DNA from: Chryseobacterium sp. RU37D | GTDB lineage: Bacteria; Bacteroidota; Bacteroidia; Flavobacteriales; Weeksellaceae | Assembly: GCF_900156075.1 (NCBI RefSeq) | Contig: NZ_FTMM01000014.1 | Span: 1 to 64,000 of the forward strand | Length of the DNA: 64,000 nucleotides | Reading direction: 5' to 3' | Shown: piece by piece, positions 1 to 64,000 of the stretch | Layout: each line of letters starts with the position of its first letter | How positions within the stretch are numbered: position 1 is the first letter of the stretch | The notes under the pieces: generated by a model | The model's database searches: none | The model's input: the letters and a program-made list of their open reading frames with translations, nothing else | What the model was told of the DNA's origin: nothing | Made by a program: the position numbers and the translations under genes

Positions 1-133
1 TACTGATGAGTTCCAGATTATTAGTTTTTTAAATTGCAATCCAAAATTGCTAATTTTCTTGGAACTTTTTTGTCTAAATAAGTTTAAACAACTTCATTAA
101 ATACCTGTTTTGTATTTAAAATTTTATAGCTTT

Positions 134-1438
134 TTATAGTGAAGATAAGATCTCAACCAATTTTTTAGTAAGGTTTCTTCTTGAGAACTGCTCAATATTT
201 TGTGTATTTTCAAGAAGATTCCCGTTTTTCCAAAGTTCAAATTTTTCAAGGATAAAACTTTTAATCGTTTCAGAATCATTGTAGCTAAAATGTTTTCCTG
301 CTTTAGTTTCATCAAGAATTTTAGCAACATCGGCCTTGTGCGGCCCAAACGAAATAATTTGCTTTCCTGTAGCCAGATATTCGAATATTTTTCCCGGGAT
401 AATTCCTTTTGAAGATTCATTTGGGAAGTTAGTGATTAATAAAAGCGAAGATTTCCACATTTCTTCCACGGCTTTATTATGAGAAAGGTAGCCCAAATTC
501 AGAATGTGATTTTTTAAAGCAGAATTCTCGATTTGATTTAAAATTTTATCGTCAATTCTTCCGGCAAATTTTAACCTGAAATGATCTGCAAAATCAGAGT
601 TTGTTTTTAATAGTTCATCTAATGCCTTCCAGAGATTTTCAGGATTTCTCAACTGCTCTAAAACACCGATGTAGCTAAGTGTGAAACTTTGAGAAGGGTT
701 TGAGGAGGGTTTGAGCGTATCAGTGTTTGAGTCGCTTTCATCAAAGCCGTTTGTGATGCAAACAGCGTTGGCTCCGTTTTTACGGAAATTTTCTGCGTCT
801 GTATAGCTTGTCGCCAATGTTACATCCGCATTTTTGAAGACCTCGCTTTCCAGATGGCGGTGTTTTTTGTCGGAGCTTTTGGTAAGTTTTAAATGTTTAT
901 AGTAAGAAATTTCCGTCCAGGGATCGCGAAAATCGGCAACCCATTTCAGAGTGGGAAGTATCTTTTTTAATCGTAAACCAATTAAATGCAGAGAATGCGG
1001 CGGTCCGGAAGTTACGACTAAATCAATTTTATTTTCTTTTAAATATTGCTTAAGAAATTTTGCGGAAGGCTTTACCCAAAAAACTCTTGCATCGGGTATG
1101 AAAAAATTTCCTCTTACCCAAATAGAAAGCTTTGATTTCCAGCTCTGATTTTTTCCTAGGTCAAACTGCCCGGCTTTGAATTTCTTATTGCTATTATTTA
1201 ATTTTTCTGCTAATTGATAAGGTTCCCAGATTTTAGTTTTTACAATTTCAATATCTTTTGGAACATCCTTCATTAAGCTTTCATCCAATAAAGGATAGCT
1301 TGGGTTTTCCGGGGTGTAAATTACCGGTTTCCATCCGAATTCCGGCAGATATTTTGAGAATTTCAGCCATCTTTGAACACCAGGACCTCCCGCGGGAGGC
1401 CAGTAGTAGGTGATGATTAATATTTTTTTTTGTTCCAT
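134..1438 (-). CDS. Glycosyltransferase, GT4-like (GT-B fold)
   Basis: A 434-residue soluble protein that looks like a family 4-type glycosyltransferase, which moves a sugar from a nucleotide-sugar donor to a glycan or lipid acceptor. The N-terminus has the glycine/proline-rich loop WPPAGGPGVQR (about residues 14-24) seen in GT-B acceptor domains. The C-terminal half has LSYIGVLEQLRNP and the donor-site-like stretch SSKGIIPGKIFEYLATGK, followed by a conserved-type glutamate/tyrosine pair. It is the last gene of a minus-strand group, 107 bp after the YfhO-like gene, which is itself thought to act in cell-envelope glycan or lipid work. The substrate cannot be told from sequence. Family assignment is firm; function is general only. 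Confidence 0.85.
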   Translation of the reverse strand: MEQKKILIITYYWPPAGGPGVQRWLKFSKYLPEFGWKPVIYTPENPSYPLLDESLMKDVPKDIEIVKTKIWEPYQLAEKLNNSNKKFKAGQFDLGKNQSWKSKLSIWVRGNFFIPDARVFWVKPSAKFLKQYLKENKIDLVVTSGPPHSLHLIGLRLKKILPTLKWVADFRDPWTEISYYKHLKLTKSSDKKHRHLESEVFKNADVTLATSYTDAENFRKNGANAVCITNGFDESDSNTDTLKPSSNPSQSFTLSYIGVLEQLRNPENLWKALDELLKTNSDFADHFRLKFAGRIDDKILNQIENSALKNHILNLGYLSHNKAVEEMWKSSLLLITNFPNESSKGIIPGKIFEYLATGKQIISFGPHKADVAKILDETKAGKHFSYNDSETIKSFILEKFELWKNGNLLENTQNIEQFSRRNLTKKLVEILSSL

Positions 1439-1465
1439 TAATTATAATGTAAACGATGTGTTCTT

Positions 1466-1535
1466 TTTGTCATTCCGTAGGAATCTAAGCAAAGTTTTTT
1501 AATATTTTTTATTATAATTTTGATTCTACGGAATG
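1466..1535. repeat. Intergenic inverted repeat with dispersed copy
   Basis: The arm CATTCCGTAGGAATC at 1471-1485 is matched in inverse orientation by GATTCTACGGAATG at 1522-1535 (one base shorter), so the RNA could fold into a hairpin with a loop of about 36 nt. The left arm with its flank (1466-1487) recurs exactly at 22269-22290. It lies between two minus-strand genes and has no T-run after the stem, so it looks more like a dispersed repeat than a terminator. Confidence 0.7.
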
Positions 1536-1545
1536 GCAAGCTGCG

Positions 1546-4083
1546 TTAAGTTTTTTCTACTAAAATTTCTTTCTTCTTATTTTTATTCATCCAAAAAATA
1601 CCAAAAGCACTTAACAAAATAAAAAATCCGAACGAAATAAGAGAAATCCATTTTCCTTTCTCAATGACTTCCGGCTCGAATATCATTCTTACGTGATGGC
1701 TTCCCGCAGGAACATGCACGGCACGCAGGAGATAATCTGCCTTGATATAAGGAACTTCTTTTTCGTCTACAAACACTTTCCAGCCGTGAGGATAATAAAT
1801 TTCAGAGAAAACGGCCAATTGTGGAGTTTTTGATTGTGATCTGAATTCAAGTTCGTTAGGTTGGTATTTTGTTAGATTAATAAATGCCATAGAATCTGCC
1901 TGAACGGGCTTTCCGTCAAAATATTTTTTATCAGAAGAGGCAATTACAGCTGTTTTTTTACTGTTAATCATACCAATTGCTTTAATTTCCTGATTAGGAG
2001 AGTCTACAAATTTCAGATCGCTTATAAACCATGCGTTTCCGTTTGCTTTCGGGTTCGGAATTGCCTGAGGCTGTTCCGGGCCGTCTACAACCCAGTATTT
2101 TGCATTCAGTAAATTCAAGATATTCGGAACTTTTACGGAATCCATTACCTGGAAATATTCATTGATAATATCATCATATCTTCTTAGTTTTACCGCGTGA
2201 TAACCTCCGATGGAAGATTTGAAGTAAGAAGTATTCGTCTCACTGAATGTCCCCAGAATATTGTTGAAAATACGATAGTGCGTTTTGTCTTTTTCAGCGA
2301 TCGTTTCTAATGTTTTATTAACGTTGACATTGGCTAAGACAGATTCCAGGCTTGGGTTTCCCTGTGTTTTTTCAGCAAGAAGATCAGAACTTTCGGTCTG
2401 AAAAGGGTTTTCTGCAAATATTTTATCAACATAATTATCATCATTTAGATAACGTTTGTTTACGGTCCAAAGATCAAATAAGCTTACCGCTCCGATTATG
2501 ATTAAAGCAATATTCTGATTTAATTTTTGCTTTAAACTTAAGAATAAAACACCGGCTGTAATGGCAACGTAAATGAACGCTTTAATGGCATCAGTCCTGA
2601 ACATTTTAAACCTTTCATCCACCAGGTAATCTAAGAGGAAAGGAGGAAGATAAGTTTTTTCGTTATCTGTATGAAAACCTAATAATGATTTTCCGAATAA
2701 TAAAAGAATTAATATTAATCCTAAAGTTCCACCGCCTACATATAGAAGAATTTTCTGTTTGTACTCCTGTGTAAGTTTTTCATCGGTAAAGAATCTGTAA
2801 AGCCCTATGATAGCTATTAAAGGGAATAATAGTTCCACGACAACGAGTATCGAAGAAGGAGCTCTGAATTTATTATAAAAAGGTACAAAATCAATAAAGA
2901 AATCTGAAAGCGACATGAAATTGCTTCCCCAAGCCAGTAAAATAGTTAAAATAGAAGCTCCTAAGATCCAGTAACGGTATTTTTTCCATGCAAAAAAGAA
3001 TCCTAAAATAGCAAGGAAACAGACGATTGCACCCTGATAAGCCGGTCCTGAAGTTCCGGGCTGGTCTCCCCAGTAGGTTAAGCTTCCGAATCCTTTGGAA
3101 ATTCTGTCATATTCAGCCTGAGAGCTTACATTTTCCTGAACCATCTCCTGGATTTTACCCATCATTTCCTTACCTTCCGGTTCCTGGCTTCCGCCGCCCA
3201 TTAATCTTGGGATGAAGAGGTTTAAGGTTTCCAGTTTTCCGTAGCTCCACATCAGCATGCTTTCCTTATCCATTCCTGAAGTTCCGCCGGTGTGGCTGTC
3301 GTTAGTCAAAATTTGTTTTCCACGAACGGTTTCTTTAATGTATTCAGAATTGGCCATGATTCTTTGGGAATTCATTCCAACTCCGATCAGACAAGATGTA
3401 GCAATAATTCCTGAAGAAATCAGGAAATGCTTCATCGGTGTCTTTTTCTGGATTGCTCTGATTAATTCAGACAAGAACAAAAATCCTAAAGCAAGGAAAA
3501 GATAATAGGTCATCTGCGGGTGGTTCGCGGCAATCTGAAGCCCCATAAACAGGGTAGTGACAATGAACCCCCAAATGTATTGTTTTCTGATATAAACCAA
3601 TAAAATTCCTGCTAACAGAGGGGCAAAATATTCAATAGTATTGATTTTACCGTTGTGTCCGGCAGCGAGGGCAATATAAAAATACGTTGAAAGCCCGAAG
3701 AAAGTTGCTCCTAATAAAGCGTACTTCCAGTTTCTTACGGCAACCATTCCCAAAAGGAAAAAGCCTGAGAAAAGCAGGAAAAAATAATTGACCGGCCTTG
3801 GAAGGAAATTAAGATTAGAATCGATTTTCTTGATGATATCCCCCTTAAACTGGCTTCCCATCTGATAAGTAGGCATCCCACCGAACATGGAATCACTCCA
3901 ATAGGTTTCTTTTCCGGTATCGGCTCTGTAGTCGAGAAGTTCTTTTGCGCCGCCTCGATACTGCACGATGTCATGCTGGAAAAGCTGTTTGCCTGTAAAA
4001 ACAGGAGTAGAATATAAAAATGCTAAAACTATAAATACAACTAGTGAAATTGCAATATAAATTAAGTTTTTATTTTTCGCCAT
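1546..4083 (-). CDS. YfhO-family polytopic membrane protein
   Basis: An 845-residue integral membrane protein of the YfhO family. The N-terminus has a transmembrane segment (IYIAISLVVFIVLAFLYS, about residues 7-24), then the loop HDIVQYRGGAKELLDYR, and many further hydrophobic helices to about residue 560. A large periplasmic domain follows and a final helix near residue 815 precedes a lysine-rich tail. The short charged HD...Q stretch after TM1 resembles the loop of GT-C glycosyltransferases, and Gram-positive YfhO proteins are needed for lipoteichoic acid glycosylation. The acceptor in Bacteroidota is unknown. Neighbours are a glycosyltransferase downstream and a DUF4834 protein upstream (22 bp gap), suggesting one transcript. 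Confidence 0.88.
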   Translation of the reverse strand: MAKNKNLIYIAISLVVFIVLAFLYSTPVFTGKQLFQHDIVQYRGGAKELLDYRADTGKETYWSDSMFGGMPTYQMGSQFKGDIIKKIDSNLNFLPRPVNYFFLLFSGFFLLGMVAVRNWKYALLGATFFGLSTYFYIALAAGHNGKINTIEYFAPLLAGILLVYIRKQYIWGFIVTTLFMGLQIAANHPQMTYYLFLALGFLFLSELIRAIQKKTPMKHFLISSGIIATSCLIGVGMNSQRIMANSEYIKETVRGKQILTNDSHTGGTSGMDKESMLMWSYGKLETLNLFIPRLMGGGSQEPEGKEMMGKIQEMVQENVSSQAEYDRISKGFGSLTYWGDQPGTSGPAYQGAIVCFLAILGFFFAWKKYRYWILGASILTILLAWGSNFMSLSDFFIDFVPFYNKFRAPSSILVVVELLFPLIAIIGLYRFFTDEKLTQEYKQKILLYVGGGTLGLILILLLFGKSLLGFHTDNEKTYLPPFLLDYLVDERFKMFRTDAIKAFIYVAITAGVLFLSLKQKLNQNIALIIIGAVSLFDLWTVNKRYLNDDNYVDKIFAENPFQTESSDLLAEKTQGNPSLESVLANVNVNKTLETIAEKDKTHYRIFNNILGTFSETNTSYFKSSIGGYHAVKLRRYDDIINEYFQVMDSVKVPNILNLLNAKYWVVDGPEQPQAIPNPKANGNAWFISDLKFVDSPNQEIKAIGMINSKKTAVIASSDKKYFDGKPVQADSMAFINLTKYQPNELEFRSQSKTPQLAVFSEIYYPHGWKVFVDEKEVPYIKADYLLRAVHVPAGSHHVRMIFEPEVIEKGKWISLISFGFFILLSAFGIFWMNKNKKKEILVEKT

Positions 4084-4105
4084 GCTGATGGTTATTATCT
4101 TTATT

Positions 4106-4333
4106 TTATCTTTTGTCGTTAGTTTCTTTTACCTCTTCATAATCAATGGTTTCTGCATCCCAATTGATTTTTTTCTTCGTATTATTTGAGTTTTTAAGAT
4201 CCTGCTGCTGTCTATTTTCCTGTCTGTTGTTAAACATATAACTGTAGAACGTTTTAAAGAAAATCCTCTTCAAAATATTCCATACAAAATAGATGATAAT
4301 CGTTGCGAGTACGAACTCAAAAATATACTTCAT
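4106..4333 (-). CDS. DUF4834 family small membrane protein
   Basis: A 75-residue protein of the DUF4834 type found in Flavobacteriia. It has one N-terminal membrane segment (FEFVLATIIIYFVWNILK, about residues 5-22), a short basic/aromatic stretch, then a polar N/Q/K-rich linker and an acidic end with the motif WDAETIDYEEVKE (about residues 59-71). The ending is conserved in the family; its role is unknown. It sits 22 bp upstream of the YfhO-like gene on the same strand, so the two are probably co-transcribed. No function is proposed. Confidence 0.8.
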   Translation of the reverse strand: MKYIFEFVLATIIIYFVWNILKRIFFKTFYSYMFNNRQENRQQQDLKNSNNTKKKINWDAETIDYEEVKETNDKR

Positions 4334-4435
4334 AATTTATAAATGTTTAAAGTTTAAGGTTTTATGTTTAGGGTTTATTGTTAATTATTTAAACTTATGA
4401 ACTCCAAACACTCCAACACTCAACCCTTTTACTCC

Positions 4436-5488
4436 TTACTTCGCCGAAGGATTTACCATTACAGAAGAATTGGAAACACTTTTCATAGACTGGGATTGCT
4501 TTCCGTCTGAAATAGTTTCGATCTGAGTGGTTACCACTTTAATGTTCTGATTGGTGATCCATCCTGTATTTTGGTCGAACTTTATTGTTCCGTTCTGTGC
4601 AAGCTCGCTGCTAAGGCTGTGTGTGATTTCACCTTGCTTTTGCTTATCCGTTTTTTTAGGAATTCCGCCTGTTACGCCAATTTCCGCAACACCGTTTCCT
4701 ACACTTTTTAAAATATAATTTGAAGTTACTTTAATTTTTCCGCCAGCGTCGGCATTTTCCGTGTTTGTCCATTTTTCACCGATTTTTACTCCTTTTTTAG
4801 GAATAATCGTTAAATTTTTATTGAACTGATCTTTCAAAACCTTTTCATTAAACGATTCCTTAAGGCTGGCCAATACACTTTCTTTTTCGTTTTTATCCTT
4901 AAGAATGGTTCCGATAGAACTTAAAACCTTATTATAAACTGCGTCAAAACCTGTAATGGAGATTACGTTTCCTTTTGTATCCATTTTCATATTTAACTTG
5001 TTTCCGGTCAAAGCTTTATTGATGTTCCAGATCATTTTCAAGTCATTTTCCTTTGGTATAGACTGTTTTGTATCTACAACAATTGTTTTTCCCTGTGAGG
5101 TTTGGGAGTTTCTTTTTGCAATAAGGTTCAAAGTGATGTCATATACATTTCCTTTGATATCATTCACTGTGAAAGACATTTCATCCGTAGATTCGCTTGT
5201 TCCGTTCATTGTTTTTCCCTGAGGATCCGTCATTGTTTTGGTGTCTCTCTGATACGTTGTCAAAGGATAAGTTTTTCCTTTTTCTAATTTAAAATTCTGT
5301 GTATAAATCCCCGCAGAATCTTTAATTGCAGGATTTTCAGCAACTTTTGCCACAGAATCCGCCGGAACTTCGACAGTGATTGTTTTTCCTGTTTTCGGAT
5401 CTACTTTTGTAATTTTTGCGGTTTCTTTTTTATTACATGAAACTAATACTATCGTTGAGATCAGCGCTAATGCTGCTATGTTTTTCAT
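4436..5488 (-). CDS. DUF6263 family lipoprotein
   Basis: A 350-residue exported lipoprotein. The signal peptide runs MKNIAALALISTIVLVSC, with the lipobox cysteine at residue 18, followed by an N/K/E-rich start of the mature protein. The body is beta-rich, with a repeated pattern of short T/K-rich strands (for example ITLNLIAKRNSQT and the KTIVVDTKQS segment), as in the DUF6263 family. No catalytic motif is visible. It is predicted to sit in the outer or inner membrane facing the periplasm. It lies 25 bp downstream of rlmB, so it may share that transcript, although the functional link is not obvious. Confidence 0.8.
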   Translation of the reverse strand: MKNIAALALISTIVLVSCNKKETAKITKVDPKTGKTITVEVPADSVAKVAENPAIKDSAGIYTQNFKLEKGKTYPLTTYQRDTKTMTDPQGKTMNGTSESTDEMSFTVNDIKGNVYDITLNLIAKRNSQTSQGKTIVVDTKQSIPKENDLKMIWNINKALTGNKLNMKMDTKGNVISITGFDAVYNKVLSSIGTILKDKNEKESVLASLKESFNEKVLKDQFNKNLTIIPKKGVKIGEKWTNTENADAGGKIKVTSNYILKSVGNGVAEIGVTGGIPKKTDKQKQGEITHSLSSELAQNGTIKFDQNTGWITNQNIKVVTTQIETISDGKQSQSMKSVSNSSVMVNPSAK

Positions 5489-5513
5489 TGTTTAAAATTT
5501 TAATGTTATCGAA

Positions 5514-6266
5514 TTAATTATTTTTCATAATTTTCTGTCTTACAGCTTCATACAGAATGGCGCCACAGGCTACAGAAACATTTAAAGATTGTGTTTTTCC
5601 TTCAATAGGAAGTTTTATTTTTTCGTCTGAATGATGCAGAACTTCTTTAGAAATACCGGTTTCCTCATTTCCCATAACGATGGCGCAAGGTTCTGTAAAA
5701 TCTACATCATAGATCATTTTTTCTGCTTTTTCGCTCGCTGCATATACAGAAATCCCGCTTTGCTGAAGGAAATCTACAACATGAGCCAAGTTGTTTTCTT
5801 TACAGATTTTCACATTGTAAAGCGCTCCGGCAGAAGTTTTTATCGCATCAGAATTAATCGGTGCAGCGCCTTTTTCAGGGATGATCACGGCGTCAACTCC
5901 TACACATTCAGCAGTTCTGCAGATCGCCCCGAAATTTCGAACGTCTGTCAATCGGTCCAAAATCAATAAAAATGGAGTTTTTCCCTCTTCAAATAATTGA
6001 GGCACAATATCTTCCACCTTATGAAACGGAACATCAGATATGAAAGCCACCACACCCTGATGGTTTTTTCTTGTAAAACGATTGAGCTTTTCAACCGGAA
6101 CATAATTGGGACGGATTTTATTTTTAGCTAAAATTGCCTTTAGTTCAGCATAAATAGGGCCTTGCAGCGCATTCTGCACAAACACCTTGTCAATTGTTTT
6201 TCCCGCTTCAATAGCTTCAATCACGGGACGCAGCCCGAAAATAAAATCGTCTTTTTTATCTGTCAT
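5514..6266 (-). CDS. rlmB: 23S rRNA (guanosine-2'-O-)-methyltransferase RlmB
   Basis: A 250-residue SpoU/TrmH-family (SPOUT) methyltransferase that in E. coli 2'-O-methylates G2251 of 23S rRNA using S-adenosylmethionine. The N-terminal substrate-binding domain is recognisable from FGLRPVIEAIEAGK (about residues 10-23) and KLNRFTRKNHQGVVA. The catalytic domain has all three SPOUT motifs: motif 1 DRLTDVRNFGAICRTAE (the NFGAICRTAE part holds the catalytic Arg), motif 2 IVMGNEETGIS, and motif 3 KLPIEGKTQSLNVSVA, which forms the knot. Length matches the family. TrmH-like tRNA enzymes share the motifs, but the N-terminal domain favours RlmB. Confidence 0.92.
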   Translation of the reverse strand: MTDKKDDFIFGLRPVIEAIEAGKTIDKVFVQNALQGPIYAELKAILAKNKIRPNYVPVEKLNRFTRKNHQGVVAFISDVPFHKVEDIVPQLFEEGKTPFLLILDRLTDVRNFGAICRTAECVGVDAVIIPEKGAAPINSDAIKTSAGALYNVKICKENNLAHVVDFLQQSGISVYAASEKAEKMIYDVDFTEPCAIVMGNEETGISKEVLHHSDEKIKLPIEGKTQSLNVSVACGAILYEAVRQKIMKNN

Positions 6267-6379
6267 TTTAATAATTTAAATAGTAAATTGTCAAATGTCA
6301 ATTTTACTTTGTAAGTCAATTGATTATGTTGAAATTCATTTTTTCTTCATTGACTTGCGAAGCAAAATTCACCTTTTAA

Positions 6380-6853
6380 CTATCTTCCTTTTTCTCCTAA
6401 AATTGCTCTTTTCTGTGCCAGTGCATAGCCATAATGCAAGCTCTCGTGCATATTATTGAAAATAATTGCATCCTGAATACTTTTCAGATCCATCCCAAAG
6501 CTTGTAGTGTAGGGCGTGTAGTCTGAAAAGAAATCGCTGTCATAATCTTTCATTAAAATTTTCGATGTCTCCACTAATAAAAATTCGAGATCTTCTACTT
6601 CTGATTTTTGCACATCCAAGTTGGGAAGCGTGCCTTTTTTATAGGTTTCAACCCAGTATTTATCAATTCTGAAAGGATTTCCACTAAGGTAATAATGCAA
6701 AAGCTGCTGGGTAGCAACGGTATGCGCAATATTCCAGTAAAGATTATTATTGAAACCATCCGGAATCAGCAAAAGGTCTTCATGAGAAGTGTTTTGCAAG
6801 ATTTCTAAGAGATTCTTCCGTACTTGCCTGTGAGCTTGAAAATGATAATTCAT
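6380..6853 (-). CDS. DinB-family protein
   Basis: A 157-residue protein with the four-helix DinB fold. Three potential metal-ligand histidines are visible in the usual places: IAHTVATQQLLH (near residue 48) and the C-terminal NMHESLHYGYALAQKR (near residues 134-140). The family includes metal-dependent thiol-linked enzymes such as bacillithiol transferases and mycothiol-dependent isomerases, but most members have no known reaction. It is the first gene of the minus-strand group and is separated from rlmB by 113 bp, so it may be transcribed on its own. Confidence 0.8.
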   Translation of the reverse strand: MNYHFQAHRQVRKNLLEILQNTSHEDLLLIPDGFNNNLYWNIAHTVATQQLLHYYLSGNPFRIDKYWVETYKKGTLPNLDVQKSEVEDLEFLLVETSKILMKDYDSDFFSDYTPYTTSFGMDLKSIQDAIIFNNMHESLHYGYALAQKRAILGEKGR

Positions 6854-6995
6854 TTTGCAGAAATTTTAATCACCAAAAATAGTTTAATAAACTGTAAATG
6901 ACAATTTTTAAACGCCGGATTAAAGCAAAATTTATATATTTTTATGAAAAATATTTATAATCATATTGAGTTTTAAGGTTTATTCTATTCTGAAT

Positions 6996-7066
6996 CTTGC
7001 ATTAATGCTGGAATATTTAACAAACTTTAACTCAAATATGGCATTTTTTATGTTGATTAATGCAAG
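6996..7066. promoter_or_regulatory. 11-bp inverted repeat upstream of the Bat operon
   Basis: CTTGCATTAAT at 6996-7006 and its exact reverse complement ATTAATGCAAG at 7056-7066 are 49 bp apart, 39-109 bp before the moxR start. Within the left arm GCATTAATGC is itself palindromic. This could be a regulator binding site or a folded leader; no factor can be named. Confidence 0.4.
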
Positions 7067-7104
7067 TATTTATTGGAAATTTACCCATTATTTTAATTTA
7101 AGCT

Positions 7105-8109
7105 ATGTCAGAGATAAATCAAGCTGAAGACATTCGTCAATTGACGGAGCAGGTAAAAGAAGCAAATTACTTTTTTTCTCTTCTGAGACAGGAAATCAAT
7201 AAAGTCATTATCGGGCAGGAATATATGATAGACCGACTTCTCATAGGTCTTTTGGGGAATGGCCACATTCTTTTGGAAGGGGTTCCGGGATTAGCCAAAA
7301 CACTGGCAATAAAAACACTTGCAAATGCCGTTCATGGTGAGTTCTCAAGAATTCAGTTTACCCCGGACTTGCTTCCTGCAGATGTCGTGGGAACCATGAT
7401 TTATAATGTGAAGGACAATGATTTTTCCATCAAAAGAGGTCCTGTTTTTGCCAATTTTGTGCTGGCAGATGAGATCAACCGTGCTCCTGCAAAAGTACAG
7501 TCTGCCTTATTGGAGGTGATGCAGGAAAAGCAGGTGACCATCGGCGATGAAACCATGCAGCTTCCAAAACCGTTTCTGGTGCTGGCAACACAAAACCCGA
7601 TCGACCAGGAAGGTACATATCTTTTACCGGAAGCACAAAGCGACCGTTTTATGCTAAAATGCACCGTTGATTATCCTAAATTTGAAGATGAAAGAACGGT
7701 AATGAGAATGGTTTCTACTTCCCATCAGCCAGCAGTAAAGCCGGTAATCTCTCTTGAACATATCGTCGAAGCAAAGAAATTGATCAATCAGATCTATCTT
7801 GACGAAAAAATTGAAAAATATATCCTGGATATGGTTTTTGCAACCCGTTTCCCGGAAAATTACGGTCTTTCTGAGCTTAAAAATTATATTGGTTTTGGTG
7901 CTTCTCCAAGGGCATCGATTAACCTGGCTATAGCTTCAAGGGCGTACGCCTTCTTAAAGGGAAGGGCTTTTGTGATTCCTGAGGATGTAAAAGAATTGGC
8001 GAAAGATGTGTTGAGACACAGAATTGGTCTAACTTTCGAAGCTGAGGCAGAAGAAGTTTCATCAGAAGAAATTATCAACAGAATTTTAGCGAAAATCCAG
8101 GCTCCGTAA
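7105..8109 (+). CDS. moxR: MoxR-family AAA+ ATPase
   Basis: A 334-residue MoxR-type AAA+ ATPase, a chaperone thought to act with von Willebrand factor A (VWA) proteins. Walker A is GVPGLAKT (residues 59-66) and Walker B is LADEINRAP (about 120-128). Sensor-type residues in LATQNPIDQEGTYLLPEAQSDRF and the C-terminal lid with GASPRASI are present. It is the first gene of an eight-gene plus-strand run and overlaps the next start by one base (TAATG). In Bacteroides, the matching Bat genes contribute to aerotolerance, but in Flavobacteriia the role is inferred by homology. Confidence 0.92.
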   Translation: MSEINQAEDIRQLTEQVKEANYFFSLLRQEINKVIIGQEYMIDRLLIGLLGNGHILLEGVPGLAKTLAIKTLANAVHGEFSRIQFTPDLLPADVVGTMIYNVKDNDFSIKRGPVFANFVLADEINRAPAKVQSALLEVMQEKQVTIGDETMQLPKPFLVLATQNPIDQEGTYLLPEAQSDRFMLKCTVDYPKFEDERTVMRMVSTSHQPAVKPVISLEHIVEAKKLINQIYLDEKIEKYILDMVFATRFPENYGLSELKNYIGFGASPRASINLAIASRAYAFLKGRAFVIPEDVKELAKDVLRHRIGLTFEAEAEEVSSEEIINRILAKIQAP

Positions 8110-8561
8110 TGAGTGAAGTGGTGATTAGAAAAGCGGTTCGGGAGGATTGCGCTTCAATGCTGGAGTTAATCAAAGAATTGGCTGATTATGAAAAGGCTTT
8201 GCACGAAGTTACTTTAACTTTAGAACAATTTATTGAAGATGGATTCGGAAAATCGCCCGTTTGGGGAGCTTTCGTTGCGGAATTTAATGAAGAAATTGTT
8301 GGGATTTCCTTGTATTACAACAGATATTCAACATGGAAGGGAAGAAGATTGTATCTGGAAGACCTGGTGGTGACGGAAAAGCTAAGAGGAAAGCAGATCG
8401 GTAAGAAGTTATTTGATGCAACGCTGGAATACGGAAAATCCAATCAATACAGCGGCATGGTTTTGCAGGTATTGAACTGGAACGAGCCGGCCATTAATTT
8501 CTATAAAAAATATAACCCGAAATTTGATGATGAATGGTTTAATGTGTCTGTGGAGTTTTAA
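8109..8561 (+). CDS. GNAT N-acetyltransferase (SSAT-like)
   Basis: A 150-residue GCN5-related acetyltransferase. Motif A for acetyl-CoA binding is visible as RGKQIGKKL (residues 93-101), preceded by the beta-strand LYLEDLVV. That LYLEDL pattern, together with NWNEPAINFYKKY near the C-terminus, resembles the diamine/spermidine acetyltransferase branch, but the substrate is not certain. The gene starts inside the moxR stop codon (TAATG), so its translation is coupled to moxR. An acetyltransferase is not one of the usual Bat components; it is placed between the ATPase and the DUF58 gene. Confidence 0.87.
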   Translation: MSEVVIRKAVREDCASMLELIKELADYEKALHEVTLTLEQFIEDGFGKSPVWGAFVAEFNEEIVGISLYYNRYSTWKGRRLYLEDLVVTEKLRGKQIGKKLFDATLEYGKSNQYSGMVLQVLNWNEPAINFYKKYNPKFDDEWFNVSVEF

Positions 8562-8612
8562 ATTAGTTATGAGTTATGACCTGCAAGCTGTAATCTAAAA
8601 TCTATTACCTAA

Positions 8613-9476
8613 ATGAAAATAAAAGATATTGTAAAAAAAGTCAAGCAGATAGAAATCCGTACCCGAAAGAAAACGGAAGCTACTTTGATGGGGCAATATC
8701 ATAGTGCTTTTAAAGGACTGGGAATGACCTTCTCGGAGGTTCGTCCATATCAATTCGGGGATGAAATCCGAAGAATTGACTGGAATAAGACGGCGCGATT
8801 CCGTGAACCCTTTGTAAAAGTAATGGAGGAGGAAAGGGAGCTGACGATGATGTTGCTGGTAGATATTTCCGCTTCGATGGATTACGGGACAAAAACTCAG
8901 CTGAAAAGGGAATATGTAGCGGAAATTGCGGCAAGCTTAGGCTTTTCGGCAGCAGGAAATAATGATAAAGTAGGGCTGATTTTATTCGCTGAGAAGGTAT
9001 ATAAAGTGATTCCTCCACAAAAAGGAAGAAAGCATATTCTTTCGATTATCAGCACTATTCTGACGGCAGATTATGTACCCGCCGTATCAAAAATTGATAA
9101 AGCGATGGAATATATGATGGGAATTTTTAAAAGAAAATCCTTAGTTTTCCTGTTCTCGGATTTTGAAGATGAATATGATTCTAAAATGCTGAGAGTGGTA
9201 TCCAAAAAGCATCAGTTGCTGGGAATGAGGATTTTTGACGAAAAAGACAATGAGATTCCGGATGTGGGCTATACTTTATTATATGATGCCGAAACAGGAA
9301 AACAGGTCTGGGCAAATACTTCCAGTGCAAGATGGAGATATACTTTTGCAGAGGCTCAAAAGAAAAAATTAAGGGCTTTGGAGGATGATTTTAACAATAG
9401 TTCTGCGAGTTTTATGAATATTAATACGGGTTCGGATTATTCGAAATTATTGTATAATTATTTTCAGAAGAAATAA
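8613..9476 (+). CDS. DUF58 domain protein of the Bat operon
   Basis: A 287-residue cytosolic protein with a DUF58 core (FGDEIRRIDWNKTARF, about residues 48-63) followed by a VWA-like fold with a MIDAS-type DISAS motif at residues 84-88. These proteins are regular partners of MoxR ATPases. It has no signal peptide. It lies 51 bp after the acetyltransferase gene, and 78 bp of repeat-like DNA separates it from the next gene. Its biochemical function is unknown. The association with MoxR and VWA genes is the strongest clue. Confidence 0.9.
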   Translation: MKIKDIVKKVKQIEIRTRKKTEATLMGQYHSAFKGLGMTFSEVRPYQFGDEIRRIDWNKTARFREPFVKVMEEERELTMMLLVDISASMDYGTKTQLKREYVAEIAASLGFSAAGNNDKVGLILFAEKVYKVIPPQKGRKHILSIISTILTADYVPAVSKIDKAMEYMMGIFKRKSLVFLFSDFEDEYDSKMLRVVSKKHQLLGMRIFDEKDNEIPDVGYTLLYDAETGKQVWANTSSARWRYTFAEAQKKKLRALEDDFNNSSASFMNINTGSDYSKLLYNYFQKK

Positions 9477-9477
9477 T

Positions 9478-9546
9478 ATCAATAGGAATGGGCTTTAGCC
9501 CATTTCATAATTAAGAGATAAACATTAGGCTTTAGCCAAAACTTAT
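9478..9546. repeat. Dispersed 'gctttagcc' intergenic repeat, copy 1
   Basis: This stretch begins ATCAATAGGAATGGGCTTTA, continues GCCCATTT and ends with AGGCTTTAGCCAAAA. It closely matches 42592-42655 (ATCAATAGGAACTGGCTTTA, then GCCCGTTT and AAGGCTTTAACCAAAA). The core GGGCTTTAGCCC is nearly palindromic. It fills the gap between two Bat operon genes and does not look coding. Confidence 0.65.
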
Positions 9547-9554
9547 TATTTAAA

Positions 9555-10451
9555 TTGAGAAAACTATTATTTATATTTTGCTTTGTAATCTGTGCGAATG
9601 CCTTTTCACAGATTCTTTCTTCCAGCGTGGAAAAAAAGACTATCGCTTTGGGAGAGGTGAATCATATTGTTGTGACCATCAATAATCTTAAGAATGAAAA
9701 AGTTTCCGCGGCTCCTGAAAATGAATTGCTGCCTTTTCATTTTGAGGAGGTGAAAGACAGTATTTCGCAGACTCCTGATATTTATTACCGAAGAATTGAA
9801 TTTGCCGTTTTTGAGGAAGGGAAATTTACTATTCCCGAGCTTGAATTCAAGGTTGGGCAAAGGGTTTTAAAAACAATTCCTTACGAAATTGATGTGATCA
9901 ATACAGCTCAGAAAGCTGATCAGATCAATGACATTATAAATAATAAAGACGTAAAGCTTGAAGTGACTGATTACTGGCAGCTGTACAAGTTTTATATTTT
10001 GGCAGCGATTGCTATTATCTGTTTGATTATTGCCATTGTCATGTTTGTAAGGTATGGCAGGAAGTCTAAAGATTCGCCTGTCGTCGCAACGAATCAGACT
10101 CTGAAAGAGCTGGATTCGCTTAAAAAGAAAAAATATGTGGAAAATGGAGATTATCGTTCATTTTATGTTGAACTGATCGATATTTCACGAAAATTTATCG
10201 CTAAACAATACCATTTGCCTGCCGATGTTCTGCTGACAGATGATTTGATTGATTTAATGAAAAAAAATAATACGATTTCTCAGGAAAATGAGCGCGTGGT
10301 AGAAGATGTATTTTTAAGAGGTGACCTGGTAAAATTTGCGAAAACTTTTCCGGATCAGGTGACTATGGAGAAAGATTTGACAGACATTAGAGATTTTGTA
10401 AAAAGGTCTTCAAAAGATCTGGAATTCGAAAAATTGAGAAAGGATGTTTAA
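9555..10451 (+). CDS. Bat operon membrane protein (DUF4381-like)
   Basis: A 298-residue envelope protein. A signal peptide (RKLLFIFCFVICANAFSQ) is followed by an extracytoplasmic beta domain, one transmembrane helix (FYILAAIAIICLIIAIVMFV, about residues 138-157), and a cytosolic helical domain with KKYVENGDYRSFYVELIDIS. This arrangement is typical of the BatD-like/DUF4381 gene that sits before batA in Bacteroidota. The start is TTG at 9555: no in-frame ATG lies upstream nearby or within the signal peptide, and starting here keeps the signal peptide whole. Its 3' end overlaps batA by 8 bp, showing co-transcription. Confidence 0.83.
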   Translation: MRKLLFIFCFVICANAFSQILSSSVEKKTIALGEVNHIVVTINNLKNEKVSAAPENELLPFHFEEVKDSISQTPDIYYRRIEFAVFEEGKFTIPELEFKVGQRVLKTIPYEIDVINTAQKADQINDIINNKDVKLEVTDYWQLYKFYILAAIAIICLIIAIVMFVRYGRKSKDSPVVATNQTLKELDSLKKKKYVENGDYRSFYVELIDISRKFIAKQYHLPADVLLTDDLIDLMKKNNTISQENERVVEDVFLRGDLVKFAKTFPDQVTMEKDLTDIRDFVKRSSKDLEFEKLRKDV

Positions 10452-11436
10452 TTTTGAATTTTATAGTCCGTGGTTTTTAGCGCTTTTTCTGCTGTTCATT
10501 CCTCTTTTTTTTAGGGATGTAAGCAAGCAGAAAAAAAATGGGATCAAAGTACCTACAGTCAACAATATGGCTGGCAGCGGAGGAATCCAGAGGGTAATGT
10601 TTTTTCTTAAAATTTCAAAATACATTATTCTTTCCGCCCTGATTATAGCGATGGCTAGGCCGCGAACTTTTACCGTTTCTCAAGACAGGGATGATACCAA
10701 AGGGATTGATATCATGCTGTCCGTCGATGTCTCGTTAAGCATGCTGGCGAAAGATTTAACACCGGATCGTTTAACAGCCCTGAAAGATATTGCCATAAAA
10801 TTTGTTGAAAAAAGACCGAATGACAGATTGGGTTTAGTGACCTATTCGGGGGAAGCATTCACCAAAGTTCCTGTAACTTCTGATCATCAGGTGGTAATCG
10901 ACGAGCTGCAGAATTTAAATCCTTTGGAGCTGCAGCCAGGAACTGCTATTGGGGAAGGGCTTTCGGTAGCGGTGAATCATTTAAAAAACAGCAAGGCAAA
11001 AAGTAAGATCATCATCCTTATGACGGATGGTGTCAACACTATTGAAAATGCTATGCCTCCAGCTATTGCAGCGGAACTGGCAAAAAATAACGGGATCAAA
11101 GTATATTCTATCGGGATCGGAACGAATGGGTATGCCTTAATGCCGACTCAGACGGATATTTTTGGGGATTTGGTTTTTACGGAAACGGAAGTGAAAATTG
11201 ATGAGCCGGTCTTAAAGGAAATTGCCCAGATGACGGGCGGAAAATATTTCAGAGCGACATCAAACAGCAGTTTGGGAGAGGTCTATGATGAAATTAATCA
11301 ATTGGAGAAATCTGATGTAAAAGTTTCCAAATTATATAATTATGAGGAATATTTTAAAATTTTCCTTTGGATTGCATTAGGAATGCTGTTTCTAGATGCT
11401 TTATTGAGATGGGTTTTTTATAAAATTTTAAGTTAA
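10444..11436 (+). CDS. batA: VWA-domain membrane protein BatA
   Basis: A 330-residue inner-membrane protein. Two N-terminal membrane helices (about residues 7-22 and 56-71) precede a VWA domain with the MIDAS motif DVSLS at residues 95-99, the TAIGEGL threonine loop and MTDGVN. A third helix lies near the C-terminus (FLWIALGMLFLDALLRWVF). This helix-VWA-helix plan defines BatA/BatB. It overlaps the preceding gene by 8 bp and shares TAATG with batB, so the trio is tightly coupled. Confidence 0.92.
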   Translation: MFNFEFYSPWFLALFLLFIPLFFRDVSKQKKNGIKVPTVNNMAGSGGIQRVMFFLKISKYIILSALIIAMARPRTFTVSQDRDDTKGIDIMLSVDVSLSMLAKDLTPDRLTALKDIAIKFVEKRPNDRLGLVTYSGEAFTKVPVTSDHQVVIDELQNLNPLELQPGTAIGEGLSVAVNHLKNSKAKSKIIILMTDGVNTIENAMPPAIAAELAKNNGIKVYSIGIGTNGYALMPTQTDIFGDLVFTETEVKIDEPVLKEIAQMTGGKYFRATSNSSLGEVYDEINQLEKSDVKVSKLYNYEEYFKIFLWIALGMLFLDALLRWVFYKILS

Positions 11437-12443
11437 TGAATTGGTATTTAGGTAATTATTGGTATTTGTTTTTGCTGTTGCTTTTGCCACTTTTAGCTTT
11501 CTTTTTGATCCGTTATTTAAAGTGGAAAAAAAATAAGAGAGAAATTTTTGCAGATAGCCAGTTTCATGAAAATTTATTTGAAAAAAGATCTGGTTTTACG
11601 AAATTTTTCCCAGCTTTATATCTACTAGGTACATTATTTTTAATCTTTTCAATCATCGATTTATTAAGCGGTTCCGAAGAAATTAAATCCAATCAAAGGT
11701 TAAATAATGTGATTTTTATGCTGGATGTTTCTAATTCTATGAATGCGGAAGATATCAATCCCAGTCGTCTTACGGAAGCAAAAAACCTTATGATCCAGAC
11801 CATGCAGAAGATGAAGAATGATAAAGTGGGAATCGTTATTTTTGCAGGTCAGGCTACTTCTATTATGCCTTTAACAACAGATTATAACTCTGCGGAAACT
11901 TACATCAGCGGGATAGAAACCAACTCGATGCAGATTCAGGGAACAGATTTTTTAAATGGAATAAAAACGGCTGTTCAAAAGTTTAAAAATATAAGCAAAG
12001 ACGCTCGAAAAGTTGTTCTTCTAAGTGATGGGGAAGATAATGAAGGAAATGATGCGGCGACTATTAAACTAGCCAACCGTGAGGGGATTATGATCACTTC
12101 CGTAGGCGTCGGAACAGATGAAGGAGCTCCGGTTCCGGAATATGTTTTCGGGCAATTAATGGGGTATAAAAGTGATATAAATGGACAAACCGTTATCTCA
12201 AAAAGGCAGACGGAAGCTTTGAAAAAAATGGCCCAGTCTACCGGTGGATCATATATTGATGGGAATAACATCAATGAAGCCCCCGACAGGATTATCGATG
12301 CTTTAAGTAAAAAACAAGGAACGTCCGAAACACTTGTAAAGTCTCAAAATGCCAATCATTATTATCAATATTTTTTGGCTGTTTCTATATTTTTCTTCTT
12401 TTTAATTTATATTTTTAATCCTAAAAGAGATTTTAATCTTTAA
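11436..12443 (+). CDS. batB: VWA-domain membrane protein BatB
   Basis: A 335-residue paralogue of BatA. It has N-terminal helices at about residues 8-25 and 58-76, a VWA domain with an intact MIDAS DVSNS (residues 97-101), TDFLNGI, and LLSDGEDNEG, and a C-terminal helix (YFLAVSIFFFFLIYIF). The start ATG overlaps the batA stop codon. BatA and BatB are thought to form a membrane complex with BatC. A 90-bp gap with a possible promoter separates it from batC. Confidence 0.92.
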   Translation: MNWYLGNYWYLFLLLLLPLLAFFLIRYLKWKKNKREIFADSQFHENLFEKRSGFTKFFPALYLLGTLFLIFSIIDLLSGSEEIKSNQRLNNVIFMLDVSNSMNAEDINPSRLTEAKNLMIQTMQKMKNDKVGIVIFAGQATSIMPLTTDYNSAETYISGIETNSMQIQGTDFLNGIKTAVQKFKNISKDARKVVLLSDGEDNEGNDAATIKLANREGIMITSVGVGTDEGAPVPEYVFGQLMGYKSDINGQTVISKRQTEALKKMAQSTGGSYIDGNNINEAPDRIIDALSKKQGTSETLVKSQNANHYYQYFLAVSIFFFFLIYIFNPKRDFNL

Positions 12444-12528
12444 TATTCAGATTCTTGGTAGGAGTTTTGAGTCATTACTTTAACCCAATTTTAACAATTA
12501 AAGACCTGTTTATTAACATATAAAGGAA

Positions 12529-12536
12529 TAATTTTG
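12529..12536 (+). promoter_or_regulatory. Possible -7 element (TAATTTTG) before batC
   Basis: TAATTTTG fits the flavobacterial -7 consensus TAnnTTTG and ends 7 bp before the proposed batC ATG. No good -33 TTG is seen at the usual spacing, so it may be a weak internal promoter giving a nearly leaderless mRNA. Confidence 0.35.
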
Positions 12537-12542
12537 CATTTA

Positions 12543-13286
12543 ATGAATACTAAAATCATTTTTTTATCGTTTATTATTGCTTTCACGTTCTCGGGATTTC
12601 TGTATGGGCAGAAAAACTATAGGACTCTAGTATATGAAGGCAACGAAAAATTCAACGGTAAAGACTATGATGGGGCATCTTCTAAATACATGGAAGCAAT
12701 AAAAGCCAATGGAAAAGACTTTGCAGCACACTACAATTTAGGAAATGCTTTATACAAAAATAAAAAATACGAAGAAGCAAAAACGGAATACGAAAAAGCT
12801 CAAAAGCTTTCCCAGACACTTCCCGATAAAGCAGCAGTTCTTCATAACCTGGGAAATACTTATATGCAGATGAACCAGCCGGAAAAGGCTGCGGATTTTT
12901 ATAAGCAATCCCTGAAACAAAACCCCTACAGCGAACCAACAAGAAAAAATTATGAAATTGCAAAGCTGAAGGAAAAAGAAAATCAACAAAAAAAGCAACA
13001 GCAAAATAACTCTGGTAAAGGAGGTGGTGGAAAAGACCAACAGCAAAATAATGATCAAAAAGGTAATCCTAAAGATCAAAAACAAAATCAGGGGCAGGGC
13101 CAGCAAAATCAAGGCAAAGGACAGGGAAATGATCCTAACCAAAGCCAAAACAATGAAGGCAAAATTCCAAAAGGTCTGGAAAATCAAATACTCGATAAAG
13201 TAAGCGACAAAGAAAAAGAAACTGCCAGAAGAATTTTGAATAAAAATTCTTATTCGATGCCTGAGAGCAACGAGAAAGATTGGTGA
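12543..13286 (+). CDS. batC: TPR protein BatC
   Basis: A 247-residue exported tetratricopeptide protein. A signal peptide (MNTKIIFLSFIIAFTFSGF) leads into about three TPR units (GNEKFNGKDYDGASSKYMEA, then HYNLGNALYKNKKYEEAKTE, then LHNLGNTYMQMNQPEKAADF). After residue 145 comes a long Q/N/K/G-rich low-complexity region, then a short conserved tail. The TTG at 12534 would add three residues, but it overlaps a -7 promoter motif, so ATG 12543 is the better start. The stop codon overlaps the batD start (TGATG). BatC likely scaffolds the BatA/BatB complex in the periplasm. Confidence 0.87.
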   Translation: MNTKIIFLSFIIAFTFSGFLYGQKNYRTLVYEGNEKFNGKDYDGASSKYMEAIKANGKDFAAHYNLGNALYKNKKYEEAKTEYEKAQKLSQTLPDKAAVLHNLGNTYMQMNQPEKAADFYKQSLKQNPYSEPTRKNYEIAKLKEKENQQKKQQQNNSGKGGGGKDQQQNNDQKGNPKDQKQNQGQGQQNQGKGQGNDPNQSQNNEGKIPKGLENQILDKVSDKEKETARRILNKNSYSMPESNEKDW

Positions 13287-15025
13287 TGCAGAATAGATTT
13301 TTTTACATATTATTCTTTTTTACTTCCGTAATTTCTTACGGACAGGTCAATCTTTCTGTAGTTCAGGATAAAACAACATACAACGGAAACGAAGTTATCA
13401 ATCTAAATATTGTTCTTGAAATCGAAGGCAGCGAATATAATCAGCAGACCAAATTACGTCTGCCGGATTTTTCAAAGTTCAATCTTATCGGGAGCGGATC
13501 TGTGAATAATGCATTTGTAGATCCGGAAACCAATACCGTCATTTCTCAATCAGTTACAAGATTAGCCCTTGAGCCAAAGCAGAAAGGAAAGGTGAGGGTA
13601 GGATCATTTCTGGTAACAATCAATAATAAGATCTATAAAACAGAACCCTTTGACATCATCGTAAAGGATATAGATAAAAAATCTGTAGCAAGCAATAATA
13701 TTTCAAGAGATGTTTATCTGAACATGGAAATTGAAGACCGGGAGGTTTACCAGGATGAGCCGACCATAGCGGTTCTGAAGGTGTATTCCAAAAATATGGA
13801 TAACTTCAGAAAGGTTAAAAATATACACCTTCCCGAGAAAGATAACCTGAATGTTTACCCCGTAAGCTTTGCGAAATCAGAGATTGATCCTTCAGATTAC
13901 GGAAATATGGCTTCACAGATTCTGGCGGTGTTCATGCTGTTTCCTAATGAAGCGGGATTTGTTGAAGTTCCTGGAGTTTCAGCTTCTTTACATTCCTATT
14001 CCAATAAAAGTAAAATTGTTTCCAATAAGGTAAAGATCAATGTAAAAAAGCTACCTGAAGGTTCTCCGGAATACTTCAAGAATGCTGTTGGAAATTTTAA
14101 TGTAAATATTTACAACGCTTCTAAGGAGAAAGCGGAAATTAAAAAACCAATTAACATTATTGTAAAAGTAAGCGGTAAAGGAAACCTTAAAAATATGGAG
14201 CTTCCGAAAATCGCTGCATCTCGTGACTACGAAGTTTTTACTCCGAAAATTACTTCAAAAGTAAATGTGGGGATGAATGGAATGGAAGGAGAAATTTTAG
14301 CGAATTATATCGTAATTCCTAAAAAAGCTGGTGAGATTTCAATAAAAACAGAACAGTTTGCATATTTTGATCCTTCGAGTAAAGAATATGTAGATATTGG
14401 TCAACAGACGCTGGCTGTGAATACATTTTCCCATGAGCAGATCCTGGAGTCCAGAACGACGGTGGAACGTGTGAATGAATACACAAATAATTTTTTAGAA
14501 ACAGTAAATACGCCTGTTCTGAAAACAACCTCATTTAAAGTAAAAGAAAAAAACAAATTTCATTGGAATATATTTTTAATTAATATTGCTATTTTGCTAG
14601 GATTATTTATAGTTTATCTTTTATTTAAAACTTGGCAAAAAAAACGTAAATTAATTAAAAAAATCACACTAGAGAGACCTTTAGGTTCTGTTGCCGAAAC
14701 GGAAAACGAAATCCGTGAAAGATTAAAAACTGATGTTAATGATTATTTCAGTTATTTGGAAAACCTTAAAGACAATAAAGATTATCAGAAGTTTTTCCAG
14801 GTAGTTGATGAATTTGATTCTGAAGTGAGAAATCAGTATTTCCAAAACTCTGCAGAGGATTTCGGGAATTTCCTTGAAAGCTATAAAGGATCTGCTGTTG
14901 CAGAGGAATACAGAAACCTTACCCGAAGAATTCAAATCGAGAAATATGCGCCGGTAAAATCTGTTGAAGGATTTGAGGAGCTTTTGAAAGATATCGTTAA
15001 TTTATACTCACGGATTAGCAAATAA
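13286..15025 (+). CDS. batD: BatD-family membrane protein
   Basis: A 579-residue protein with a cleavable signal peptide (MQNRFFYILFFFTSVISYGQ), a long extracytoplasmic region of repeated beta domains (BatD/oxygen-tolerance family), one transmembrane helix (HWNIFLINIAILLGLFIVYLLF, about residues 427-448) and a helical cytosolic tail. Upstream TTG and GTG codons at 13280 and 13283 would only add two residues; ATG 13286 forms the TGATG overlap with batC and is preferred. No batE gene follows; the run ends here. Confidence 0.87.
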   Translation: MQNRFFYILFFFTSVISYGQVNLSVVQDKTTYNGNEVINLNIVLEIEGSEYNQQTKLRLPDFSKFNLIGSGSVNNAFVDPETNTVISQSVTRLALEPKQKGKVRVGSFLVTINNKIYKTEPFDIIVKDIDKKSVASNNISRDVYLNMEIEDREVYQDEPTIAVLKVYSKNMDNFRKVKNIHLPEKDNLNVYPVSFAKSEIDPSDYGNMASQILAVFMLFPNEAGFVEVPGVSASLHSYSNKSKIVSNKVKINVKKLPEGSPEYFKNAVGNFNVNIYNASKEKAEIKKPINIIVKVSGKGNLKNMELPKIAASRDYEVFTPKITSKVNVGMNGMEGEILANYIVIPKKAGEISIKTEQFAYFDPSSKEYVDIGQQTLAVNTFSHEQILESRTTVERVNEYTNNFLETVNTPVLKTTSFKVKEKNKFHWNIFLINIAILLGLFIVYLLFKTWQKKRKLIKKITLERPLGSVAETENEIRERLKTDVNDYFSYLENLKDNKDYQKFFQVVDEFDSEVRNQYFQNSAEDFGNFLESYKGSAVAEEYRNLTRRIQIEKYAPVKSVEGFEELLKDIVNLYSRISK

Positions 15026-15039
15026 TCATTTTATTTTCA

Positions 15040-15047
15040 TATTTTTG
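15040..15047 (+). promoter_or_regulatory. -7 element (TATTTTTG) before the MarC gene
   Basis: TATTTTTG matches TAnnTTTG and lies 23 bp before the ATG at 15070. The -33 TTG is not clear at normal spacing. Together with the 44-bp gap after batD this suggests the MarC gene has its own start of transcription. Confidence 0.45.
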
Positions 15048-15069
15048 CGAAATTATTAATTACAAAGAG

Positions 15070-15672
15070 ATGGAAATATTTAATGATTTTTCTATAAAAG
15101 AGATCGTTACCTGTTTTATGGTTCTTTTTGCGGTGATTGACATTATTGGTTCTATCCCGATTATTGTAAGTCTTAAGCAAAAATTTGGGCAGATAGAAGC
15201 CGAAAGGGCATCTGTTACTGCAGGTCTTATTATGCTTATTTTCCTTTTTGTAGGGAATAAAATTCTAAAATTTATCGGAGTTGATGTAAATTCTTTTGCG
15301 ATTGCCGGGGCATTCGTAATTTTTATCATTGCCCTGGAGATGATTTTAGGTATCGAAATAAATAAAACTTCAGAAGCAAGATCTGCCTCTATTGTTCCTA
15401 TTGCTTTTCCATTGGTAGCCGGAGCAGGAACACTTACGACAACATTGTCATTGAAAGCTGAATTTCACGATATTAATATTATTTTTGGTATAATTCTCAA
15501 TACAATTTTTGTATATTTGGTGCTGAAATCCGCGACTTGGTTGGAGAAGAAAATGGGGGATGCCACATTGGCGATCTTACAGAAAGTTTTCGGAATCATC
15601 CTGTTGGCGATCTCTATTAAATTATTCACCGCAAACTTTGCACAATTGGTGCAGACTTATATTAATTTTTAA
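15070..15672 (+). CDS. MarC/NAAT-family integral membrane protein
   Basis: A 200-residue membrane protein with about six hydrophobic helices, beginning IVTCFMVLFAVIDIIGSIPI (about residues 12-31) and including the family signatures ALEMILGIE and FPLVAGAGTLTTTLSL. MarC proteins are annotated as multiple antibiotic resistance-related or as neutral amino acid transporters, but the physiological role is unsettled. It is followed after 5 bp by a small membrane protein, probably on the same transcript, and that unit ends at a terminator. Confidence 0.9.
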   Translation: MEIFNDFSIKEIVTCFMVLFAVIDIIGSIPIIVSLKQKFGQIEAERASVTAGLIMLIFLFVGNKILKFIGVDVNSFAIAGAFVIFIIALEMILGIEINKTSEARSASIVPIAFPLVAGAGTLTTTLSLKAEFHDINIIFGIILNTIFVYLVLKSATWLEKKMGDATLAILQKVFGIILLAISIKLFTANFAQLVQTYINF

Positions 15673-15677
15673 GAATT

Positions 15678-15872
15678 ATGCAGAAGTTTTATAAAGTATT
15701 TTTAGTTTTGTTTGTTGTATTTATTGCAATAAACCTGTACGCTCTGGACTGGCAGTCAGAAATTTTATCTGAAGATAATCTGAAGTTTGTATTTTCAATT
15801 GCCTCAGCTGTAATTGGGCTTATTTTACTTCTTGTAATGAATACCTGGAGTAAAATAGGAGTAAAAAAGTAA
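15678..15872 (+). CDS. Small two-helix membrane protein
   Basis: A 64-residue hydrophobic protein, not recognised as a named family. Two membrane segments are clear (KVFLVLFVVFIAINLYAL, about residues 6-23, and FVFSIASAVIGLILLLVMN, about 37-55), joined by an acidic loop and ended by a lysine-rich tail. It starts 5 bp after the MarC-family gene and is followed by a terminator, so it is the last gene of that two-gene unit. It may be a partner of the MarC-like protein; this is inferred from position only. Confidence 0.7.
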   Translation: MQKFYKVFLVLFVVFIAINLYALDWQSEILSEDNLKFVFSIASAVIGLILLLVMNTWSKIGVKK

Positions 15873-15888
15873 TTGGCTTTTAGAATAT

Positions 15889-15923
15889 AAAAAAATCTCT
15901 TTCAGTTTTGAAGGAGATTTTTG
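15889..15923. terminator. Bidirectional terminator between convergent genes
   Basis: AAAATCTCTTTC and GAAGGAGATTTT form a stem with one mismatch around an AGTTTT loop, flanked by A and T runs. It can serve both the plus-strand MarC unit and the minus-strand chorismate-binding enzyme gene. Confidence 0.8.
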
Positions 15924-15944
15924 TTGATGATAGTTATTTGAAGC

Positions 15945-16913
15945 TTATAAAGTAACCAGATTTTTTAAAACTACTTCTGATTTCAGTTCCGTTTCCGTCC
16001 ATTCTTTTTCTGGGTTGCTTTGGGCCGTAATTCCGCCTCCTACAAATGAATGTACAGAATCTCTGTACAGTTTTGAGCACCTCAGGTTAACAAAATATTG
16101 AACGGTTTCTTCTGTTTCAATTTTAATATAGCCTGCATACAATTCTCTCGAAACCTTTTCAATCTTCTGAATATTTTCCTTACAAAAGTCTTTTGGGATT
16201 CCGCAGACGGCGGGTGTCGGGTGCAGGTCTTTAATGATTTGATCTAATTTTTCAGGGTGTATTTTTGCTTTAAAATCGGTTCTTAAATGTTTTATATTTC
16301 CGGAAATGTGATCATATGTTTTAGATTCTTCCACATTTTCCGAATAATTATTTAAAATATTCCTGATATACTCTGTAACGGGCTTTTGCTCTTCTATCTC
16401 TTTTTCTGACCAGTTTTCTGACACAGGCATGGTGCCGGCAAGGCTCATTGTTTTAAATTCATGGGTTTTCTTATTGAATTTTCCCAACACTTCTGAAAAG
16501 GCTCCCATCCAGGAATTTTCTTCACCGATAAAGATGTAGCGGAAAGCATTTGGATAAAACTGGCAAAGTTTTTTAAAACTCTCTTTTAAATCGATCTCAT
16601 TAAAATCTGTGAAAATTTTTCTTCTTGAATAAACTAACTTGGGAAGATTATTTTCTTTTATAATCTTAATAACTTTTTCAAGGTTTTTTAAATATTCATC
16701 TTTTGTTTCGGCAATAAAATTGTTGTTGTCTTTTGATAAAGATTTACTGGAAATAACTGTCTGGTCAAATATTTCTGGCTGTAATTCAATGAGTTTTCCT
16801 TTAAAATCAATTGGGTTTAAACTGTCAAAAGAATAAAAACTAATGTGATTTTCTGTTGGATTTTCGTCCGTGGAATACAGTTTTTCGTCGAATGGAAATT
16901 TGAAATAAATCAT
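15945..16913 (-). CDS. menF: Chorismate-binding enzyme, probable isochorismate synthase
   Basis: A 322-residue member of the chorismate-utilising (TrpE/MenF) family. Visible signature segments are LVYSRRKIF, MSLAGTMPV, HPTPAVCGIPKD, YAGYIKIETEE and FVGGGITAQSNPEKEW, which line the chorismate and magnesium site. It is shorter at the N-terminus than E. coli MenF. A minus-strand promoter precedes it and a hotdog thioesterase gene of the DHNA-CoA hydrolase type lies 184 bp further upstream, which fits conversion of chorismate to isochorismate for menaquinone. An anthranilate or aminodeoxychorismate synthase role is less likely, and salicylate synthesis cannot be excluded. Confidence 0.82.
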   Translation of the reverse strand: MIYFKFPFDEKLYSTDENPTENHISFYSFDSLNPIDFKGKLIELQPEIFDQTVISSKSLSKDNNNFIAETKDEYLKNLEKVIKIIKENNLPKLVYSRRKIFTDFNEIDLKESFKKLCQFYPNAFRYIFIGEENSWMGAFSEVLGKFNKKTHEFKTMSLAGTMPVSENWSEKEIEEQKPVTEYIRNILNNYSENVEESKTYDHISGNIKHLRTDFKAKIHPEKLDQIIKDLHPTPAVCGIPKDFCKENIQKIEKVSRELYAGYIKIETEETVQYFVNLRCSKLYRDSVHSFVGGGITAQSNPEKEWTETELKSEVVLKNLVTL

Positions 16914-16983
16914 TTTGTAATGCTTTTAGAAAATCAAGGCTTTGAAATGATATCCGAAATTTAAAGATTGACTTTTCTTTTTG

Positions 16984-17013
16984 CAAAGGTATTACTGGTT
17001 TTAAAGATATCAA
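16984..17013 (-). promoter_or_regulatory. Promoter TTG-N19-TACCTTTG for the menF-like gene
   Basis: On the minus strand a -33 TTG (17013-17011) is followed after 19 bp by TACCTTTG (16991-16984), a full match to the flavobacterial consensus. It gives a leader of about 65 nt to the ATG at 16913. Confidence 0.65.
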
Positions 17014-17097
17014 AATCTAATGAGTTGTTTTTTAGTAAAATAGCTGTATTTATAAACAAAAAGCTCAATTTTTTGATCCCTTTTTTTTAAATTAAAT

Positions 17098-17538
17098 TTA
17101 TTTATTAATAATATTATTCGTCATCGTGGTATGGTTGATGAGTTGGCCTTTTTCATCACGGATTTCAATCTCTGAAACGTGCATCGTTTTTCCTTTTCTG
17201 ATGAATCTTGCAAAGGCTGTTAGCATTCCATCTTTTTTGCTTCTTAAATGATTAGAATTAATGTTGGTTCCCACACCGTAGTATTTTTCGCCGTCAATGA
17301 AGATATTAGACAGGCTTGAGCCCATAGTTTCTGCCAATACACAGCTTGCCCCGCCGTGTAATATCCCGAAGGGCTGGTGTACTTTTGGCTGAACAGGCAT
17401 GGTTGCGATCATAGTTTCGTTTTCTATATCAATATCGATGAACTTTATTTCTAAGGTTTTTGCTAAAGTCACCTCATCGCCCCAGCTGTTTAAAAAGGCT
17501 AATATTTCTTCTTTTGATTTATCTTTAGTGTAGTACAT
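17098..17538 (-). CDS. PaaI/MenI-like hotdog thioesterase
   Basis: A 146-residue hotdog-fold acyl-CoA thioesterase. The active-site segment FGILHGGASCVLAETMGS (about residues 77-94) closely resembles the HGG-V-LAE-GS motif of MenI/YdiI-type 1,4-dihydroxy-2-naphthoyl-CoA hydrolases, with the catalytic Glu in AETMGS. Later it has NINSNHLRSKKDG, also typical. Its position next to a chorismate-binding enzyme supports a role in menaquinone synthesis, releasing DHNA from CoA. A general phenylacetate-type thioesterase is the main alternative. Confidence 0.87.
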   Translation of the reverse strand: MYYTKDKSKEEILAFLNSWGDEVTLAKTLEIKFIDIDIENETMIATMPVQPKVHQPFGILHGGASCVLAETMGSSLSNIFIDGEKYYGVGTNINSNHLRSKKDGMLTAFARFIRKGKTMHVSEIEIRDEKGQLINHTTMTNNIINK

Positions 17539-17630
17539 GTTTTAAATATGAGTAATTGGTAATAGATAATTAAAACTAAGGTTAAGACTAAGATTGAAAA
17601 CTTAATTTCAAAACTTCTAGCATCTGCCTT

Positions 17631-18227
17631 TTAGCCATTTGCTTCAGAATCATTCCCCATAATATTCGGGTTCCAGTTTTCCGGGACTTTTGGGACGATA
17701 TCGTTTTTTACATAATATTCCTGTATTTCCTGCATGATTTCTGCAAAAGGGACTGATGCTATTCTTTCATAAGGAATAGTATAACCCAGATATATGATTT
17801 TTCTTTTGAAATCTCCGGCTGCTAAAACAATAGGAACCTTCGCTGCCAAGGCCATATGATAAAAACCTTTTCTCCATTTTGGAACCCAGCTTCTTGTACC
17901 TTCTGGGGTGATTACTAGACTAAAATCATCTTTTTCAAACTGTTTTGCAACGAAATTGACAAGGTCGTTTTTCTGACTTCGGTCAATCCCGATTCCACCA
18001 AGGCCTTTTACAATTCCACCGTACCAGGCTTTGGTATGAGCGTCTTTAATAATGATTTTCAACGGTTTCTTCAATGTCCAATAGGCAAGATTCCCCAAAA
18101 GGTATTCCATGTTGTGTGTATGCGGGGCTACAACGAGAATACATCGGTTCAGGTTGTTTACATCGCCTTGAAGAACGACTTTCCAACCCATTATTTTTAA
18201 CATCAGTCTGCCAATCAGTTTTCTCAT
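17631..18227 (-). CDS. Glycerolphosphate acyltransferase-like protein (PlsC family)
   Basis: A 198-residue PlsC-superfamily acyltransferase, expected to transfer acyl groups to a glycerolipid or related acceptor at the membrane. The second motif PEGTRS (PEG at 108-110) is intact and is followed by the WRKGFYHMA segment. The first motif, usually HX4D, reads APHTHNME: His36 is present but the position of the aspartate is Glu41. The fold is otherwise complete. The next gene downstream (93 bp) is the hotdog thioesterase on the same strand. The acyl acceptor is unknown. Confidence 0.83.
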   Translation of the reverse strand: MRKLIGRLMLKIMGWKVVLQGDVNNLNRCILVVAPHTHNMEYLLGNLAYWTLKKPLKIIIKDAHTKAWYGGIVKGLGGIGIDRSQKNDLVNFVAKQFEKDDFSLVITPEGTRSWVPKWRKGFYHMALAAKVPIVLAAGDFKRKIIYLGYTIPYERIASVPFAEIMQEIQEYYVKNDIVPKVPENWNPNIMGNDSEANG

Positions 18228-18250
18228 ATACTTTGAATTAATAACAAAAA

Positions 18251-18273
18251 AGTATAACCAAAGTGGTTATACT
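18251..18273 (-). terminator. Intrinsic terminator (minus strand)
   Basis: AGTATAACCA and TGGTTATACT form a perfect 10-bp stem with an AAG loop. On the minus strand the stem is followed by a run of six T. It lies about 30 bp past the stop of the 20-codon ORF and 270 bp past the PspC-family gene. Confidence 0.82.
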
Positions 18274-18301
18274 TTACAAATATATTGAAATATTATCGCT
18301 C

Positions 18302-18364
18302 TTAAAATAAACTGCTGATTAAATCAACAATTTTTATTACTATTTCTAATGCTAATTGTATCAT
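18302..18364 (-). CDS. Possible 20-residue amphipathic peptide
   Basis: An ATG-started ORF of 20 codons encodes MIQLALEIVIKIVDLISSLF. Charged residues (E7, K11, D14) fall roughly on one face and the rest is I/L/V/F, so the peptide would form an amphipathic, membrane-seeking helix. A TACATTTG element lies 50 bp upstream and a strong terminator 30 bp downstream, which together define a transcript of about 160 nt. Just before it, an 11-codon ORF (MITKNTQKNIK) ends 2 bp before this ATG. Such a layout is seen in small toxins and signalling peptides, but no family is recognised and translation is not proven. Confidence 0.4.
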   Translation of the reverse strand: MIQLALEIVIKIVDLISSLF

Positions 18365-18413
18365 GATTATTTAATATTTTTTTGAGTGTTTTTGGTTATC
18401 ATTTTTTTCTAGA

Positions 18414-18421
18414 CAAATGTA
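18414..18421 (-). promoter_or_regulatory. -7 element TACATTTG for the small transcript
   Basis: On the minus strand this reads TACATTTG, a match to TAnnTTTG. A -33 TTG at standard spacing is missing, so promoter strength is uncertain. Confidence 0.45.
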
Positions 18422-18545
18422 AAATTTTTTATTGACATACGGAACTAAAAATCAATATTTTTTTGTTGTTTCTGAGAGAAGAAGAGTGTGAATTTCAAAC
18501 GGTTGTGGTTGTCCATTCACACCTTCTGTCACTCTCTGCAGTTAA

Positions 18546-20270
18546 TTATTTAGTTTGTATAGAAATTTCGTTTTTGTCCTCGTTTACTTTAATATCCAGT
18601 TTGCCGCCTTTTATATTTTTGATATTACTTTTCATAGAATCAATTACCTTATCTGCCTGGTTGCTCGGAACTTTTTTTCCGTTGATTATAATGCTGTCGC
18701 TGTCTTTATTGTCAGAGCTATATTCAATGGTAGAGCCGTTTACGGTGATTTTATTCTTTTCAATTTTAATGTTTCCGTGCTCATCTTTATCCTGATCATC
18801 ATCGTTGATTCCGTCTCCATTCAAATCTCCGTCGAAATCGATTCCGTCTCTTTTTACGGGGATTACAACTGATTTTGTAGGAATTACCAATTCATAATTG
18901 ATATTGTAATCTCTGAAACGGTGTTCGTAAGGATATTTGATGTAGTTTGGAAGAATCACTTTGTTGTCTACAACTTCTACCGGTACATTTACATTTAGAG
19001 GAAGATTATATCCTTTTGCTTCTTTTTTAATGATTAAATAAGGCGTTTTAATATCAGCTTTTCTCGTTACTTCTACATGGATCCAGTCTTTTTCAAATAC
19101 TGATACTTTGTCAGAATAAAGATCATTGTCGTATCCTGTGAAGTTTTGAGGAATCGTTACCTGCTTGAAGTCTACATAGATGCTGTCTGATTTTGTATTG
19201 ATCGCAACCTCTTCCGTATCTTCTTTATGACCTTTCAGGAACATTTCTTTCTTCGCCATGCTTACTCCGAAATAAGTGGATACCGCGATCAATCCAAGGA
19301 ATAAAGCTCCGATTACCCAGCCTGTATTTCTCAATTTTGTTTTTGGAGAAATTAATTTAATGCTTAATAATCCGAAGATCATTGCAGGAATTAAGCTTCC
19401 TAAAACAATCATTGCCATGATTACGTATTTCATTCCGTCGTTATCGAAATAGAAGTCCATCTGGCTGATCGGCGGGAAATCATTATTTCCCATGAACCCG
19501 AAGATTACAAATACTCCGATTAAACAGGAGAATGACATCAGTGCGAAAATACCACCTAAAATATATCGTATTACATTCCATACTCCGCTTCCGGCGTTGT
19601 TGATGTAAGGCTTGCTTTCAATATAGATTTCTCCGACCCTCTGAGTAGATTCGTTGGCAAATTGTACCAATTTATTAGACTCATTCTTAAGATTGTCGAA
19701 GTTCATAGGCTTTCCCTTCATTTTCAGGAAATCTGCCGCAGTTTCAGCTTTTGGTAAAACGATCCAAAGAATGATGTAAAGCAATACTACAAGAGATGAA
19801 GAGATGGCTGCTGTGAAAATTCCTAATACGAAAATTCCCAGCCAGATAGCTCTCATTGCGGTAATGTCCATTCCTACGTAGTGGGCAAGGCCCGCGCACA
19901 CCCCTGCGATTTTTTGTCTTTCAGGATCACGGAATAACTGTTTTTTATCAGTATATTCTGTTCCCGAATGGCCTTTTCTGGAATTGTTTTTCTCAGAATA
20001 ATAAGCTTCTTCCTGCTCTTCGATTTTTTCAGGAGTTCCGATTTGTGCAATTACTCTTTCTACGTCTGTATCGTTGATCACTTCACGTTTTCCTAGGGAA
20101 TCTTTGAAGATTTCCACCATTCTGATTTCTATGTCATGCATTACCTCATCTACTTCCGAAGCGTCCAGTGAGCTTCTCAGCGCGTTCAGGTAATCGCTAA
20201 GCTTTATATATGCGTGTTCTTCTATGGTAAAAGAAAAACCTGCGAGTCCTATTGAGAGTGTCTTGTTCAT
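18546..20270 (-). CDS. PspC-domain membrane protein
   Basis: A 574-residue membrane protein of a kind common in Bacteroidota. The N-terminal 100 residues are cytosolic and helical, followed by a PspC domain (FRDPERQKIAGVCAGLAHYV, about residues 112-131, then a transmembrane helix). Four or five further helices run to about residue 340, and the C-terminal third is an extracytoplasmic beta-rich domain containing an acidic DGDLNGDGINDDDQDKDE segment that resembles a calcium-binding repeat. PspC domains sense envelope stress in other bacteria. The gene is 10 bp downstream of a PadR-family regulator and shares its promoter, so PadR probably controls it. Confidence 0.88.
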   Translation of the reverse strand: MNKTLSIGLAGFSFTIEEHAYIKLSDYLNALRSSLDASEVDEVMHDIEIRMVEIFKDSLGKREVINDTDVERVIAQIGTPEKIEEQEEAYYSEKNNSRKGHSGTEYTDKKQLFRDPERQKIAGVCAGLAHYVGMDITAMRAIWLGIFVLGIFTAAISSSLVVLLYIILWIVLPKAETAADFLKMKGKPMNFDNLKNESNKLVQFANESTQRVGEIYIESKPYINNAGSGVWNVIRYILGGIFALMSFSCLIGVFVIFGFMGNNDFPPISQMDFYFDNDGMKYVIMAMIVLGSLIPAMIFGLLSIKLISPKTKLRNTGWVIGALFLGLIAVSTYFGVSMAKKEMFLKGHKEDTEEVAINTKSDSIYVDFKQVTIPQNFTGYDNDLYSDKVSVFEKDWIHVEVTRKADIKTPYLIIKKEAKGYNLPLNVNVPVEVVDNKVILPNYIKYPYEHRFRDYNINYELVIPTKSVVIPVKRDGIDFDGDLNGDGINDDDQDKDEHGNIKIEKNKITVNGSTIEYSSDNKDSDSIIINGKKVPSNQADKVIDSMKSNIKNIKGGKLDIKVNEDKNEISIQTK

Positions 20271-20280
20271 AGCTTTGTTT

Positions 20281-20610
20281 TTAATTTTTTTGAGTGATTT
20301 GGTTGACAGAATCTGTTAATTCGTTCCAGGTATTTTGAAGTTCATCTAAAAATAATTTACCTTTCTCGGTGATCTGGTAATATTTTCTTGGTGGTCCTCC
20401 AGTGGATTCTTCCCATCTGTAGGAGAGGAATTCTCCGTTTTTCAGTCTTGTCAAAAGAGGGTAGAGTGTACCTTCCACTACGTCCAGCTTTCCTTTTTTT
20501 AGTTCATCTATAAGGTCGGAAACATACATTTCGCGATGATTGATGAGACTTAAAATACAGAATTCCAGAATTCCTTTTCGCATTTGCGCTTTGGTATTTT
20601 CAGTATTCAT
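20281..20610 (-). CDS. PadR-family transcriptional regulator
   Basis: A 109-residue winged-helix repressor of the PadR type. The segment LEFCILSLINHREMYVSDLI (about residues 15-34) opens the DNA-binding domain, and VVEGTLYPLLTRLKNGEFLS and GPPRKYYQITEKG (about residues 44-63 and 72-84) are the recognition helix and wing typical of the family. It is the first gene of a two-gene operon with the PspC protein. PadR proteins in such pairs usually repress their own operon in response to a stress signal or ligand; the ligand here is unknown. Confidence 0.92.
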   Translation of the reverse strand: MNTENTKAQMRKGILEFCILSLINHREMYVSDLIDELKKGKLDVVEGTLYPLLTRLKNGEFLSYRWEESTGGPPRKYYQITEKGKLFLDELQNTWNELTDSVNQITQKN

Positions 20611-20655
20611 CTTTAATAAGTTTTGTTAATTAGTTATATTCTAAATTCAGTTTAA

Positions 20656-20673
20656 GTTCCTAGCTAGATGAAC
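20656..20673. promoter_or_regulatory. Possible PadR operator dyad
   Basis: GTTCCTAGCTAGATGAAC is an imperfect palindrome centred on CTAGCTAG with GTTC and GAAC ends. It lies between the -7 element and the padR start, a fitting place for autoregulation. Assignment to PadR is a guess from position. Confidence 0.3.
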
Positions 20674-20692
20674 CTATTCTGATTTTACATTA

Positions 20693-20724
20693 CAAAGATA
20701 TATAATTAAAATGGTATTATGCAA
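20693..20724 (-). promoter_or_regulatory. Promoter TTG-N21-TATCTTTG for padR-pspC
   Basis: On the minus strand TTG (20724-20722) is followed after 21 bp by TATCTTTG (20700-20693), a full consensus flavobacterial promoter. The leader to the padR ATG would be about 75 nt. Confidence 0.68.
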
Positions 20725-20849
20725 TACAAAGTAGTAAAAAATGTTAATTAACTTTATTAACTAATTGATAATCATATAAATAAAATTTTAATGAAATTTT
20801 CTCTGCCTTTAAACCGAATAAAGATTCATTATAAAAATTTAATTTTTTG

Positions 20850-20857
20850 TACTTTTG
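20850..20857 (+). promoter_or_regulatory. -7 element TACTTTTG
   Basis: TACTTTTG fits TAnnTTTG and is 47 bp before the ATG of the gene at 20905. No -33 TTG is seen at the usual distance. Confidence 0.45.
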
Positions 20858-20904
20858 GTCTTGGATTTTGATTCAAAAACAATAAGAATTTTAATTTACT
20901 AAAG

Positions 20905-21591
20905 ATGAAGTATACATTATTATTGTCGATATTTATTTCATGGAACTTCTGTTACGCACAACATCAGTTTGAACTGAAAAATGCTTCAAAAAATTATGAT
21001 GTAAAAATTAATGTTGAGAACTGTGATGACAGTGAATGTAAGGGTAAGGCAACTGTTGAACTATTCAAGAAAAGTACCTCCAAAAATCTTCAAACCCTAG
21101 TTTCTGATAATTTAAATTTTTATTTGGATAAAGACCAAAAACCAACTGCTAATATTATTCAGATCTATAACGAACAAAGCCCATTAATTTTTGATGATTT
21201 TAATTTTGACGGAACAGAAGATGTAGCCATGAGAAATGGTAATGTAAGTGGACATAGTGGACCATCTTATGATGTTTATGTATTTAATAGTGCGAAAAAA
21301 CAATTTGTTCTCAATGATGAGCTGACTGCTCTGGCCCACGGGAATTTAGGAATGTTTAATACAGATTCCGAAAGAAAAAGATTAATTACATATTCCCAAT
21401 CAGGCTGCTGCTGGCATCTCACTACAGAATATACGGTACTTCCGCAAAGAGGTTTGTTTAAAGTGTATGAGTTGGAAGAGGATGCAAGGGGAGGAGAAAA
21501 GGTAATTGTAACAAGAAAAGAATTCATTGATGATAAATGGATCACTAATACTAAAATATATCCAATCAACGAATATTATAAAGAAAATTAA
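20905..21591 (+). CDS. Exported protein, XAC2610-like
   Basis: A 228-residue secreted or periplasmic protein with a signal peptide (MKYTLLLSIFISWNFCYA). Its middle has DDFNFDGTEDVAMRNGN (about residues 96-112), an acidic EF-hand or FG-GAP-like loop, and a region SQSGCCWHLTTEYTVLP with an adjacent cysteine pair. This pattern recalls the XAC2610 group of uncharacterised exported proteins, but I hold that lightly. Its stop codon overlaps the start of the HD hydrolase gene (TAATG), so the two are coupled. No enzyme function is proposed. Confidence 0.6.
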   Translation: MKYTLLLSIFISWNFCYAQHQFELKNASKNYDVKINVENCDDSECKGKATVELFKKSTSKNLQTLVSDNLNFYLDKDQKPTANIIQIYNEQSPLIFDDFNFDGTEDVAMRNGNVSGHSGPSYDVYVFNSAKKQFVLNDELTALAHGNLGMFNTDSERKRLITYSQSGCCWHLTTEYTVLPQRGLFKVYELEEDARGGEKVIVTRKEFIDDKWITNTKIYPINEYYKEN

Positions 21592-22193
21592 TGATGAAAA
21601 TACAAAAAGAAATTGATTTTATTCTTGCTATTGACGCATTGAAAAATGTACAGCGAAGAAATTACAATGCAGATGATTCCAGAAGAGAAAATATGGCTGA
21701 ACATTCATGGCAGATCATTATCTTGGCTCAAATTCTTTATCCTTATGCGAAAAACAAAGCAGATATTGATTTATTAAGAGTAATCAGAATGCTTTCCATT
21801 CACGATTTAGTCGAAATTGAAGCTGGAGATACTTTTCTTTTTGATGAAGTCGCAATGATAGGTAAGTTTGAAAGGGAAAAAGTTTCTGCCCAAAAGATAT
21901 TTGGAATTCTCGATGAACCATTGCAATCTGAGTTTTTCAATCTTTGGCTTGAATTTGAAGAGGAAGAAACATCTGATGCTATTTTTGCCTGTGCTATTGA
22001 CAGGATTATGCCCTTTATTTTAAATTCCCATACTTCAGGAAAAAGCTGGACGGAAGCAAAAGTAACGGAAAAACAAATCAGGAGTATGCTTGAAAATGCA
22101 ATTAGCAGGGCATCTGATGAAATGGGAGAGGCGTTTCTGCATTTACTGATTAAAAATTTGGAGTCTGAGAAGGTTTTGAAATCGTTTTTATGA
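21591..22193 (+). CDS. HD-domain hydrolase (YfbR-like)
   Basis: A 200-residue metal-dependent phosphohydrolase of the HD superfamily. The motifs are in order: RRENMAEHSWQIIILAQIL supplies the first His, SIHDLVEIEAGD the HD pair and the following Glu, and CAIDRIMPFILN the distal Asp. The layout matches the YfbR/HDDC2 group of 5'-deoxynucleotidases, which remove phosphate from dNMPs. The start overlaps the stop of the preceding gene; two adjacent Met codons make the exact start uncertain by one residue. It has no clear link with its neighbours beyond that coupling. Confidence 0.85.
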   Translation: MMKIQKEIDFILAIDALKNVQRRNYNADDSRRENMAEHSWQIIILAQILYPYAKNKADIDLLRVIRMLSIHDLVEIEAGDTFLFDEVAMIGKFEREKVSAQKIFGILDEPLQSEFFNLWLEFEEEETSDAIFACAIDRIMPFILNSHTSGKSWTEAKVTEKQIRSMLENAISRASDEMGEAFLHLLIKNLESEKVLKSFL

Positions 22194-22624
22194 AAGCAAG
22201 CGAGACAAAAAATTTGAATGTGTGTTTTTTTAGTTAAACAAGGTATTCTCAGCTTAAGGAGTGCAAAGTTTGTCATTCCGTAGGAATCTATACCATACTT
22301 TTGTGGAGGTATTTTCAATTTCATGCTTATTATAATACAACGTGCTCTGTTGCTTTAAGGGACGATATTTACATTATAACTAAAAACCAATAGATTATAA
22401 AAGATATTAAAATCATATTGCAATGAATTTAAAAAATTTTAGATTATAAACAGCAGAATAACACGAAGATGAATAAAAACTATACATTAAAAAATGTATC
22501 ATTCATATGCACAACTCTACAACAAAGCTTTTATTACACGTTTCCAGAGAGCAGTTTAGAGAGACACAGAAAACTGATCATAATAATCCGGGATTTTTCC
22601 AAGAACAAGTTTATGATGCCATTT
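22194..22624. other. 431-bp gap between convergent genes with a repeat copy
   Basis: This AT-rich stretch holds the dispersed repeat copy at 22269-22290. No terminator hairpin with a T-run was seen, although the flanking genes converge. An 83-codon reading frame starting at 22469 runs into the AraC gene on the opposite strand and looks spurious. I see nothing else. Confidence 0.5.
22269..22290 (+). repeat. Second copy of the GTCATTCCGTAGGAATCTA repeat
   Basis: The 22-bp sequence is identical to 1466-1487. Here there is no inverted partner close by, so it is a solitary half of the element found at 1466-1535. Confidence 0.65.
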
Positions 22625-23446
22625 TCATCTTACCATCGACGGCGCAAAGCCATACTGCTTTTTAAAAGCGTAAGAAAAATGCGAAAAGTCTTCAAAACCA
22701 ACTTCCATAAAAACATCTGAAGGCTTTTTATTTTTTTCAGACAAATGATAAAATGCCAGTTCGAGCCGTTTCTGGGTAAGCCATCGTTGAGGAGTTGTGT
22801 GAAAAATTTTCCTGAAATCCCGATTAAAAGTGGATAAACTTCTTCCAGTTAAATACCCAAATTTTTCCAAAGGCATATTAAACATATAATTTTTTTCCAT
22901 AAAATTGATCAGATCAATCTTTCCGGGTTCTTCAAAATCGGTAAGAACAGAGTCTATATTAGGATCAATTTCTCTTAAAATACTTATCGCTTCTATGATT
23001 TTTAACGAAGCAATATGTTCAGGAAAACAATCTTTCATTTCAAAATAAGGAATGAGTGAGGCCATGAAGCTTTCCAGCAACGGATGTTTTTCAAAACTAT
23101 AAATTTTAGAATTTTTGCGGATATTTTTCTCTGTAATTTCTAATGTAGTATAAAAATCTTTCAAACGTTTTTTTGTTAAATGTATTACCACTGCCTTATG
23201 CGGAAGTCCGTCCTTAGGATAGTTAATGATCGTTGCTAGTTGATTTCTGGGAATCAGGAAAATATCTCCTGCCTTGAAAAGATAAGATTTATCGGTCTGA
23301 ATAATTTTTGTTTCACCGGAAATAAACCAGACCAGCATATGAAATTCAAAAACCGTTTCTGTTTTGAAAAGTTTATCGTCGTAGGTGGAAAGTTTAATAT
23401 CCGGTGTAATATATTGAATATGAAAATCCATTGTCTTTAATTTCAA
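22625..23446 (-). CDS. AraC-family transcriptional regulator
   Basis: A 273-residue regulator with an N-terminal cupin-like sensing domain (WFISGETKIIQTDKSYLFKA and GDIFLIPRNQLATI, about residues 41-75) and a C-terminal double helix-turn-helix. The latter shows TGRSLSTFNRDFRKIFHTTP and VGFEDFSHFSYAFKKQYGF, the usual AraC signature. It stands 117 bp downstream of a short-chain dehydrogenase on the same strand, and a near-consensus TATCCTTG lies just upstream of its start. It may control the neighbouring dehydrogenase, but no binding site was identified and the ligand is unknown. Confidence 0.9.
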   Translation of the reverse strand: MKLKTMDFHIQYITPDIKLSTYDDKLFKTETVFEFHMLVWFISGETKIIQTDKSYLFKAGDIFLIPRNQLATIINYPKDGLPHKAVVIHLTKKRLKDFYTTLEITEKNIRKNSKIYSFEKHPLLESFMASLIPYFEMKDCFPEHIASLKIIEAISILREIDPNIDSVLTDFEEPGKIDLINFMEKNYMFNMPLEKFGYLTGRSLSTFNRDFRKIFHTTPQRWLTQKRLELAFYHLSEKNKKPSDVFMEVGFEDFSHFSYAFKKQYGFAPSMVR

Positions 23447-23563
23447 GGATAAATTTAAATAAATTTTTGGCTGTAAGCTGGGAGTTGGCTGCTGAAAGAT
23501 TTGATAGAGTTAATTTTATGTTCTTAATAACTTCCATGCTCCAGCTTCTCACTTCCATCCAAA

Positions 23564-24571
23564 TTAAATAATGTCAAACTTTAACCCGATCATTTCCTCA
23601 CTCAGTTTCCAAAGCCGTTCTGCATTTTCGGGATCAATAGAGTAGGGCTGAACTCCTCTGATAGTCAAGGGGTCATCAAATCTGTGCTCGATTTGCCCAT
23701 TATCGATTTCTGCAATATTACAATTTTCACAGTAAATGCCCCCCATATTTTCAAGGAGCGGACTTGTTGCACACCAAACTGTTGTAGCAGAGCCTTGAGG
23801 AATGGTTTTTAGTTTGGCTTCGACTTCAGGCTTGATTTTTCCGTTTTTGTCATGTGTCCCCATTTGTATAAATAAATCCATAGGTTCTTCTCTTCCCAGA
23901 TCAGTTCCGTAGACAGATCCAGGATGTAAAGAATAGGCTCTCACATTAAATTTTTTTGCCCTTTCGTCCAATGCCACAGCGAATAAATTACTTGCAGTTT
24001 TAGATTGTCCATAGCCGGCTAAAGTATGATATTCTTTATTCTCAAAATTCGGATCTTCAAAATCAAAAGGAGACATCTGATGCCCGTATGACGAAACATT
24101 GATAACCCTTGCTCCGTTAGCGTTTTTTAAAGCCTGCCACAATTTTGCTGTAAGATGAAACGGTCCTAAATAATTGGTTGCCAGCTGGGATTCTATTCCT
24201 CTGCTGTCCTTTCTTAAAGGAACCCACATAATGCCTGCGTTGTTGATTAATAAGTCTAATTTTCTTCCTGTAGAAATAAATTTTTCTGCAAAAGCTTCGA
24301 TAGACTGGGGATCAATCAAATCCAGTTTTTCAATTTCTACATTTTCAATGCCTTGTAGATTTTTTTTTGCTTTTTCAAGATCTCTCGCAGGAACTATTAC
24401 CGTGGCTCCTGCTGAAGCTAAAGTTTTTGTGGTTTCTAATCCGATTCCTGCATAGCCTCCGGTTATAACTACGATTTTTTCTGAAAGATCAATTCCGCTA
24501 ATAACTTCATTTGCTGTGGATGCTGCATTGAAACCCGAGTTGATAGGGTGTTGTAAATTATTAAGTTTCAT
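23564..24571 (-). CDS. Short-chain dehydrogenase/reductase
   Basis: A 335-residue classical SDR, probably NADP-dependent. The Rossmann glycine motif is TGGYAGIG (residues 37-44), followed by NNAGIM and the catalytic YGQSK (Tyr-X3-Lys), with a serine in VINVSSYG. It resembles the retinol dehydrogenase / WW-domain oxidoreductase-like branch, which often has HPGSV after the catalytic centre, as here. The substrate cannot be deduced. It is next to an AraC regulator. A minus-strand TAACTTTG at 24608-24601 may be its -7 element. Confidence 0.88.
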   Translation of the reverse strand: MKLNNLQHPINSGFNAASTANEVISGIDLSEKIVVITGGYAGIGLETTKTLASAGATVIVPARDLEKAKKNLQGIENVEIEKLDLIDPQSIEAFAEKFISTGRKLDLLINNAGIMWVPLRKDSRGIESQLATNYLGPFHLTAKLWQALKNANGARVINVSSYGHQMSPFDFEDPNFENKEYHTLAGYGQSKTASNLFAVALDERAKKFNVRAYSLHPGSVYGTDLGREEPMDLFIQMGTHDKNGKIKPEVEAKLKTIPQGSATTVWCATSPLLENMGGIYCENCNIAEIDNGQIEHRFDDPLTIRGVQPYSIDPENAERLWKLSEEMIGLKFDII

Positions 24572-24737
24572 TTTTAAATTGTTTTAAAATTTTCTTCAGA
24601 CAAAGTTAGGTGGATGTAAAACTGATCATTTTGTTTAAAATACCAATTTACTTTGTTTGAAATGCCATATTTTGTGATTTTATAAGAACTGAGATATTAT
24701 TTTGCTGTGCTTTCCGTTTAATTATTATAAAACTTGT

Positions 24738-24768
24738 TTGCGCATTTTTCCGTGAATAAGTAATTTTG
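24738..24768 (+). promoter_or_regulatory. Promoter TTG-N20-TAATTTTG for the GT2 gene
   Basis: TTG (24738-24740) and TAATTTTG (24761-24768) are 20 bp apart, a full consensus. The predicted transcript begins very near the TTG start codon at 24782, leaving a short leader. Confidence 0.65.
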
Positions 24769-24781
24769 AAAAATTTTCAAT

Positions 24782-25786
24782 TTGAAGTCTACAATTTCCA
24801 TTATCATTGCCATTTTTAATCGAAGAGATGAGCTTTTCGAGTTATTAAATTCTCTTACTCAGCAGATAGATAAAGAGTTTGAAATTATTATTGTGGATGA
24901 TGGTTCTCTGATTGATTTAAAGCCTACGGTTAATAATTTTGAACAGATTTTAACCATAAAATATTATAAGAAAGATAATTCCGGCCCGGGGCTGTCGAGG
25001 AATTATGGGGCAAGAAGGGCAGAAAACGAGTGGTTGGTTTTCGTAGACAGCGATGTGATTGTAGAAAAGGATTATATTGAAAATATTAAAAAAAGTATTC
25101 TTGAAATTCCCTGCGATGCCTTTGGTGGAGCGGATAAGGCTCACAAAGGCTTTAATCTGATGCAGAAAGCAATCTCATATTCAATGACTTCTGTTTTTAC
25201 GACAGGAGGGATCAGGGGAAGTAAAAAATCAGTTTCAAAATTCCAGCCGAGAAGCTTCAATATGGGTGTGAAAAAAGAGGTTTTTGAAAAAGTAGGAGGT
25301 TTTTCAGAAATGAGAATCGGTGAAGATCCTGACCTTTCTATGACGCTCTGGGAAAATGGATTTACAACAGTTTTTTTTGACAACATTGCTGTTTATCACA
25401 AACGCAGGGTAGACTTTGGAAAGTTTTCGAAGCAGGTCTATCAGTTTGGATGCGCAAGGCCTATTCTTAATCAAAGACATCCAAATTATGTGAAAATTTC
25501 GTTTGCTTTCCCTACGTTGTTTTTGTTAGGCTATATCATGGGTTTTTTGGAGTATTTTATTCTTGGAAGAGGTATTATTCTGGCTTTCTATGGGCTGTAT
25601 ACCTTTATGGTTTTATTTCATGCCTTATTTATAACCAAAAATATCAGTATTGCTGGGATGGCCGTGATTTCTACTTACATTCAAATGTTTTCGTATGGAT
25701 ATGGCTTTTTAAAATCCTGGATTCTGTTGAATGTTTTCAGGATGAAACCGGAAGAAGCTTTCCCAAAACATTTTCATAAAAATTGA
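24782..25786 (+). CDS. Family 2 glycosyltransferase
   Basis: A 334-residue GT-A fold glycosyltransferase anchored in the membrane. The N-terminal nucleotide-sugar site shows STISIIIAIFNRRDEL, EIIIVDDGS (about residues 34-42) and WLVFVDSDVIVEKDY (the metal-binding DSD). Two or three C-terminal helices lie after residue 235. The start is TTG at 24782; the family fold begins at once after it and a promoter sits just upstream. It stands alone between an oppositely oriented SDR gene and the convergent bestrophin gene. The glycan acceptor is unknown. Confidence 0.88.
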   Translation: MKSTISIIIAIFNRRDELFELLNSLTQQIDKEFEIIIVDDGSLIDLKPTVNNFEQILTIKYYKKDNSGPGLSRNYGARRAENEWLVFVDSDVIVEKDYIENIKKSILEIPCDAFGGADKAHKGFNLMQKAISYSMTSVFTTGGIRGSKKSVSKFQPRSFNMGVKKEVFEKVGGFSEMRIGEDPDLSMTLWENGFTTVFFDNIAVYHKRRVDFGKFSKQVYQFGCARPILNQRHPNYVKISFAFPTLFLLGYIMGFLEYFILGRGIILAFYGLYTFMVLFHALFITKNISIAGMAVISTYIQMFSYGYGFLKSWILLNVFRMKPEEAFPKHFHKN

Positions 25787-26057
25787 TATAAGCTTACAAA
25801 AAATAATTCTCAGTTTCCCTTTCTGAAAGAATTTCATTGCTTTATTTAGAAACTTATATATCTTTCAAGTTGACAATTGTTTTATAAAATCCTAAATTCA
25901 TTGCCAAATATCCAAATTTTCCTACTGCATTCATTAATAAATTTCGTTAAAGAATGAATAAGAACTTCATTTCTAATAGCGTTTTCGAAATGGAAAGCAA
26001 AAATGCTCCTAAAAAAATAAAAATAAATTCGATATAAATCGTATAGTTTTTAAATTT

Positions 26058-27089
26058 CTAAACTAAAACTCCGTTTTTAGAAGCAATAGGATCCGGAAGA
26101 TCGATTTCTCCTGTCATTTGTAAAAGATCGATTTCAATGGTTCGGCAGATCGAAAGCATTGGAATATCAAACATCAGCCCTTCAAAAGGGTTTTCTGAAT
26201 AATCGCCTACGAGTTCCATAATGATATAAATCCATCCGATCATAATACAGAACGGAATAGACGCCCAAATTCCCCAATCTCCCAGTTTTGCAAATTCACT
26301 CACCAAACCTAATGGAAGCAGCATGATAAAAATAACATTGAAAATGAATGCTGTACTCGCAAACTGTCTAGGCAAAGGAAATTTCTTAATCCTTTCTGCC
26401 TGTCCCTGTAAAGTGTAAAATTCATTCAGACAATCCTGCAGCTGCTTTTGATTGAAATCTGAAATAGCTTCCATATTTTTAAGTTCATTCACATCTTTCG
26501 CCTGCTGGGAAATAAGATACGTTGCAAAATTCTTATAATGAGATTGCAGTTCTTTTTCTTCTTCGGACAAATATTTGTTGAGGAAAATAGGTGTTCTCCC
26601 ATAATCAGGAAAGCCTGCTTTGATTAGTCGGTTACGCTTTTGGTCAACATTTTTAAAATGGTCTTCTTCAACTTTTATGTGCTCCCATTCAGTCGGAACC
26701 AAAAGTTGTTCGCGAAAAGCATACAGCCATGCGATGTGCCTAAAAACGATTTTTTTTCTTCGGTCTTCAAGGTCGAATTTTCTTATTTTCTCATTTGTCG
26801 TATCAAATGCATAGACCATTGAACCAAACATTCGGCTGGAGTTTACAATTCCGCCCCAGATTTTTCTTGCCTCCCATAATCTATCATAAGCTTGATTATT
26901 TTTAAAACCCACCAAAAAAGCTTCAGCGGTACCGATAAGAGCCACCGGAACCCATGGAATAATCATCCAGTCCCAGTGAAAAAAATGAAAAAGTACTGCA
27001 ATCAATGTACACCAAATAGAAATCAGAATAACATGAAATCCGGATAAATTGAAAACTTGTCTGTAGTTGACATATTTAGTTGTGATCAT
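26058..27089 (-). CDS. Bestrophin-family membrane protein
   Basis: A 343-residue protein of the bestrophin/UPF0187 family, which forms pentameric anion channels in the inner membrane. The family signatures are seen in order: WCTLIAVLFHFF (TM1), FLVGFKNNQAYDRLWEARKI (about residues 58-77), and near the C-terminus LPLGLVSEFAKLGDWGIWAS with GDYSENPFEGLMFDIPM. Bacterial homologues conduct ions including sodium. The gene follows the E1 dehydrogenase terminator, so it is not in the same operon. Confidence 0.9.
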   Translation of the reverse strand: MITTKYVNYRQVFNLSGFHVILISIWCTLIAVLFHFFHWDWMIIPWVPVALIGTAEAFLVGFKNNQAYDRLWEARKIWGGIVNSSRMFGSMVYAFDTTNEKIRKFDLEDRRKKIVFRHIAWLYAFREQLLVPTEWEHIKVEEDHFKNVDQKRNRLIKAGFPDYGRTPIFLNKYLSEEEKELQSHYKNFATYLISQQAKDVNELKNMEAISDFNQKQLQDCLNEFYTLQGQAERIKKFPLPRQFASTAFIFNVIFIMLLPLGLVSEFAKLGDWGIWASIPFCIMIGWIYIIMELVGDYSENPFEGLMFDIPMLSICRTIEIDLLQMTGEIDLPDPIASKNGVLV

Positions 27090-27143
27090 AAATTGTATGG
27101 CTTTCTAAAAGTTTGTTCAAAGTAACAAAAAGTATACAAAAAA

Positions 27144-27163
27144 CCTCTAAAAAATTTTAGAGG
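27144..27163 (-). terminator. Terminator of the E1 dehydrogenase gene
   Basis: CCTCTAAAA and TTTTAGAGG form a 9-bp stem with an AA loop. On the minus strand it is followed by TTTTTTG. It lies 19 bp past the E1 stop codon. Confidence 0.8.
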
Positions 27164-27181
27164 ATAATTTTTTTGTCTGAA

Positions 27182-29254
27182 TTAAAATCTCAGCATTTCT
27201 TCTATTTTCTTAGAAAGTTTTTCCGCATTTGGAAGCATCTCTTTTTCCAATATTAAATTAATTGGAACTGCCGGAGTATCCAATGATCCCATCGTTTCAA
27301 CCGGAGCATCAAGGTATTTGAAGCAGTTTTTAGATATCCTGTGAGCAAAGGCTTCTGCAAATGAATTGTTTAGCTGCTCTTCTGTCAAAACAATACATTT
27401 TCCGTGAGCTTTCACTCTTTCAAAAACCAATTCTTCATCAAGAGGAATTAGAGTTCTCAGATCGATTACCTCAACTCTGCCATTAAAGCTTTTCACAGCT
27501 TCTTTTGCCCAATAAATACCCATTCCGTAAGTTACTACTAGTAAAGTTTTACCTTTTTCAGTTTCTTCCTTATCAGCTTCAATGATCACTTTTCCTTTTC
27601 CGAAAGGTAAAATATAATCTTCAGCAGGTTCAATTGTTTTTGCATCTTCAGTCCCCGGAACTTTGCTCCAGTAAAGACCTTTATGCTCCAGCATGATTAC
27701 CGGATTCGGATCATAATAAGCCGCTTTTAATAAACCTTTAAAATCTGCAGCGTTACTTGGGTAGGCAATTTTTATTCCTTTAATATTCGCTAAAATACTT
27801 TCAACACTACCACTGTGGTAAGGCCCACCACCTCCGTAAGCCCCGATCGGAACACGGATGATATTGCTTACAGGGAATTTACCCTGGCTTAAATAACTTG
27901 ATTTTGAAATTTCTGTAATCAGCTGGTTGATTCCCGGATAGATATAATCAGCAAACTGTACTTCAACGATCGGTTTTAAACCAACCGCGCTCATACCTGC
28001 TGTAGAGCCAATAATATATGCCTCCTGAATTGCTGTATTAAAAACTCTTTTGCTCCCGAATTTTTTTCCTAAAGTAACAGTTTCACGGAAAACACCTCCA
28101 ATTCTTTCTCCAACATCCTGTCCGTACAACAAAGCTTCCGGATGTTTCCACATGATTTCCTGGATTGCATGAATGGCGGCGTCGACCATTACTATTTTTT
28201 CTTCACCTGCAGGTTCACGAGTTCCGACTTCTTCTGTGATCGGAGTTGGTGCAAAAATGTGGTTTAAAACCGTTTCAGGTTTTGGATCTTCTGCATTTTT
28301 AGCTCTTTCGAATGCTTCTTCTGCTTCTATACGGGCCTTTTTAGTGATTTGTTTTAATAATTCGTCATTAGCTCCTGAATCCACTAAATGCTTCCTAAGA
28401 GTTTCTCCCGGATCTTTTGCTCTATGTTTCGTTAAATCTTCTTCATCTCTATAAAATTCTCTTCTAACTCCAGAGGTGTGATGCCCAATAAGTACTGTTT
28501 TTGCACAGACTACCAAAGGTTTTCTTTCGTTTCTTACAAAATTAACTGCTTTTTTCATTACTTCGAAACTTTCGATGAAATCTGTTCCGTCAACTCTCAT
28601 TCTGCTTAAACCGGTAAATCCGGCTACAAAATCATAAGCATCACAGGTTCTCGCTTCTTCTCTCGTTACCGAAATTCCCCATTCATTGTCCTGAACAAGG
28701 AAAATAATTGGTAATTGATGTAATGCTGCAAATTGAAGCGCTTCACTCACTTCACCTTCTGTTACAGAATTGTCCCCAAGGCTGCAGACAACAACCGGAT
28801 TATTTTCAAATTGTTGAAGATTAAACTCCTGGATATATTTGATCCCCTGCGCAACACCTGTAGTAGGAATAGTCTGCATTCCGGTTGCTGAACTCTGATG
28901 AATGATTTTTGGTTTATCCTTATCTCTGCTTGAAGGATGAGAATAATAAGATCTTCCTCCCGAAAAAGGATCGTCAGCTTTTGCTAATAGCTGTAGCATT
29001 AGTTGGTAGGGTTCAAAACCAATTCCCAAAAGAATGCTTTCGTCCCTATAATATGGAGAAATCCAGTCTTCGTTTTTTAGCTGATAAGCTGTTGCCAGCT
29101 GAATTGCTTCGTGGCCCCTTGAAGTACTATGAACATATTTACAAATATTTCTGTTTTCTTCGTAAATGTCTGCCATTGCTTTTGCAAGCATCATGTGGTG
29201 GTAAGCCTTAAGCAAAATATCCTGAGAAACTTTCTCGTGAAGTGTATTTTCCAT
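27182..29254 (-). CDS. Fused alpha/beta 2-oxoacid dehydrogenase E1 component
   Basis: A 690-residue thiamine diphosphate enzyme joining E1-alpha and E1-beta in one chain, probably for branched-chain 2-oxoacids (2-oxoisovalerate). The alpha part carries the TPP/Mg motif GDNSVTEGEVSEAL (about residues 160-173) and QDNEWGIS; the beta part starts near residue 350 and has KHPEALLYGQDVGERIGGVF, the transketolase motif VEVQFADYIYPGINQL, and a C-terminal domain with KGKTLLVVTYGMG. I chose ATG 29254 over TTG 29263 because that TTG is part of a perfect -7 promoter motif. No E2 or E3 gene is adjacent. Confidence 0.88.
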   Translation of the reverse strand: MENTLHEKVSQDILLKAYHHMMLAKAMADIYEENRNICKYVHSTSRGHEAIQLATAYQLKNEDWISPYYRDESILLGIGFEPYQLMLQLLAKADDPFSGGRSYYSHPSSRDKDKPKIIHQSSATGMQTIPTTGVAQGIKYIQEFNLQQFENNPVVVCSLGDNSVTEGEVSEALQFAALHQLPIIFLVQDNEWGISVTREEARTCDAYDFVAGFTGLSRMRVDGTDFIESFEVMKKAVNFVRNERKPLVVCAKTVLIGHHTSGVRREFYRDEEDLTKHRAKDPGETLRKHLVDSGANDELLKQITKKARIEAEEAFERAKNAEDPKPETVLNHIFAPTPITEEVGTREPAGEEKIVMVDAAIHAIQEIMWKHPEALLYGQDVGERIGGVFRETVTLGKKFGSKRVFNTAIQEAYIIGSTAGMSAVGLKPIVEVQFADYIYPGINQLITEISKSSYLSQGKFPVSNIIRVPIGAYGGGGPYHSGSVESILANIKGIKIAYPSNAADFKGLLKAAYYDPNPVIMLEHKGLYWSKVPGTEDAKTIEPAEDYILPFGKGKVIIEADKEETEKGKTLLVVTYGMGIYWAKEAVKSFNGRVEVIDLRTLIPLDEELVFERVKAHGKCIVLTEEQLNNSFAEAFAHRISKNCFKYLDAPVETMGSLDTPAVPINLILEKEMLPNAEKLSKKIEEMLRF

Positions 29255-29260
29255 AGAAAG

Positions 29261-29291
29261 CAAAGATAAACAAAAAATAAAATGCTAACAA
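29261..29291 (-). promoter_or_regulatory. Promoter TTG-N20-TATCTTTG for the E1 gene
   Basis: On the minus strand TTG (29291-29289) is followed after 20 bp by TATCTTTG (29268-29261). The -7 element ends only 6 bp from the ATG at 29254, so the mRNA may be leaderless or nearly so. The -33 element overlaps the terminator stem of the upstream protease gene. Confidence 0.68.
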
Positions 29292-29304
29292 CTGTTAGCA
29301 TTTT
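29279..29304 (-). terminator. Terminator of the S8 protease gene
   Basis: AAAATGCTAAC and GTTAGCATTTT form an 11-bp perfect stem with an AACT loop; on the minus strand a T-rich run follows. It separates the protease from the E1 gene. Confidence 0.82.
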
Positions 29305-29327
29305 GTAATTTTTATTTGAAATATCTA

Positions 29328-31442
29328 TTATTCTTTGATTACTTTTTTACTAATAATATCTTTGCCAGTTCTCACTTCAATGATGTAGATTCCTTTCACA
29401 TAAGATGATAAATCTAGTGATGTTTCATCAGAATTAATTATACCATCTTGTAATTTTTTACCAGATAATTCATAAATGTTAAATGTACTTTTCTTTGGAG
29501 CCTTTAATATTTTTACAAAATCTTTGGTTATAGTAGGAGCTATTATAAAATCATTCTTCACCGTATTTGCAGTTCCTAAAATTTCCTGAGTATAACCTGT
29601 TACCATTATTGCATAATTTTGAGGGGCACTCATACCTGTATTATCTACTAAATTTCCTTTATTGGAAATTTCAATCTTGTAAGTTCTTCCGGCCGTAGGT
29701 GTTTCAATTACAACCTGTTCCACATTGTCAACTATATTATCGCCTTTTGTGGCAGGTGTCATAGGTGAATTTGCGTTTAGTTTCCAAGGATAATATACGG
29801 TATTGTCAGTAGTATCAATAATTCTTACATCCAAATCATTGATCAGTCTTGAAGTTCTGTTGTTATGAGCTTGGGCATATGTAAGGTTTTGTGGAACTAC
29901 ATATGCTGGATCAATCCATGAAACAGTTACTTTAAGAGGTTCAGAACCAGATGCTATTACATTTTTTTTGTTAGGTGTTCCACTATTTAAAGTTTCATTA
30001 TTAAAAATGATTGTATTGTTTGATTTTGCAACCAATAATTCTGCTCCTTTTTTAGAATTGATATATCCCCATCCATTCCAAGGATCAGGGCCCACAGTTC
30101 CTGCTTCAGAAGCTGAATGAACCATTAATGTTTTTGCAGAAGCAGCATTAAGCTCCATTCCTGGGTTCAATTGTTTATATACCTGCATCCAAACCCCGAT
30201 GATACCGGTAACAATAGGGCCTGAATATGAAGTTCCGCTGCCTACGTCAATTAGATTACTTCCGGTCGTATTTTCGGCAGTGGAGGCATGAGCAACATTT
30301 GTTCCTGTAGTGATAATGTCAGGTTTTACAGCACCGTCATCTCTTGGTCCTGCACTGCTGTAATCAGATTTAATGACATCAGAAGCGGTGGCATATCTTT
30401 TATCAGTAGCAGTAAGGATATTAGAAGCTCCAACTATGATAATGTTTTTGGCTAAAGATCCTGTTCCTATACAGTCATACCCCATTGCGCAGTTATTTTG
30501 AGGAATTACATCTGTTGCTGCAAATTGTACAGGATTGTCGTTATCATCTGTATAATATTTTGGCATAGTATCCCCTGTAGGTCCCATTCCGTAGGAATTT
30601 CCTGCAGATTTTACAATGACATAAGATGGATTGCTGTAGACTATATCGTCATAGTTCTGATCGCTTGTAAGATATGCTCCCTGTAAATCATATGATGTAG
30701 ATGGGCTTACAAAAGCACCGTTCCACATCCATACAGCAGTACCATTAACTTCATCGTAATTCCATCCTGGGTTAGTACCATATGAATGATTAGAGATTTT
30801 TGGCTGTGCTAAAAGTATTTTTTGAAAAACGTTGCTTGTTGATGTGTTTCCCGGGAGGGTAGTTGTTCCAAAAGTATAGTTGTCAAAAGTAGCGTTCTGT
30901 GCAATACCTCTGAAATTAGTAACACGAGTAGTACCATTAGTAAAAGTAAGGGTATATGGATAATCCTTAGCCCCAATAAAACTGGTCACAGCTGTTGCAT
31001 GGGCACTATAATTCATTGTGGAAGCTTCTTTATTATTCACTCTGTTGGGCGCATTATTAAAAAAAAGATGTCCCCCAAAAGCTCTTCCGCCATCAAAAAT
31101 AGTATATTTGATATTTTCACCGTTGAAAGATCCTGTCAATCCGGTAATTGTACCATTCTGAAGATAATCTGCATTAGAATTTTTATTTTGATCCAAATCA
31201 TTTTCTTCATTAAAATAAGGCTTACCGTCTGGTGTGAAACCGGCAAGCTTACTTCTTTGCTTTTCAATTTCTTTAGTGATCTCATTGTTTCTGGATGTAC
31301 CATAACGTTTTGAGATGTAGGAGTCAAATTTTTCATTGTTTTCAAGCTTCTGTTTCTCAAACATCCTCATTAAATCTTCATTTTTTTGAGCACTCATTAA
31401 GCCTATTGCTAAAGTGCTTACCAAAAGTATGTGTTTTTTCAT
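29328..31442 (-). CDS. Secreted subtilisin-like (S8) protease with T9SS type A domain
   Basis: A 704-residue exported serine protease. A signal peptide (MKKHILLVSTLAIGLMSAQ) and a propeptide-like stretch precede the catalytic domain. The triad is visible: Asp117 in IFDGGRAF, His148 in SAHATAV and Ser405 in GTSYSGP. A proprotein-type beta domain follows (about residues 500-620), then a T9SS type A sorting domain of about 80 residues at the C-terminus with FNIYELSGKKL and GIYIIEV, ending in KKVIKE. It should cross the outer membrane through the PorSS and be cell-surface attached or released. It is a single-gene unit with its own terminator. Confidence 0.92.
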   Translation of the reverse strand: MKKHILLVSTLAIGLMSAQKNEDLMRMFEKQKLENNEKFDSYISKRYGTSRNNEITKEIEKQRSKLAGFTPDGKPYFNEENDLDQNKNSNADYLQNGTITGLTGSFNGENIKYTIFDGGRAFGGHLFFNNAPNRVNNKEASTMNYSAHATAVTSFIGAKDYPYTLTFTNGTTRVTNFRGIAQNATFDNYTFGTTTLPGNTSTSNVFQKILLAQPKISNHSYGTNPGWNYDEVNGTAVWMWNGAFVSPSTSYDLQGAYLTSDQNYDDIVYSNPSYVIVKSAGNSYGMGPTGDTMPKYYTDDNDNPVQFAATDVIPQNNCAMGYDCIGTGSLAKNIIIVGASNILTATDKRYATASDVIKSDYSSAGPRDDGAVKPDIITTGTNVAHASTAENTTGSNLIDVGSGTSYSGPIVTGIIGVWMQVYKQLNPGMELNAASAKTLMVHSASEAGTVGPDPWNGWGYINSKKGAELLVAKSNNTIIFNNETLNSGTPNKKNVIASGSEPLKVTVSWIDPAYVVPQNLTYAQAHNNRTSRLINDLDVRIIDTTDNTVYYPWKLNANSPMTPATKGDNIVDNVEQVVIETPTAGRTYKIEISNKGNLVDNTGMSAPQNYAIMVTGYTQEILGTANTVKNDFIIAPTITKDFVKILKAPKKSTFNIYELSGKKLQDGIINSDETSLDLSSYVKGIYIIEVRTGKDIISKKVIKE

Positions 31443-31619
31443 ATACCTTACATTTATATTTTAAATTTTCAACTAAATTATATATATATTTCAATAATTG
31501 GTATGTTAATGAATGTTAAATTTTAATTTTTGTTATTAATTCATTTAAATTTCCTTTCTTATGCTAAGAATTTTTATTCTCAATGTGGTTTTAATTGAAT
31601 TTTTTATGGTTTTGTAACC

Positions 31620-31652
31620 TTGTAATGAATTGAAAAAATTGGAGTAACTTTA
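31620..31652 (+). promoter_or_regulatory. Likely dnaE promoter TTG-N22-TAACTTTA
   Basis: TTG (31620-31622) and TAACTTTA (31645-31652) are 22 bp apart. The last base of the -7 element is A instead of G, so it is one mismatch from consensus. It lies 32 bp before the dnaE ATG. Confidence 0.45.
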
Positions 31653-31684
31653 CATTCTCTTTTAATTAAAAGCTAAGAAAATAC

Positions 31685-34600
31685 ATGTATTTAGTTTTTG
31701 ACACAGAAACCACAGGTTTACCAAAGAATTTCAATGCTCCGCTTTCAGATTCAGATAATTGGCCAAGAATGGTTCAGATTGCATGGCAGTTGCATGATGA
31801 TGACGGAACATTAATAGAAAATCAGGATTATATCATAAAGCCTGAAGGGTATGATATTCCCTTCAATGCAGCAAGAATTCACGGAATTACAACAAAAATT
31901 GCCAATGAAGAAGGCCACGACCTTGAAGAAATTTTAAATAAATTTGCCAAAGTTTTAGAAAAAGTAAGAATCGTTTCCGGGCATAATGTTGAGTTCGATT
32001 ACAATATTGTAGGAGCCGAATTTTACAGAAAAAAAATAAAAGACAACCTTCAGGAAAAGCCAAGAGCCGATACCATGATTTTAGGTACGGATTTTTGTCA
32101 GCTTGGAGGAGGAAAAAATGGAAGATTTAAACCACCGAAGCTTGAAGAGCTTTACGAAAAGCTATACGGCCATAAGTTCGATGAAGCGCACAACGCGGCA
32201 GCCGACGTAAATGCAACAGCTCAGGTTTTTTTCGAAATGATGAGAATCGGAGTGATTCCTTCAGAAGTTTTAAAAATTTCTGAAGATCAGCTTACCTATT
32301 TCAAAACGTTGTATCCGGATCCGATCAAGCCTTTCAGTATCATTATCAGAAGGCAGGTTGCAGACTTTCATAACAAGAAAAAACAACAGGATTTCGGAAG
32401 TATTGACGAAATTGACCTTGGAAAATATTTCAACTTCGACAATCACAGTGTTTTTTCAACTTTATCAGCCACGTCAAGCATTAATGACCTGATTAAAAAA
32501 GCTGTGGATGATAATTTCCCGGCCGTCGGAATGGTAGATCTGGGAAATATGATGGGTGCTTTTAAGTTTGTGTCAGCAGTGGAAAATGCTAATGGAGACC
32601 GTACAAAAAAGCATAAAGATTACCTTGCGAGAAAGCAGGAAGCGGAAGAAAAAGGAGAAAAACTTAATGAAGAAGAACCTGTTTCTGAGCCTTTAATTCC
32701 TGTTGTGGGCTGCGAATTTTATATTTCTGATCGTTATGAACAGAAGCAGTTTACCAAAGATGACCCCGACAGAAGGACGCAAGTGGTATTACTGGCAAAA
32801 GATTTTAACGGATATAAAAATTTGGCAAAATTATCAAGTATAGGCTTCCTAAAAGGATTCTATTTTGGAGTTCCCAGGGTAAGTCGGGAGTTGATTGCTC
32901 AATATAAAGAAGGGGTAATTGCTTTAACCTCAGGGATTCACGGCGATATTCCGGATGCAATTTTAAATACCGGTGAGCAAAAAGGGGAAGAACTTTTCAG
33001 ATGGTGGAAAGAAACTTTTCAGGATGATTTTTATGTTCAGCTTCAAAATCACAAGCTACCTGAAGAAGAGCACTTAAATGACGTTCTGCTGCATTTTGCA
33101 GACAAATATGATGTCAAAATTTTAGCACAAAACGAAACCTTTTACACCAATAAAGACGATGCCAATATCCAGGATATTGTAAGCTGCATCAAAGATGGCG
33201 AAAAACTGTCAACACCTGTTGGAAAAGGGTTTGGGAAGAGAAGAGGTCTGGCTACGGGAGAATATTATATCAAAAATTCTGACGAAATAAAAGAAGCGTT
33301 TCTTGCTTATCCCGATGCTTTCGAAGCTTATGAAGAATTTTTTGCGAAATTTAAACCATATACTTTAAAAAGAGACGTACTTCTACCAAAATTCGATATT
33401 CCGGAAGAATTTATTTATGCTGAAGATGAGGTCGACGGAGGAAAACGAGGTGAAATGGCTTACTTGACGCATTTAACCTATGAAGGAGCAAAAAGACGAT
33501 ACGTAGATACAGGAATTACCGATGAAATCAAAGAACGTCTTGATTTTGAGCTGGAAGTAATTGCTAATACCGGATATCCCGGTTACTTCCTTATCGTACA
33601 GGATTTCTGTAATGAAGCCCGTAAAATGGGGGTTTGGGTAGGTCCGGGAAGAGGTTCAGCAGCAGGTTCAGCAGTGGCTTACTGTATCGGAATTACCAAT
33701 GTGGATCCAATTAAATATGATCTCCTTTTCGAGAGGTTTCTGAATCCCGAAAGGGTTTCCATGCCGGATATTGATATCGACTTTGATGACGAAGGTCGTG
33801 ACAAGATTATCAAATGGGTAATCGATAAATATGGGCAGAATCAGGTAGCGCAGATCATTACCTATTCGGTTTTGGGTGGGAAATCTGCCATTAAAGATGC
33901 CGGAAGAGTACTGGATGTCCCGATTCCTGATACGAATAATATCGCGAAGCTCGTTCCATCCACACCGGGGATGAATATTGCAAAAGCTTTAACGAAATAT
34001 GATAAATTAAGACCGGAAGAGCAAATGCTCGTTGATGAAATGAGATTGGTTCTTGATAGTCCTACAGATCCGCGCCATGACGTTTTGGCGAGTGCAAGAA
34101 AAATGGAAGGCTGCATCAGAAATACGGGAATTCACGCCTGTGGGGTGATTATCACACCGGAAGATGTGAGTAATCTGGTGCCGGTAACGATTGCTGCAAA
34201 AGATGCGGATATTTTAGTATCCCAATTTGATAATTCCGTAGCGGAAAGTGCAGGCCTTCTGAAGATGGATTTCCTTGGTTTAAGGACTTTAACGATCATT
34301 AAAGATGCCTTGAAGCTGGTTAAGGAAAGGCATGAAGTAGACATCGACCCGGATCTTATTCCGCTGGATGATGCAAAAACCTATCAGCTTTTTAAAGAAG
34401 GAAGAACGGTAGGGATTTTCCAATACGAAAGTCCCGGAATGCAAAAGTATATGAGGGAACTTAAACCAACGGTTTTTGCAGACCTCATCGCCATGAATGC
34501 CCTTTACAGGCCAGGTCCGATTAAATATATCCCGAATTTCATCAACAGAAAACACGGAATCGAGGAAATTGTATACGATTTACCGGAAACAGAAGAATAT

Positions 34601-36358
34601 TTAAAGGAAACCTACGGAATTACTGTTTATCAGGAGCAGGTAATGCTTTTATCCCAAAAACTGGCCAACTTTACCAAAGGTGAGGCTGATACGCTGAGAA
34701 AAGCGATGGGTAAAAAGCAGATCGATGTTTTGAATAAAATGTACCCGAAATTCATTGAAGGAGGACGAAAAAATAATCTGGACGAAACCAGGCTGGAAAA
34801 AATCTGGAACGACTGGAAAGCCTTCGCAGAATATGCCTTCAACAAATCCCACTCGACCTGCTATGCATTTGTAGCGTATCAGACGGCATTTTTAAAAGCT
34901 AATTATCCAGCAGAATATATGGCGAGTGTAATGAGTAATAACATCAACAATACAGATTCGATTACCATGTTTATGGAAGACTGTAAAAGTATGGGCGTTG
35001 ATGTTTTAGGGCCGGATGTTAACGAATCTCAATACAAATTCTCGGTAAACGAAAAAGGGCAGATTCGTTTTGGGCTGGGAGCAATTAAAGGTATTGGGGA
35101 AGGACCGAGTGAAGCAATTACACGGGAAAGAGCCAACGGAAGATTTAAGAATATTTATGATTTTTTCGAAAGAATTCCACCCTCGCAGATGAACAAAAGA
35201 GTAGCGGAAAGTTTAGTGTTGGCAGGAGCTTTTGACGAATTGGATGCATTCCACAGAGGTCAGTATTTTGATATTGACATGGTGGGAAGAACCAATCTGG
35301 AAAGGCTGATCAGATACGGACAAAGCTTCCAGGAAAGTAAAAATGAGATGGAAAATTCTCTTTTTGCAGATTTTGCAGAAGAAGTCCAGATTGAACAGCC
35401 GAAACTGGCACCCTGCCCGGAATGGCCGAATATGCATAAGCTTAATAAAGAAAAAGAAATTATTGGTTTCTATCTTTCTGCGCACCCACTGGATGAGTTT
35501 AAATATCAATTTCAGTTTATGCAGGGGCAGCTTTCAAAAAAAGCAGTTTTGGAGAAAGATGAGGTTGGAAAGATTGTCATTAACGAGGCTCCTGTTTTAG
35601 AGCAGGACACGCCGGAAGATGTTGCGGAATTGATAGAAATTGTATCTGATGATGTGCTGGCAGGAGAAGAAGAGATTGTGGAGGAGATCACGAAAAAAGC
35701 CGAACCGAAAGGTGTTTTCCATTTCTTGAATCTAGATGAGGTGGATGCTTATAAAGAGCAGGCTTTTGCGAACAAGCAGGAAGAATTGTTTGAAGAAAAG
35801 AAAAAAGACTGGAAAACCATACAGAAAGAAAGAGAAAACGGTGGCGGAAAAGAATACACTGTAGCAGGCCTTATCACAGAATATGTTGTAAAAGACGGTT
35901 TCAGAAGTGGCGAAAAGGTGGCCTTTTTAACACTGGAAGATTATTCGGGATCTTATTCTTTCAGGCTGGGTGACCGCGATTATATGAGATTGAAGGAAAA
36001 GCTTGAAGTCCAGCGGTTTGTTATTTTAAAGATCAAATTTGCTCAGGTTAAGGATGGTCGTGTTTTTGTTAATGTCAATGAAGTGATTGAGCTTCAGGAA
36101 GCCTTTGAAAGATTTGCAAAAAGCATTTCTCTGGTGATGGATGTCATGGATTTCAGGCCAGAAGATTTAATCTTTTTTAAATCGGTTTTAGAAAGAAATC
36201 AAGGAAATCAGAAACTAAAATTTTACATCAAAAATGTGGATGATAATGCCCGGGTTGAGCATCTGGAGGTTCAGTCGATGAAATATTCAGTGAATTTAAA
36301 CGAAGATTTAATAAAAGAAATTCAATTGCTTAATAAATATGAGTTTTATTTGAATTAA
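31685..36358 (+). CDS. dnaE: DNA polymerase III alpha subunit with N-terminal exonuclease
   Basis: A 1557-residue replicative polymerase, much longer than E. coli DnaE (1160). The first about 185 residues are a DEDDh 3'-5' exonuclease: FDTETTG gives Asp6 and Glu8, VSGHNVEFDYN the next Asp, and AHNAAADVNAT the His/Asp pair. Then comes a PHP domain (about residue 255 on) whose metal-binding histidines look lost (MVDLGNMMG where TDH is normal). The palm holds PDIDIDFDD (Asp695, Asp697) and KMDFLGLRTLT (Asp862). Near the C-terminus an OB-type region (TVAGLITEYVVKDG) is followed by the tail. So proofreading is carried on the same chain. No other replication gene is adjacent. Confidence 0.95.
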   Translation: MYLVFDTETTGLPKNFNAPLSDSDNWPRMVQIAWQLHDDDGTLIENQDYIIKPEGYDIPFNAARIHGITTKIANEEGHDLEEILNKFAKVLEKVRIVSGHNVEFDYNIVGAEFYRKKIKDNLQEKPRADTMILGTDFCQLGGGKNGRFKPPKLEELYEKLYGHKFDEAHNAAADVNATAQVFFEMMRIGVIPSEVLKISEDQLTYFKTLYPDPIKPFSIIIRRQVADFHNKKKQQDFGSIDEIDLGKYFNFDNHSVFSTLSATSSINDLIKKAVDDNFPAVGMVDLGNMMGAFKFVSAVENANGDRTKKHKDYLARKQEAEEKGEKLNEEEPVSEPLIPVVGCEFYISDRYEQKQFTKDDPDRRTQVVLLAKDFNGYKNLAKLSSIGFLKGFYFGVPRVSRELIAQYKEGVIALTSGIHGDIPDAILNTGEQKGEELFRWWKETFQDDFYVQLQNHKLPEEEHLNDVLLHFADKYDVKILAQNETFYTNKDDANIQDIVSCIKDGEKLSTPVGKGFGKRRGLATGEYYIKNSDEIKEAFLAYPDAFEAYEEFFAKFKPYTLKRDVLLPKFDIPEEFIYAEDEVDGGKRGEMAYLTHLTYEGAKRRYVDTGITDEIKERLDFELEVIANTGYPGYFLIVQDFCNEARKMGVWVGPGRGSAAGSAVAYCIGITNVDPIKYDLLFERFLNPERVSMPDIDIDFDDEGRDKIIKWVIDKYGQNQVAQIITYSVLGGKSAIKDAGRVLDVPIPDTNNIAKLVPSTPGMNIAKALTKYDKLRPEEQMLVDEMRLVLDSPTDPRHDVLASARKMEGCIRNTGIHACGVIITPEDVSNLVPVTIAAKDADILVSQFDNSVAESAGLLKMDFLGLRTLTIIKDALKLVKERHEVDIDPDLIPLDDAKTYQLFKEGRTVGIFQYESPGMQKYMRELKPTVFADLIAMNALYRPGPIKYIPNFINRKHGIEEIVYDLPETEEYLKETYGITVYQEQVMLLSQKLANFTKGEADTLRKAMGKKQIDVLNKMYPKFIEGGRKNNLDETRLEKIWNDWKAFAEYAFNKSHSTCYAFVAYQTAFLKANYPAEYMASVMSNNINNTDSITMFMEDCKSMGVDVLGPDVNESQYKFSVNEKGQIRFGLGAIKGIGEGPSEAITRERANGRFKNIYDFFERIPPSQMNKRVAESLVLAGAFDELDAFHRGQYFDIDMVGRTNLERLIRYGQSFQESKNEMENSLFADFAEEVQIEQPKLAPCPEWPNMHKLNKEKEIIGFYLSAHPLDEFKYQFQFMQGQLSKKAVLEKDEVGKIVINEAPVLEQDTPEDVAELIEIVSDDVLAGEEEIVEEITKKAEPKGVFHFLNLDEVDAYKEQAFANKQEELFEEKKKDWKTIQKERENGGGKEYTVAGLITEYVVKDGFRSGEKVAFLTLEDYSGSYSFRLGDRDYMRLKEKLEVQRFVILKIKFAQVKDGRVFVNVNEVIELQEAFERFAKSISLVMDVMDFRPEDLIFFKSVLERNQGNQKLKFYIKNVDDNARVEHLEVQSMKYSVNLNEDLIKEIQLLNKYEFYLN

Positions 36359-36643
36359 ATTGAAAATTCTATTATGAGTATTTTGGATCAGGATTTACAT
36401 ATATCATATTTTCTTTTCATACAGGACCATTTGAACCTCTTATAAATATGATAATCGTGTTGATAATTATTATTTATTCTAATAAAACTTCTATTTTAGG
36501 AGATTAATAAAGCTATTCCTAATCTGGGAACTGAACTTTATTTAGTAAATTGAAACAAAAATATATTTGTTTTCATTAAAGATGAAAGATATATTTCAAT
36601 AAATAATCAAGTCTATCAAAAAATAACATCTAATATACTTTAA
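36359..36643 (+). pseudogene. Frameshifted remnant of a small unknown gene
   Basis: Directly after dnaE one frame encodes YYEYFGSGFTYIIF, then HTGPFEPLINMIIVLIIIIY and SNKTSILGD before a stop. Shifting frame gives EINKAIPNLGTELYLVN, an in-frame TGA, then NKNIFVFIKDERYISINNQV and YQKITSNIL to a stop at 36641-36643. The terminator at 36649 follows 6 bp later. The residue composition is protein-like and the pieces line up with one frameshift and one nonsense codon, so this reads as a decayed gene with a membrane segment and a short polar tail. The family is not recognised and there is no clear start. Confidence is moderate because the copy is damaged. Confidence 0.45.
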
Positions 36644-36648
36644 AAATT

Positions 36649-36679
36649 AATAGCGGCTAGATTTTTAGCTGCTATTTTT
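36649..36679 (+). terminator. Terminator after the decayed gene
   Basis: AATAGCGGCTA and TAGCTGCTATT pair over 11 bp (one G-U) with a GATTTT loop, followed by TTT. It lies 6 bp past the stop of the frameshifted remnant, 290 bp after dnaE. Confidence 0.75.
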
Positions 36680-36972
36680 ATTATGCTATGCTTAGAATAT
36701 TAATTTATTTAATTATTTAATTATTTTATTATGTAAAACAAATTAAAATTGTTATTTCATTTCTTTGTGGGTAAAATTTAAATATTTGATATTTAATTAT
36801 TTAACTAAATAACTTATTTTTAAAAATTAATAATTAATTTAAATTTTTGTTTAAAAATTGTTAATTTTTATCATTAAATGGTTTTTATATATTAATTTTT
36901 TTTGTGGAATTTTAACAATTTTTTTAAAATTAATTTTTAATTTTAAAAACCTAAAATTATTATTAACTAAAA

Positions 36973-37284
36973 ATGAAAAAAATACTCGTGTGCATGATTA
37001 AAATTTCTGCATACGATCCTTTATTAGTTCTGGCAACAAATGAGGTGAAAAACGATCTAAAAATAATATTAAACGATATCTGAACCCATTCTCTGAAGTA
37101 TTGAATTTCTGAGACTGATAATGTGAAAAATGTAATAGTGACAGATATTTCTGGGAGATTAATGAAAACTATTGCAAATCCGGGTTCAGTTCTGCGTTTA
37201 GAAGAATTAAAAAAGGAATGTATATCGTTAACTATAGAGATGAAAGATGGCTCAAAACAAACGATAAAAACAATTAAAAAGTAA
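36973..37284 (+). pseudogene. Collapsed paralogue of the downstream T9SS protein gene
   Basis: An ATG and a signal-peptide-like start (MKKILVCMIKISA) run straight into LATNEVKNDLKI and a stop, so almost the whole secreted body is missing. In shifted frames the rest reads as a T9SS type A sorting domain: [33 protein letters not shown], ending [12 protein letters not shown]. The last about 210 bp match the 3' end of the gene at 37421-39397 (for example CATTCTCTGAAGT, GGGAGATTAATGAAAAC). It is a duplicate that lost its middle and gained frameshifts. Confidence 0.8.
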
Positions 37285-37420
37285 TTTTCAATAATTATTA
37301 TAAATAACTCTAGTGACTGATTTTTTAGTTGATGTTTTTTTTATAAAAAAATTGAATTATTAATATGAAATTCGAAATTTTATTTTTAAATTAGCATTAA
37401 TTAACAAAATATATTAATTT

Positions 37421-39397
37421 ATGACAAAATTTCTACTATCATGCTTATTGTTTTTAAGTATGAACTTCTCAGCCCAGATTGATCTCGGGACGGGAAGTAC
37501 TGAGGTTGGGGAAGCCCCCATCAGTACATATTATGGATATTCGTATGTTCAGCAGATTTTCACCAAGCAGGAAATCAATGCTAATGCAGCCGGTAATATC
37601 ACCGGGCTTAAGTTTTATTTAGATCCGGCGATGTCTATTGCCAATTCTTCTCAATGGATAGTATATCTGGGACAGACCTCAAAATCATCTTTTACATCTG
37701 CATCTGACTGGATTCCCCTCTCGGAACTTACTCAGGTGTTTTCAGGGACGGTAACAAATAACAATGGAGTAATTGAGGTTAGTTTTGCAACGCCTTTCCC
37801 TTACAACAATACTTCTAATTTGGTTATTGCAGCAGAAGAAAACTCAGCAGGCTATGATGCTAACAATTATGATGAAGCAATGTATGTTTATACAGGTGCT
37901 CCAAATTCAACAATTTATTACAAAAATGATTACACAGATCCGGATCCTGCTTCTCCGCCTGCTACAGATGGAAATTTAGCTAATTTTAAATCTGTAGTTA
38001 CTATTTTAGGATTAACAGCCAGCTCAATTCCGCCTTGTCCGTCAATTACTTATCCTGCAAATAATGCTACTTTTGTACCTTTGTCGGCTACATTAACGTG
38101 GAATAACTCTTCAGGAGCTACAGGGTACAAAGTTTCAATCGGAACGACTCCGGGAGGGACTGATGTCGCTAATCAGGTTCCGGTAACCACCAATAGCTAT
38201 ACGCCTACTACAGCGTTTACTCCAAATACAATGCTTTATCTTACAGTAACAGCTGTGGGACCCGGAGGTGAATCTTCAGGCTGTATGCAGGTAATGTTTA
38301 AAACAGCGCCGCCACCGCCTACAAATGATGAATGTGCAACGGCAACTACATTAACGGTAAATCCTGACACAAACTGCGGAACTGTCACTCCGGGATATAC
38401 CATCGGAGCTACGGATTCAGGAACTGTTCCAGACCCTTGCTATGGAACTGCCGATGATGATGTTTGGTACAAATTTGTGGCTACTGCAACCTCACACAAA
38501 ATTTCACTATTAAATATTCAGTCTATAGGAACCAATGTTGATGATACGGATACTTACTTCCAAGTTTTCAGTGGAGGGTGTGGAGCTCTATCAAGTATTT
38601 TATGTTCAGATCCTCCTTCTGGGGTTGTATCAGGTCTTACAGTTGGGGAGACTTATCTGGTAAGGGTTTATAGCTATAACGATTCTGGAAGTAATCAAAG
38701 CTTTGATATCTGTGTAGGAACATTCCCACCGCCACCAGCTAACGATGAATGTTTCGGAGCATTTGTCGCAAACACTTTTCCTTATACTTATATACAAAAT
38801 GACGCGGCCGGAGCTACCAATAATTCAGGGATGATCACAGCGTGCTCAAACAATGATATGAATGACGGAACTTGGTTTAGTTTTGTAGGAGATGGTGATA
38901 CTTTCAATATTACGGTGACGATGCCTGCGGGAAGCGATTTTGATCCTCAGATTGGCGTTTTCAGCGGAAGCTGTTCAGCGTTATCTTGTGAAGCTACAGT
39001 AGATAATGCAGGTCAGGGTGGAACAGAAACACTTTCTATTCCTACACTTGCGGGAAATACTTATTATGTGAACGTAGGATATTACAGCGGTTCGTCTGAC
39101 GAATTGGAAGGCCCATTTACAATTGATATTACAAAAGGAGTTTTAGCAGCTTCTGAAGTAAAATCGAATAAAAACGCTATCAAATTATATCCAAATCCAT
39201 TCTCTGAAGTGTTGAATATTTCTGATGCAGCTAATGTGAAATCAGTATCAGTTTCTGATGTTTCGGGAAGATTGATAAAGGCAATTGATAATCCGGGATC
39301 GGAACTTCATTTGGGTGAGCTTAAGCAGGGAATATATATGATTACTCTTCATATGAAAGACGGTTCTAAGCAAACCATTAAAACGATTAAAAAATAG
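37421..39397 (+). CDS. T9SS-secreted multidomain surface protein
   Basis: A 658-residue exported protein with a signal peptide (MTKFLLSCLLFLSMNFSAQ). The first 200 residues form a beta domain containing YGYSYVQQIFTKQEI. Then comes a fibronectin/Ig-like domain (PSITYPANNATFVPLSATLT, about residues 208-295) and two similar domains each starting NDEC and holding WYKFVAT or WFSFVGD (about 302-440 and 443-575). The C-terminal 80 residues are a T9SS type A sorting domain with [27 protein letters not shown] and an IKTIKK end. It is likely a surface adhesin or carbohydrate-binding protein without a visible catalytic site. Its own terminator follows. Confidence 0.85.
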   Translation: MTKFLLSCLLFLSMNFSAQIDLGTGSTEVGEAPISTYYGYSYVQQIFTKQEINANAAGNITGLKFYLDPAMSIANSSQWIVYLGQTSKSSFTSASDWIPLSELTQVFSGTVTNNNGVIEVSFATPFPYNNTSNLVIAAEENSAGYDANNYDEAMYVYTGAPNSTIYYKNDYTDPDPASPPATDGNLANFKSVVTILGLTASSIPPCPSITYPANNATFVPLSATLTWNNSSGATGYKVSIGTTPGGTDVANQVPVTTNSYTPTTAFTPNTMLYLTVTAVGPGGESSGCMQVMFKTAPPPPTNDECATATTLTVNPDTNCGTVTPGYTIGATDSGTVPDPCYGTADDDVWYKFVATATSHKISLLNIQSIGTNVDDTDTYFQVFSGGCGALSSILCSDPPSGVVSGLTVGETYLVRVYSYNDSGSNQSFDICVGTFPPPPANDECFGAFVANTFPYTYIQNDAAGATNNSGMITACSNNDMNDGTWFSFVGDGDTFNITVTMPAGSDFDPQIGVFSGSCSALSCEATVDNAGQGGTETLSIPTLAGNTYYVNVGYYSGSSDELEGPFTIDITKGVLAASEVKSNKNAIKLYPNPFSEVLNISDAANVKSVSVSDVSGRLIKAIDNPGSELHLGELKQGIYMITLHMKDGSKQTIKTIKK

Positions 39398-39451
39398 TCA
39401 GGATTATGAAAAATTCTGATTATAGAGGATAAATTTTTAATGATCAAAACT

Positions 39452-39479
39452 AAAGACGGCCGATCTGGCCGTCTTTTTT
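39452..39479 (+). terminator. Terminator of the T9SS protein gene
   Basis: AAAGACGGCC and GGCCGTCTTT form a perfect 10-bp GC-rich stem with a GATCT loop and a T run. Confidence 0.88.
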
Positions 39480-39506
39480 GTACATTATATTTTTTCTGAC
39501 GAAAGG

Positions 39507-39665
39507 CTACTTGTCCTGAACAGGCTGCAGGTCTCCCGTATTGAGACTTGAAAAAACTGTGGGGAAGAAAGTAACCAGGATGAAGTAGACGATGACCATT
39601 AATACTATTAAAGAGAAAAGTATAACTACTAAAGCATTAGGTTTGTTTTTCTTTTTTGGTTCCAT
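39507..39665 (-). CDS. 52-residue single-pass membrane protein
   Basis: A short ORF encodes MEPKKKNKPNALVVILFSLI followed by VLMVIVYFILVTFFPTVFS and a polar tail NTGDLQPVQDK. The basic N-terminus and one long hydrophobic helix (about residues 11-36) predict an N-in, single-pass inner-membrane protein. It starts 43 bp after the potassium channel gene on the same strand and is probably co-transcribed with it. It may be an accessory subunit, but this is only by position. I know no family name. Confidence 0.6.
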   Translation of the reverse strand: MEPKKKNKPNALVVILFSLIVLMVIVYFILVTFFPTVFSSLNTGDLQPVQDK

Positions 39666-39708
39666 GATTTTGCGGTATTTGGTTAATAGATTAAATTGAT
39701 ATTTGATA

Positions 39709-40536
39709 TTAAGCTAATTTCTTGCCACACTGTTTGCAATAGCGTGCATCATCATCAATATCTTCATTTCCGCAACGGTCGCAGACTTTTTCAAGGTTTT
39801 GACGCTTGTTTCTCATTTCAGCTGTTACAATCCCGGTCGGAACCGCGATAATGGAGTAACCGGCAAGCATTAAAATTACAGCAAAAAATTTTCCCATAGG
39901 GGTAATGGGAGAAACATCACCGTAGCCCACAGTAGTTACGGTAACGACCGCCCAATAAATAGCTTGCGGAATTGTTTCAAAGCCCTGCCTGCCACCTTCC
40001 ACCATGAACATTAGGGAACCTACAATAACCGAGAAAATAATTAAAAACAAAAGGAATATATAAATTTTTCTTGAACTATTTTTCAATGCTCTTACAATCA
40101 CAAAACCGTCGTTCATAAAATCCATAAGGTTAAAAACCCTGAAAACTCTCAGCATTCTCAGCATTCTGAAAATCAGGAAATATTTGGTAACCGGGAAGAC
40201 AAAGCTTAAATAAAAAGGGACCAGGGCCAAAAAATCTATGATCCCGAAAAAGCTGAAAATATAGTTCTTTTTATTCTTTACAACAATGATCCTTGCACAG
40301 TATTCGGTGGTGAAAACCAGTGAGATGATCCACTCCAGAATAATAAAGGTATAATGATATTTCTTATCAATAGCAGGAATACTTTCCATCAGGATAATGA
40401 ATGTGCTGATTAAGATCAGGCATAGAAGAATGATGTCAAATAGTTTTCCGAGCTTTGTATCGGAACGGTAAATGATGCGGTAAAGATGCCTTTTCCAGAG
40501 TGAGTCGCCAGGAACCAGATTGTGCTCTTTTTCCAT
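39709..40536 (-). CDS. Voltage-gated-type potassium channel with zinc ribbon tail
   Basis: A 275-residue six-helix ion channel. The S4 voltage-sensor-like helix has positively charged residues in steps of three (IFRMLRMLRVFRVFNLM), and the selectivity filter TVTTVGYGD (about residues 198-206) marks potassium selectivity. After S6 (FFAVILMLAGYSIIAVP) comes a cytosolic tail ending in a four-cysteine zinc ribbon, Cys252, Cys255, Cys267 and Cys270 (CDRCGN...YCKQCGKK). The ribbon is an unusual end for a KvAP-type channel and may gate it by metal or redox state; this is inference. The small membrane protein gene follows. Confidence 0.9.
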   Translation of the reverse strand: MEKEHNLVPGDSLWKRHLYRIIYRSDTKLGKLFDIILLCLILISTFIILMESIPAIDKKYHYTFIILEWIISLVFTTEYCARIIVVKNKKNYIFSFFGIIDFLALVPFYLSFVFPVTKYFLIFRMLRMLRVFRVFNLMDFMNDGFVIVRALKNSSRKIYIFLLFLIIFSVIVGSLMFMVEGGRQGFETIPQAIYWAVVTVTTVGYGDVSPITPMGKFFAVILMLAGYSIIAVPTGIVTAEMRNKRQNLEKVCDRCGNEDIDDDARYCKQCGKKLA

Positions 40537-40596
40537 TTCAATGTTTTTTTAATTTAATAAATTATCCCTATTTTCGTAACAAACATACTGAATAAA

Positions 40597-41694
40597 ATGA
40601 CAATACGCGAAGTAATTTCAAAAATAGAAAAACGGATTCCGATACAGCTGGCAGAAGATTTTGATAATGTAGGATTGCTATGTGGGCTTCCCGATCGCAG
40701 CGTTTCCGGAATTTTAATTTGTCATGACGCCCTGGAAAAAGTGGTAGATGAAGCAATTCATAAAAATTGTAATTTAATAGTATGTTTTCATCCTATTATC
40801 TTTTCAGGGTTGAAATCATTAACTGGGAAAAATTATGTGGAAAGAGCCGTTATTAAAGCAATCGAAAATAAAATTGCAATATATGCCATACATACAGCCT
40901 TTGATAATGATTTTTTTGGGGTAAATGCAGAAATCTGCAACCAATTGGGATTAAAAGATTTAAAAATTCTTCAACCGAAAACGAATAATTTAAAGCAGCT
41001 AACAGTATTTGTACCAAAAGAGTATTCCGGAAAAGTAAAAGAAGCCCTCTTCTCAGCCGGAGCCGGAAATATCGGTTTCTATGATGAATGCAGCTTTACC
41101 GTTAACGGAAACGGAACTTTCAGGCCTGTTGAAGGCTCAAATCCATTTTCGGGACAGCAGAATATTAGAGAAAATGCTGATGAAGACATGATTTCAGTAA
41201 TTTTTGAAGATTATAAGCTGGGACAGGTTGTTTCTGCGATGAAAAATGCACACCCCTACGAGGAAGTTGCTCATCAAATTTATAGTCTGGATAATGTCAA
41301 CCATCATTCCGGTCTTGGGATGTGCGGCGATTTTGAAGAGCCAATGGATGAAAGAGATTTTCTGAAGCTTGTAAAAGAAAAATTCAATCTCGAAGTGATC
41401 AGGCATTCTGAATTCAATAGTAAAAAAATTAAAAAGGTAGGAGTTTTGGGAGGTTCCGGAGCCAGCGGAATCCGGTCTGCAATTTCCAAAAAATGTGATG
41501 CTTACCTTACAGGAGATGTAAAATACCACGATTTTTTCCTTGCGGAATCAAAAATACTGATCTGTGATATAGGGCATTTTGAATCAGAACAATTTGTGAC
41601 TCAACAATTATTTGAAATTTTGTCACAAAAATTTAGTACATTTGCAATCTCAAAATCTATTGAGAAAACAAACCCGGTAAATTATTTCATTTAA
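40597..41694 (+). CDS. Nif3-like dinuclear metal centre protein
   Basis: A 365-residue protein of the NIF3/DUF34 (GTP cyclohydrolase I type 2-like) family, which forms hexameric toroids holding two metal ions. Motifs are seen in order: LAEDFDNVGLLCG (about residues 18-30), LIVCFHPIIFSGLKSL, IYAIHTAFDNDFFGVN and, at the C-terminus, CDAYLTGDVKYHDFF and ILICDIGHFESE. The middle insert (about residues 130-240) is the PII-like domain seen in longer members. The enzyme activity is unsettled. It is coupled to the next gene, 3 bp downstream, a pairing common in Bacteroidota. An internal promoter near its 3' end can also drive that gene. Confidence 0.9.
   Translation: MTIREVISKIEKRIPIQLAEDFDNVGLLCGLPDRSVSGILICHDALEKVVDEAIHKNCNLIVCFHPIIFSGLKSLTGKNYVERAVIKAIENKIAIYAIHTAFDNDFFGVNAEICNQLGLKDLKILQPKTNNLKQLTVFVPKEYSGKVKEALFSAGAGNIGFYDECSFTVNGNGTFRPVEGSNPFSGQQNIRENADEDMISVIFEDYKLGQVVSAMKNAHPYEEVAHQIYSLDNVNHHSGLGMCGDFEEPMDERDFLKLVKEKFNLEVIRHSEFNSKKIKKVGVLGGSGASGIRSAISKKCDAYLTGDVKYHDFFLAESKILICDIGHFESEQFVTQQLFEILSQKFSTFAISKSIEKTNPVNYFI
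41612..41644 (+). promoter_or_regulatory. Internal promoter TTG-N22-TACATTTG
   Basis: TTG (41612-41614) is followed after 22 bp by TACATTTG (41637-41644), inside the 3' end of the Nif3-like gene. It would give the next gene (start 41698) its own transcript. Confidence 0.55.
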
Positions 41695-41697
41695 AAT

Positions 41698-42474
41698 ATG
41701 GCAAAAACCAACGATATTTCAGTTGAAGAGAAATTAAGAGCTTTATACGATTTGCAGATCATTGATTCTAGATTGGACGAAATCCGAAATACAAGAGGAG
41801 AATTGCCAATCGAGGTAGAGGATCTTGAGATTGAAATCGAGGGTCTTGAAAAAAGAGCTGAAAAATTTCATGCAGATATCAAAGATCAGGATGATCAGAT
41901 CAAAACAAAGCATGAAGTAATCAACCATGCAAAATCTTTAATTGAAAAATACAAGTCTCAACAAGATAATGTGAGAAACAATAAAGAGTTTGAAGCATTA
42001 AGTAAAGAAGTTGAATATCAGGAGCTTGAAATCCAGCTTGCTGAAAAAAGAATCAAAGAATTCGGGGCCAAGATCAGTCACAAAAACGAAACTTTGGATG
42101 AGCTGAATTCAAAAATCAATGATCTTAAGAATCACCTGAAATTCAAAAAAGAAGAATTGGAAGGTCTTGTTTCTGAAACTCAGAAAGAAGAGGAATATTT
42201 GATAGAGCAATCCAAAGAGTTTGCTGCAAAAATCGATGAAAGATTATTGGCTTCTTATGACAGAATCAGAACAAACTCTCCAAACGGTCTTGCGGTAGTG
42301 GGTCTTGAAAGAGGTGCTCCTAAAGGGTCGTTCTTTACTATTCCTCCTCAAAAGCAAATGGAAATTGCTCAGAGAAAGAAAATCATTATTGATGAACATT
42401 CAGGGAAGATCCTTGTAGATGATGAATTGGTAATGGAAGAAAACGAAAGAATGAAATCTGTAATTAAATTCTAG
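41698..42474 (+). CDS. CdsZ-type coiled-coil protein lacking the zinc ribbon cysteines
   Basis: A 258-residue protein with a long coiled-coil (about residues 30-180, for example EVEDLEIEIEGLEKRAEKF and NKEFEALSKEVEYQELEIQL). Relatives (CT398/CdsZ, 'C4-type zinc ribbon' proteins) end in a ribbon with CxxC pairs. Here the equivalent tail reads SFFTIPPQKQMEIAQRKK and IIIDEHSGKILVDDELV: the expected cysteine sites hold D, E, H and S residues, and no cysteine is left in the whole tail. The fold after residue 200 is recognisable but cannot bind zinc in the usual manner. It is paired with the Nif3-like gene. Confidence 0.85.
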   Translation: MAKTNDISVEEKLRALYDLQIIDSRLDEIRNTRGELPIEVEDLEIEIEGLEKRAEKFHADIKDQDDQIKTKHEVINHAKSLIEKYKSQQDNVRNNKEFEALSKEVEYQELEIQLAEKRIKEFGAKISHKNETLDELNSKINDLKNHLKFKKEELEGLVSETQKEEEYLIEQSKEFAAKIDERLLASYDRIRTNSPNGLAVVGLERGAPKGSFFTIPPQKQMEIAQRKKIIIDEHSGKILVDDELVMEENERMKSVIKF

Positions 42475-42496
42475 TTTTTAATTACGATTAAAATAT

Positions 42497-42527
42497 AAAA
42501 GCTGTTTCAATTTGAGACAGCTTTTTT
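42497..42527 (+). terminator. Terminator of the CdsZ-type gene
   Basis: AAAGCTGTTTC and GAGACAGCTTT pair with one G-U around an AATTT loop, then a T run. Confidence 0.85.
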
Positions 42528-42546
42528 GTTCTAAACACTGATAAAT

Positions 42547-42783
42547 ACTAATATTTGCATGATGACGCTAATTTTTCATTCAGGGAGAATCATCAATAGG
42601 AACTGGCTTTAGCCCGTTTATTAAAATAACCCTAAAGGCTTTAACCAAAATTTTAAAAATTAAAGCTTCGACTAAAACCGAAAGAACCTTTAATAACAAA
42701 ACAAACGGGCTAAATTCCGCTTCTACGGAATAAATATTTTTATACATTATTACAAAATTTGTGCTATTCATGCAAATATTAGT
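42547..42783. repeat. Composite inverted-repeat element
   Basis: ACTAATATTTGCATG at 42547-42561 is matched exactly in inverse by CATGCAAATATTAGT at 42769-42783. Inside, AGGAACTGGCTTTAGCCCGTTT (split here as GGAACTGGCTTTAGCC and CGTTT) near 42598-42619 pairs with the reverse complement CAAACGGGCTAAATTCCG at about 42702-42719. The whole 237-bp unit could fold back on itself like a non-autonomous mobile repeat. It shares its inner core with 9478-9546 and its end with 52921-52945. No transposase is present. Confidence 0.65.
42592..42655. repeat. Dispersed 'gctttagcc' intergenic repeat, copy 2
   Basis: This matches 9478-9546 over about 65 bp with scattered differences. It lies inside the larger inverted-repeat element of this gap. 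Confidence 0.65.
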
Positions 42784-42800
42784 GTTTAAAAAAACAAAAA

Positions 42801-42821
42801 AACGCCTCAATAGAAGCGGTT
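42801..42821 (-). terminator. Terminator of the acyl-CoA ligase gene
   Basis: On the minus strand AACCGCTTC pairs with GAGGCGTT (one bulged C, one G-U) around a TATT loop, then seven T. It starts 5 bp past the stop codon. Confidence 0.72.
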
Positions 42822-42825
42822 AAAA

Positions 42826-44604
42826 TTATTCTTTATAATCGTACATCTTATTATAAAGATCAATAAACTTTTCTTTAATAGCCTTTCGTTTAAGCTTTAA
42901 TGTCGGCGTTAAAAGTCCGGACTCAATACTCCAGACTTCCGGAGTCAGCTCAATTTTTTTGATCTGTTCCCAATTTCCGAGATGTTCATTAATATCGTCA
43001 ATTTCTTTGATAATCCTTTCTTTTAATTCAGGACTTTTTGCAATTTCCTGAGGTGTGGATCCGATGTTTAGGTTATTTCTCATGGCCCAGCTTTTCGCAA
43101 ACCCAAAATCAGGCTGAATCAGCGCTGTCGGCATTTTTTCACCATCACCTACCACCATAATCTGCTCTATAAACTTAGATGCTTTTGCTAAGTTTTCTAT
43201 AGTTTGAGGAGCAATATATTTCCCGCCGGAAGTTTTGAACATTTCCTTTTTACGATCTGTGATCTGTAAAAATCCGTCGTTGTCGAGGTGCCCGATATCT
43301 CCGGTTTTGAAATATCCGTCTTCCGTGAAGGCTTCTTTCGTCATTTCCTCATTTTTGAAATATCCTTTGAAAATAGAAGGACCTTTTACCGTAATTTCTC
43401 CGTCTTCCTGAATTTTAACATCCAGATTATCAAGAGGTAAGCCTACGGTTCCTATTTTAATCCTTTCAAAACTGTTTACTGATATTACCGGTGAGGTTTC
43501 CGTTAATCCATAGCCCTCCAGTATGGGAATTCCTGCATTTTGGAACATCAGATTTAATCTTGTTGATAAGGCGGCAGAACCTGAAACCAGAGTAATAATT
43601 TCTCCTCCCAAACCTTCTCTCCATTTTTTGAAAACCAACTTATCAGCAATGATTTCTTGTAGTCCTGATGGTTTCGATATGGTTTTCTTTTTACTGATTA
43701 AGTTTAAGGCCCAAAAGAATATTTTTTGCTTCAAACCTCCTGCAGATGAGCCTGTAGCATAGATTTTATCATATACTTTTTCTACCAACCTCGGAACAAC
43801 GCTCATGTAATGGGGTTTTACTTCTTTCACGTTTTCGCCCATTTTTTCTATGCTTTCCGCAAAATAGATTGAAAAGCCATTGTACTGGAAAAGGTAGAAA
43901 AGCATCCTTTCAAAAATATGACAGATAGGGAGGAAGCTCAGAACTCTTGTATCCTTATAATCCAGACTCTTTCTTTTAGGAATTCTCGGCATTGAGCCTA
44001 ATACATTAGATACAATATTGTGATGGGTGAGCATTACACCTTTCGGTTTTCCCGTAGTTCCCGAGGTATAAATAATGGTAGCCAGATCTTCAGAATTGAT
44101 GGTATTGGCAAGGTCTTCCACCTCAATCTGCGTGGAGTCATCCTCGCCCAGGTCAAGAATTTCTCTCCAGTTGGCAGCTCCGCTTACATTGTCAAAAGTG
44201 AAAATGCCTTGTAATGAAGGGATATTGTGTTTTACCTTCACTACTTTATCCAGAAGATCCCTATCGGAAACGAAACAGTATTTAATCTCTGCATTATTAA
44301 AGATAAATTCATAGTCTTCCGCAGAAATACTTGGGTAAACGGGTACGGAAACCACTCCGATCTGAGAAAGACCAAGATCCATAATAGCCCATTCTGTACG
44401 GGAATTGGTGGTAATTAAAGCGATTTTGTCGCCTGGTTTTATGCCAAGTTTTAAGAGACCTCTCGAAATTTTGTTTCCTTCATTGATAAACTCTTGCGTA
44501 GATGTTTTTTTCCATTCACCATGATATTTCGTTACAAACATATCCGTTTTAGGATAATTTTTCAGGGCATATCTGGGTATATCAAATAATCTTTTGATGG
44601 TCAT
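42826..44604 (-). CDS. Long-chain fatty acid-CoA ligase (AMP-dependent)
   Basis: A 592-residue adenylate-forming enzyme that activates long-chain fatty acids to acyl-CoA. The ATP-binding P-loop TIIYTSGTTGKPKGVMLTHH (about residues 175-194), the motif LEGYGLTETSPVISVN, YFKTGDIGHLDNDGFLQITD with the ribose-binding Asp, and DRKKEMFKTSGGKYIAP (hinge and Lys-containing C-terminal domain) are all present. It corresponds to the FadD15/bubblegum-type long-chain group. The divergently read neighbour 244 bp away is an acyl-CoA dehydrogenase, so both may serve fatty acid oxidation. Its own terminator follows. Confidence 0.9.
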   Translation of the reverse strand: MTIKRLFDIPRYALKNYPKTDMFVTKYHGEWKKTSTQEFINEGNKISRGLLKLGIKPGDKIALITTNSRTEWAIMDLGLSQIGVVSVPVYPSISAEDYEFIFNNAEIKYCFVSDRDLLDKVVKVKHNIPSLQGIFTFDNVSGAANWREILDLGEDDSTQIEVEDLANTINSEDLATIIYTSGTTGKPKGVMLTHHNIVSNVLGSMPRIPKRKSLDYKDTRVLSFLPICHIFERMLFYLFQYNGFSIYFAESIEKMGENVKEVKPHYMSVVPRLVEKVYDKIYATGSSAGGLKQKIFFWALNLISKKKTISKPSGLQEIIADKLVFKKWREGLGGEIITLVSGSAALSTRLNLMFQNAGIPILEGYGLTETSPVISVNSFERIKIGTVGLPLDNLDVKIQEDGEITVKGPSIFKGYFKNEEMTKEAFTEDGYFKTGDIGHLDNDGFLQITDRKKEMFKTSGGKYIAPQTIENLAKASKFIEQIMVVGDGEKMPTALIQPDFGFAKSWAMRNNLNIGSTPQEIAKSPELKERIIKEIDDINEHLGNWEQIKKIELTPEVWSIESGLLTPTLKLKRKAIKEKFIDLYNKMYDYKE

Positions 44605-44848
44605 AATTTTTATAGTAATAATTAAAGGATTTTAAATATAAGCATTTTTTTTAATTGTGTAAATCAGAACTGATTAATTAGTAATTAATAAAGTGTGTGC
44701 CATAATATATTTAATAATTCAATTTAATTTTATATCTGATGAATATTTAAAAATCACTATAAATTATTGATTTACCCTTAATTGCTGATTCTATTTTCAG
44801 ATTTGACCAAAAAGTGTAAATTAGTGACCATCTAATTATTCAATTTTT

Positions 44849-45988
44849 ATGGACTTTAATTTATCAGAAGAACAGCTGATGATTCAGCAGGCAGCAAGAG
44901 ATTTTGCTCAAAACGAGCTATTACCGGAAGTTATCGAAAGAGATCGCGATCAGAAGTTTCCTGCAGAACAGGTAAAGAAAATGGGAGAAATGGGGCTTTT
45001 GGGAATGATGGTAGATCCTAAGTACGGTGGTGCAGGGATGGACAGCGTTTCTTATGTTCTGGCAATGGAGGAGATTGCAAAAATAGATGCTTCTGCGGCT
45101 GTTGTAATGTCTGTAAACAACTCTTTGGTTTGTGCGGGTCTTGAAAAATTTGCTTCCGAAGAGCAAAAAGTGAAATATCTTACACCTCTTGCAAGTGGGC
45201 AGGTAATCGGAGCGTTTGCTTTATCTGAGCCTGAAGCGGGTTCTGATGCTACTTCTCAGAAAACTACAGCCGAAGATAAGGGAGATCATTATCTTTTAAA
45301 TGGGATTAAAAACTGGATCACAAACGGTGGAACAGCTACATATTATATCGTAATCGCTCAAACAGATCCTGAGAAAAAACATAAAGGGATCAATGCTTTT
45401 ATCGTAGAAAGAGCCTGGGAAGGCTTTGAAATAGGACCAAAAGAAGACAAATTGGGAATCAGAGGAAGTGATACACATTCTTTGATCTTCAACAACGTAA
45501 AAGTACCGAAAGAAAACAGAATTGGGGAGGATGGTTTCGGATTCAATTTTGCGATGGCTGTTTTGAACGGAGGAAGAATCGGTATTGCTTCTCAGGCTTT
45601 AGGAATTGCTTCAGGTGCTTATGAATTGGCTTTAAAATATGCTAAAACAAGAAAAGCTTTCAAAACAGAAATCATTAACCACCAGGCAATCGCTTTCAAA
45701 TTGGCGGATATGGCAACTCAGATCACAGCGGCTAGAATGCTTTGCTTTAAGGCTGCTGTAGAAAAAGACGCGGGAAAAGATATCTCTGAAAGCGGTGCAA
45801 TGGCAAAATTATATTCTTCTCAGGTTGCGATGGATACAACTATCGAGGCTGTACAGATCCACGGAGGATACGGATATGTGAAAGAATATCACGTAGAAAG
45901 ACTGATGAGAGACGCAAAAATCACACAGATCTATGAAGGGACTTCTGAAATCCAAAAGATCGTTATCTCAAGAAGTATTGCAAAATAA
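44849..45988 (+). CDS. Acyl-CoA dehydrogenase
   Basis: A 379-residue FAD flavoenzyme of the short/branched-chain acyl-CoA dehydrogenase family, which oxidises acyl-CoA to the 2-enoyl form. The FAD/substrate signatures are AFALSEPEAGSDATS (about residues 130-144), NGGRIGIASQALGIA, VQIHGGYGYVKEYHVERLMR and DAKITQIYEGTSEIQ (residues near 350-370), where the Glu in YEGTSE is the catalytic base in this family. It starts with a divergent acyl-CoA ligase upstream and is 21 bp ahead of a small membrane protein gene. Length matches the family. Confidence 0.93.
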   Translation: MDFNLSEEQLMIQQAARDFAQNELLPEVIERDRDQKFPAEQVKKMGEMGLLGMMVDPKYGGAGMDSVSYVLAMEEIAKIDASAAVVMSVNNSLVCAGLEKFASEEQKVKYLTPLASGQVIGAFALSEPEAGSDATSQKTTAEDKGDHYLLNGIKNWITNGGTATYYIVIAQTDPEKKHKGINAFIVERAWEGFEIGPKEDKLGIRGSDTHSLIFNNVKVPKENRIGEDGFGFNFAMAVLNGGRIGIASQALGIASGAYELALKYAKTRKAFKTEIINHQAIAFKLADMATQITAARMLCFKAAVEKDAGKDISESGAMAKLYSSQVAMDTTIEAVQIHGGYGYVKEYHVERLMRDAKITQIYEGTSEIQKIVISRSIAK

Positions 45989-46009
45989 TTTGCTTAAAAT
46001 AGGCTAACT

Positions 46010-46372
46010 ATGAGATACTTGTGGGTCACTTTAGCTGTAATTCTCCTGTTTTTGGGAGTGTTTGTCTGGTATAAATATTTTTTCGTTTTTGGGGAAGGAG
46101 TAAAATCCGGCTATCTGAATTATGCCATCAAAAAAGGTTATATTTTCAAGACCTATGAAGGAAAATTAATTCAAGAAGGCTTCGGAAGAGGAAAAACCGG
46201 GGCAGTCACAAGCTATGAGTTTGAATTTTCTGTAGAAGATCCTGAAATTTTCAAGCAATTGGAAATGAACAGTGGTAAAAACTTTGATCTTCATTACAAA
46301 GAATATAATGGAGCGTTGCCCTGGAGAGGAAATACAAAGTATGTTGTAGATAAAATAGTTAATATGAAATAG
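46010..46372 (+). CDS. Single-pass membrane protein of unknown function
   Basis: A 120-residue protein with an N-terminal signal anchor (WVTLAVILLFLGVFVWYKYF, about residues 5-24) and a short soluble domain. The domain has GEGVKSGYLNYAIKKGYIFK, KTYEGKLIQEG and a region EFEFSVEDPEIFKQLE. Homologues in Flavobacteriia are often labelled 6-phosphogluconate dehydrogenase, but nothing here supports that enzyme. It begins 21 bp after the acyl-CoA dehydrogenase gene and ends before a terminator, so the two form an operon. Function is unknown. Confidence 0.72.
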   Translation: MRYLWVTLAVILLFLGVFVWYKYFFVFGEGVKSGYLNYAIKKGYIFKTYEGKLIQEGFGRGKTGAVTSYEFEFSVEDPEIFKQLEMNSGKNFDLHYKEYNGALPWRGNTKYVVDKIVNMK

Positions 46373-46376
46373 TAAT

Positions 46377-46410
46377 AAAAGAGGCTGCCTTTTGAGATAG
46401 CCTCTTTTTT
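46377..46410 (+). terminator. Terminator of the acyl-CoA dehydrogenase operon
   Basis: AAAAGAGGCT and AGCCTCTTTT form a 10-bp stem with a loop of 12 nt and a T run. Confidence 0.85.
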
Positions 46411-46533
46411 ACATATACACGAACCACAAAATATTAATATATGTTTACTTTACTTTTTGATTAAAAGTATTAATGAACTTTTTCTCAAAAACGTGAATTC
46501 AGTTAAAATATTATCTAACTTTTTGTGGTTAGG

Positions 46534-47463
46534 TCAATTGTTTCCATCGGAAGTATTCTTGTTCCTCTTTCTATAAAAATAATATCCAATTCCGATAACC
46601 AGGAAAAGTGGCCAGAGTGGGAGAATGAAAAGGAAAATCGAGGTGATCACATTCCAGCCGGAAGATATGGCAGCAAAGGATTTTTCTCCAAAAGTTTTAA
46701 AGTTATCAGTTTTCGTGAGGTTTTCATCTTTTCCATATAATGTGATGTCGACTTCACACATCGTGTTCTGTACAAAGTCTTGTCCGGAAAGCTCAATGCT
46801 TTTGTTTTCTACTTTACCGAGATTATAGCTTAAATCTTCCATCAGATAATCAAATTTTTGAATTGGAACCTTTACTTTTAGGTAAGTTATTTTATTATCA
46901 TTGTTGTTTAATGAAATATTTTCACTTCTTATAAAGCCGTCATATTTGGAGACTTCCTGCTTTACAATTTCTTTTGCGGTTTCAGTGTCTTCTACGGTAA
47001 GTTCCAGTATTCCTGCTTTTAGTAATTTGTTTTTTTGGATATTCAGTTCACAATTTTCTTTTTTTGGCTGTTCTTTGTAAACAACTTTCGTTTCTCTGAT
47101 GACTTTCGGAGTGGAAATATTTACAACAATTTTTTCTTTTTTTTTCGCAGAATCTTTCTTTTCTGTTTTGGTTTCAAGCTTTACTGATGAAATTTTTTCA
47201 GATAAAGAATCTACAATTTTTGAAGTGCTTTCAATCTTGTCTTTTACTTCATTTTTTGTGTCTTCAAATTCTTTGATTTTTACATTGGCAGAATCTAGGG
47301 CAGCATTTGCTTTATCGTGTACTTCTGTAATTTTTGCAGAAGCTGCAGAAACTGTGCTATCGGCAGTGTTTATGGCATTTTCCAATTGATTTGCTGCGGT
47401 TTCCCCTTTTTTACACATGATAAACGTGCTTGATATAGCAATGAGTAGGATGAATTTTTTCAT
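46534..47463 (-). CDS. DUF4349 lipoprotein
   Basis: A 309-residue lipoprotein. I use ATG 47463: it gives MKKFILLIAISSTFIMCKKG with the lipobox cysteine at about residue 17, whereas the upstream ATG at 47565 would add 34 residues ahead of the signal. After the cysteine comes a long helical/coiled-coil stretch rich in A, K, D and S (about residues 25-110), then the DUF4349 core (about residues 135-240, VPIQKFDYLMEDLSYNLGK) and a C-terminal transmembrane helix (VITSIFLFILPLWPLFLVIG, about 275-294) with a basic tail. The role is unknown. Confidence 0.85.
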   Translation of the reverse strand: MKKFILLIAISSTFIMCKKGETAANQLENAINTADSTVSAASAKITEVHDKANAALDSANVKIKEFEDTKNEVKDKIESTSKIVDSLSEKISSVKLETKTEKKDSAKKKEKIVVNISTPKVIRETKVVYKEQPKKENCELNIQKNKLLKAGILELTVEDTETAKEIVKQEVSKYDGFIRSENISLNNNDNKITYLKVKVPIQKFDYLMEDLSYNLGKVENKSIELSGQDFVQNTMCEVDITLYGKDENLTKTDNFKTFGEKSFAAISSGWNVITSIFLFILPLWPLFLVIGIGYYFYRKRNKNTSDGNN

Positions 47464-47854
47464 AACGTTTAATTGTTTCAATAAGGTAAAGTTATGAGGG
47501 AAGTTTTTGTAAATATTGTAAAAGAAGTGTATTCCTATGGTAAATTCTACTGTATTTAAAATCAATGCGTTAAATTTGTTTTACAAAAGTTTTACAAAAA
47601 AAAGACATTGTTTTTTACGAGTATGAAGCTCTTTTTAAATTATGGATTATTTTTTTCTATTTTAAAATTAAATTATGGTTATTTTTCGTTAAAATTAAAA
47701 TAATAATTTATAAAATATAATAATAATGAAATAAATCATAATTGATTGACTTTCATAAATTTGTGTTATAATAATTTTTATATTTGTTGAAAGTATTATA
47801 ATTTTCAGATCTTATTTTTAAATTAACATATAAACCATATAAACATTATAAATT
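47464..47854. other. 391-bp divergent upstream region
   Basis: This AT-rich gap carries the promoters of the DUF4349 gene (minus) and the metalloprotease (plus). Two -7-like elements, TAAATTTG at 47756-47763 and TATATTTG at 47779-47786, face the metalloprotease; the second has a TTG 15 bp upstream. No other feature is seen. Confidence 0.5.
47756..47786 (+). promoter_or_regulatory. Two possible -7 elements for the metalloprotease
   Basis: TAAATTTG (47756-47763) and TATATTTG (47779-47786) both match TAnnTTTG. Neither has a -33 TTG at ideal spacing. Confidence 0.4.
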
Positions 47855-50092
47855 ATGATTATTAAAAAACTACTTTATTTAGGGATACTTATCTTCTTCT
47901 TTTCTTTAGGAAAAGGGCAGGATTTTTTTTCATCTATGAATGAGAGATCTATTAAAGCAGATCCTAAAAACCGAACAGTACAACCCGAAAAGTTTCTTAC
48001 CTACAGGCTGGATGTGGCCGGAATAAAAAATTACCTTAATTCGGTTCCGGAACTGGGGGATAATGATCGTAAGGATAATGCACCCATGATTGTTTTACCA
48101 ATGCCCGATGGGACGAAAGCGAAATTCAGAATCTGGAAATCTTCGGTGATGGCTCCGGAGCTGGCTCAGAAGTTCCCGCAGCTTGTTACTTTGACGGGCC
48201 AGGGAGTTGATGATAAATATGCCACTATAAAACTGGATTTTACGGAGCTGGGTTTTCATGCTCAGATTAAATCTGTTATCACAGGTGATTTATACATTGA
48301 TCCTTATGCGAAAAATGACATTAATAATTACATCATTTATAAAAAAAATGATTTAATTAACAAAAATCCGAGAATATGCGCAACAAAAGATGATGAGCAG
48401 CTTCTGCTGGAAAAAAAAAACATGTCAAAAACAGTAACACCAAGCGTAGGAAATCAAATTAGAATTTTCCGCTTTGTAGTAGCATGTACAGGCGAATATG
48501 CGCAGGCTGCAACAGGATTATCTTCACCTACTGTGGCTCAAACCTTATCCGCTATCGTAACATCTGTAAATAGAGTAAATGGAGTGTATGAGCAGGAAAT
48601 TGCTGTAAGGCTTATTTTAGTATCTAATGAAAACTCTGTTGTTTTCACCAATCCTTCTACAGATCCCTTCAATGGAAATGATGATGCATATACATTAATT
48701 GATGAAAGTCAAACCGTAATTGATGGGATAATCGGATCAGCCAATTACGATGTAGGTCATACTTTCAGTACAGGCGGTGGCGGATTGGCCGGCCTTGGAG
48801 TTATCTGTGACGATTCTGGTAAGGCAAGCGGTATTACCGGCTCACCGAATCCTGTGGGCGATCCTTATGATATTGATTATGTTGCTCATGAAGTAGGGCA
48901 TCAGTTTGGCGGACCGCATACTTTTAATGCAACCACAGGCAGTTGCGGAGGTGGAAATCGTGACGGATCTCATGCTGTAGAGCCAGGAAGCGGAATTACA
49001 ATCATGGCTTATGCAGGTATTTGCGGAACAACAAACAATTTGGCTTCTAATAGTATTCCTATTTTTCATACCAACTCGTTTCAATCAATTACTCAGACTG
49101 TTCAGTCAACAACATGTCAAGTTACGAACCCTGTTGCCAATACGGCCCCAATTGTAAATGCAGGAAGTGATTATACAATACCAAAGAGTACACCTTTTAA
49201 ACTAACTGGTTCTGCAACTGATGCTCAGGGTAATGCACTTACTTATTGCTGGGAACAGAATGATATAGGCCCCGCAGGAAATTGGAATGTGCCCACTGGA
49301 AATGCTCCTCTTTTCAGATCATTTTTACCTGTAACCGATCCTTACAGATATTTCCCGAAAATTACAGATGTTATCAATAATACTACCACTAAAGGAGAGG
49401 TTTTGCCTTCTTATGCAAGATCCATGGAATTCAGGCTGACTGTGAGGGATAACAATGCGGGCTGCGCGGGAGTAGCAAATGATGATGCTAAAATTACTGT
49501 TGATGGTAATTCAGGGCCGTTTACGGTAACAGCACCTGCCTCAGCGGTAAGCTGGACGGGAAATTCTACCCAAACGATAACATGGAATGTGGCTAATACA
49601 ACCGCAGCACCTGTAAGCTGTGCGAATGTAAGCATTTTACTTTCAACAGACGGTGGGCTTACGTATCCGACTACAATTTTAGCTTCTACTCCAAACGACG
49701 GCTCAGAGGTTATTACTATTCCGAATATGAATACAACTCAGGCAAGGATTATGGTTGCGGGAGTAGGAAATGTATTCTATAATATCAACCCGGTTAATTT
49801 TACCATTACTCAGGTACTTGCCACTAATGAAGTTGATGGAAATAAAGATGTATTTGTAGTATATCCTAATCCGGGTAAAGACGTTCTGAATATTAGATTT
49901 ATTAATCAAAATGATAAATACGATATTACTATATATGATGCAAGCGGAAAGCTGGTATTTAGCAAGACAAACAATACATTAAACCATAATAAGATTGAGA
50001 CTTTTAATTTATCTCAATTAATTAAAGGAGATTATATGATTAGTATCAAATCTAGAAATATCAATAAGACGGTAAAATGGATTAAAGAATAA
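47855..50092 (+). CDS. T9SS-secreted reprolysin-like zinc metalloprotease
   Basis: A 745-residue exported metalloprotease. A signal peptide (IIKKLLYLGILIFFFSLGKG) and propeptide are followed by the catalytic domain with the extended zinc motif HEVGHQFGGPH (His345, Glu346, His349, His355) and a Met-turn Met384 in ITIMAYAG, which define the metzincin (reprolysin-like) clan. A PKD-like or Ig-like domain lies near residues 430-530, then a second beta domain (about 560-650). The last about 80 residues form a T9SS type A sorting domain (VFVVYPNPGKDVLNIRF through ITIYDASGKLV to KTVKWIKE). It is a single-gene unit with its own terminator. Confidence 0.92.
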   Translation: MIIKKLLYLGILIFFFSLGKGQDFFSSMNERSIKADPKNRTVQPEKFLTYRLDVAGIKNYLNSVPELGDNDRKDNAPMIVLPMPDGTKAKFRIWKSSVMAPELAQKFPQLVTLTGQGVDDKYATIKLDFTELGFHAQIKSVITGDLYIDPYAKNDINNYIIYKKNDLINKNPRICATKDDEQLLLEKKNMSKTVTPSVGNQIRIFRFVVACTGEYAQAATGLSSPTVAQTLSAIVTSVNRVNGVYEQEIAVRLILVSNENSVVFTNPSTDPFNGNDDAYTLIDESQTVIDGIIGSANYDVGHTFSTGGGGLAGLGVICDDSGKASGITGSPNPVGDPYDIDYVAHEVGHQFGGPHTFNATTGSCGGGNRDGSHAVEPGSGITIMAYAGICGTTNNLASNSIPIFHTNSFQSITQTVQSTTCQVTNPVANTAPIVNAGSDYTIPKSTPFKLTGSATDAQGNALTYCWEQNDIGPAGNWNVPTGNAPLFRSFLPVTDPYRYFPKITDVINNTTTKGEVLPSYARSMEFRLTVRDNNAGCAGVANDDAKITVDGNSGPFTVTAPASAVSWTGNSTQTITWNVANTTAAPVSCANVSILLSTDGGLTYPTTILASTPNDGSEVITIPNMNTTQARIMVAGVGNVFYNINPVNFTITQVLATNEVDGNKDVFVVYPNPGKDVLNIRFINQNDKYDITIYDASGKLVFSKTNNTLNHNKIETFNLSQLIKGDYMISIKSRNINKTVKWIKE

Positions 50093-50118
50093 ATAATGTT
50101 TAAATAAATTGATATAAA

Positions 50119-50150
50119 ATAAAACCGTTCAATAAGCTGAACGGTTTTAT
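50119..50150. terminator. Bidirectional terminator between metalloprotease and prfC
   Basis: ATAAAACCGTTCA and TGAACGGTTTTAT form a perfect 13-bp stem with an ATAAGC loop between convergent genes. Confidence 0.88.
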
Positions 50151-50169
50151 TTATTATATTTTATCAAAT

Positions 50170-51765
50170 TTAATTTTGATTAAACTCACTAATAAAATGC
50201 AGCTTCACATTCGGGAATTTTTCCTGCGTCATGTGTATGGTGAAGGAAGAATCTGCAAGGAAAACCAACTGGTTATATTTATCTCTTGCTAAGAATCTTT
50301 GCTTTAATCTCGCAAATTCTTTAAACTCTTCTGATTTTTCATCCGCTTCAACCCAACAGGCCTTGTGCATGGAAAGTGGCTCGTAAGTACATTTTGCACC
50401 ATATTCATGCTCCAGACGATACTGGATAACTTCATACTGAAGCGCACCCACCGTTCCGATGATTTTTCTACCGTTCATTTCAAGCGTAAACAGTTGGGCA
50501 ACACCTTCATCCATCAGCTGATCAATACCTTTTGCCAATTGTTTTGCCTTCAACGGATCGTTGTTGTTGATATATCTGAAATGCTCAGGAGAGAAGCTCG
50601 GAATCCCTTTGAAACTCAATTTTTCCCCGCCCGTCAGCGTGTCACCAATTCTAAAGCTTCCCGTATCATGGAGACCTACAATATCACCAGGGAAACTTTC
50701 ATCCACCACTTCTTTTTTATCTGCAAAAAAGGCATTCGGAGAAGAGAATTTCATTTTCTTGCCTTCTCTTACCAATAAATAATTTTCATTTCTTTTAAAC
50801 GTTCCGGAAACAATTTTTACAAAAGCCAGACGGTCTCTGTGCTTCGGATCCATATTGGCGTGGATCTTGAAGACAAATCCTGTAAAATTGTTCTCTTCAG
50901 GTTTTACAAGACGAGTATCACTTTCTTTCGGTTGTGGCATCGGCGCAATGTCGATGAAGGCATCCAGTAATTCACGAACCCCAAAATTATTCAAAGCCGA
51001 ACCGAAGAAAACAGGTTGTAGATCACCTTTCATATAATCTTCACGATTAAACCCGGGGTAAACAGATTGAACTAAATCTAATTCTTCTCTTAAAGTAGTA
51101 GCGGCCTTTTCACCGATAACTTCATCAATAGATGTGTCATTAATATCATCAAACTTAATAGAATCTCCAACTTTTTGTTTTTTCTCTTCCAGGAATAACT
51201 GAATGTTGTTTTCCCAAATGTTGTAAATCCCCTGAAAGTCACTTCCCATACCAATTGGCAAAGAAAGCGGAACTACTGTTAATCCTAATTTCTGCTCAAC
51301 TTCATCCAGCAAATCAAAAGCATCTTTACCTTCACGATCAAGCTTATTAATGAAAACCAGCATCGGAATATTTCGCATCCTGCAAACCTGAACCAGCTTT
51401 TCAGTCTGTTCCTCAACCCCTTTTGCAACGTCGATCACAACGATTACGGAATCTACGGCTGTTAAAGTTCTGTAGGTGTCTTCTGCGAAATCCTTATGGC
51501 CGGGAGTATCCAAAATGTTGATCTTGTGGTCTCTGTATTCAAAAGCCAGTACGGAGGTTGCCACGGAGATTCCTCTCTGTCTTTCAATTTCCATGAAGTC
51601 GGAGGTGGCTCCTTTTTTTATTTTGTTGGATTTTACTGCACCTGCTTCCTGAATTGCACCCCCGAAAAGCAGTAGCTTTTCCGTCAACGTGGTTTTTCCG
51701 GCATCGGGGTGAGAGATAATCCCGAAGGTTTTTCTTTTTTCTATTTCTTTGATTAAGTCTGACAT
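50170..51765 (-). CDS. prfC: Peptide chain release factor 3
   Basis: A 531-residue GTPase that recycles RF1/RF2 from the ribosome after termination. G motifs are in order: P-loop ISHPDAGKTT (about residues 17-26), the switch-II motif DTPGHKDFAED, and NKLDREGKDAFDL (NKxD, about residues 140-152). The RF3-specific C-terminal region has GVAQLFTLEMNGRKIIGTVG and RLEHEYGAKCTYEPLSMHKA. Length equals E. coli RF3. It is monocistronic by its surroundings, with the CPBP gene divergent. Confidence 0.95.
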   Translation of the reverse strand: MSDLIKEIEKRKTFGIISHPDAGKTTLTEKLLLFGGAIQEAGAVKSNKIKKGATSDFMEIERQRGISVATSVLAFEYRDHKINILDTPGHKDFAEDTYRTLTAVDSVIVVIDVAKGVEEQTEKLVQVCRMRNIPMLVFINKLDREGKDAFDLLDEVEQKLGLTVVPLSLPIGMGSDFQGIYNIWENNIQLFLEEKKQKVGDSIKFDDINDTSIDEVIGEKAATTLREELDLVQSVYPGFNREDYMKGDLQPVFFGSALNNFGVRELLDAFIDIAPMPQPKESDTRLVKPEENNFTGFVFKIHANMDPKHRDRLAFVKIVSGTFKRNENYLLVREGKKMKFSSPNAFFADKKEVVDESFPGDIVGLHDTGSFRIGDTLTGGEKLSFKGIPSFSPEHFRYINNNDPLKAKQLAKGIDQLMDEGVAQLFTLEMNGRKIIGTVGALQYEVIQYRLEHEYGAKCTYEPLSMHKACWVEADEKSEEFKEFARLKQRFLARDKYNQLVFLADSSFTIHMTQEKFPNVKLHFISEFNQN

Positions 51766-51960
51766 ATCGTATTTTGAAGTTGCAAAAATCGGGAATTTTA
51801 ATGGAAATTAAAAATGAAATTGTGGGGTTGAAAATTTACCTTTAAAGATACTTCAACTTTGTTCAGGATGGTAACATTAATATTAGCTATTAAAATCTGC
51901 AGAATAATTGTCATTTTCATAATTTTCACAAATTTCAAATTCACAATTCAAAACCATTTA

Positions 51961-51993
51961 TTGATCTTTTTTAATTCAAAAAAATTATCTTTG
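51961..51993 (+). promoter_or_regulatory. Promoter TTG-N22-TATCTTTG for the CPBP gene
   Basis: TTG (51961-51963) is 22 bp from TATCTTTG (51986-51993), a full consensus. The leader to the ATG at 52020 would be about 20 nt. Confidence 0.65.
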
Positions 51994-52019
51994 TTTTTAA
52001 ATAAAAATCATCGGTATAT

Positions 52020-52850
52020 ATGGAAAACAGCAGGTACCCAAAATTTACATTCACATGGGCCGGCGGGCTTGTGTTATTGGCGGGATTAGTTGCAGGAGGT
52101 ATGCTTGTTTCATTCTTTAACGTTTTCTGGATGTTTATTTTTAAAGAAAATCTGCAGTACAGAGATTGGTTTTTTATGCTTTCCAATGCGGTGTCATTTC
52201 TTTCTGCGATTGCTTTTTTTGATTTTTTTATTGTGAGAAGAACAACAGGCAAAAAACTGAATTTCAATTTTTCACCTACTAACTTTTATACTTATCTGCT
52301 GGTTTTTCCTTTAATGATCGGAATGATGTTCATTGCAGAATTCATTACTGCTCAAATTCCCACAACAGGGCCTTTTTTCGGGAAATATTATGAGTTTTTC
52401 AACAGGCTGATGGAGCAGCTTACAGATGATCCGGTTATTATGATTATTACTGCGGTGATTTGTGCACCGATTTTTGAAGAAATTATTTTTAGGGGAATTA
52501 TCCAGAAAGGATTGATGAATAAAGGCGTTGAACCCTATAAAGCCATTATTTTTGCTTCGGTTATTTTTGGCGTGGTTCATGCGAATCCGTGGCAATTTGT
52601 GGGAGCTGTTTTGTTAGGCTGTGTTTTAGGGCTGGTATATTATAAAACAAAATCTTTGCTTTTGCCAATGCTGCTTCATGGTTTTAATAATTTGTGTTCA
52701 TCACTATTAATGATATACACAAAAAACGAAAGTTTTGCAGATTGTTTTAAGATTCCGGAATGGGTAATATTAATCATGGGAGTGATACTTTTTTCGTTAT
52801 TTTATTACTTGTTTGTAAAGAAAAATAAAGTATATTATCTGGAAATTTAG
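52020..52850 (+). CDS. CPBP-family intramembrane metalloprotease
   Basis: A 276-residue polytopic membrane protein of the CAAX/CPBP (Abi) family, a glutamate/histidine intramembrane protease. Six or more helices are visible. The catalytic motifs are APIFEEIIFRGII (Glu153, Glu154, Arg158), then FGVVHANPWQFVGA with the conserved His, and LLPMLLHGFNNLCSS, the third motif. The natural substrates are unknown; relatives take part in membrane protein processing. A promoter lies immediately upstream. The rdgB gene follows 130 bp later with a repeat in between. Confidence 0.92.
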   Translation: MENSRYPKFTFTWAGGLVLLAGLVAGGMLVSFFNVFWMFIFKENLQYRDWFFMLSNAVSFLSAIAFFDFFIVRRTTGKKLNFNFSPTNFYTYLLVFPLMIGMMFIAEFITAQIPTTGPFFGKYYEFFNRLMEQLTDDPVIMIITAVICAPIFEEIIFRGIIQKGLMNKGVEPYKAIIFASVIFGVVHANPWQFVGAVLLGCVLGLVYYKTKSLLLPMLLHGFNNLCSSLLMIYTKNESFADCFKIPEWVILIMGVILFSLFYYLFVKKNKVYYLEI

Positions 52851-52920
52851 TTTAAACATTAATACCACGAATGATTTTCACAAATATTCACAAAACTGAA
52901 TTATTTTCTTGTAAAAGACG

Positions 52921-52945
52921 GTGTTATTCGTGCAAAAATTAGTGA
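52921..52945 (+). repeat. Short dispersed intergenic repeat
   Basis: GTGTTATTCGTGCAAAAATT then AGTG is a near copy of GTGCTATTCATGCAAATATT then AGTG at 42761-42784. It lies 36 bp upstream of rdgB. Confidence 0.5.
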
Positions 52946-52979
52946 TATTCGTATTTAAGAAAAATAAAATAAAAACGAT

Positions 52980-53555
52980 ATGGAATTACTGGTAGCGACT
53001 CACAACGTACATAAGAAAGAAGAAATTCAACAGATTTTAGGTAATGAATTTGTCGTAAAAAGCCTTACCGATTATGATATTCATGAAGAAATTCTAGAAG
53101 ATGGAGATTCTTTCAATGCTAATGCTTTGATCAAGGCCAAATATTGCTTTGAAAAAACAGGGATCCCAAGCTTGGGAGATGACAGCGGCCTGGTTGTGGA
53201 GTCTCTGGACGGCAGGCCCGGGGTTTTTTCTGCGCGTTACGCAGGGGATCATGATTTTGCAAAAAATATAGAAAGAGTTTTGAGTGAAATGGAAGGTACA
53301 GAAAACAGGAAAGCTTATTTCATCACGGTTTTATGCTATTATGACGAAAACAGAGCAAAATATTTTGACGGGAAGGTCCACGGAAATTTATTAACCGAAA
53401 ATAAAGGCTTCAAAGGATTTGGGTACGATCCGATTTTTGTTCCAGAAGGCTATGATATGACTTTTGCACAAATGGAACCGGAAGATAAAAACAAGATCAG
53501 CCACAGGAAGCAGGCGCTGGATTTATTTCTGGATTTTCTGAAAGTCAAAGAATAG
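52980..53555 (+). CDS. rdgB: Non-canonical purine NTP pyrophosphatase
   Basis: A 191-residue RdgB/HAM1 (ITPase) enzyme that removes dITP, XTP and related deaminated purine nucleotides from the pool as monophosphates plus pyrophosphate. The signature THNVHKKEEI (about residues 7-16), the metal-binding GDDSGLVVESLDG (Asp67, Asp68) and GFGYDPIFVPEG are all intact, as is the C-terminal SHRKQALD. Length is standard. It is alone by its flanks: an AT-rich spacer with a repeat upstream and a low-complexity repeat stretch downstream. Confidence 0.94.
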   Translation: MELLVATHNVHKKEEIQQILGNEFVVKSLTDYDIHEEILEDGDSFNANALIKAKYCFEKTGIPSLGDDSGLVVESLDGRPGVFSARYAGDHDFAKNIERVLSEMEGTENRKAYFITVLCYYDENRAKYFDGKVHGNLLTENKGFKGFGYDPIFVPEGYDMTFAQMEPEDKNKISHRKQALDLFLDFLKVKE

Positions 53556-53690
53556 TTTTTGGGTTCAGGCTAAGTCTAAGATCTAAGTTGAGGTTGAGGT
53601 TCGGGATAAAGAAGAAGTTGTATTTATATTTTAAGTTGTATTTACCATAATTTTAATCTCAGCCTAAACTTTAATCTTAACCGAAATCCG

Positions 53691-53698
53691 TACATTTG
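53691..53698 (+). promoter_or_regulatory. -7 element TACATTTG before the RNase Z gene
   Basis: TACATTTG matches TAnnTTTG and is 22 bp before the TTG start codon at 53720. A -33 TTG at proper spacing is not clear. Confidence 0.5.
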
Positions 53699-53719
53699 TG
53701 ACCATAATAAACTATCGAT

Positions 53720-54634
53720 TTGAGTACTTATTTAACGATATTGGGCTTTAATTCAGCAATTCCTACGGTTAATTCTTCTCCTACCGCTCAGTTTCTGGAA
53801 ATGGAAGAAAGGGCTTTCCTGATCGATTGCGGGGAAGGCACCCAGGTTCAGTTGAGAAAGGCAAAAGCAAAATTCTCAAAAATTAATCATATATTTATTT
53901 CACATCTTCACGGTGATCATTGTTTTGGTTTACCCGGGCTGATCGCGTCTTTCAGGCTGTTAGGTAGAGATATGCCGCTGCATGTGTATGGGCCAAAAGG
54001 AATTAAGAATATGCTGGAAACGATCTTTACCATTACAGAAACCCATCGTGGTTTTGATGTGGTTTATCATGAGCTGGATAAGAATTATTCTGAAAAAATT
54101 TATGAAGATAACAGGGTAGAAGTATATACTATTCCTTTGAATCACAGGATTTACTGTAATGGCTATTTATTTAAAGAAAAACCAAAAGAAAGACACCTGA
54201 ATATGATGGAAATTGCAAAGTATGGTGAAATAGAAACCTGTGATTACCATAATATAAAGGCAGGAAAAGATTTTGTTTTGAATGATGGATATGTTCTTAA
54301 AAATGAAATTCTTACACTTGATCCGACTCCGTCGGTTTCTTATGCATTCTGCAGTGATACAAGATATCTTGAAAGTGTGATTCCTATTATAAAAAATGTG
54401 ACGGTTCTGTATCATGAATCGACATTTTTGCATGATTTGAAAGATATGGCAGATTATACTGGGCACACAACCGCTCTGGAAGCGGCTACAATTGCTCAGA
54501 AAGCTCAGGTTGGTAAGTTGATTTTAGGACATTTTTCCAATAGATATGCTGATTTGACGGTGTTTACCGATGAGGCAAGAGCAATTTTTCCTAACACTTT
54601 TTTACCTAAGGCCTTGGAGCCGGTGAAATTTTAA
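53720..54634 (+). CDS. rnz: Ribonuclease Z
   Basis: A 304-residue metallo-beta-lactamase-fold endoribonuclease that trims the 3' end of tRNA precursors. The zinc motif SHLHGDHCFGLPG has His62, His64, Asp66 and His67. AFCSDTRYLESVIPII supplies the bridging Asp, and TGHTTALEAATIAQ and LGHFSNRYAD give further ligands. The start is TTG at 53720, supported by the immediate fold and the -7 element upstream. The next gene follows after 4 bp, so they form an operon. Confidence 0.93.
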   Translation: MSTYLTILGFNSAIPTVNSSPTAQFLEMEERAFLIDCGEGTQVQLRKAKAKFSKINHIFISHLHGDHCFGLPGLIASFRLLGRDMPLHVYGPKGIKNMLETIFTITETHRGFDVVYHELDKNYSEKIYEDNRVEVYTIPLNHRIYCNGYLFKEKPKERHLNMMEIAKYGEIETCDYHNIKAGKDFVLNDGYVLKNEILTLDPTPSVSYAFCSDTRYLESVIPIIKNVTVLYHESTFLHDLKDMADYTGHTTALEAATIAQKAQVGKLILGHFSNRYADLTVFTDEARAIFPNTFLPKALEPVKF

Positions 54635-54638
54635 ACCT

Positions 54639-55409
54639 ATGTTGAAGTTTGAAGAATTAAAAATCTTCTTGGATGAAAAGGCAGATCAATACAATGATCC
54701 GGGATTTATAGAAAATGACCCGATCCAGATTCCGCACCGGTTTTCTTTGAAGCAAGATATTGAGATTGCGGGATTTTTGGTGGCAACAATTTCTTGGGGA
54801 AACCGAAAGGCTATCATAAAGTCAGCAGAAAAAATGCTTGATATGATGGGGAATTCTCCGTATGATTTTGTTTTAAATTATTCTGAAAAAGATTTGAAGG
54901 AAATTCAGGATAAAAGTATCCACAGAACGTTTAATGGAGAAGATTTTACATATTTTATCAAACAATTTAATAGAATTTATATTGAAAGTGAAAGCTTGGA
55001 AAATCTATTTAAAGTAAATGATTCGGAAATCAATTTTTCTCACGCCATAGAACGTTTCAGAAGCAATTTTTTAGGAACGGAAAAACACAGAAGCCATAAG
55101 CATGTGAGCTCACCCTACAAAAATTCTTCTACCAAAAGAATAATGATGTTCCTGCGCTGGATGGTGCGTAAAGACAAGCGTGGTGTAGATTTTGGTATCT
55201 GGAAAAATACAGATCAGAAATATCTTTCGATACCGCTGGATGTGCATACAGGAAATATTTCCAGAAAGCTGGGATTGATTGAAAGAGACCAAAATGACTG
55301 GAAAGCTGTTGAAGAACTGGACTTGGTCATTAGAAAATTTGATGACAGAGACCCCGCAAAATATGATTTTGCCTTGTTTGGATTGGGAATTACAAAAGAA
55401 TTACTATAA
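54639..55409 (+). CDS. TIGR02757 family protein
   Basis: A 256-residue protein of the TIGR02757 family, conserved in Bacteroidota. Recognisable parts are PHRFSLKQDIEIAGFLVATI (about residues 32-51), LRWMVRKDKRGVDFGIWK and LSIPLDVHTGNISRKLGL, with DPAKYDFALFGLGI at the C-terminus. The overall helical layout recalls HhH-GPD DNA-repair enzymes, but no catalytic residue is certain, so function stays unknown. It starts 4 bp after the RNase Z gene and ends 11 bp before a coiled-coil membrane protein gene. Confidence 0.85.
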   Translation: MLKFEELKIFLDEKADQYNDPGFIENDPIQIPHRFSLKQDIEIAGFLVATISWGNRKAIIKSAEKMLDMMGNSPYDFVLNYSEKDLKEIQDKSIHRTFNGEDFTYFIKQFNRIYIESESLENLFKVNDSEINFSHAIERFRSNFLGTEKHRSHKHVSSPYKNSSTKRIMMFLRWMVRKDKRGVDFGIWKNTDQKYLSIPLDVHTGNISRKLGLIERDQNDWKAVEELDLVIRKFDDRDPAKYDFALFGLGITKELL

Positions 55410-55420
55410 AACAAAACACA

Positions 55421-55951
55421 ATGAAAAAGGACATCGAAAAATCAGAAACTTTAGAAAAAATTGCTAACGGAATTACCTGGTGGATTGGTTCTATACCGTC
55501 ACTTATAGCGCATACTTTATTTTTTATCGTTTCGTTTTTGCTTCCCCTGCTTCATCTGGTGGAGTTTGACAAAATGCTACTGATCCTTACTACTGTTGTA
55601 TCTCTCGAGGCTATTTATTTAGCTATTTTTATCCAGATGTCGGTGAACAAAAGCCACGAGAAAATTGAAGATATCCAGGAGGATATCGAAGAAATCAGTG
55701 AAGATATTGAGGATATTCAGGAAGATATCGAGGAAATCAGTGAAGATATTGAGGAGATCAACGAAGATATTGAAGACATCCAGGAGGATATAGAAGAGAT
55801 CAACGAGGAAGAAGACGATGAAGATCACAGCGAACGCGCAAAAAATGTGATGCTGAAAAGTAATGTGAGCTCAAATAAAAATGAAATTAAAGCTTTAAAG
55901 GATAAGATTGAGGAGCTTCAAAACAAAATAGATGAGCTTAGAAAAGAATAA
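55421..55951 (+). CDS. DUF1003-like membrane protein with heptad repeats
   Basis: A 176-residue protein that resembles DUF1003 proteins. It has two helices (SIPSLIAHTLFFIVSFLLPL, about residues 24-43, and MLLILTTVVSLEAIYLAIFI, about 52-71), then a long charged coiled-coil. Residues 82-130 are seven exact heptads of the form IEDIQED, IEEISED or IEEINED, encoded by 21-bp repeats. After an acidic stretch the last 40 residues form another coil. It probably sits in the inner membrane with a cytosolic rod for self-association. It is the third gene after RNase Z and ends at a terminator. Confidence 0.82.
   Translation: MKKDIEKSETLEKIANGITWWIGSIPSLIAHTLFFIVSFLLPLLHLVEFDKMLLILTTVVSLEAIYLAIFIQMSVNKSHEKIEDIQEDIEEISEDIEDIQEDIEEISEDIEEINEDIEDIQEDIEEINEEEDDEDHSERAKNVMLKSNVSSNKNEIKALKDKIEELQNKIDELRKE
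55664..55810 (+). repeat. 21-bp tandem repeats coding for seven heptads
   Basis: Seven 21-bp units, such as ATTGAAGATATCCAGGAGGA and variants, are in phase with the gene and encode the IE(D/E)I heptads. Such repeats can shift by whole units without breaking the frame. Confidence 0.85.
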
Positions 55952-55997
55952 TTTTAATTGATTTTGTTTTATTTATTGAATTATATTAAAAAAAATA

Positions 55998-56030
55998 AAA
56001 ATAACTGATAACTTTATCAGTTATTTTTTT
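55998..56030 (+). terminator. Terminator of the RNase Z operon
   Basis: AAAATAACTGATA and TATCAGTTATTTT form a 13-bp perfect stem with an ACTT loop followed by a T run. Confidence 0.85.
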
Positions 56031-56130
56031 ATTGTATAGGTATAGTTTCTGTATTTTGTTGATGATTAAAAATAAATTGAAGATTGATATGAATTTCTTT
56101 AATTATATTCAAATTTTATTCAAAAAATAG

Positions 56131-56138
56131 TATTTTTG
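56131..56138 (+). promoter_or_regulatory. -7 element TATTTTTG for the first anchor L gene
   Basis: The stretch ATAGTATTTTTG matches the one before the next paralogue (58653-58664). The -7 lies 16 bp before the ATG at 56155. No good -33 was found here. Confidence 0.5.
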
Positions 56139-56154
56139 GATAAACAATTATAAA

Positions 56155-58509
56155 ATGTTAAAATATAGATTGAAAAATTACTTTAAGATTAGTTTTATTC
56201 TCTTTTTCCTTTTTGGCATTCTTACTTCTGCGCAAAAAAACAGACCGCCAGCAAAGAAAAATATTCCTGCTAACGCGAAGGCAGGTGATTATATTGATGT
56301 CAACGTACCCCCTTATCCTCAAAGCAATTTTACAGCAGCTCAATTAGTAAGCGATGTGCTTGTAGGCAATTCCGGTGGGTGTAGTGCACCCAATATTTCC
56401 AATGTGATTGTTACACCCAATCAGCCTGTCACAAATAATAATAGGTTCTGGGGATATTTTAATAAAGGAACATCAACCTTTCCATTTCAGGAAGGAATTG
56501 TTTTAACAACTGGCTTTGCCAGAAAAGCAGGGAATACTGCTGAAGGAGGGGTTCTAAGTGACGGAAATGGTGGAGGAAGCGATCCTGACCTTATTGCAGC
56601 AATTGGTGTAACAACACAAATCAGTAATGCGGCAATTTTAGAATTTGACTTTGTTCCTAACAGTACGCTAATGAAGTTTAACTATATTTTTGCTTCCGAA
56701 GAGTATACGGGTAACTTTCCTTGTCCTCCTTTTCAGTATGATGATGCTTTCGCTTTATTGTTAAAGCCTAATACACCAGGGGCTCCTTATGTAAATTTGG
56801 CAGTTTTGCCGGGTGGTGCAGGACCTGTTTCTGTACCTAATATTCTGCCTGCCAGCTTCGCTTGTGGTCCTATTAATGCTCAGTATTTTGGTTCTTTGGC
56901 ACCTAATGCTACTAATTATAACGGAACCACCGCAGTACTTACTGCTCAGGCTAACGTTATTCCGGGACAATCTTATCATATAAAAATGGTTGTTGCCGAT
57001 GCGCGTGACAGTAGCTATGGTTCTGCTGTTTTTCTGCAAGCCGGATCTTTCGATATCGGGATGTCAATTGTTGATGGTAACGGAAACCCCATCACCAATG
57101 CGAATATGTGTGATAATACACCTCAGATTTTAAAAGCGCAGGTCGCTACAGTTCCGGGAATGACTTTCCAATGGTATAAAAATGATGTTGCCATTCCGGG
57201 AGCCACAAATGCTACCTATACAGCCACATCACCGGGGGTATATACAGTAAGAACCTTTGTAGGAGGGACACAATGTCAGAATGCAAGCTGTACCATTGTG
57301 GGCGGAACAACCCCTCCGGCGCAGAATGCTACCTTAAAGCTTTGTACAACGCCTTCAGTTTCTACATTTAATTTAAATGATGCAACTCCAATGATAACCA
57401 GTTCTACAACAGCTATTGTTCGTTATTATATCAACCAGGCGGATGCTATTGCACAGAATGCAGCATATATTAATCCGACGTTATTGGGAAGTTACAATGG
57501 GACTGACGGACAGGTTCTATATGTTGTGGTTTCAAACGGAGCTTTCTGTAGCAAACTGGTTACTTTAACGCTGAAAAAAGAAGCAACACCTGTAGCACAG
57601 CTTACTGCTACAAAAGTAAAAATATGTGCAGGAGAATCTACGACGCTTACTGCTTCAAACGGGGTTACTTACGAATGGGTAGGAATGTCCGGAACAGGAA
57701 ATACACAGGTTGTTTCCCCTACACAGACGACTACGTACTCAGTGTATGCTATCGGAGCTCAAGGCTGTAAATCTCTGCAGCCGGCATCTGTTACCGTAGA
57801 AGTTGTACCGGCAATTACTTCAAACCTTTCAGGAGGAATGATCTGTGAAGGAGATGTTATCACTTTAGATGCAGGAACGGGACCGAATTACCATTATACC
57901 TGGAATACAGGTGATCTTACACAGACGATTAGTGTGGGAACTCCGGGAACCTATTCAGTAACTATTAATAACGGCGTTTGTACAAAAGTATTTACTACAC
58001 AGGTTATTCAGGCAGTTATTCCAGAAATTATCAATGTAGATTACAGCGAAAATGGAACAATGATTCTTACAGCAAGTAATCCAAGCAACGGAGCTTTGGA
58101 ATATTCTATCGACAACGGTGTTACATGGCAAAATTCAAATATTTTTACGAATGTTCCTAGAAATATTGTAGTTTCTATCAGAGTAAGAGTGAAGCGTACA
58201 AGTTGTATTGGCTTCCTAGAATATTTCACATTCGTAATGCAAAATGTCATTACACCGAACGGAGATAATATCAATGATATGATTGACCTGAGAGGAGTTC
58301 TTAAGTATAAAGATTTCAAAGCTTCCATCTTCGACCGTTACGGAAGAGAGGTCTATAAAGCCAGTAACCTACAGCCTTATTGGGACGGATATTTCCAGGG
58401 AAAACGCCTTCCTACAGCATCTTACTGGTATCAGGTAAGTTTTGAAGATCCGGCAAGTAAGAAACCTGCAGTAAAAACAGGCTGGATTTTATTAAAAAAT
58501 ATTGAATAA
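56155..58509 (+). CDS. Choice-of-anchor L / T9SS type B surface protein, paralogue 1
   Basis: A 784-residue exported protein. After the signal peptide comes the choice-of-anchor L domain (about residues 45-300), with WGYFNKGTSTFPFQEGIVLT and FVPNSTLMKFNYIFASEEYT as its best marks. Next are Ig-like/PKD-like modules (for example ICAGESTTLTASNGVTYEWV), and the C-terminal about 85 residues are a T9SS type B (gliding motility-associated) sorting domain: NVITPNGDNINDMIDLRG, FDRYGREVYKASN and SYWYQVSFE. It should be moved over the outer membrane and kept on the surface. It is monocistronic with its own terminator and is the shortest of three tandem paralogues. Confidence 0.87.
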   Translation: MLKYRLKNYFKISFILFFLFGILTSAQKNRPPAKKNIPANAKAGDYIDVNVPPYPQSNFTAAQLVSDVLVGNSGGCSAPNISNVIVTPNQPVTNNNRFWGYFNKGTSTFPFQEGIVLTTGFARKAGNTAEGGVLSDGNGGGSDPDLIAAIGVTTQISNAAILEFDFVPNSTLMKFNYIFASEEYTGNFPCPPFQYDDAFALLLKPNTPGAPYVNLAVLPGGAGPVSVPNILPASFACGPINAQYFGSLAPNATNYNGTTAVLTAQANVIPGQSYHIKMVVADARDSSYGSAVFLQAGSFDIGMSIVDGNGNPITNANMCDNTPQILKAQVATVPGMTFQWYKNDVAIPGATNATYTATSPGVYTVRTFVGGTQCQNASCTIVGGTTPPAQNATLKLCTTPSVSTFNLNDATPMITSSTTAIVRYYINQADAIAQNAAYINPTLLGSYNGTDGQVLYVVVSNGAFCSKLVTLTLKKEATPVAQLTATKVKICAGESTTLTASNGVTYEWVGMSGTGNTQVVSPTQTTTYSVYAIGAQGCKSLQPASVTVEVVPAITSNLSGGMICEGDVITLDAGTGPNYHYTWNTGDLTQTISVGTPGTYSVTINNGVCTKVFTTQVIQAVIPEIINVDYSENGTMILTASNPSNGALEYSIDNGVTWQNSNIFTNVPRNIVVSIRVRVKRTSCIGFLEYFTFVMQNVITPNGDNINDMIDLRGVLKYKDFKASIFDRYGREVYKASNLQPYWDGYFQGKRLPTASYWYQVSFEDPASKKPAVKTGWILLKNIE

Positions 58510-58530
58510 ATATCTAAACATAATATGAAG

Positions 58531-58558
58531 AAAGACCAACAATTTGTTGGTCTTTTTT
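58531..58558 (+). terminator. Terminator between anchor L paralogues 1 and 2
   Basis: AAAGACCAAC and GTTGGTCTTT form a 10-bp perfect stem with an AATTT loop and a T run, 22 bp past the paralogue 1 stop. Confidence 0.87.
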
Positions 58559-58632
58559 GGTTTTTAAGGTAAAAAAAATTGATATTTTACGATATTTCAG
58601 ATTGTAATAGTGATAATGTAATTTCATCTGAA

Positions 58633-58664
58633 TTGAATTTCAATCAAAAAAAATAGTATTTTTG
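58633..58664 (+). promoter_or_regulatory. Promoter TTG-N21-TATTTTTG for paralogue 2
   Basis: TTG (58633-58635) and TATTTTTG (58657-58664) are 21 bp apart, a full consensus. So paralogue 2 is transcribed separately. Confidence 0.65.
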
Positions 58665-58680
58665 TTTAAAATAATATAAA

Positions 58681-61600
58681 ATGTTAAATAGGAGGATAAG
58701 ACATTTATTTTTGACTTTATTTTTAGTTCTTGCGGGAAGCTTTATTTTTGCTCAGGAAAGGGGGAAAGGTATCGTCAAAAAAGCTACGGCTCAGAGCATG
58801 AAAGCAGGTGCTTTTATCGATGTAAATGCTGCCGGTTATCCGGAATCAAATTACAGTATTACACAATTGGTAAAAGAAGTGCTTATCAGCGGTGGTTCCA
58901 CATGTTCTGCAGCCAATGTAAGTAACGTTGTGGTTTCTCCTAATTTACCACCGACGGATCAGAACAGAAGCTGGGGATACTTTAATAAAGCAACCACCAA
59001 CTTTCCCTTTGCCAAAGGTATTGTCCTTACCACAGGATATGCAAGAAAAGCAGGAAATACATTTCAGGGTACTTTAAGTGACGGCCTTCCTGTACAAGGA
59101 GATGCTGACCTTGCTGCGGCACTTGGATTGCCTAATGCCCAGCTGAAAGACGCATCCTATATCGAATTTGATTTTGTACCGGCCTCTACTAAGGTTTCCT
59201 TCAGATATTTATTTGCTTCAAAAGAATATCAGCAGGATTATCCCTGCTCAATCAGTGACGGTTTTGCATTATTATTAAAAAAAGTAGGCGATCCTAACTA
59301 TACAAATCTTGCTGTTTTACCATCGGGCCAGCCTGTAAGTGTTACTAATATCCACCCTGCGATATCCACCCCGGGTGGTTCAGGGTGTCCTGCCGTAAAC
59401 CAGTCTTTCTTCGACGGCTACAATACATCCAATATAGAAACTAATTATGATGGACGTGTTATTCCTCTTACGGCGGAAGCAACAGTAATTCCGGGACAGA
59501 CGTATCATTTCAAAATGGTATTGGCAGATTATCAGGATTCAAACTTTGATTCTGCTGTTTTCCTTGAAGCCGGATCTTTTGATATTGGTGTTAAAATCCT
59601 TGATCCTGCAGGAGCGACTCTTCCTCCATCTATTAACGTTTGTGATAATGTACCTCAGACTTTTACAGCCTCAGTTCAGGGTGGTGGAGCTACCTATGTA
59701 TGGCTTTTAAATAATACACCTATTCCGGGAGCAACCAATGCATCATATACGGCAACACAACCGGGAACTTATACCGTTCAGGTATTCCTTCCGGGGAACA
59801 CTTGTCCGGGAACTGCTACTGTCACGATTGTGGGAGGTACTTCACCTACGGTTCAGAATTCTACCCTCACGGCTTGCTATACCCAGGGTAATGCAATATT
59901 TAATTTAACATCGGCACAGGGAGCAATAAGTACGACTCCGGGTGCTACTTTTTCATATTATATTAATCAGTCAGACGCACTGGCCGGAAATGCCAATACA
60001 ATTTCCAATACTACGGCTTTCCCAAGTCCGGGGCAAACGATTTATGTCTTAGTAAAAAACGGATTCTGTTCAAAAGTAGCTGAGCTGCAATTGATAAAAG
60101 CTCCGCAAATGACAGCTACAATTGCTCCTCCGGCTGTTTTAACGTGCGCCAATTCACAAACTACGCTTGATGCCTCAACTTCTGTTTATCCCACAGGATC
60201 TACATTCAGCTGGACTACTTCAAACGGAAATATTGTTTCCGGAGCTAATACCCTAAATCCTGTAATAAACTCAGCGGGGACTTATATTTTAACAATATCA
60301 AATACTTATCAGCCTGGAAATTTAACTTGTACTGCAACAGCCAATGTTACCGTAACAGGTGACAGTGCTCCGCCTACAACCGGCCTTACAGCAAGTAAAG
60401 TATTGATCTGTGCAGGAGAATCAGTGGTATTAACAGCTTCTGGAGGTACAACTTACAATTGGGTAGGCTTATCGGGAACTGGAAATACACAGACCGTTTC
60501 ACCAACTGCCACTACTACATACACAGTAACTGCAGTAGGAGTAAACGGATGTGTTTCTGCAAATCCTGCGATGATTACGATTCAGGTTAATCAGCCATTT
60601 ACAGCTCAGAACGCAACTTTATTTAAGTGTTATCAGGATGGAGGAATTAATTATGATCTAACAGAAGCTCAACCTCAAATTACTTCTGCAACTGGGGTTA
60701 CTTTTGCATATTATATTAATCTTTCAGATGCCAATGCAGGAAATACAAATACTATTGCCAATCCGGCTTCTTTCAATAGTGCAGGAGGGCAGACCATTTA
60801 TGTTCTGGTATCAAATGGAGGATGTAGATATGTTGTTAATCTTCAGTTATTGGCAACGCCACAAACTATATTAACTATCGCTGCGCCACAACAGATTACC
60901 TGTACAACGACTCAGATTACTCTGAATGCTTCTGCTTCTGTAATCCCTGCAGGATCTACAATTGCATGGACTACATCTGGAGGCGGAAATATTGTTTCCG
61001 GAGCTAATACTTTAAATCCGGTAGTAAATGCAGGTGGAGTATATACCTTAACAGTTTCAAATGTTAATCAGCCAGGAAATCTTACCTGTACCTATACAGC
61101 TAATGTTACGGTAACTCAAAATACAACACTTCCTGTGGCAACAGTGACGTCTACCGTGTTTCAGATCTGTCCGGGAGAATCTGTGACATTAACGGCTTCG
61201 GGTGGGGCTACTTACAACTGGGTAGGCTTACCGGGAACAGGAAATACGCAAGTGGTTTCTCCGGCGGTTACTACAACATACACGGTTTTTGCGGTAGGAG
61301 CAAACGGTTGTGTTTCTACAAACCCTGCTACCATTACAATCGTTGTAGGTCCGCCGGTGGCAGTTTTAAGCGCTTCAAAATCTAAAATCTGTGCAGGAGA
61401 ATCTGTGACATTAACAGCTTCAGGAGGTGTTACTTATGAATGGGTAGGCCTTCCTGGAAACGGAAATACCCAGGTGGTTTCCCCAACTGCGACTACTATT
61501 TACTGCGTTTTTGCCCTGGGTGGAAACGGGTGTAAAGTAGCTACCCCGACTTGTATTACCATTCAAGTGGTTCCTGCAATAGTTTCCACATTACAGGATG

Positions 61601-62274
61601 TATATGTTTGTGCCGGAGATTTCGGAACATTAGATGCCGGGGCTGGGCCTAACTATACTTATCTTTGGAATACAGGTGCAACTACTCAGACGATTTCTGT
61701 AAATACACCGGGAACTTATTCGGTAACAATCAGTAACGGAGTTTGTTCCAAAGTATTTACAGCCCAGCTGATCAATCCTACATTACCACAGTTTACTAAT
61801 ATTGTATACGAAAATCATGTATTGACACTCACTGCTACTAATCCTACGGGTGGAACTCTTGAATATTCCATAGATGCAGGATTTACATGGCAGAATTCAA
61901 ATATTTTCTATAATGTTTTGGATAATACAAGCTACAATTTGATGGTAAGAGTGAAAGATGCAAAATGCGGTACTTCACTGGAATACTTCACTTTTGTGAT
62001 CAGTAATGCCATTACACCAAATTCTGATGGTAAAAATGATAGTGTAGATTTTTCAGGAATCAGCAAGTATAATAATTTTGCGGCTTCAATCTTCGATAGA
62101 TATGGGCAGGAGGTATTTAAGGCAACTAAAACAGATACGGTTTGGCATGGAACTATAAGAGGAAGTATTAATCTTCCTACAGCCACATATTGGTATCATG
62201 TACAGTGGGAAAATCCTGCAAGTAAAAAACTTGAGCTGCGAAGCGGATGGATTTTGCTGAAAAACAGGAATTAG
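58681..62274 (+). CDS. Choice-of-anchor L / T9SS type B surface protein, paralogue 2
   Basis: A 1197-residue exported protein. A signal peptide is followed by the choice-of-anchor L domain (about residues 40-310, with WGYFNKATTNFPFAKGIVLT and FVPASTKVSFRYLFASKEYQ). Then come Ig-like modules, including a tandem block of about 251 residues present twice: the anchor TGC-TAT/TGT-TAT codons at 59875 and 60628 are 753 bp apart, and matching ICAGESVVLTASGG and ICPGESVTLTASGG stretches are 759 bp apart. A further Cys-x-GES module follows 74 residues later. The T9SS type B sorting domain closes the protein (ITPNSDGKNDSVDFSGISKY, FDRYGQEVF, YWYHVQWE). Surface location is inferred. Confidence 0.87.
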   Translation: MLNRRIRHLFLTLFLVLAGSFIFAQERGKGIVKKATAQSMKAGAFIDVNAAGYPESNYSITQLVKEVLISGGSTCSAANVSNVVVSPNLPPTDQNRSWGYFNKATTNFPFAKGIVLTTGYARKAGNTFQGTLSDGLPVQGDADLAAALGLPNAQLKDASYIEFDFVPASTKVSFRYLFASKEYQQDYPCSISDGFALLLKKVGDPNYTNLAVLPSGQPVSVTNIHPAISTPGGSGCPAVNQSFFDGYNTSNIETNYDGRVIPLTAEATVIPGQTYHFKMVLADYQDSNFDSAVFLEAGSFDIGVKILDPAGATLPPSINVCDNVPQTFTASVQGGGATYVWLLNNTPIPGATNASYTATQPGTYTVQVFLPGNTCPGTATVTIVGGTSPTVQNSTLTACYTQGNAIFNLTSAQGAISTTPGATFSYYINQSDALAGNANTISNTTAFPSPGQTIYVLVKNGFCSKVAELQLIKAPQMTATIAPPAVLTCANSQTTLDASTSVYPTGSTFSWTTSNGNIVSGANTLNPVINSAGTYILTISNTYQPGNLTCTATANVTVTGDSAPPTTGLTASKVLICAGESVVLTASGGTTYNWVGLSGTGNTQTVSPTATTTYTVTAVGVNGCVSANPAMITIQVNQPFTAQNATLFKCYQDGGINYDLTEAQPQITSATGVTFAYYINLSDANAGNTNTIANPASFNSAGGQTIYVLVSNGGCRYVVNLQLLATPQTILTIAAPQQITCTTTQITLNASASVIPAGSTIAWTTSGGGNIVSGANTLNPVVNAGGVYTLTVSNVNQPGNLTCTYTANVTVTQNTTLPVATVTSTVFQICPGESVTLTASGGATYNWVGLPGTGNTQVVSPAVTTTYTVFAVGANGCVSTNPATITIVVGPPVAVLSASKSKICAGESVTLTASGGVTYEWVGLPGNGNTQVVSPTATTIYCVFALGGNGCKVATPTCITIQVVPAIVSTLQDVYVCAGDFGTLDAGAGPNYTYLWNTGATTQTISVNTPGTYSVTISNGVCSKVFTAQLINPTLPQFTNIVYENHVLTLTATNPTGGTLEYSIDAGFTWQNSNIFYNVLDNTSYNLMVRVKDAKCGTSLEYFTFVISNAITPNSDGKNDSVDFSGISKYNNFAASIFDRYGQEVFKATKTDTVWHGTIRGSINLPTATYWYHVQWENPASKKLELRSGWILLKNRN
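59858..61350 (+). repeat. Tandem duplication of a 251-codon coding block
   Basis: Block 1 (about 59858-60608) and block 2 (about 60611-61350) encode the same order of features: a cysteine-tyrosine start, YYIN(Q/L)SDA, IYVLV(K/S)NG, SGANTLNPV, QPGNLTC and a GESV-LTASGG module. The copies differ at many codons, so the duplication is not recent. Confidence 0.8.
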
Positions 62275-62344
62275 AAATTTATATTAGATATTTTGTTTTT
62301 TAATAAAAAGTTAAATATAGTATGTGATATATTTAAAAAAAAAT

Positions 62345-62352
62345 TAAATTTG
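62345..62352 (+). promoter_or_regulatory. -7 element TAAATTTG for paralogue 3
   Basis: TAAATTTG matches TAnnTTTG and is 16 bp before the ATG at 62369. A clear -33 is missing. Confidence 0.4.
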
Positions 62353-62368
62353 TTGAAAAAAAATTCTT

Positions 62369-64000
62369 ATGAAGAGATATCTACTATTGTTCTCCTTATT
62401 TATGACCTCCTCGTCTAGTCTCTTTTATTCGCAAGTACTTACTCCAAGAAAACTTCAAAATGAAAAAGCTTCCGCTCCGACAATGAAAGCAGGGGCTTTT
62501 ATTGATGTGAATGCAACTGGGTATGCGGCTTCGAGTTATGATCCTCTACAGTTGGTTAAAGACGTATTAATTTCATCCGGAACCAATTCTTGCGTTACCC
62601 CAAACGTATCGAATGTTCAGGTAAGTCCAAGCTTACCAGCAAGTAATAATAACAGATCCTGGGGATATTTTCACAAGGCGACTACCAACTTTCCCTTTAA
62701 AGATGGAATTGTACTTTCTACAGGTTATGTAAGAAGATCTGGGAATAGCTTCGAAAGTACTACCTTAGGTGATATTTTACCGACCGGGAGTGATCCAGAT
62801 CTTGTAGCAGCTACCAATCCCTCAGCAACCCTTAATGATGCTGTTATTTTGGAATTCGATTTTGTACCGACTTCCAGCCAGGTAAAATTCAACTATCTCT
62901 TTGCTTCCGAAGAATATACAGGTACCTTTCCATGTAGCTTTGGTGATTCATTTGCTTTATTGCTGAAACCTACTGCAGGCGGACCTTACATAAATATGGC
63001 GATTGTGCCGACTCCTGGTACAGGTCCAGTAAGTATTACCAATATCCATCCCCAAAATAGTTTTTCGGGAACTAATATGGGGTGTGGTGCACCAAATGTA
63101 GCTTTTTTTGGTGGATATAACACATCTAATATTGAAACAAATTATAATGGCAGAACTGTCCCAATGAAGGCTACTGCTACAGTAATTCCAGGCCAGTCTT
63201 ATCACTTTAAAATGGTTTTAGCTGATGCCATAGATAGAAGCTTTGACTCTGCGGTATTCTTAGAGGGGGGATCTTTTAACATAGGTGTTGAATTGTTAGA
63301 TCCTTCAGGAGTCACTTTGCCGGAAGAAATCAATGTTTGTGACAATGTACCTCAGGTAATTACAGCTTCTGTAAGTGACCCTAATATGACTTATCAATGG
63401 TTTTATAACGGAGTTGCCGTACAGGGTGCTACAACACCTACGATTACTGCAACACAGCCGGGTAACTATGAGATTCAGGTAACTTTTCCTGGAAATCCTT
63501 GTCCAGGTAAAGCCAATATTAAAATTAACGGCGGAACAACACCGACGGCGGTAGATGCCTCATTGCTGCTTTGTACAACTACGGATGTTACATGGTTTGA
63601 TCTCACGAATGCAATGCCTTCGATCAGTACAACTCCGGGCGCTGTTTTCCATTTTTATGAAAATCAAGCTGATGCACTAGCTCAGAATAATAATTATATT
63701 ACAGATGTTTTACATTATAATGGAAATGACGGGCAAATCCTGTATGTGGTAGTTTCCAACGGAGGATTCTGTAGCAAAATGATTGAATTAAAACTATTAA
63801 AAGAAGCTACTCCTACAGCTCAGGTAGTTGCATCAAAAATTAAAGTTTGTCCGGGTGAAACCGTAAACCTTACTGCAACAGGTGGTGCTACCTATGAATG
63901 GGCAAACTTTCCGGGAACAGGAAACACACAATCTGCTACTGTTTACAATACCACTACATTCTCAGTATATGCTTTAGGTCCGAAAGGATGTAAGTCTTTA
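62369..64000 (+). CDS. Choice-of-anchor L surface protein, paralogue 3 (cut by window end)
   Basis: The frame is open from ATG 62369 to the window edge (544 codons, no stop), so only the first part is seen. The signal peptide is KRYLLLFSLFMTSSSSLFYS. The choice-of-anchor L domain follows (WGYFHKATTNFPFKDGIVLS, then FVPTSSQVKFNYLFASEEYT), with ETNYNGRTVPMKATATVIPG and later Ig-like modules (VCPGETVNLTATGGATYEWA near the edge). It is closest in layout to paralogue 1. The C-terminus, expected to hold a T9SS type B sorting domain, lies beyond the window. Confidence 0.87.
   Translation, partial: MKRYLLLFSLFMTSSSSLFYSQVLTPRKLQNEKASAPTMKAGAFIDVNATGYAASSYDPLQLVKDVLISSGTNSCVTPNVSNVQVSPSLPASNNNRSWGYFHKATTNFPFKDGIVLSTGYVRRSGNSFESTTLGDILPTGSDPDLVAATNPSATLNDAVILEFDFVPTSSQVKFNYLFASEEYTGTFPCSFGDSFALLLKPTAGGPYINMAIVPTPGTGPVSITNIHPQNSFSGTNMGCGAPNVAFFGGYNTSNIETNYNGRTVPMKATATVIPGQSYHFKMVLADAIDRSFDSAVFLEGGSFNIGVELLDPSGVTLPEEINVCDNVPQVITASVSDPNMTYQWFYNGVAVQGATTPTITATQPGNYEIQVTFPGNPCPGKANIKINGGTTPTAVDASLLLCTTTDVTWFDLTNAMPSISTTPGAVFHFYENQADALAQNNNYITDVLHYNGNDGQILYVVVSNGGFCSKMIELKLLKEATPTAQVVASKIKVCPGETVNLTATGGATYEWANFPGTGNTQSATVYNTTTFSVYALGPKGCKSL

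Follow-up and report, generated by a model that had tools for sequence, protein, structure and literature searches.

A core trio of predicted choice-of-anchor L surface proteins in Chryseobacterium, with evidence for evolutionary exchange of the N-terminal heads

The right end of the window (the whole stretch of 64,000 nucleotides analysed, from Chryseobacterium sp. RU37D) carries three genes in tandem, termed A, B and C. Their open reading frames, read from the window and from the contig to which it belongs, encode proteins of 784, 1197 and 790 residues. The three share one plan: after the signal peptide come a choice-of-anchor L head, Ig-like modules and, at the C-terminus, a T9SS type B tail. 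Their features are as follows.

56131–56138, + strand: TAnnTTTG -7 box of A, starting 24 nt before the ATG
56155–58509, + strand: gene A, 784 residues, with signal peptide, anchor-L head, Ig-like modules and type B C-terminal domain (CTD)
56278–57066, + strand: anchor-L head of A, residues 42–304, head type 9
58237–58497, + strand: T9SS type B sorting domain of A
58528–58558, + strand: terminator-like hairpin 3′ of A
58657–58664, + strand: TAnnTTTG -7 box of B, starting 24 nt before the ATG, with a TTG 21 nt upstream of the box
58681–62274, + strand: gene B, 1197 residues
58801–59595, + strand: anchor-L head of B, the stable head of the three (one clade)
61999–62262, + strand: T9SS type B sorting domain of B
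62345–62352, + strand: TAnnTTTG -7 box of C, starting 24 nt before the ATG
62369–64000 in the window, + strand: gene C, 790 residues, ending at position 64741 of the contig (C19)
62486–63292, + strand: anchor-L head of C; the window has head type 10
64466–64729, beyond the window: type B CTD of C
about 64763–64794: terminator-like hairpin 3′ of C, followed by ksgA on the opposite strand

The original prediction had described three neighbouring genes with a common secreted-protein plan, and the open reading frames, both domain models and the signal peptides agree with it. The size was overstated as giant; the proteins are large. Further copies had been considered possible past 64 kb. The contig reaches 80,564, gene C ends at 64741 and ksgA comes next; thus the array consists of exactly three genes.

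The choice-of-anchor L model NF038133 scores 157, 148.1 and 159 bits against A, B and C (curated cut-off 27 bits). In a scan of the genome, the type B CTD model TIGR04131 scores 75, 67.5 and 71.6 bits at the ends of the proteins (cut-off 35 bits); the sorting domain foreseen for the two complete genes is therefore present in both, and C has one too. Modules of the Ig_7/PKD type lie between head and tail; those of the window-truncated gene C product fall under the Pfam cut-offs. The Ig-like block of B aligns to that of A twice, in the region of B residues 241–617 and again at 644–1195, so B looks internally duplicated. All three signal peptides have [A/S]Q at their end, in keeping with the Bacteroidetes Q-rule. 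The genome encodes the T9SS translocon SprA (TIGR04189, 2041 bits, contig C31), as well as DprA and ComEC. The three proteins are predicted to be exported and displayed on the surface.

SprB of Flavobacterium johnsoniae and PG1035 of Porphyromonas gingivalis are type B CTD proteins for which PorP-like proteins are believed to provide the attachment to the cell surface (PMC9143113). The trio resembles them in having a signal peptide, a long beta-rich body and a type B C-terminal signal, but its proteins are far smaller than SprB and no PorP-like gene adjoins them. F. johnsoniae is credited in the same source with 12 type B tails and 10 PorP-like proteins (PMC9143113), whereas the present genome has 12 tails, one of them partial, and a single PorP/SprF-like match (TIGR03519) away from the trio. 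A further array of type B CTD genes in this genome is at C18:23,685–35,525. The NF038133 entry describes an N-terminal domain found with various anchors, gives no function, and does not mention head exchange. Our literature searches turned up no paper in which choice-of-anchor L is named. A link to the natural-transformation surface protein of Riemerella was rejected, as that protein carries choice-of-anchor J, not L.

The anchor-L domain occurs in 173 of 173 Chryseobacterium genomes, with three matches in 153. The comparison, at one genome per species, started from 150 loci: 31 named loci and 119 stretches chosen from among the best matches listed, so that head-type frequencies are biased. 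Thirteen duplicates with an identical B protein and eight loci without a complete trio (L079, L103, L111, L136, L150, L177, L181 and L185) were removed, which left 106 trios and 23 singles; the singles were not deduplicated, and L074 and L194 probably represent one genome. The named Chryseobacterium loci have a constant A-B-C order with sizes of about 787, 1196 and 789 residues. Sister genera have a single copy at the same site (8 distinct loci), between a DUF1003/coiled-coil gene and ksgA, which makes an old tandem triplication of a single gene the likely origin of the trio. In a tree of the last 300 residues, A, B, C and the three named singles each form one clade with support of 100/99 or 100/100, and every position keeps its own orthologous body throughout the genus. 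The sequences thus point to a conserved core trio of paralogous T9SS type B proteins, with surface display predicted.

A TAnnTTTG element had been reported before each gene, and it recurs across the genus. Its distance to the ATG is exactly 24 nt at 88 (A), 90 (B) and 84 (C) of 107 loci, and it falls within 120 nt upstream of the start at 99, 103 and 103; shuffled sequences give expected counts of 12.8, 12.6 and 15.1. The terminator announced after the first gene is the hairpin at 58528–58558, and such hairpins are found in 89 of 107 A-B gaps. Terminator-like sites occur in 70 of 107 B-C gaps, and hairpins of this kind lie downstream of most C genes. A scan for generic sigma-70 promoters found 22 sites where 24.5 were expected, and was set aside as evidence. 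The near-constant spacing of the -7 box, together with the hairpins, supports one promoter per gene. In the 94-nt B-C gap of the window no terminator-like site was found, so the case for separate transcription is stronger for A than for B versus C, and the B and C genes of the window may be on one shared transcript. The separate control originally proposed is therefore favoured by the boxes and the A-B hairpins, but not by the B-C gap of the window.

The heads tell a different history from the bodies. In the head tree, B forms one clade (100/100), while A and C show four label changes each; a single clade is rejected by the AU test with p = 2.9e-12 for the A heads and p = 1.1e-6 for the C heads. 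On a tree of flanking genes, covering 100 species (the 100 of 107 rows that have at least three of five flanking proteins), and at six types, the A head needs 26 type changes, against 9 for A-Ig, 7 for A-CTD, 7 for the B head, 7 for B-Ig and 8 for B-CTD; the C head needs 10, C-Ig 5 and C-CTD 6. The excess of A-head changes persists after collapsing branches with support under 0.8–0.95, and on a tree of flanks plus B bodies. Among 311 near pairs (flank distance <0.05; the pairs are not independent), the head distance exceeds the body distance by more than 0.15 in 28 pairs for A, none for B and 2 for C. The N-terminal domain thus has a phylogeny at odds with those of the C-terminal part and the flanking genes. 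This conflict argues that heads have been exchanged over evolutionary time in an unchanged trio, chiefly at A, sometimes at C and hardly at B.

The segment of A that diverges between close relatives ends near codon 295; in the clearest pairs its start is near codon 5–10. Its 5′ edge is sharp in some pairs only. Compared with one relative, the window itself differs by 44% in the A head and by 9% in the A body; its nearest loci are L118/L143/L050 for the A body, B and C, but L184 for the A head. Silent sites between the window and L118 are near saturation across much of the body too, so this pair rests on protein identity. Elsewhere the edges are sharp at silent sites too: for the C head of L053 and L101, fourfold-site identity is 0.18–0.55 in most blocks, against mostly 0.8–1.0 in the body. 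At a few loci (L117 versus L154/L156/L175) the body rather than the head is discordant. Recent gene conversion within a genome was rejected, as A and C heads of one genome are at most 0.78 identical.

Type 9 has replaced the C head at 7 of 107 loci; head types are shared between unrelated species, and also between positions A and C. In sister genera, the single-copy gene bears a type 9 head at 7 of 8 distinct loci, which means that in some cases the head may be an ancestral one that was kept and not an import. An old trans-species polymorphism, with head alleles kept by balancing selection and sorted at random, would accommodate this sharing of type 9 as well as the deep allele types common to several species. 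It still requires recombination between head and body, and alone it cannot place type 9 heads on C bodies; we give it a minor but real chance. Ordinary divergence, in which the A head evolves faster under relaxed or diversifying selection, is disfavoured and seems quite unlikely. A heads do have the highest median distance among nine segments (0.359), and head variation gathers in loops; but in close pairs the break at silent sites coincides with the protein edge, head types are common to unrelated species and to A and C, and the AU tests reject one clade.

The separate -7 boxes and hairpins would also suit phase or antigenic variation, with one of three interchangeable surface proteins made at a time. 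Against this, the positions are orthologous throughout the genus, the gaps and 2.5 kb flanks of 106 trios contain no silent cassette or head-like fragment, and all three anchor-L matches in the genome of the window lie within the trio. We regard such switching as very improbable. The term interchangeable is therefore not supported for alternative expression, given also the fixed order and sizes, but holds in the sense of head exchange during evolution. Chimeric contigs or mislabelled paralogues are barely credible: genes are broken in a few drafts (L111, L136, L150), but the pattern recurs in many genomes, including single-contig assemblies such as G012, G020 and G140, with intact reading frames and unchanged flanks.

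The head is modelled with high confidence (pLDDT 93) as a beta-sandwich with the variation located in loops. The full-length A model (pLDDT 78.5, pTM 0.42) looks like beads on a string, in an unreliable arrangement. Foldseek returned 1,653 matches to the head at E≤10, of which one had E≤0.001 (TM 0.24), and a VIA fold search found nothing at Z 8 or above (best 7.2). With no convincing match from either, a named fold family was dropped. The gingipain cleaved-adhesin domains K1–K3, MAM and carbohydrate-binding modules have a similar beta-sandwich (VIA Z 6.2–7.2) but no detectable sequence kinship with the head, and Z values up to 7.2 may reflect only the common sandwich arrangement. By sequence, the sole candidate for a solved relative was RecU, rejected at chance level (E 0.071). 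A phage origin of the heads was rejected, with no phage match for a C gene fragment or the A head, as was a plasmid origin, with two weak matches of 28–30% identity in Deinococcus and Pseudosulfitobacter.

The reading we hold to be probable is that the core trio arose by triplication, that all three proteins are made, and that the heads of A, less often C, were replaced from other species and selected for binding. The trio, its triplication, the domain plan, the promoter spacing and the head-body incongruence are evident in the sequences. Each gene would probably have a promoter of its own; Sec would export the protein, the T9SS would take it across the outer membrane, and the type B tail would keep it there. 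The beta-sandwich head would be outermost, on a stalk of Ig-like modules, and may recognize a ligand. Position B would retain its head. At A, less often at C, divergent alleles from other species would repeatedly have taken the place of signal peptide plus head, by recombination sparing promoter and body, presumably after uptake of foreign DNA. The likely driver would be selection on the target or the binder of the head, be it a surface ligand, partner cell, phage or predator. Possible, though rather doubtful, is a more specific version, in which A is a dedicated variable slot fed by a genus-wide pool of heads, B its invariant partner and C an occasional slot, together forming a surface recognition code on the T9SS. 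Heads would then spread probably by natural transformation, with homologous recombination at the junction of head and body and in the conserved 5′ end. The code would serve recognition of partners or prey surfaces, or escape from phage.

Replacement of heads on constant bodies has a counterpart in the mrp-emm-enn genes of group A Streptococcus. These encode neighbouring paralogous surface proteins, with chimeras that join the exposed N-terminal part of one to the cell-wall end of another, and Mrp stays more apart than other members of the M-protein family (PMC9993116). The trio appears to work in a like manner; sequence kinship is not claimed. Its head variation is seen among species, many of them probably free-living, whereas mrp-emm-enn varies among strains of one species, under the pressure of host immunity.

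Chryseobacterium is a common environmental and at times clinical genus. Choice-of-anchor L, named only for its variable type of anchor, gains an evolutionary signature, the exchange of heads on a conserved body, which would point to specific recognition. Natural head-swap pairs that differ little elsewhere at the locus are on offer, and an anonymous core trio becomes a testable candidate for a role in kin recognition, phage sensitivity or the specificity of adhesion.

The window (G000:C19:1-64000), whose close relatives at the protein level are Chryseobacterium species, carries three tandem choice-of-anchor L genes, A, B and C, on the same strand; they and their upstream neighbor are as follows:

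Window 55421-55951: DUF1003 membrane protein with a highly repetitive EDIEDIQEDIEEI coiled coil, a neighbor that adjoins the trio throughout the genus
Window 56155-58509: gene A, 784 residues
Window 58681-62274: gene B, 1197 residues
Window 62369-64741 (ending past the window): gene C, 790 residues

The signal peptide of each product ends in [A/S]Q, in keeping with the Bacteroidetes Q-rule as given in PMC5837995, and each product also contains a choice-of-anchor L domain, Ig_7/PKD-like modules and a type B sorting domain. The plan that the original prediction gave for the three neighbors is borne out, and C, too, has the tail that it gave for the two complete ones. The suggestion of a longer array is not, as the sequence beyond 64 kb has a terminator-like hairpin and then ksgA on the opposite strand 3′ of C. 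The genome contains three anchor-L matches, all within the trio. The Ig-like block of B aligns twice to A, so an internal duplication has probably enlarged B. A longer form of about 871–878 residues is retained in some A genes.

Anchor-L matches are present in all 173 Chryseobacterium genomes, with three in 153, two in 3, four in 14 and five in 3. In the wider family the domain occurs in 202 of 246 genomes, spread over 18 of the 27 genera, and most of the genomes outside Chryseobacterium that have it carry one or two copies. Gene order and sizes are constant across 28 named trio loci, and the common flanking genes encode a TIGR02757-type DUF2400 protein, the DUF1003 coiled-coil protein, KsgA and FtsX. 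Sister genera have a single anchor-L gene of about 866–903 residues (one of 1649) at the same site, in 8 distinct loci (L072, L073, L074/L194, L193, L195, L204, L205 and L206). The sequences are most simply explained by a tandem triplication on the stem of Chryseobacterium. Two loci are exceptions to the trio rule: L103 (genome G141) has an extra anchor-L gene, 622 residues as called, immediately upstream of A, and in L185 (G076) A was not found. An apparent IS3-type transposase ORF pair, assigned to family by eye, lies between B and C in genome G145 (L093:7562-9100). The 663-nt A–B gap of L104 (G162) holds a reverse-strand ORF of 167 residues with a signal-peptide-like start.

The heads, that is the N-terminal anchor-L domains, do not all follow the bodies. 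In a tree of 87 heads, B forms a single clade (100/100), and A and C show four label changes each; with the C-terminal 300 residues of these 87 proteins, A, B and C each form one clade. Forcing the A heads into one clade costs 239 log-likelihood units (AU p 2.9e-12), and the C heads 244.5 (AU p 1.1e-6). With FastTree, run on the window together with 106 trios and 23 singles, label changes for A, B and C number 5, 2 and 5 in the heads, 2, 2 and 1 in the 170 residues after the head, and 1 each in the C-terminal 310 residues. At a 0.30 cut the A heads fall into six types. Type 9, to which the window's A head belongs, occurs at A in 16 and at C in 7 of the 107 loci, which were largely hand-picked so that these frequencies are biased. 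It also occurs in 8 single-copy rows, of which two probably represent the same genome.

On a flanking-protein tree of 100 species, accounting for the six A-head types takes 26 changes, where 5 is the minimum; the other eight segments, cut into an equal number of types, take 5–10.

Changes required by the other segments on the flanking-protein tree
A: Ig-like modules 9, C-terminal domain (CTD) 7
B: head 7, Ig-like modules 7, CTD 8
C: head 10, Ig-like modules 5, CTD 6

The contrast is kept after collapsing branches below 0.8, 0.9 or 0.95 support, or with a tree of flanks and B body (A head 23–26). Neither error in the species tree nor transfer of the locus in general therefore accounts for the A-head excess. 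The A-head count is well under the shuffled mean of 53.9, and exchange of A heads is therefore, on these sequence comparisons, frequent but not free. Among 311 locus pairs with flanking-gene distance below 0.05, which are not independent, head–body discordance above 0.15 was seen in 28 at A, 0 at B and 2 at C. A reverse case is L117, whose A head and CTD are 94–98% identical to those of L154, L156 and L175 with an Ig block about 29% different; this may reflect exchange of the body, or the way in which the extra module aligns.

The window differs from trio locus L118 by 44.2% in the A head, 8.9% in A-Ig, 6.0% in A-CTD, 14.0% in the B head and 12.3% in the C head. Its A body, B and C are closest to the group L118/L143/L050; its A head is closest to L184 and, across positions, to the C heads of L101 and L054. 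The pair L051/L140 differs by 2.5% in the flanks, 39.8% in the A head, 7.8% in A-Ig, 1.9% in the B head and 2.7% in the C head, and L053/L101 by 30.3% in the C head and 2.9% in C-Ig. In both pairs the start-codon surroundings are 97–98% identical, identity falls inside the signal peptide, and it returns near codons 290–320. At A, 36 pairs differ in head type and have a body distance below 0.16; edges were fitted in 8 disjoint ones. The 3′ edges lie at nt 771–1228, and, since the intergenic region diverges too, the 5′ edges spread over −295 to +27. Thus retention of the promoter at head exchange is clear in some pairs, not in all.

A TAnnTTTG element lies within 120 nt upstream of the start in 99 (A), 103 (B) and 103 (C) of 107 loci, with 12.8, 12.6 and 15.1 expected from shuffles; allowing for start choice, the counts are 106, 107 and 105. 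The box-to-ATG distance is 24 nt in 88, 90 and 84 loci (window boxes at 56131, 58657 and 62345). Of the other window ORFs, 12 of 40 have the motif no more than 150 nt away, with no constant spacing. The F. psychrophilum box is placed at −12 to −5 and the leader median is 24 nt, in the part of PMC9723704 available; the A, B and C leaders should therefore be about 12 nt. TTG occurs 17–25 nt upstream of the box in only 22 (A), 53 (B) and 8 (C) loci, so the two-part promoter as a whole is unsupported for A and C. Terminator-like hairpins were found in 89 A–B gaps, 70 B–C gaps and 80 regions downstream of C (shuffles: 0.0, 0.3 and 0.7). None was found in the window's B–C gap, which makes it likely that B and C are partly co-transcribed at this locus. 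Separate control of the three genes, as proposed earlier, is supported by the TAnnTTTG element of each and by the hairpin in most A–B gaps, and less well at the B–C gap of the window.

The genome encodes SprA, 60 type A tails, 12 type B tails (one partial) and a single PorP/SprF-like match (G000:C23:57397-58311, L080). The portion of PMC9143113 available reports 10 PorP-like proteins for 12 type B tails in F. johnsoniae, and PorP-like anchoring of type B cargo in two species. One such partner may serve many cargos here, or further ones may lie below the model's reach. Elsewhere in the genome, five type B domains in ORFs of 667–750 residues (L011, L013, L014, L016 and L017) lie on one strand within 12 kb (G000:C18:23685-35525) and mark another tandem family of T9SS type B proteins.

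Choice-of-anchor L was not mentioned in the literature searched, mostly outside subscription journals. Titles and abstract openings on T9SS surface-protein recombination or Chryseobacterium adhesins do not name the locus, and the choice-of-anchor papers covered concern anchor J only.

Head replacement would require foreign DNA. Riemerella belongs to the same family as Chryseobacterium. It is naturally competent, and homologues of key proteins are listed for Chryseobacterium in the sections available of PMC8459023. DprA and ComEC are present in the genome; both are widespread, also in non-competent bacteria, each occurring in 10 of 14 control genomes.

The head model is confident (pLDDT 93.3, pTM 0.92) and predicts a beta-sandwich. 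Its top VIA matches are MAM, Kgp adhesin domains, carbohydrate-binding modules and Eph ligand-binding domains, at Z ≤7.2, a level that may reflect just a common arrangement. Among A heads, strands vary by 0.55 bits, helices by 0.97 and coil by 1.18, and one loop (model 91–100, GVLSDGNGGG in the window) reaches 2.56 bits. In the most likely mode of working, A, B and C would be exported by Sec, transported by the T9SS and held back by the type B tail, with the Ig-like modules as a stalk and the head at the outermost end. Variation centered on loops fits, short of proof, a head that acts as a putative binding tip.
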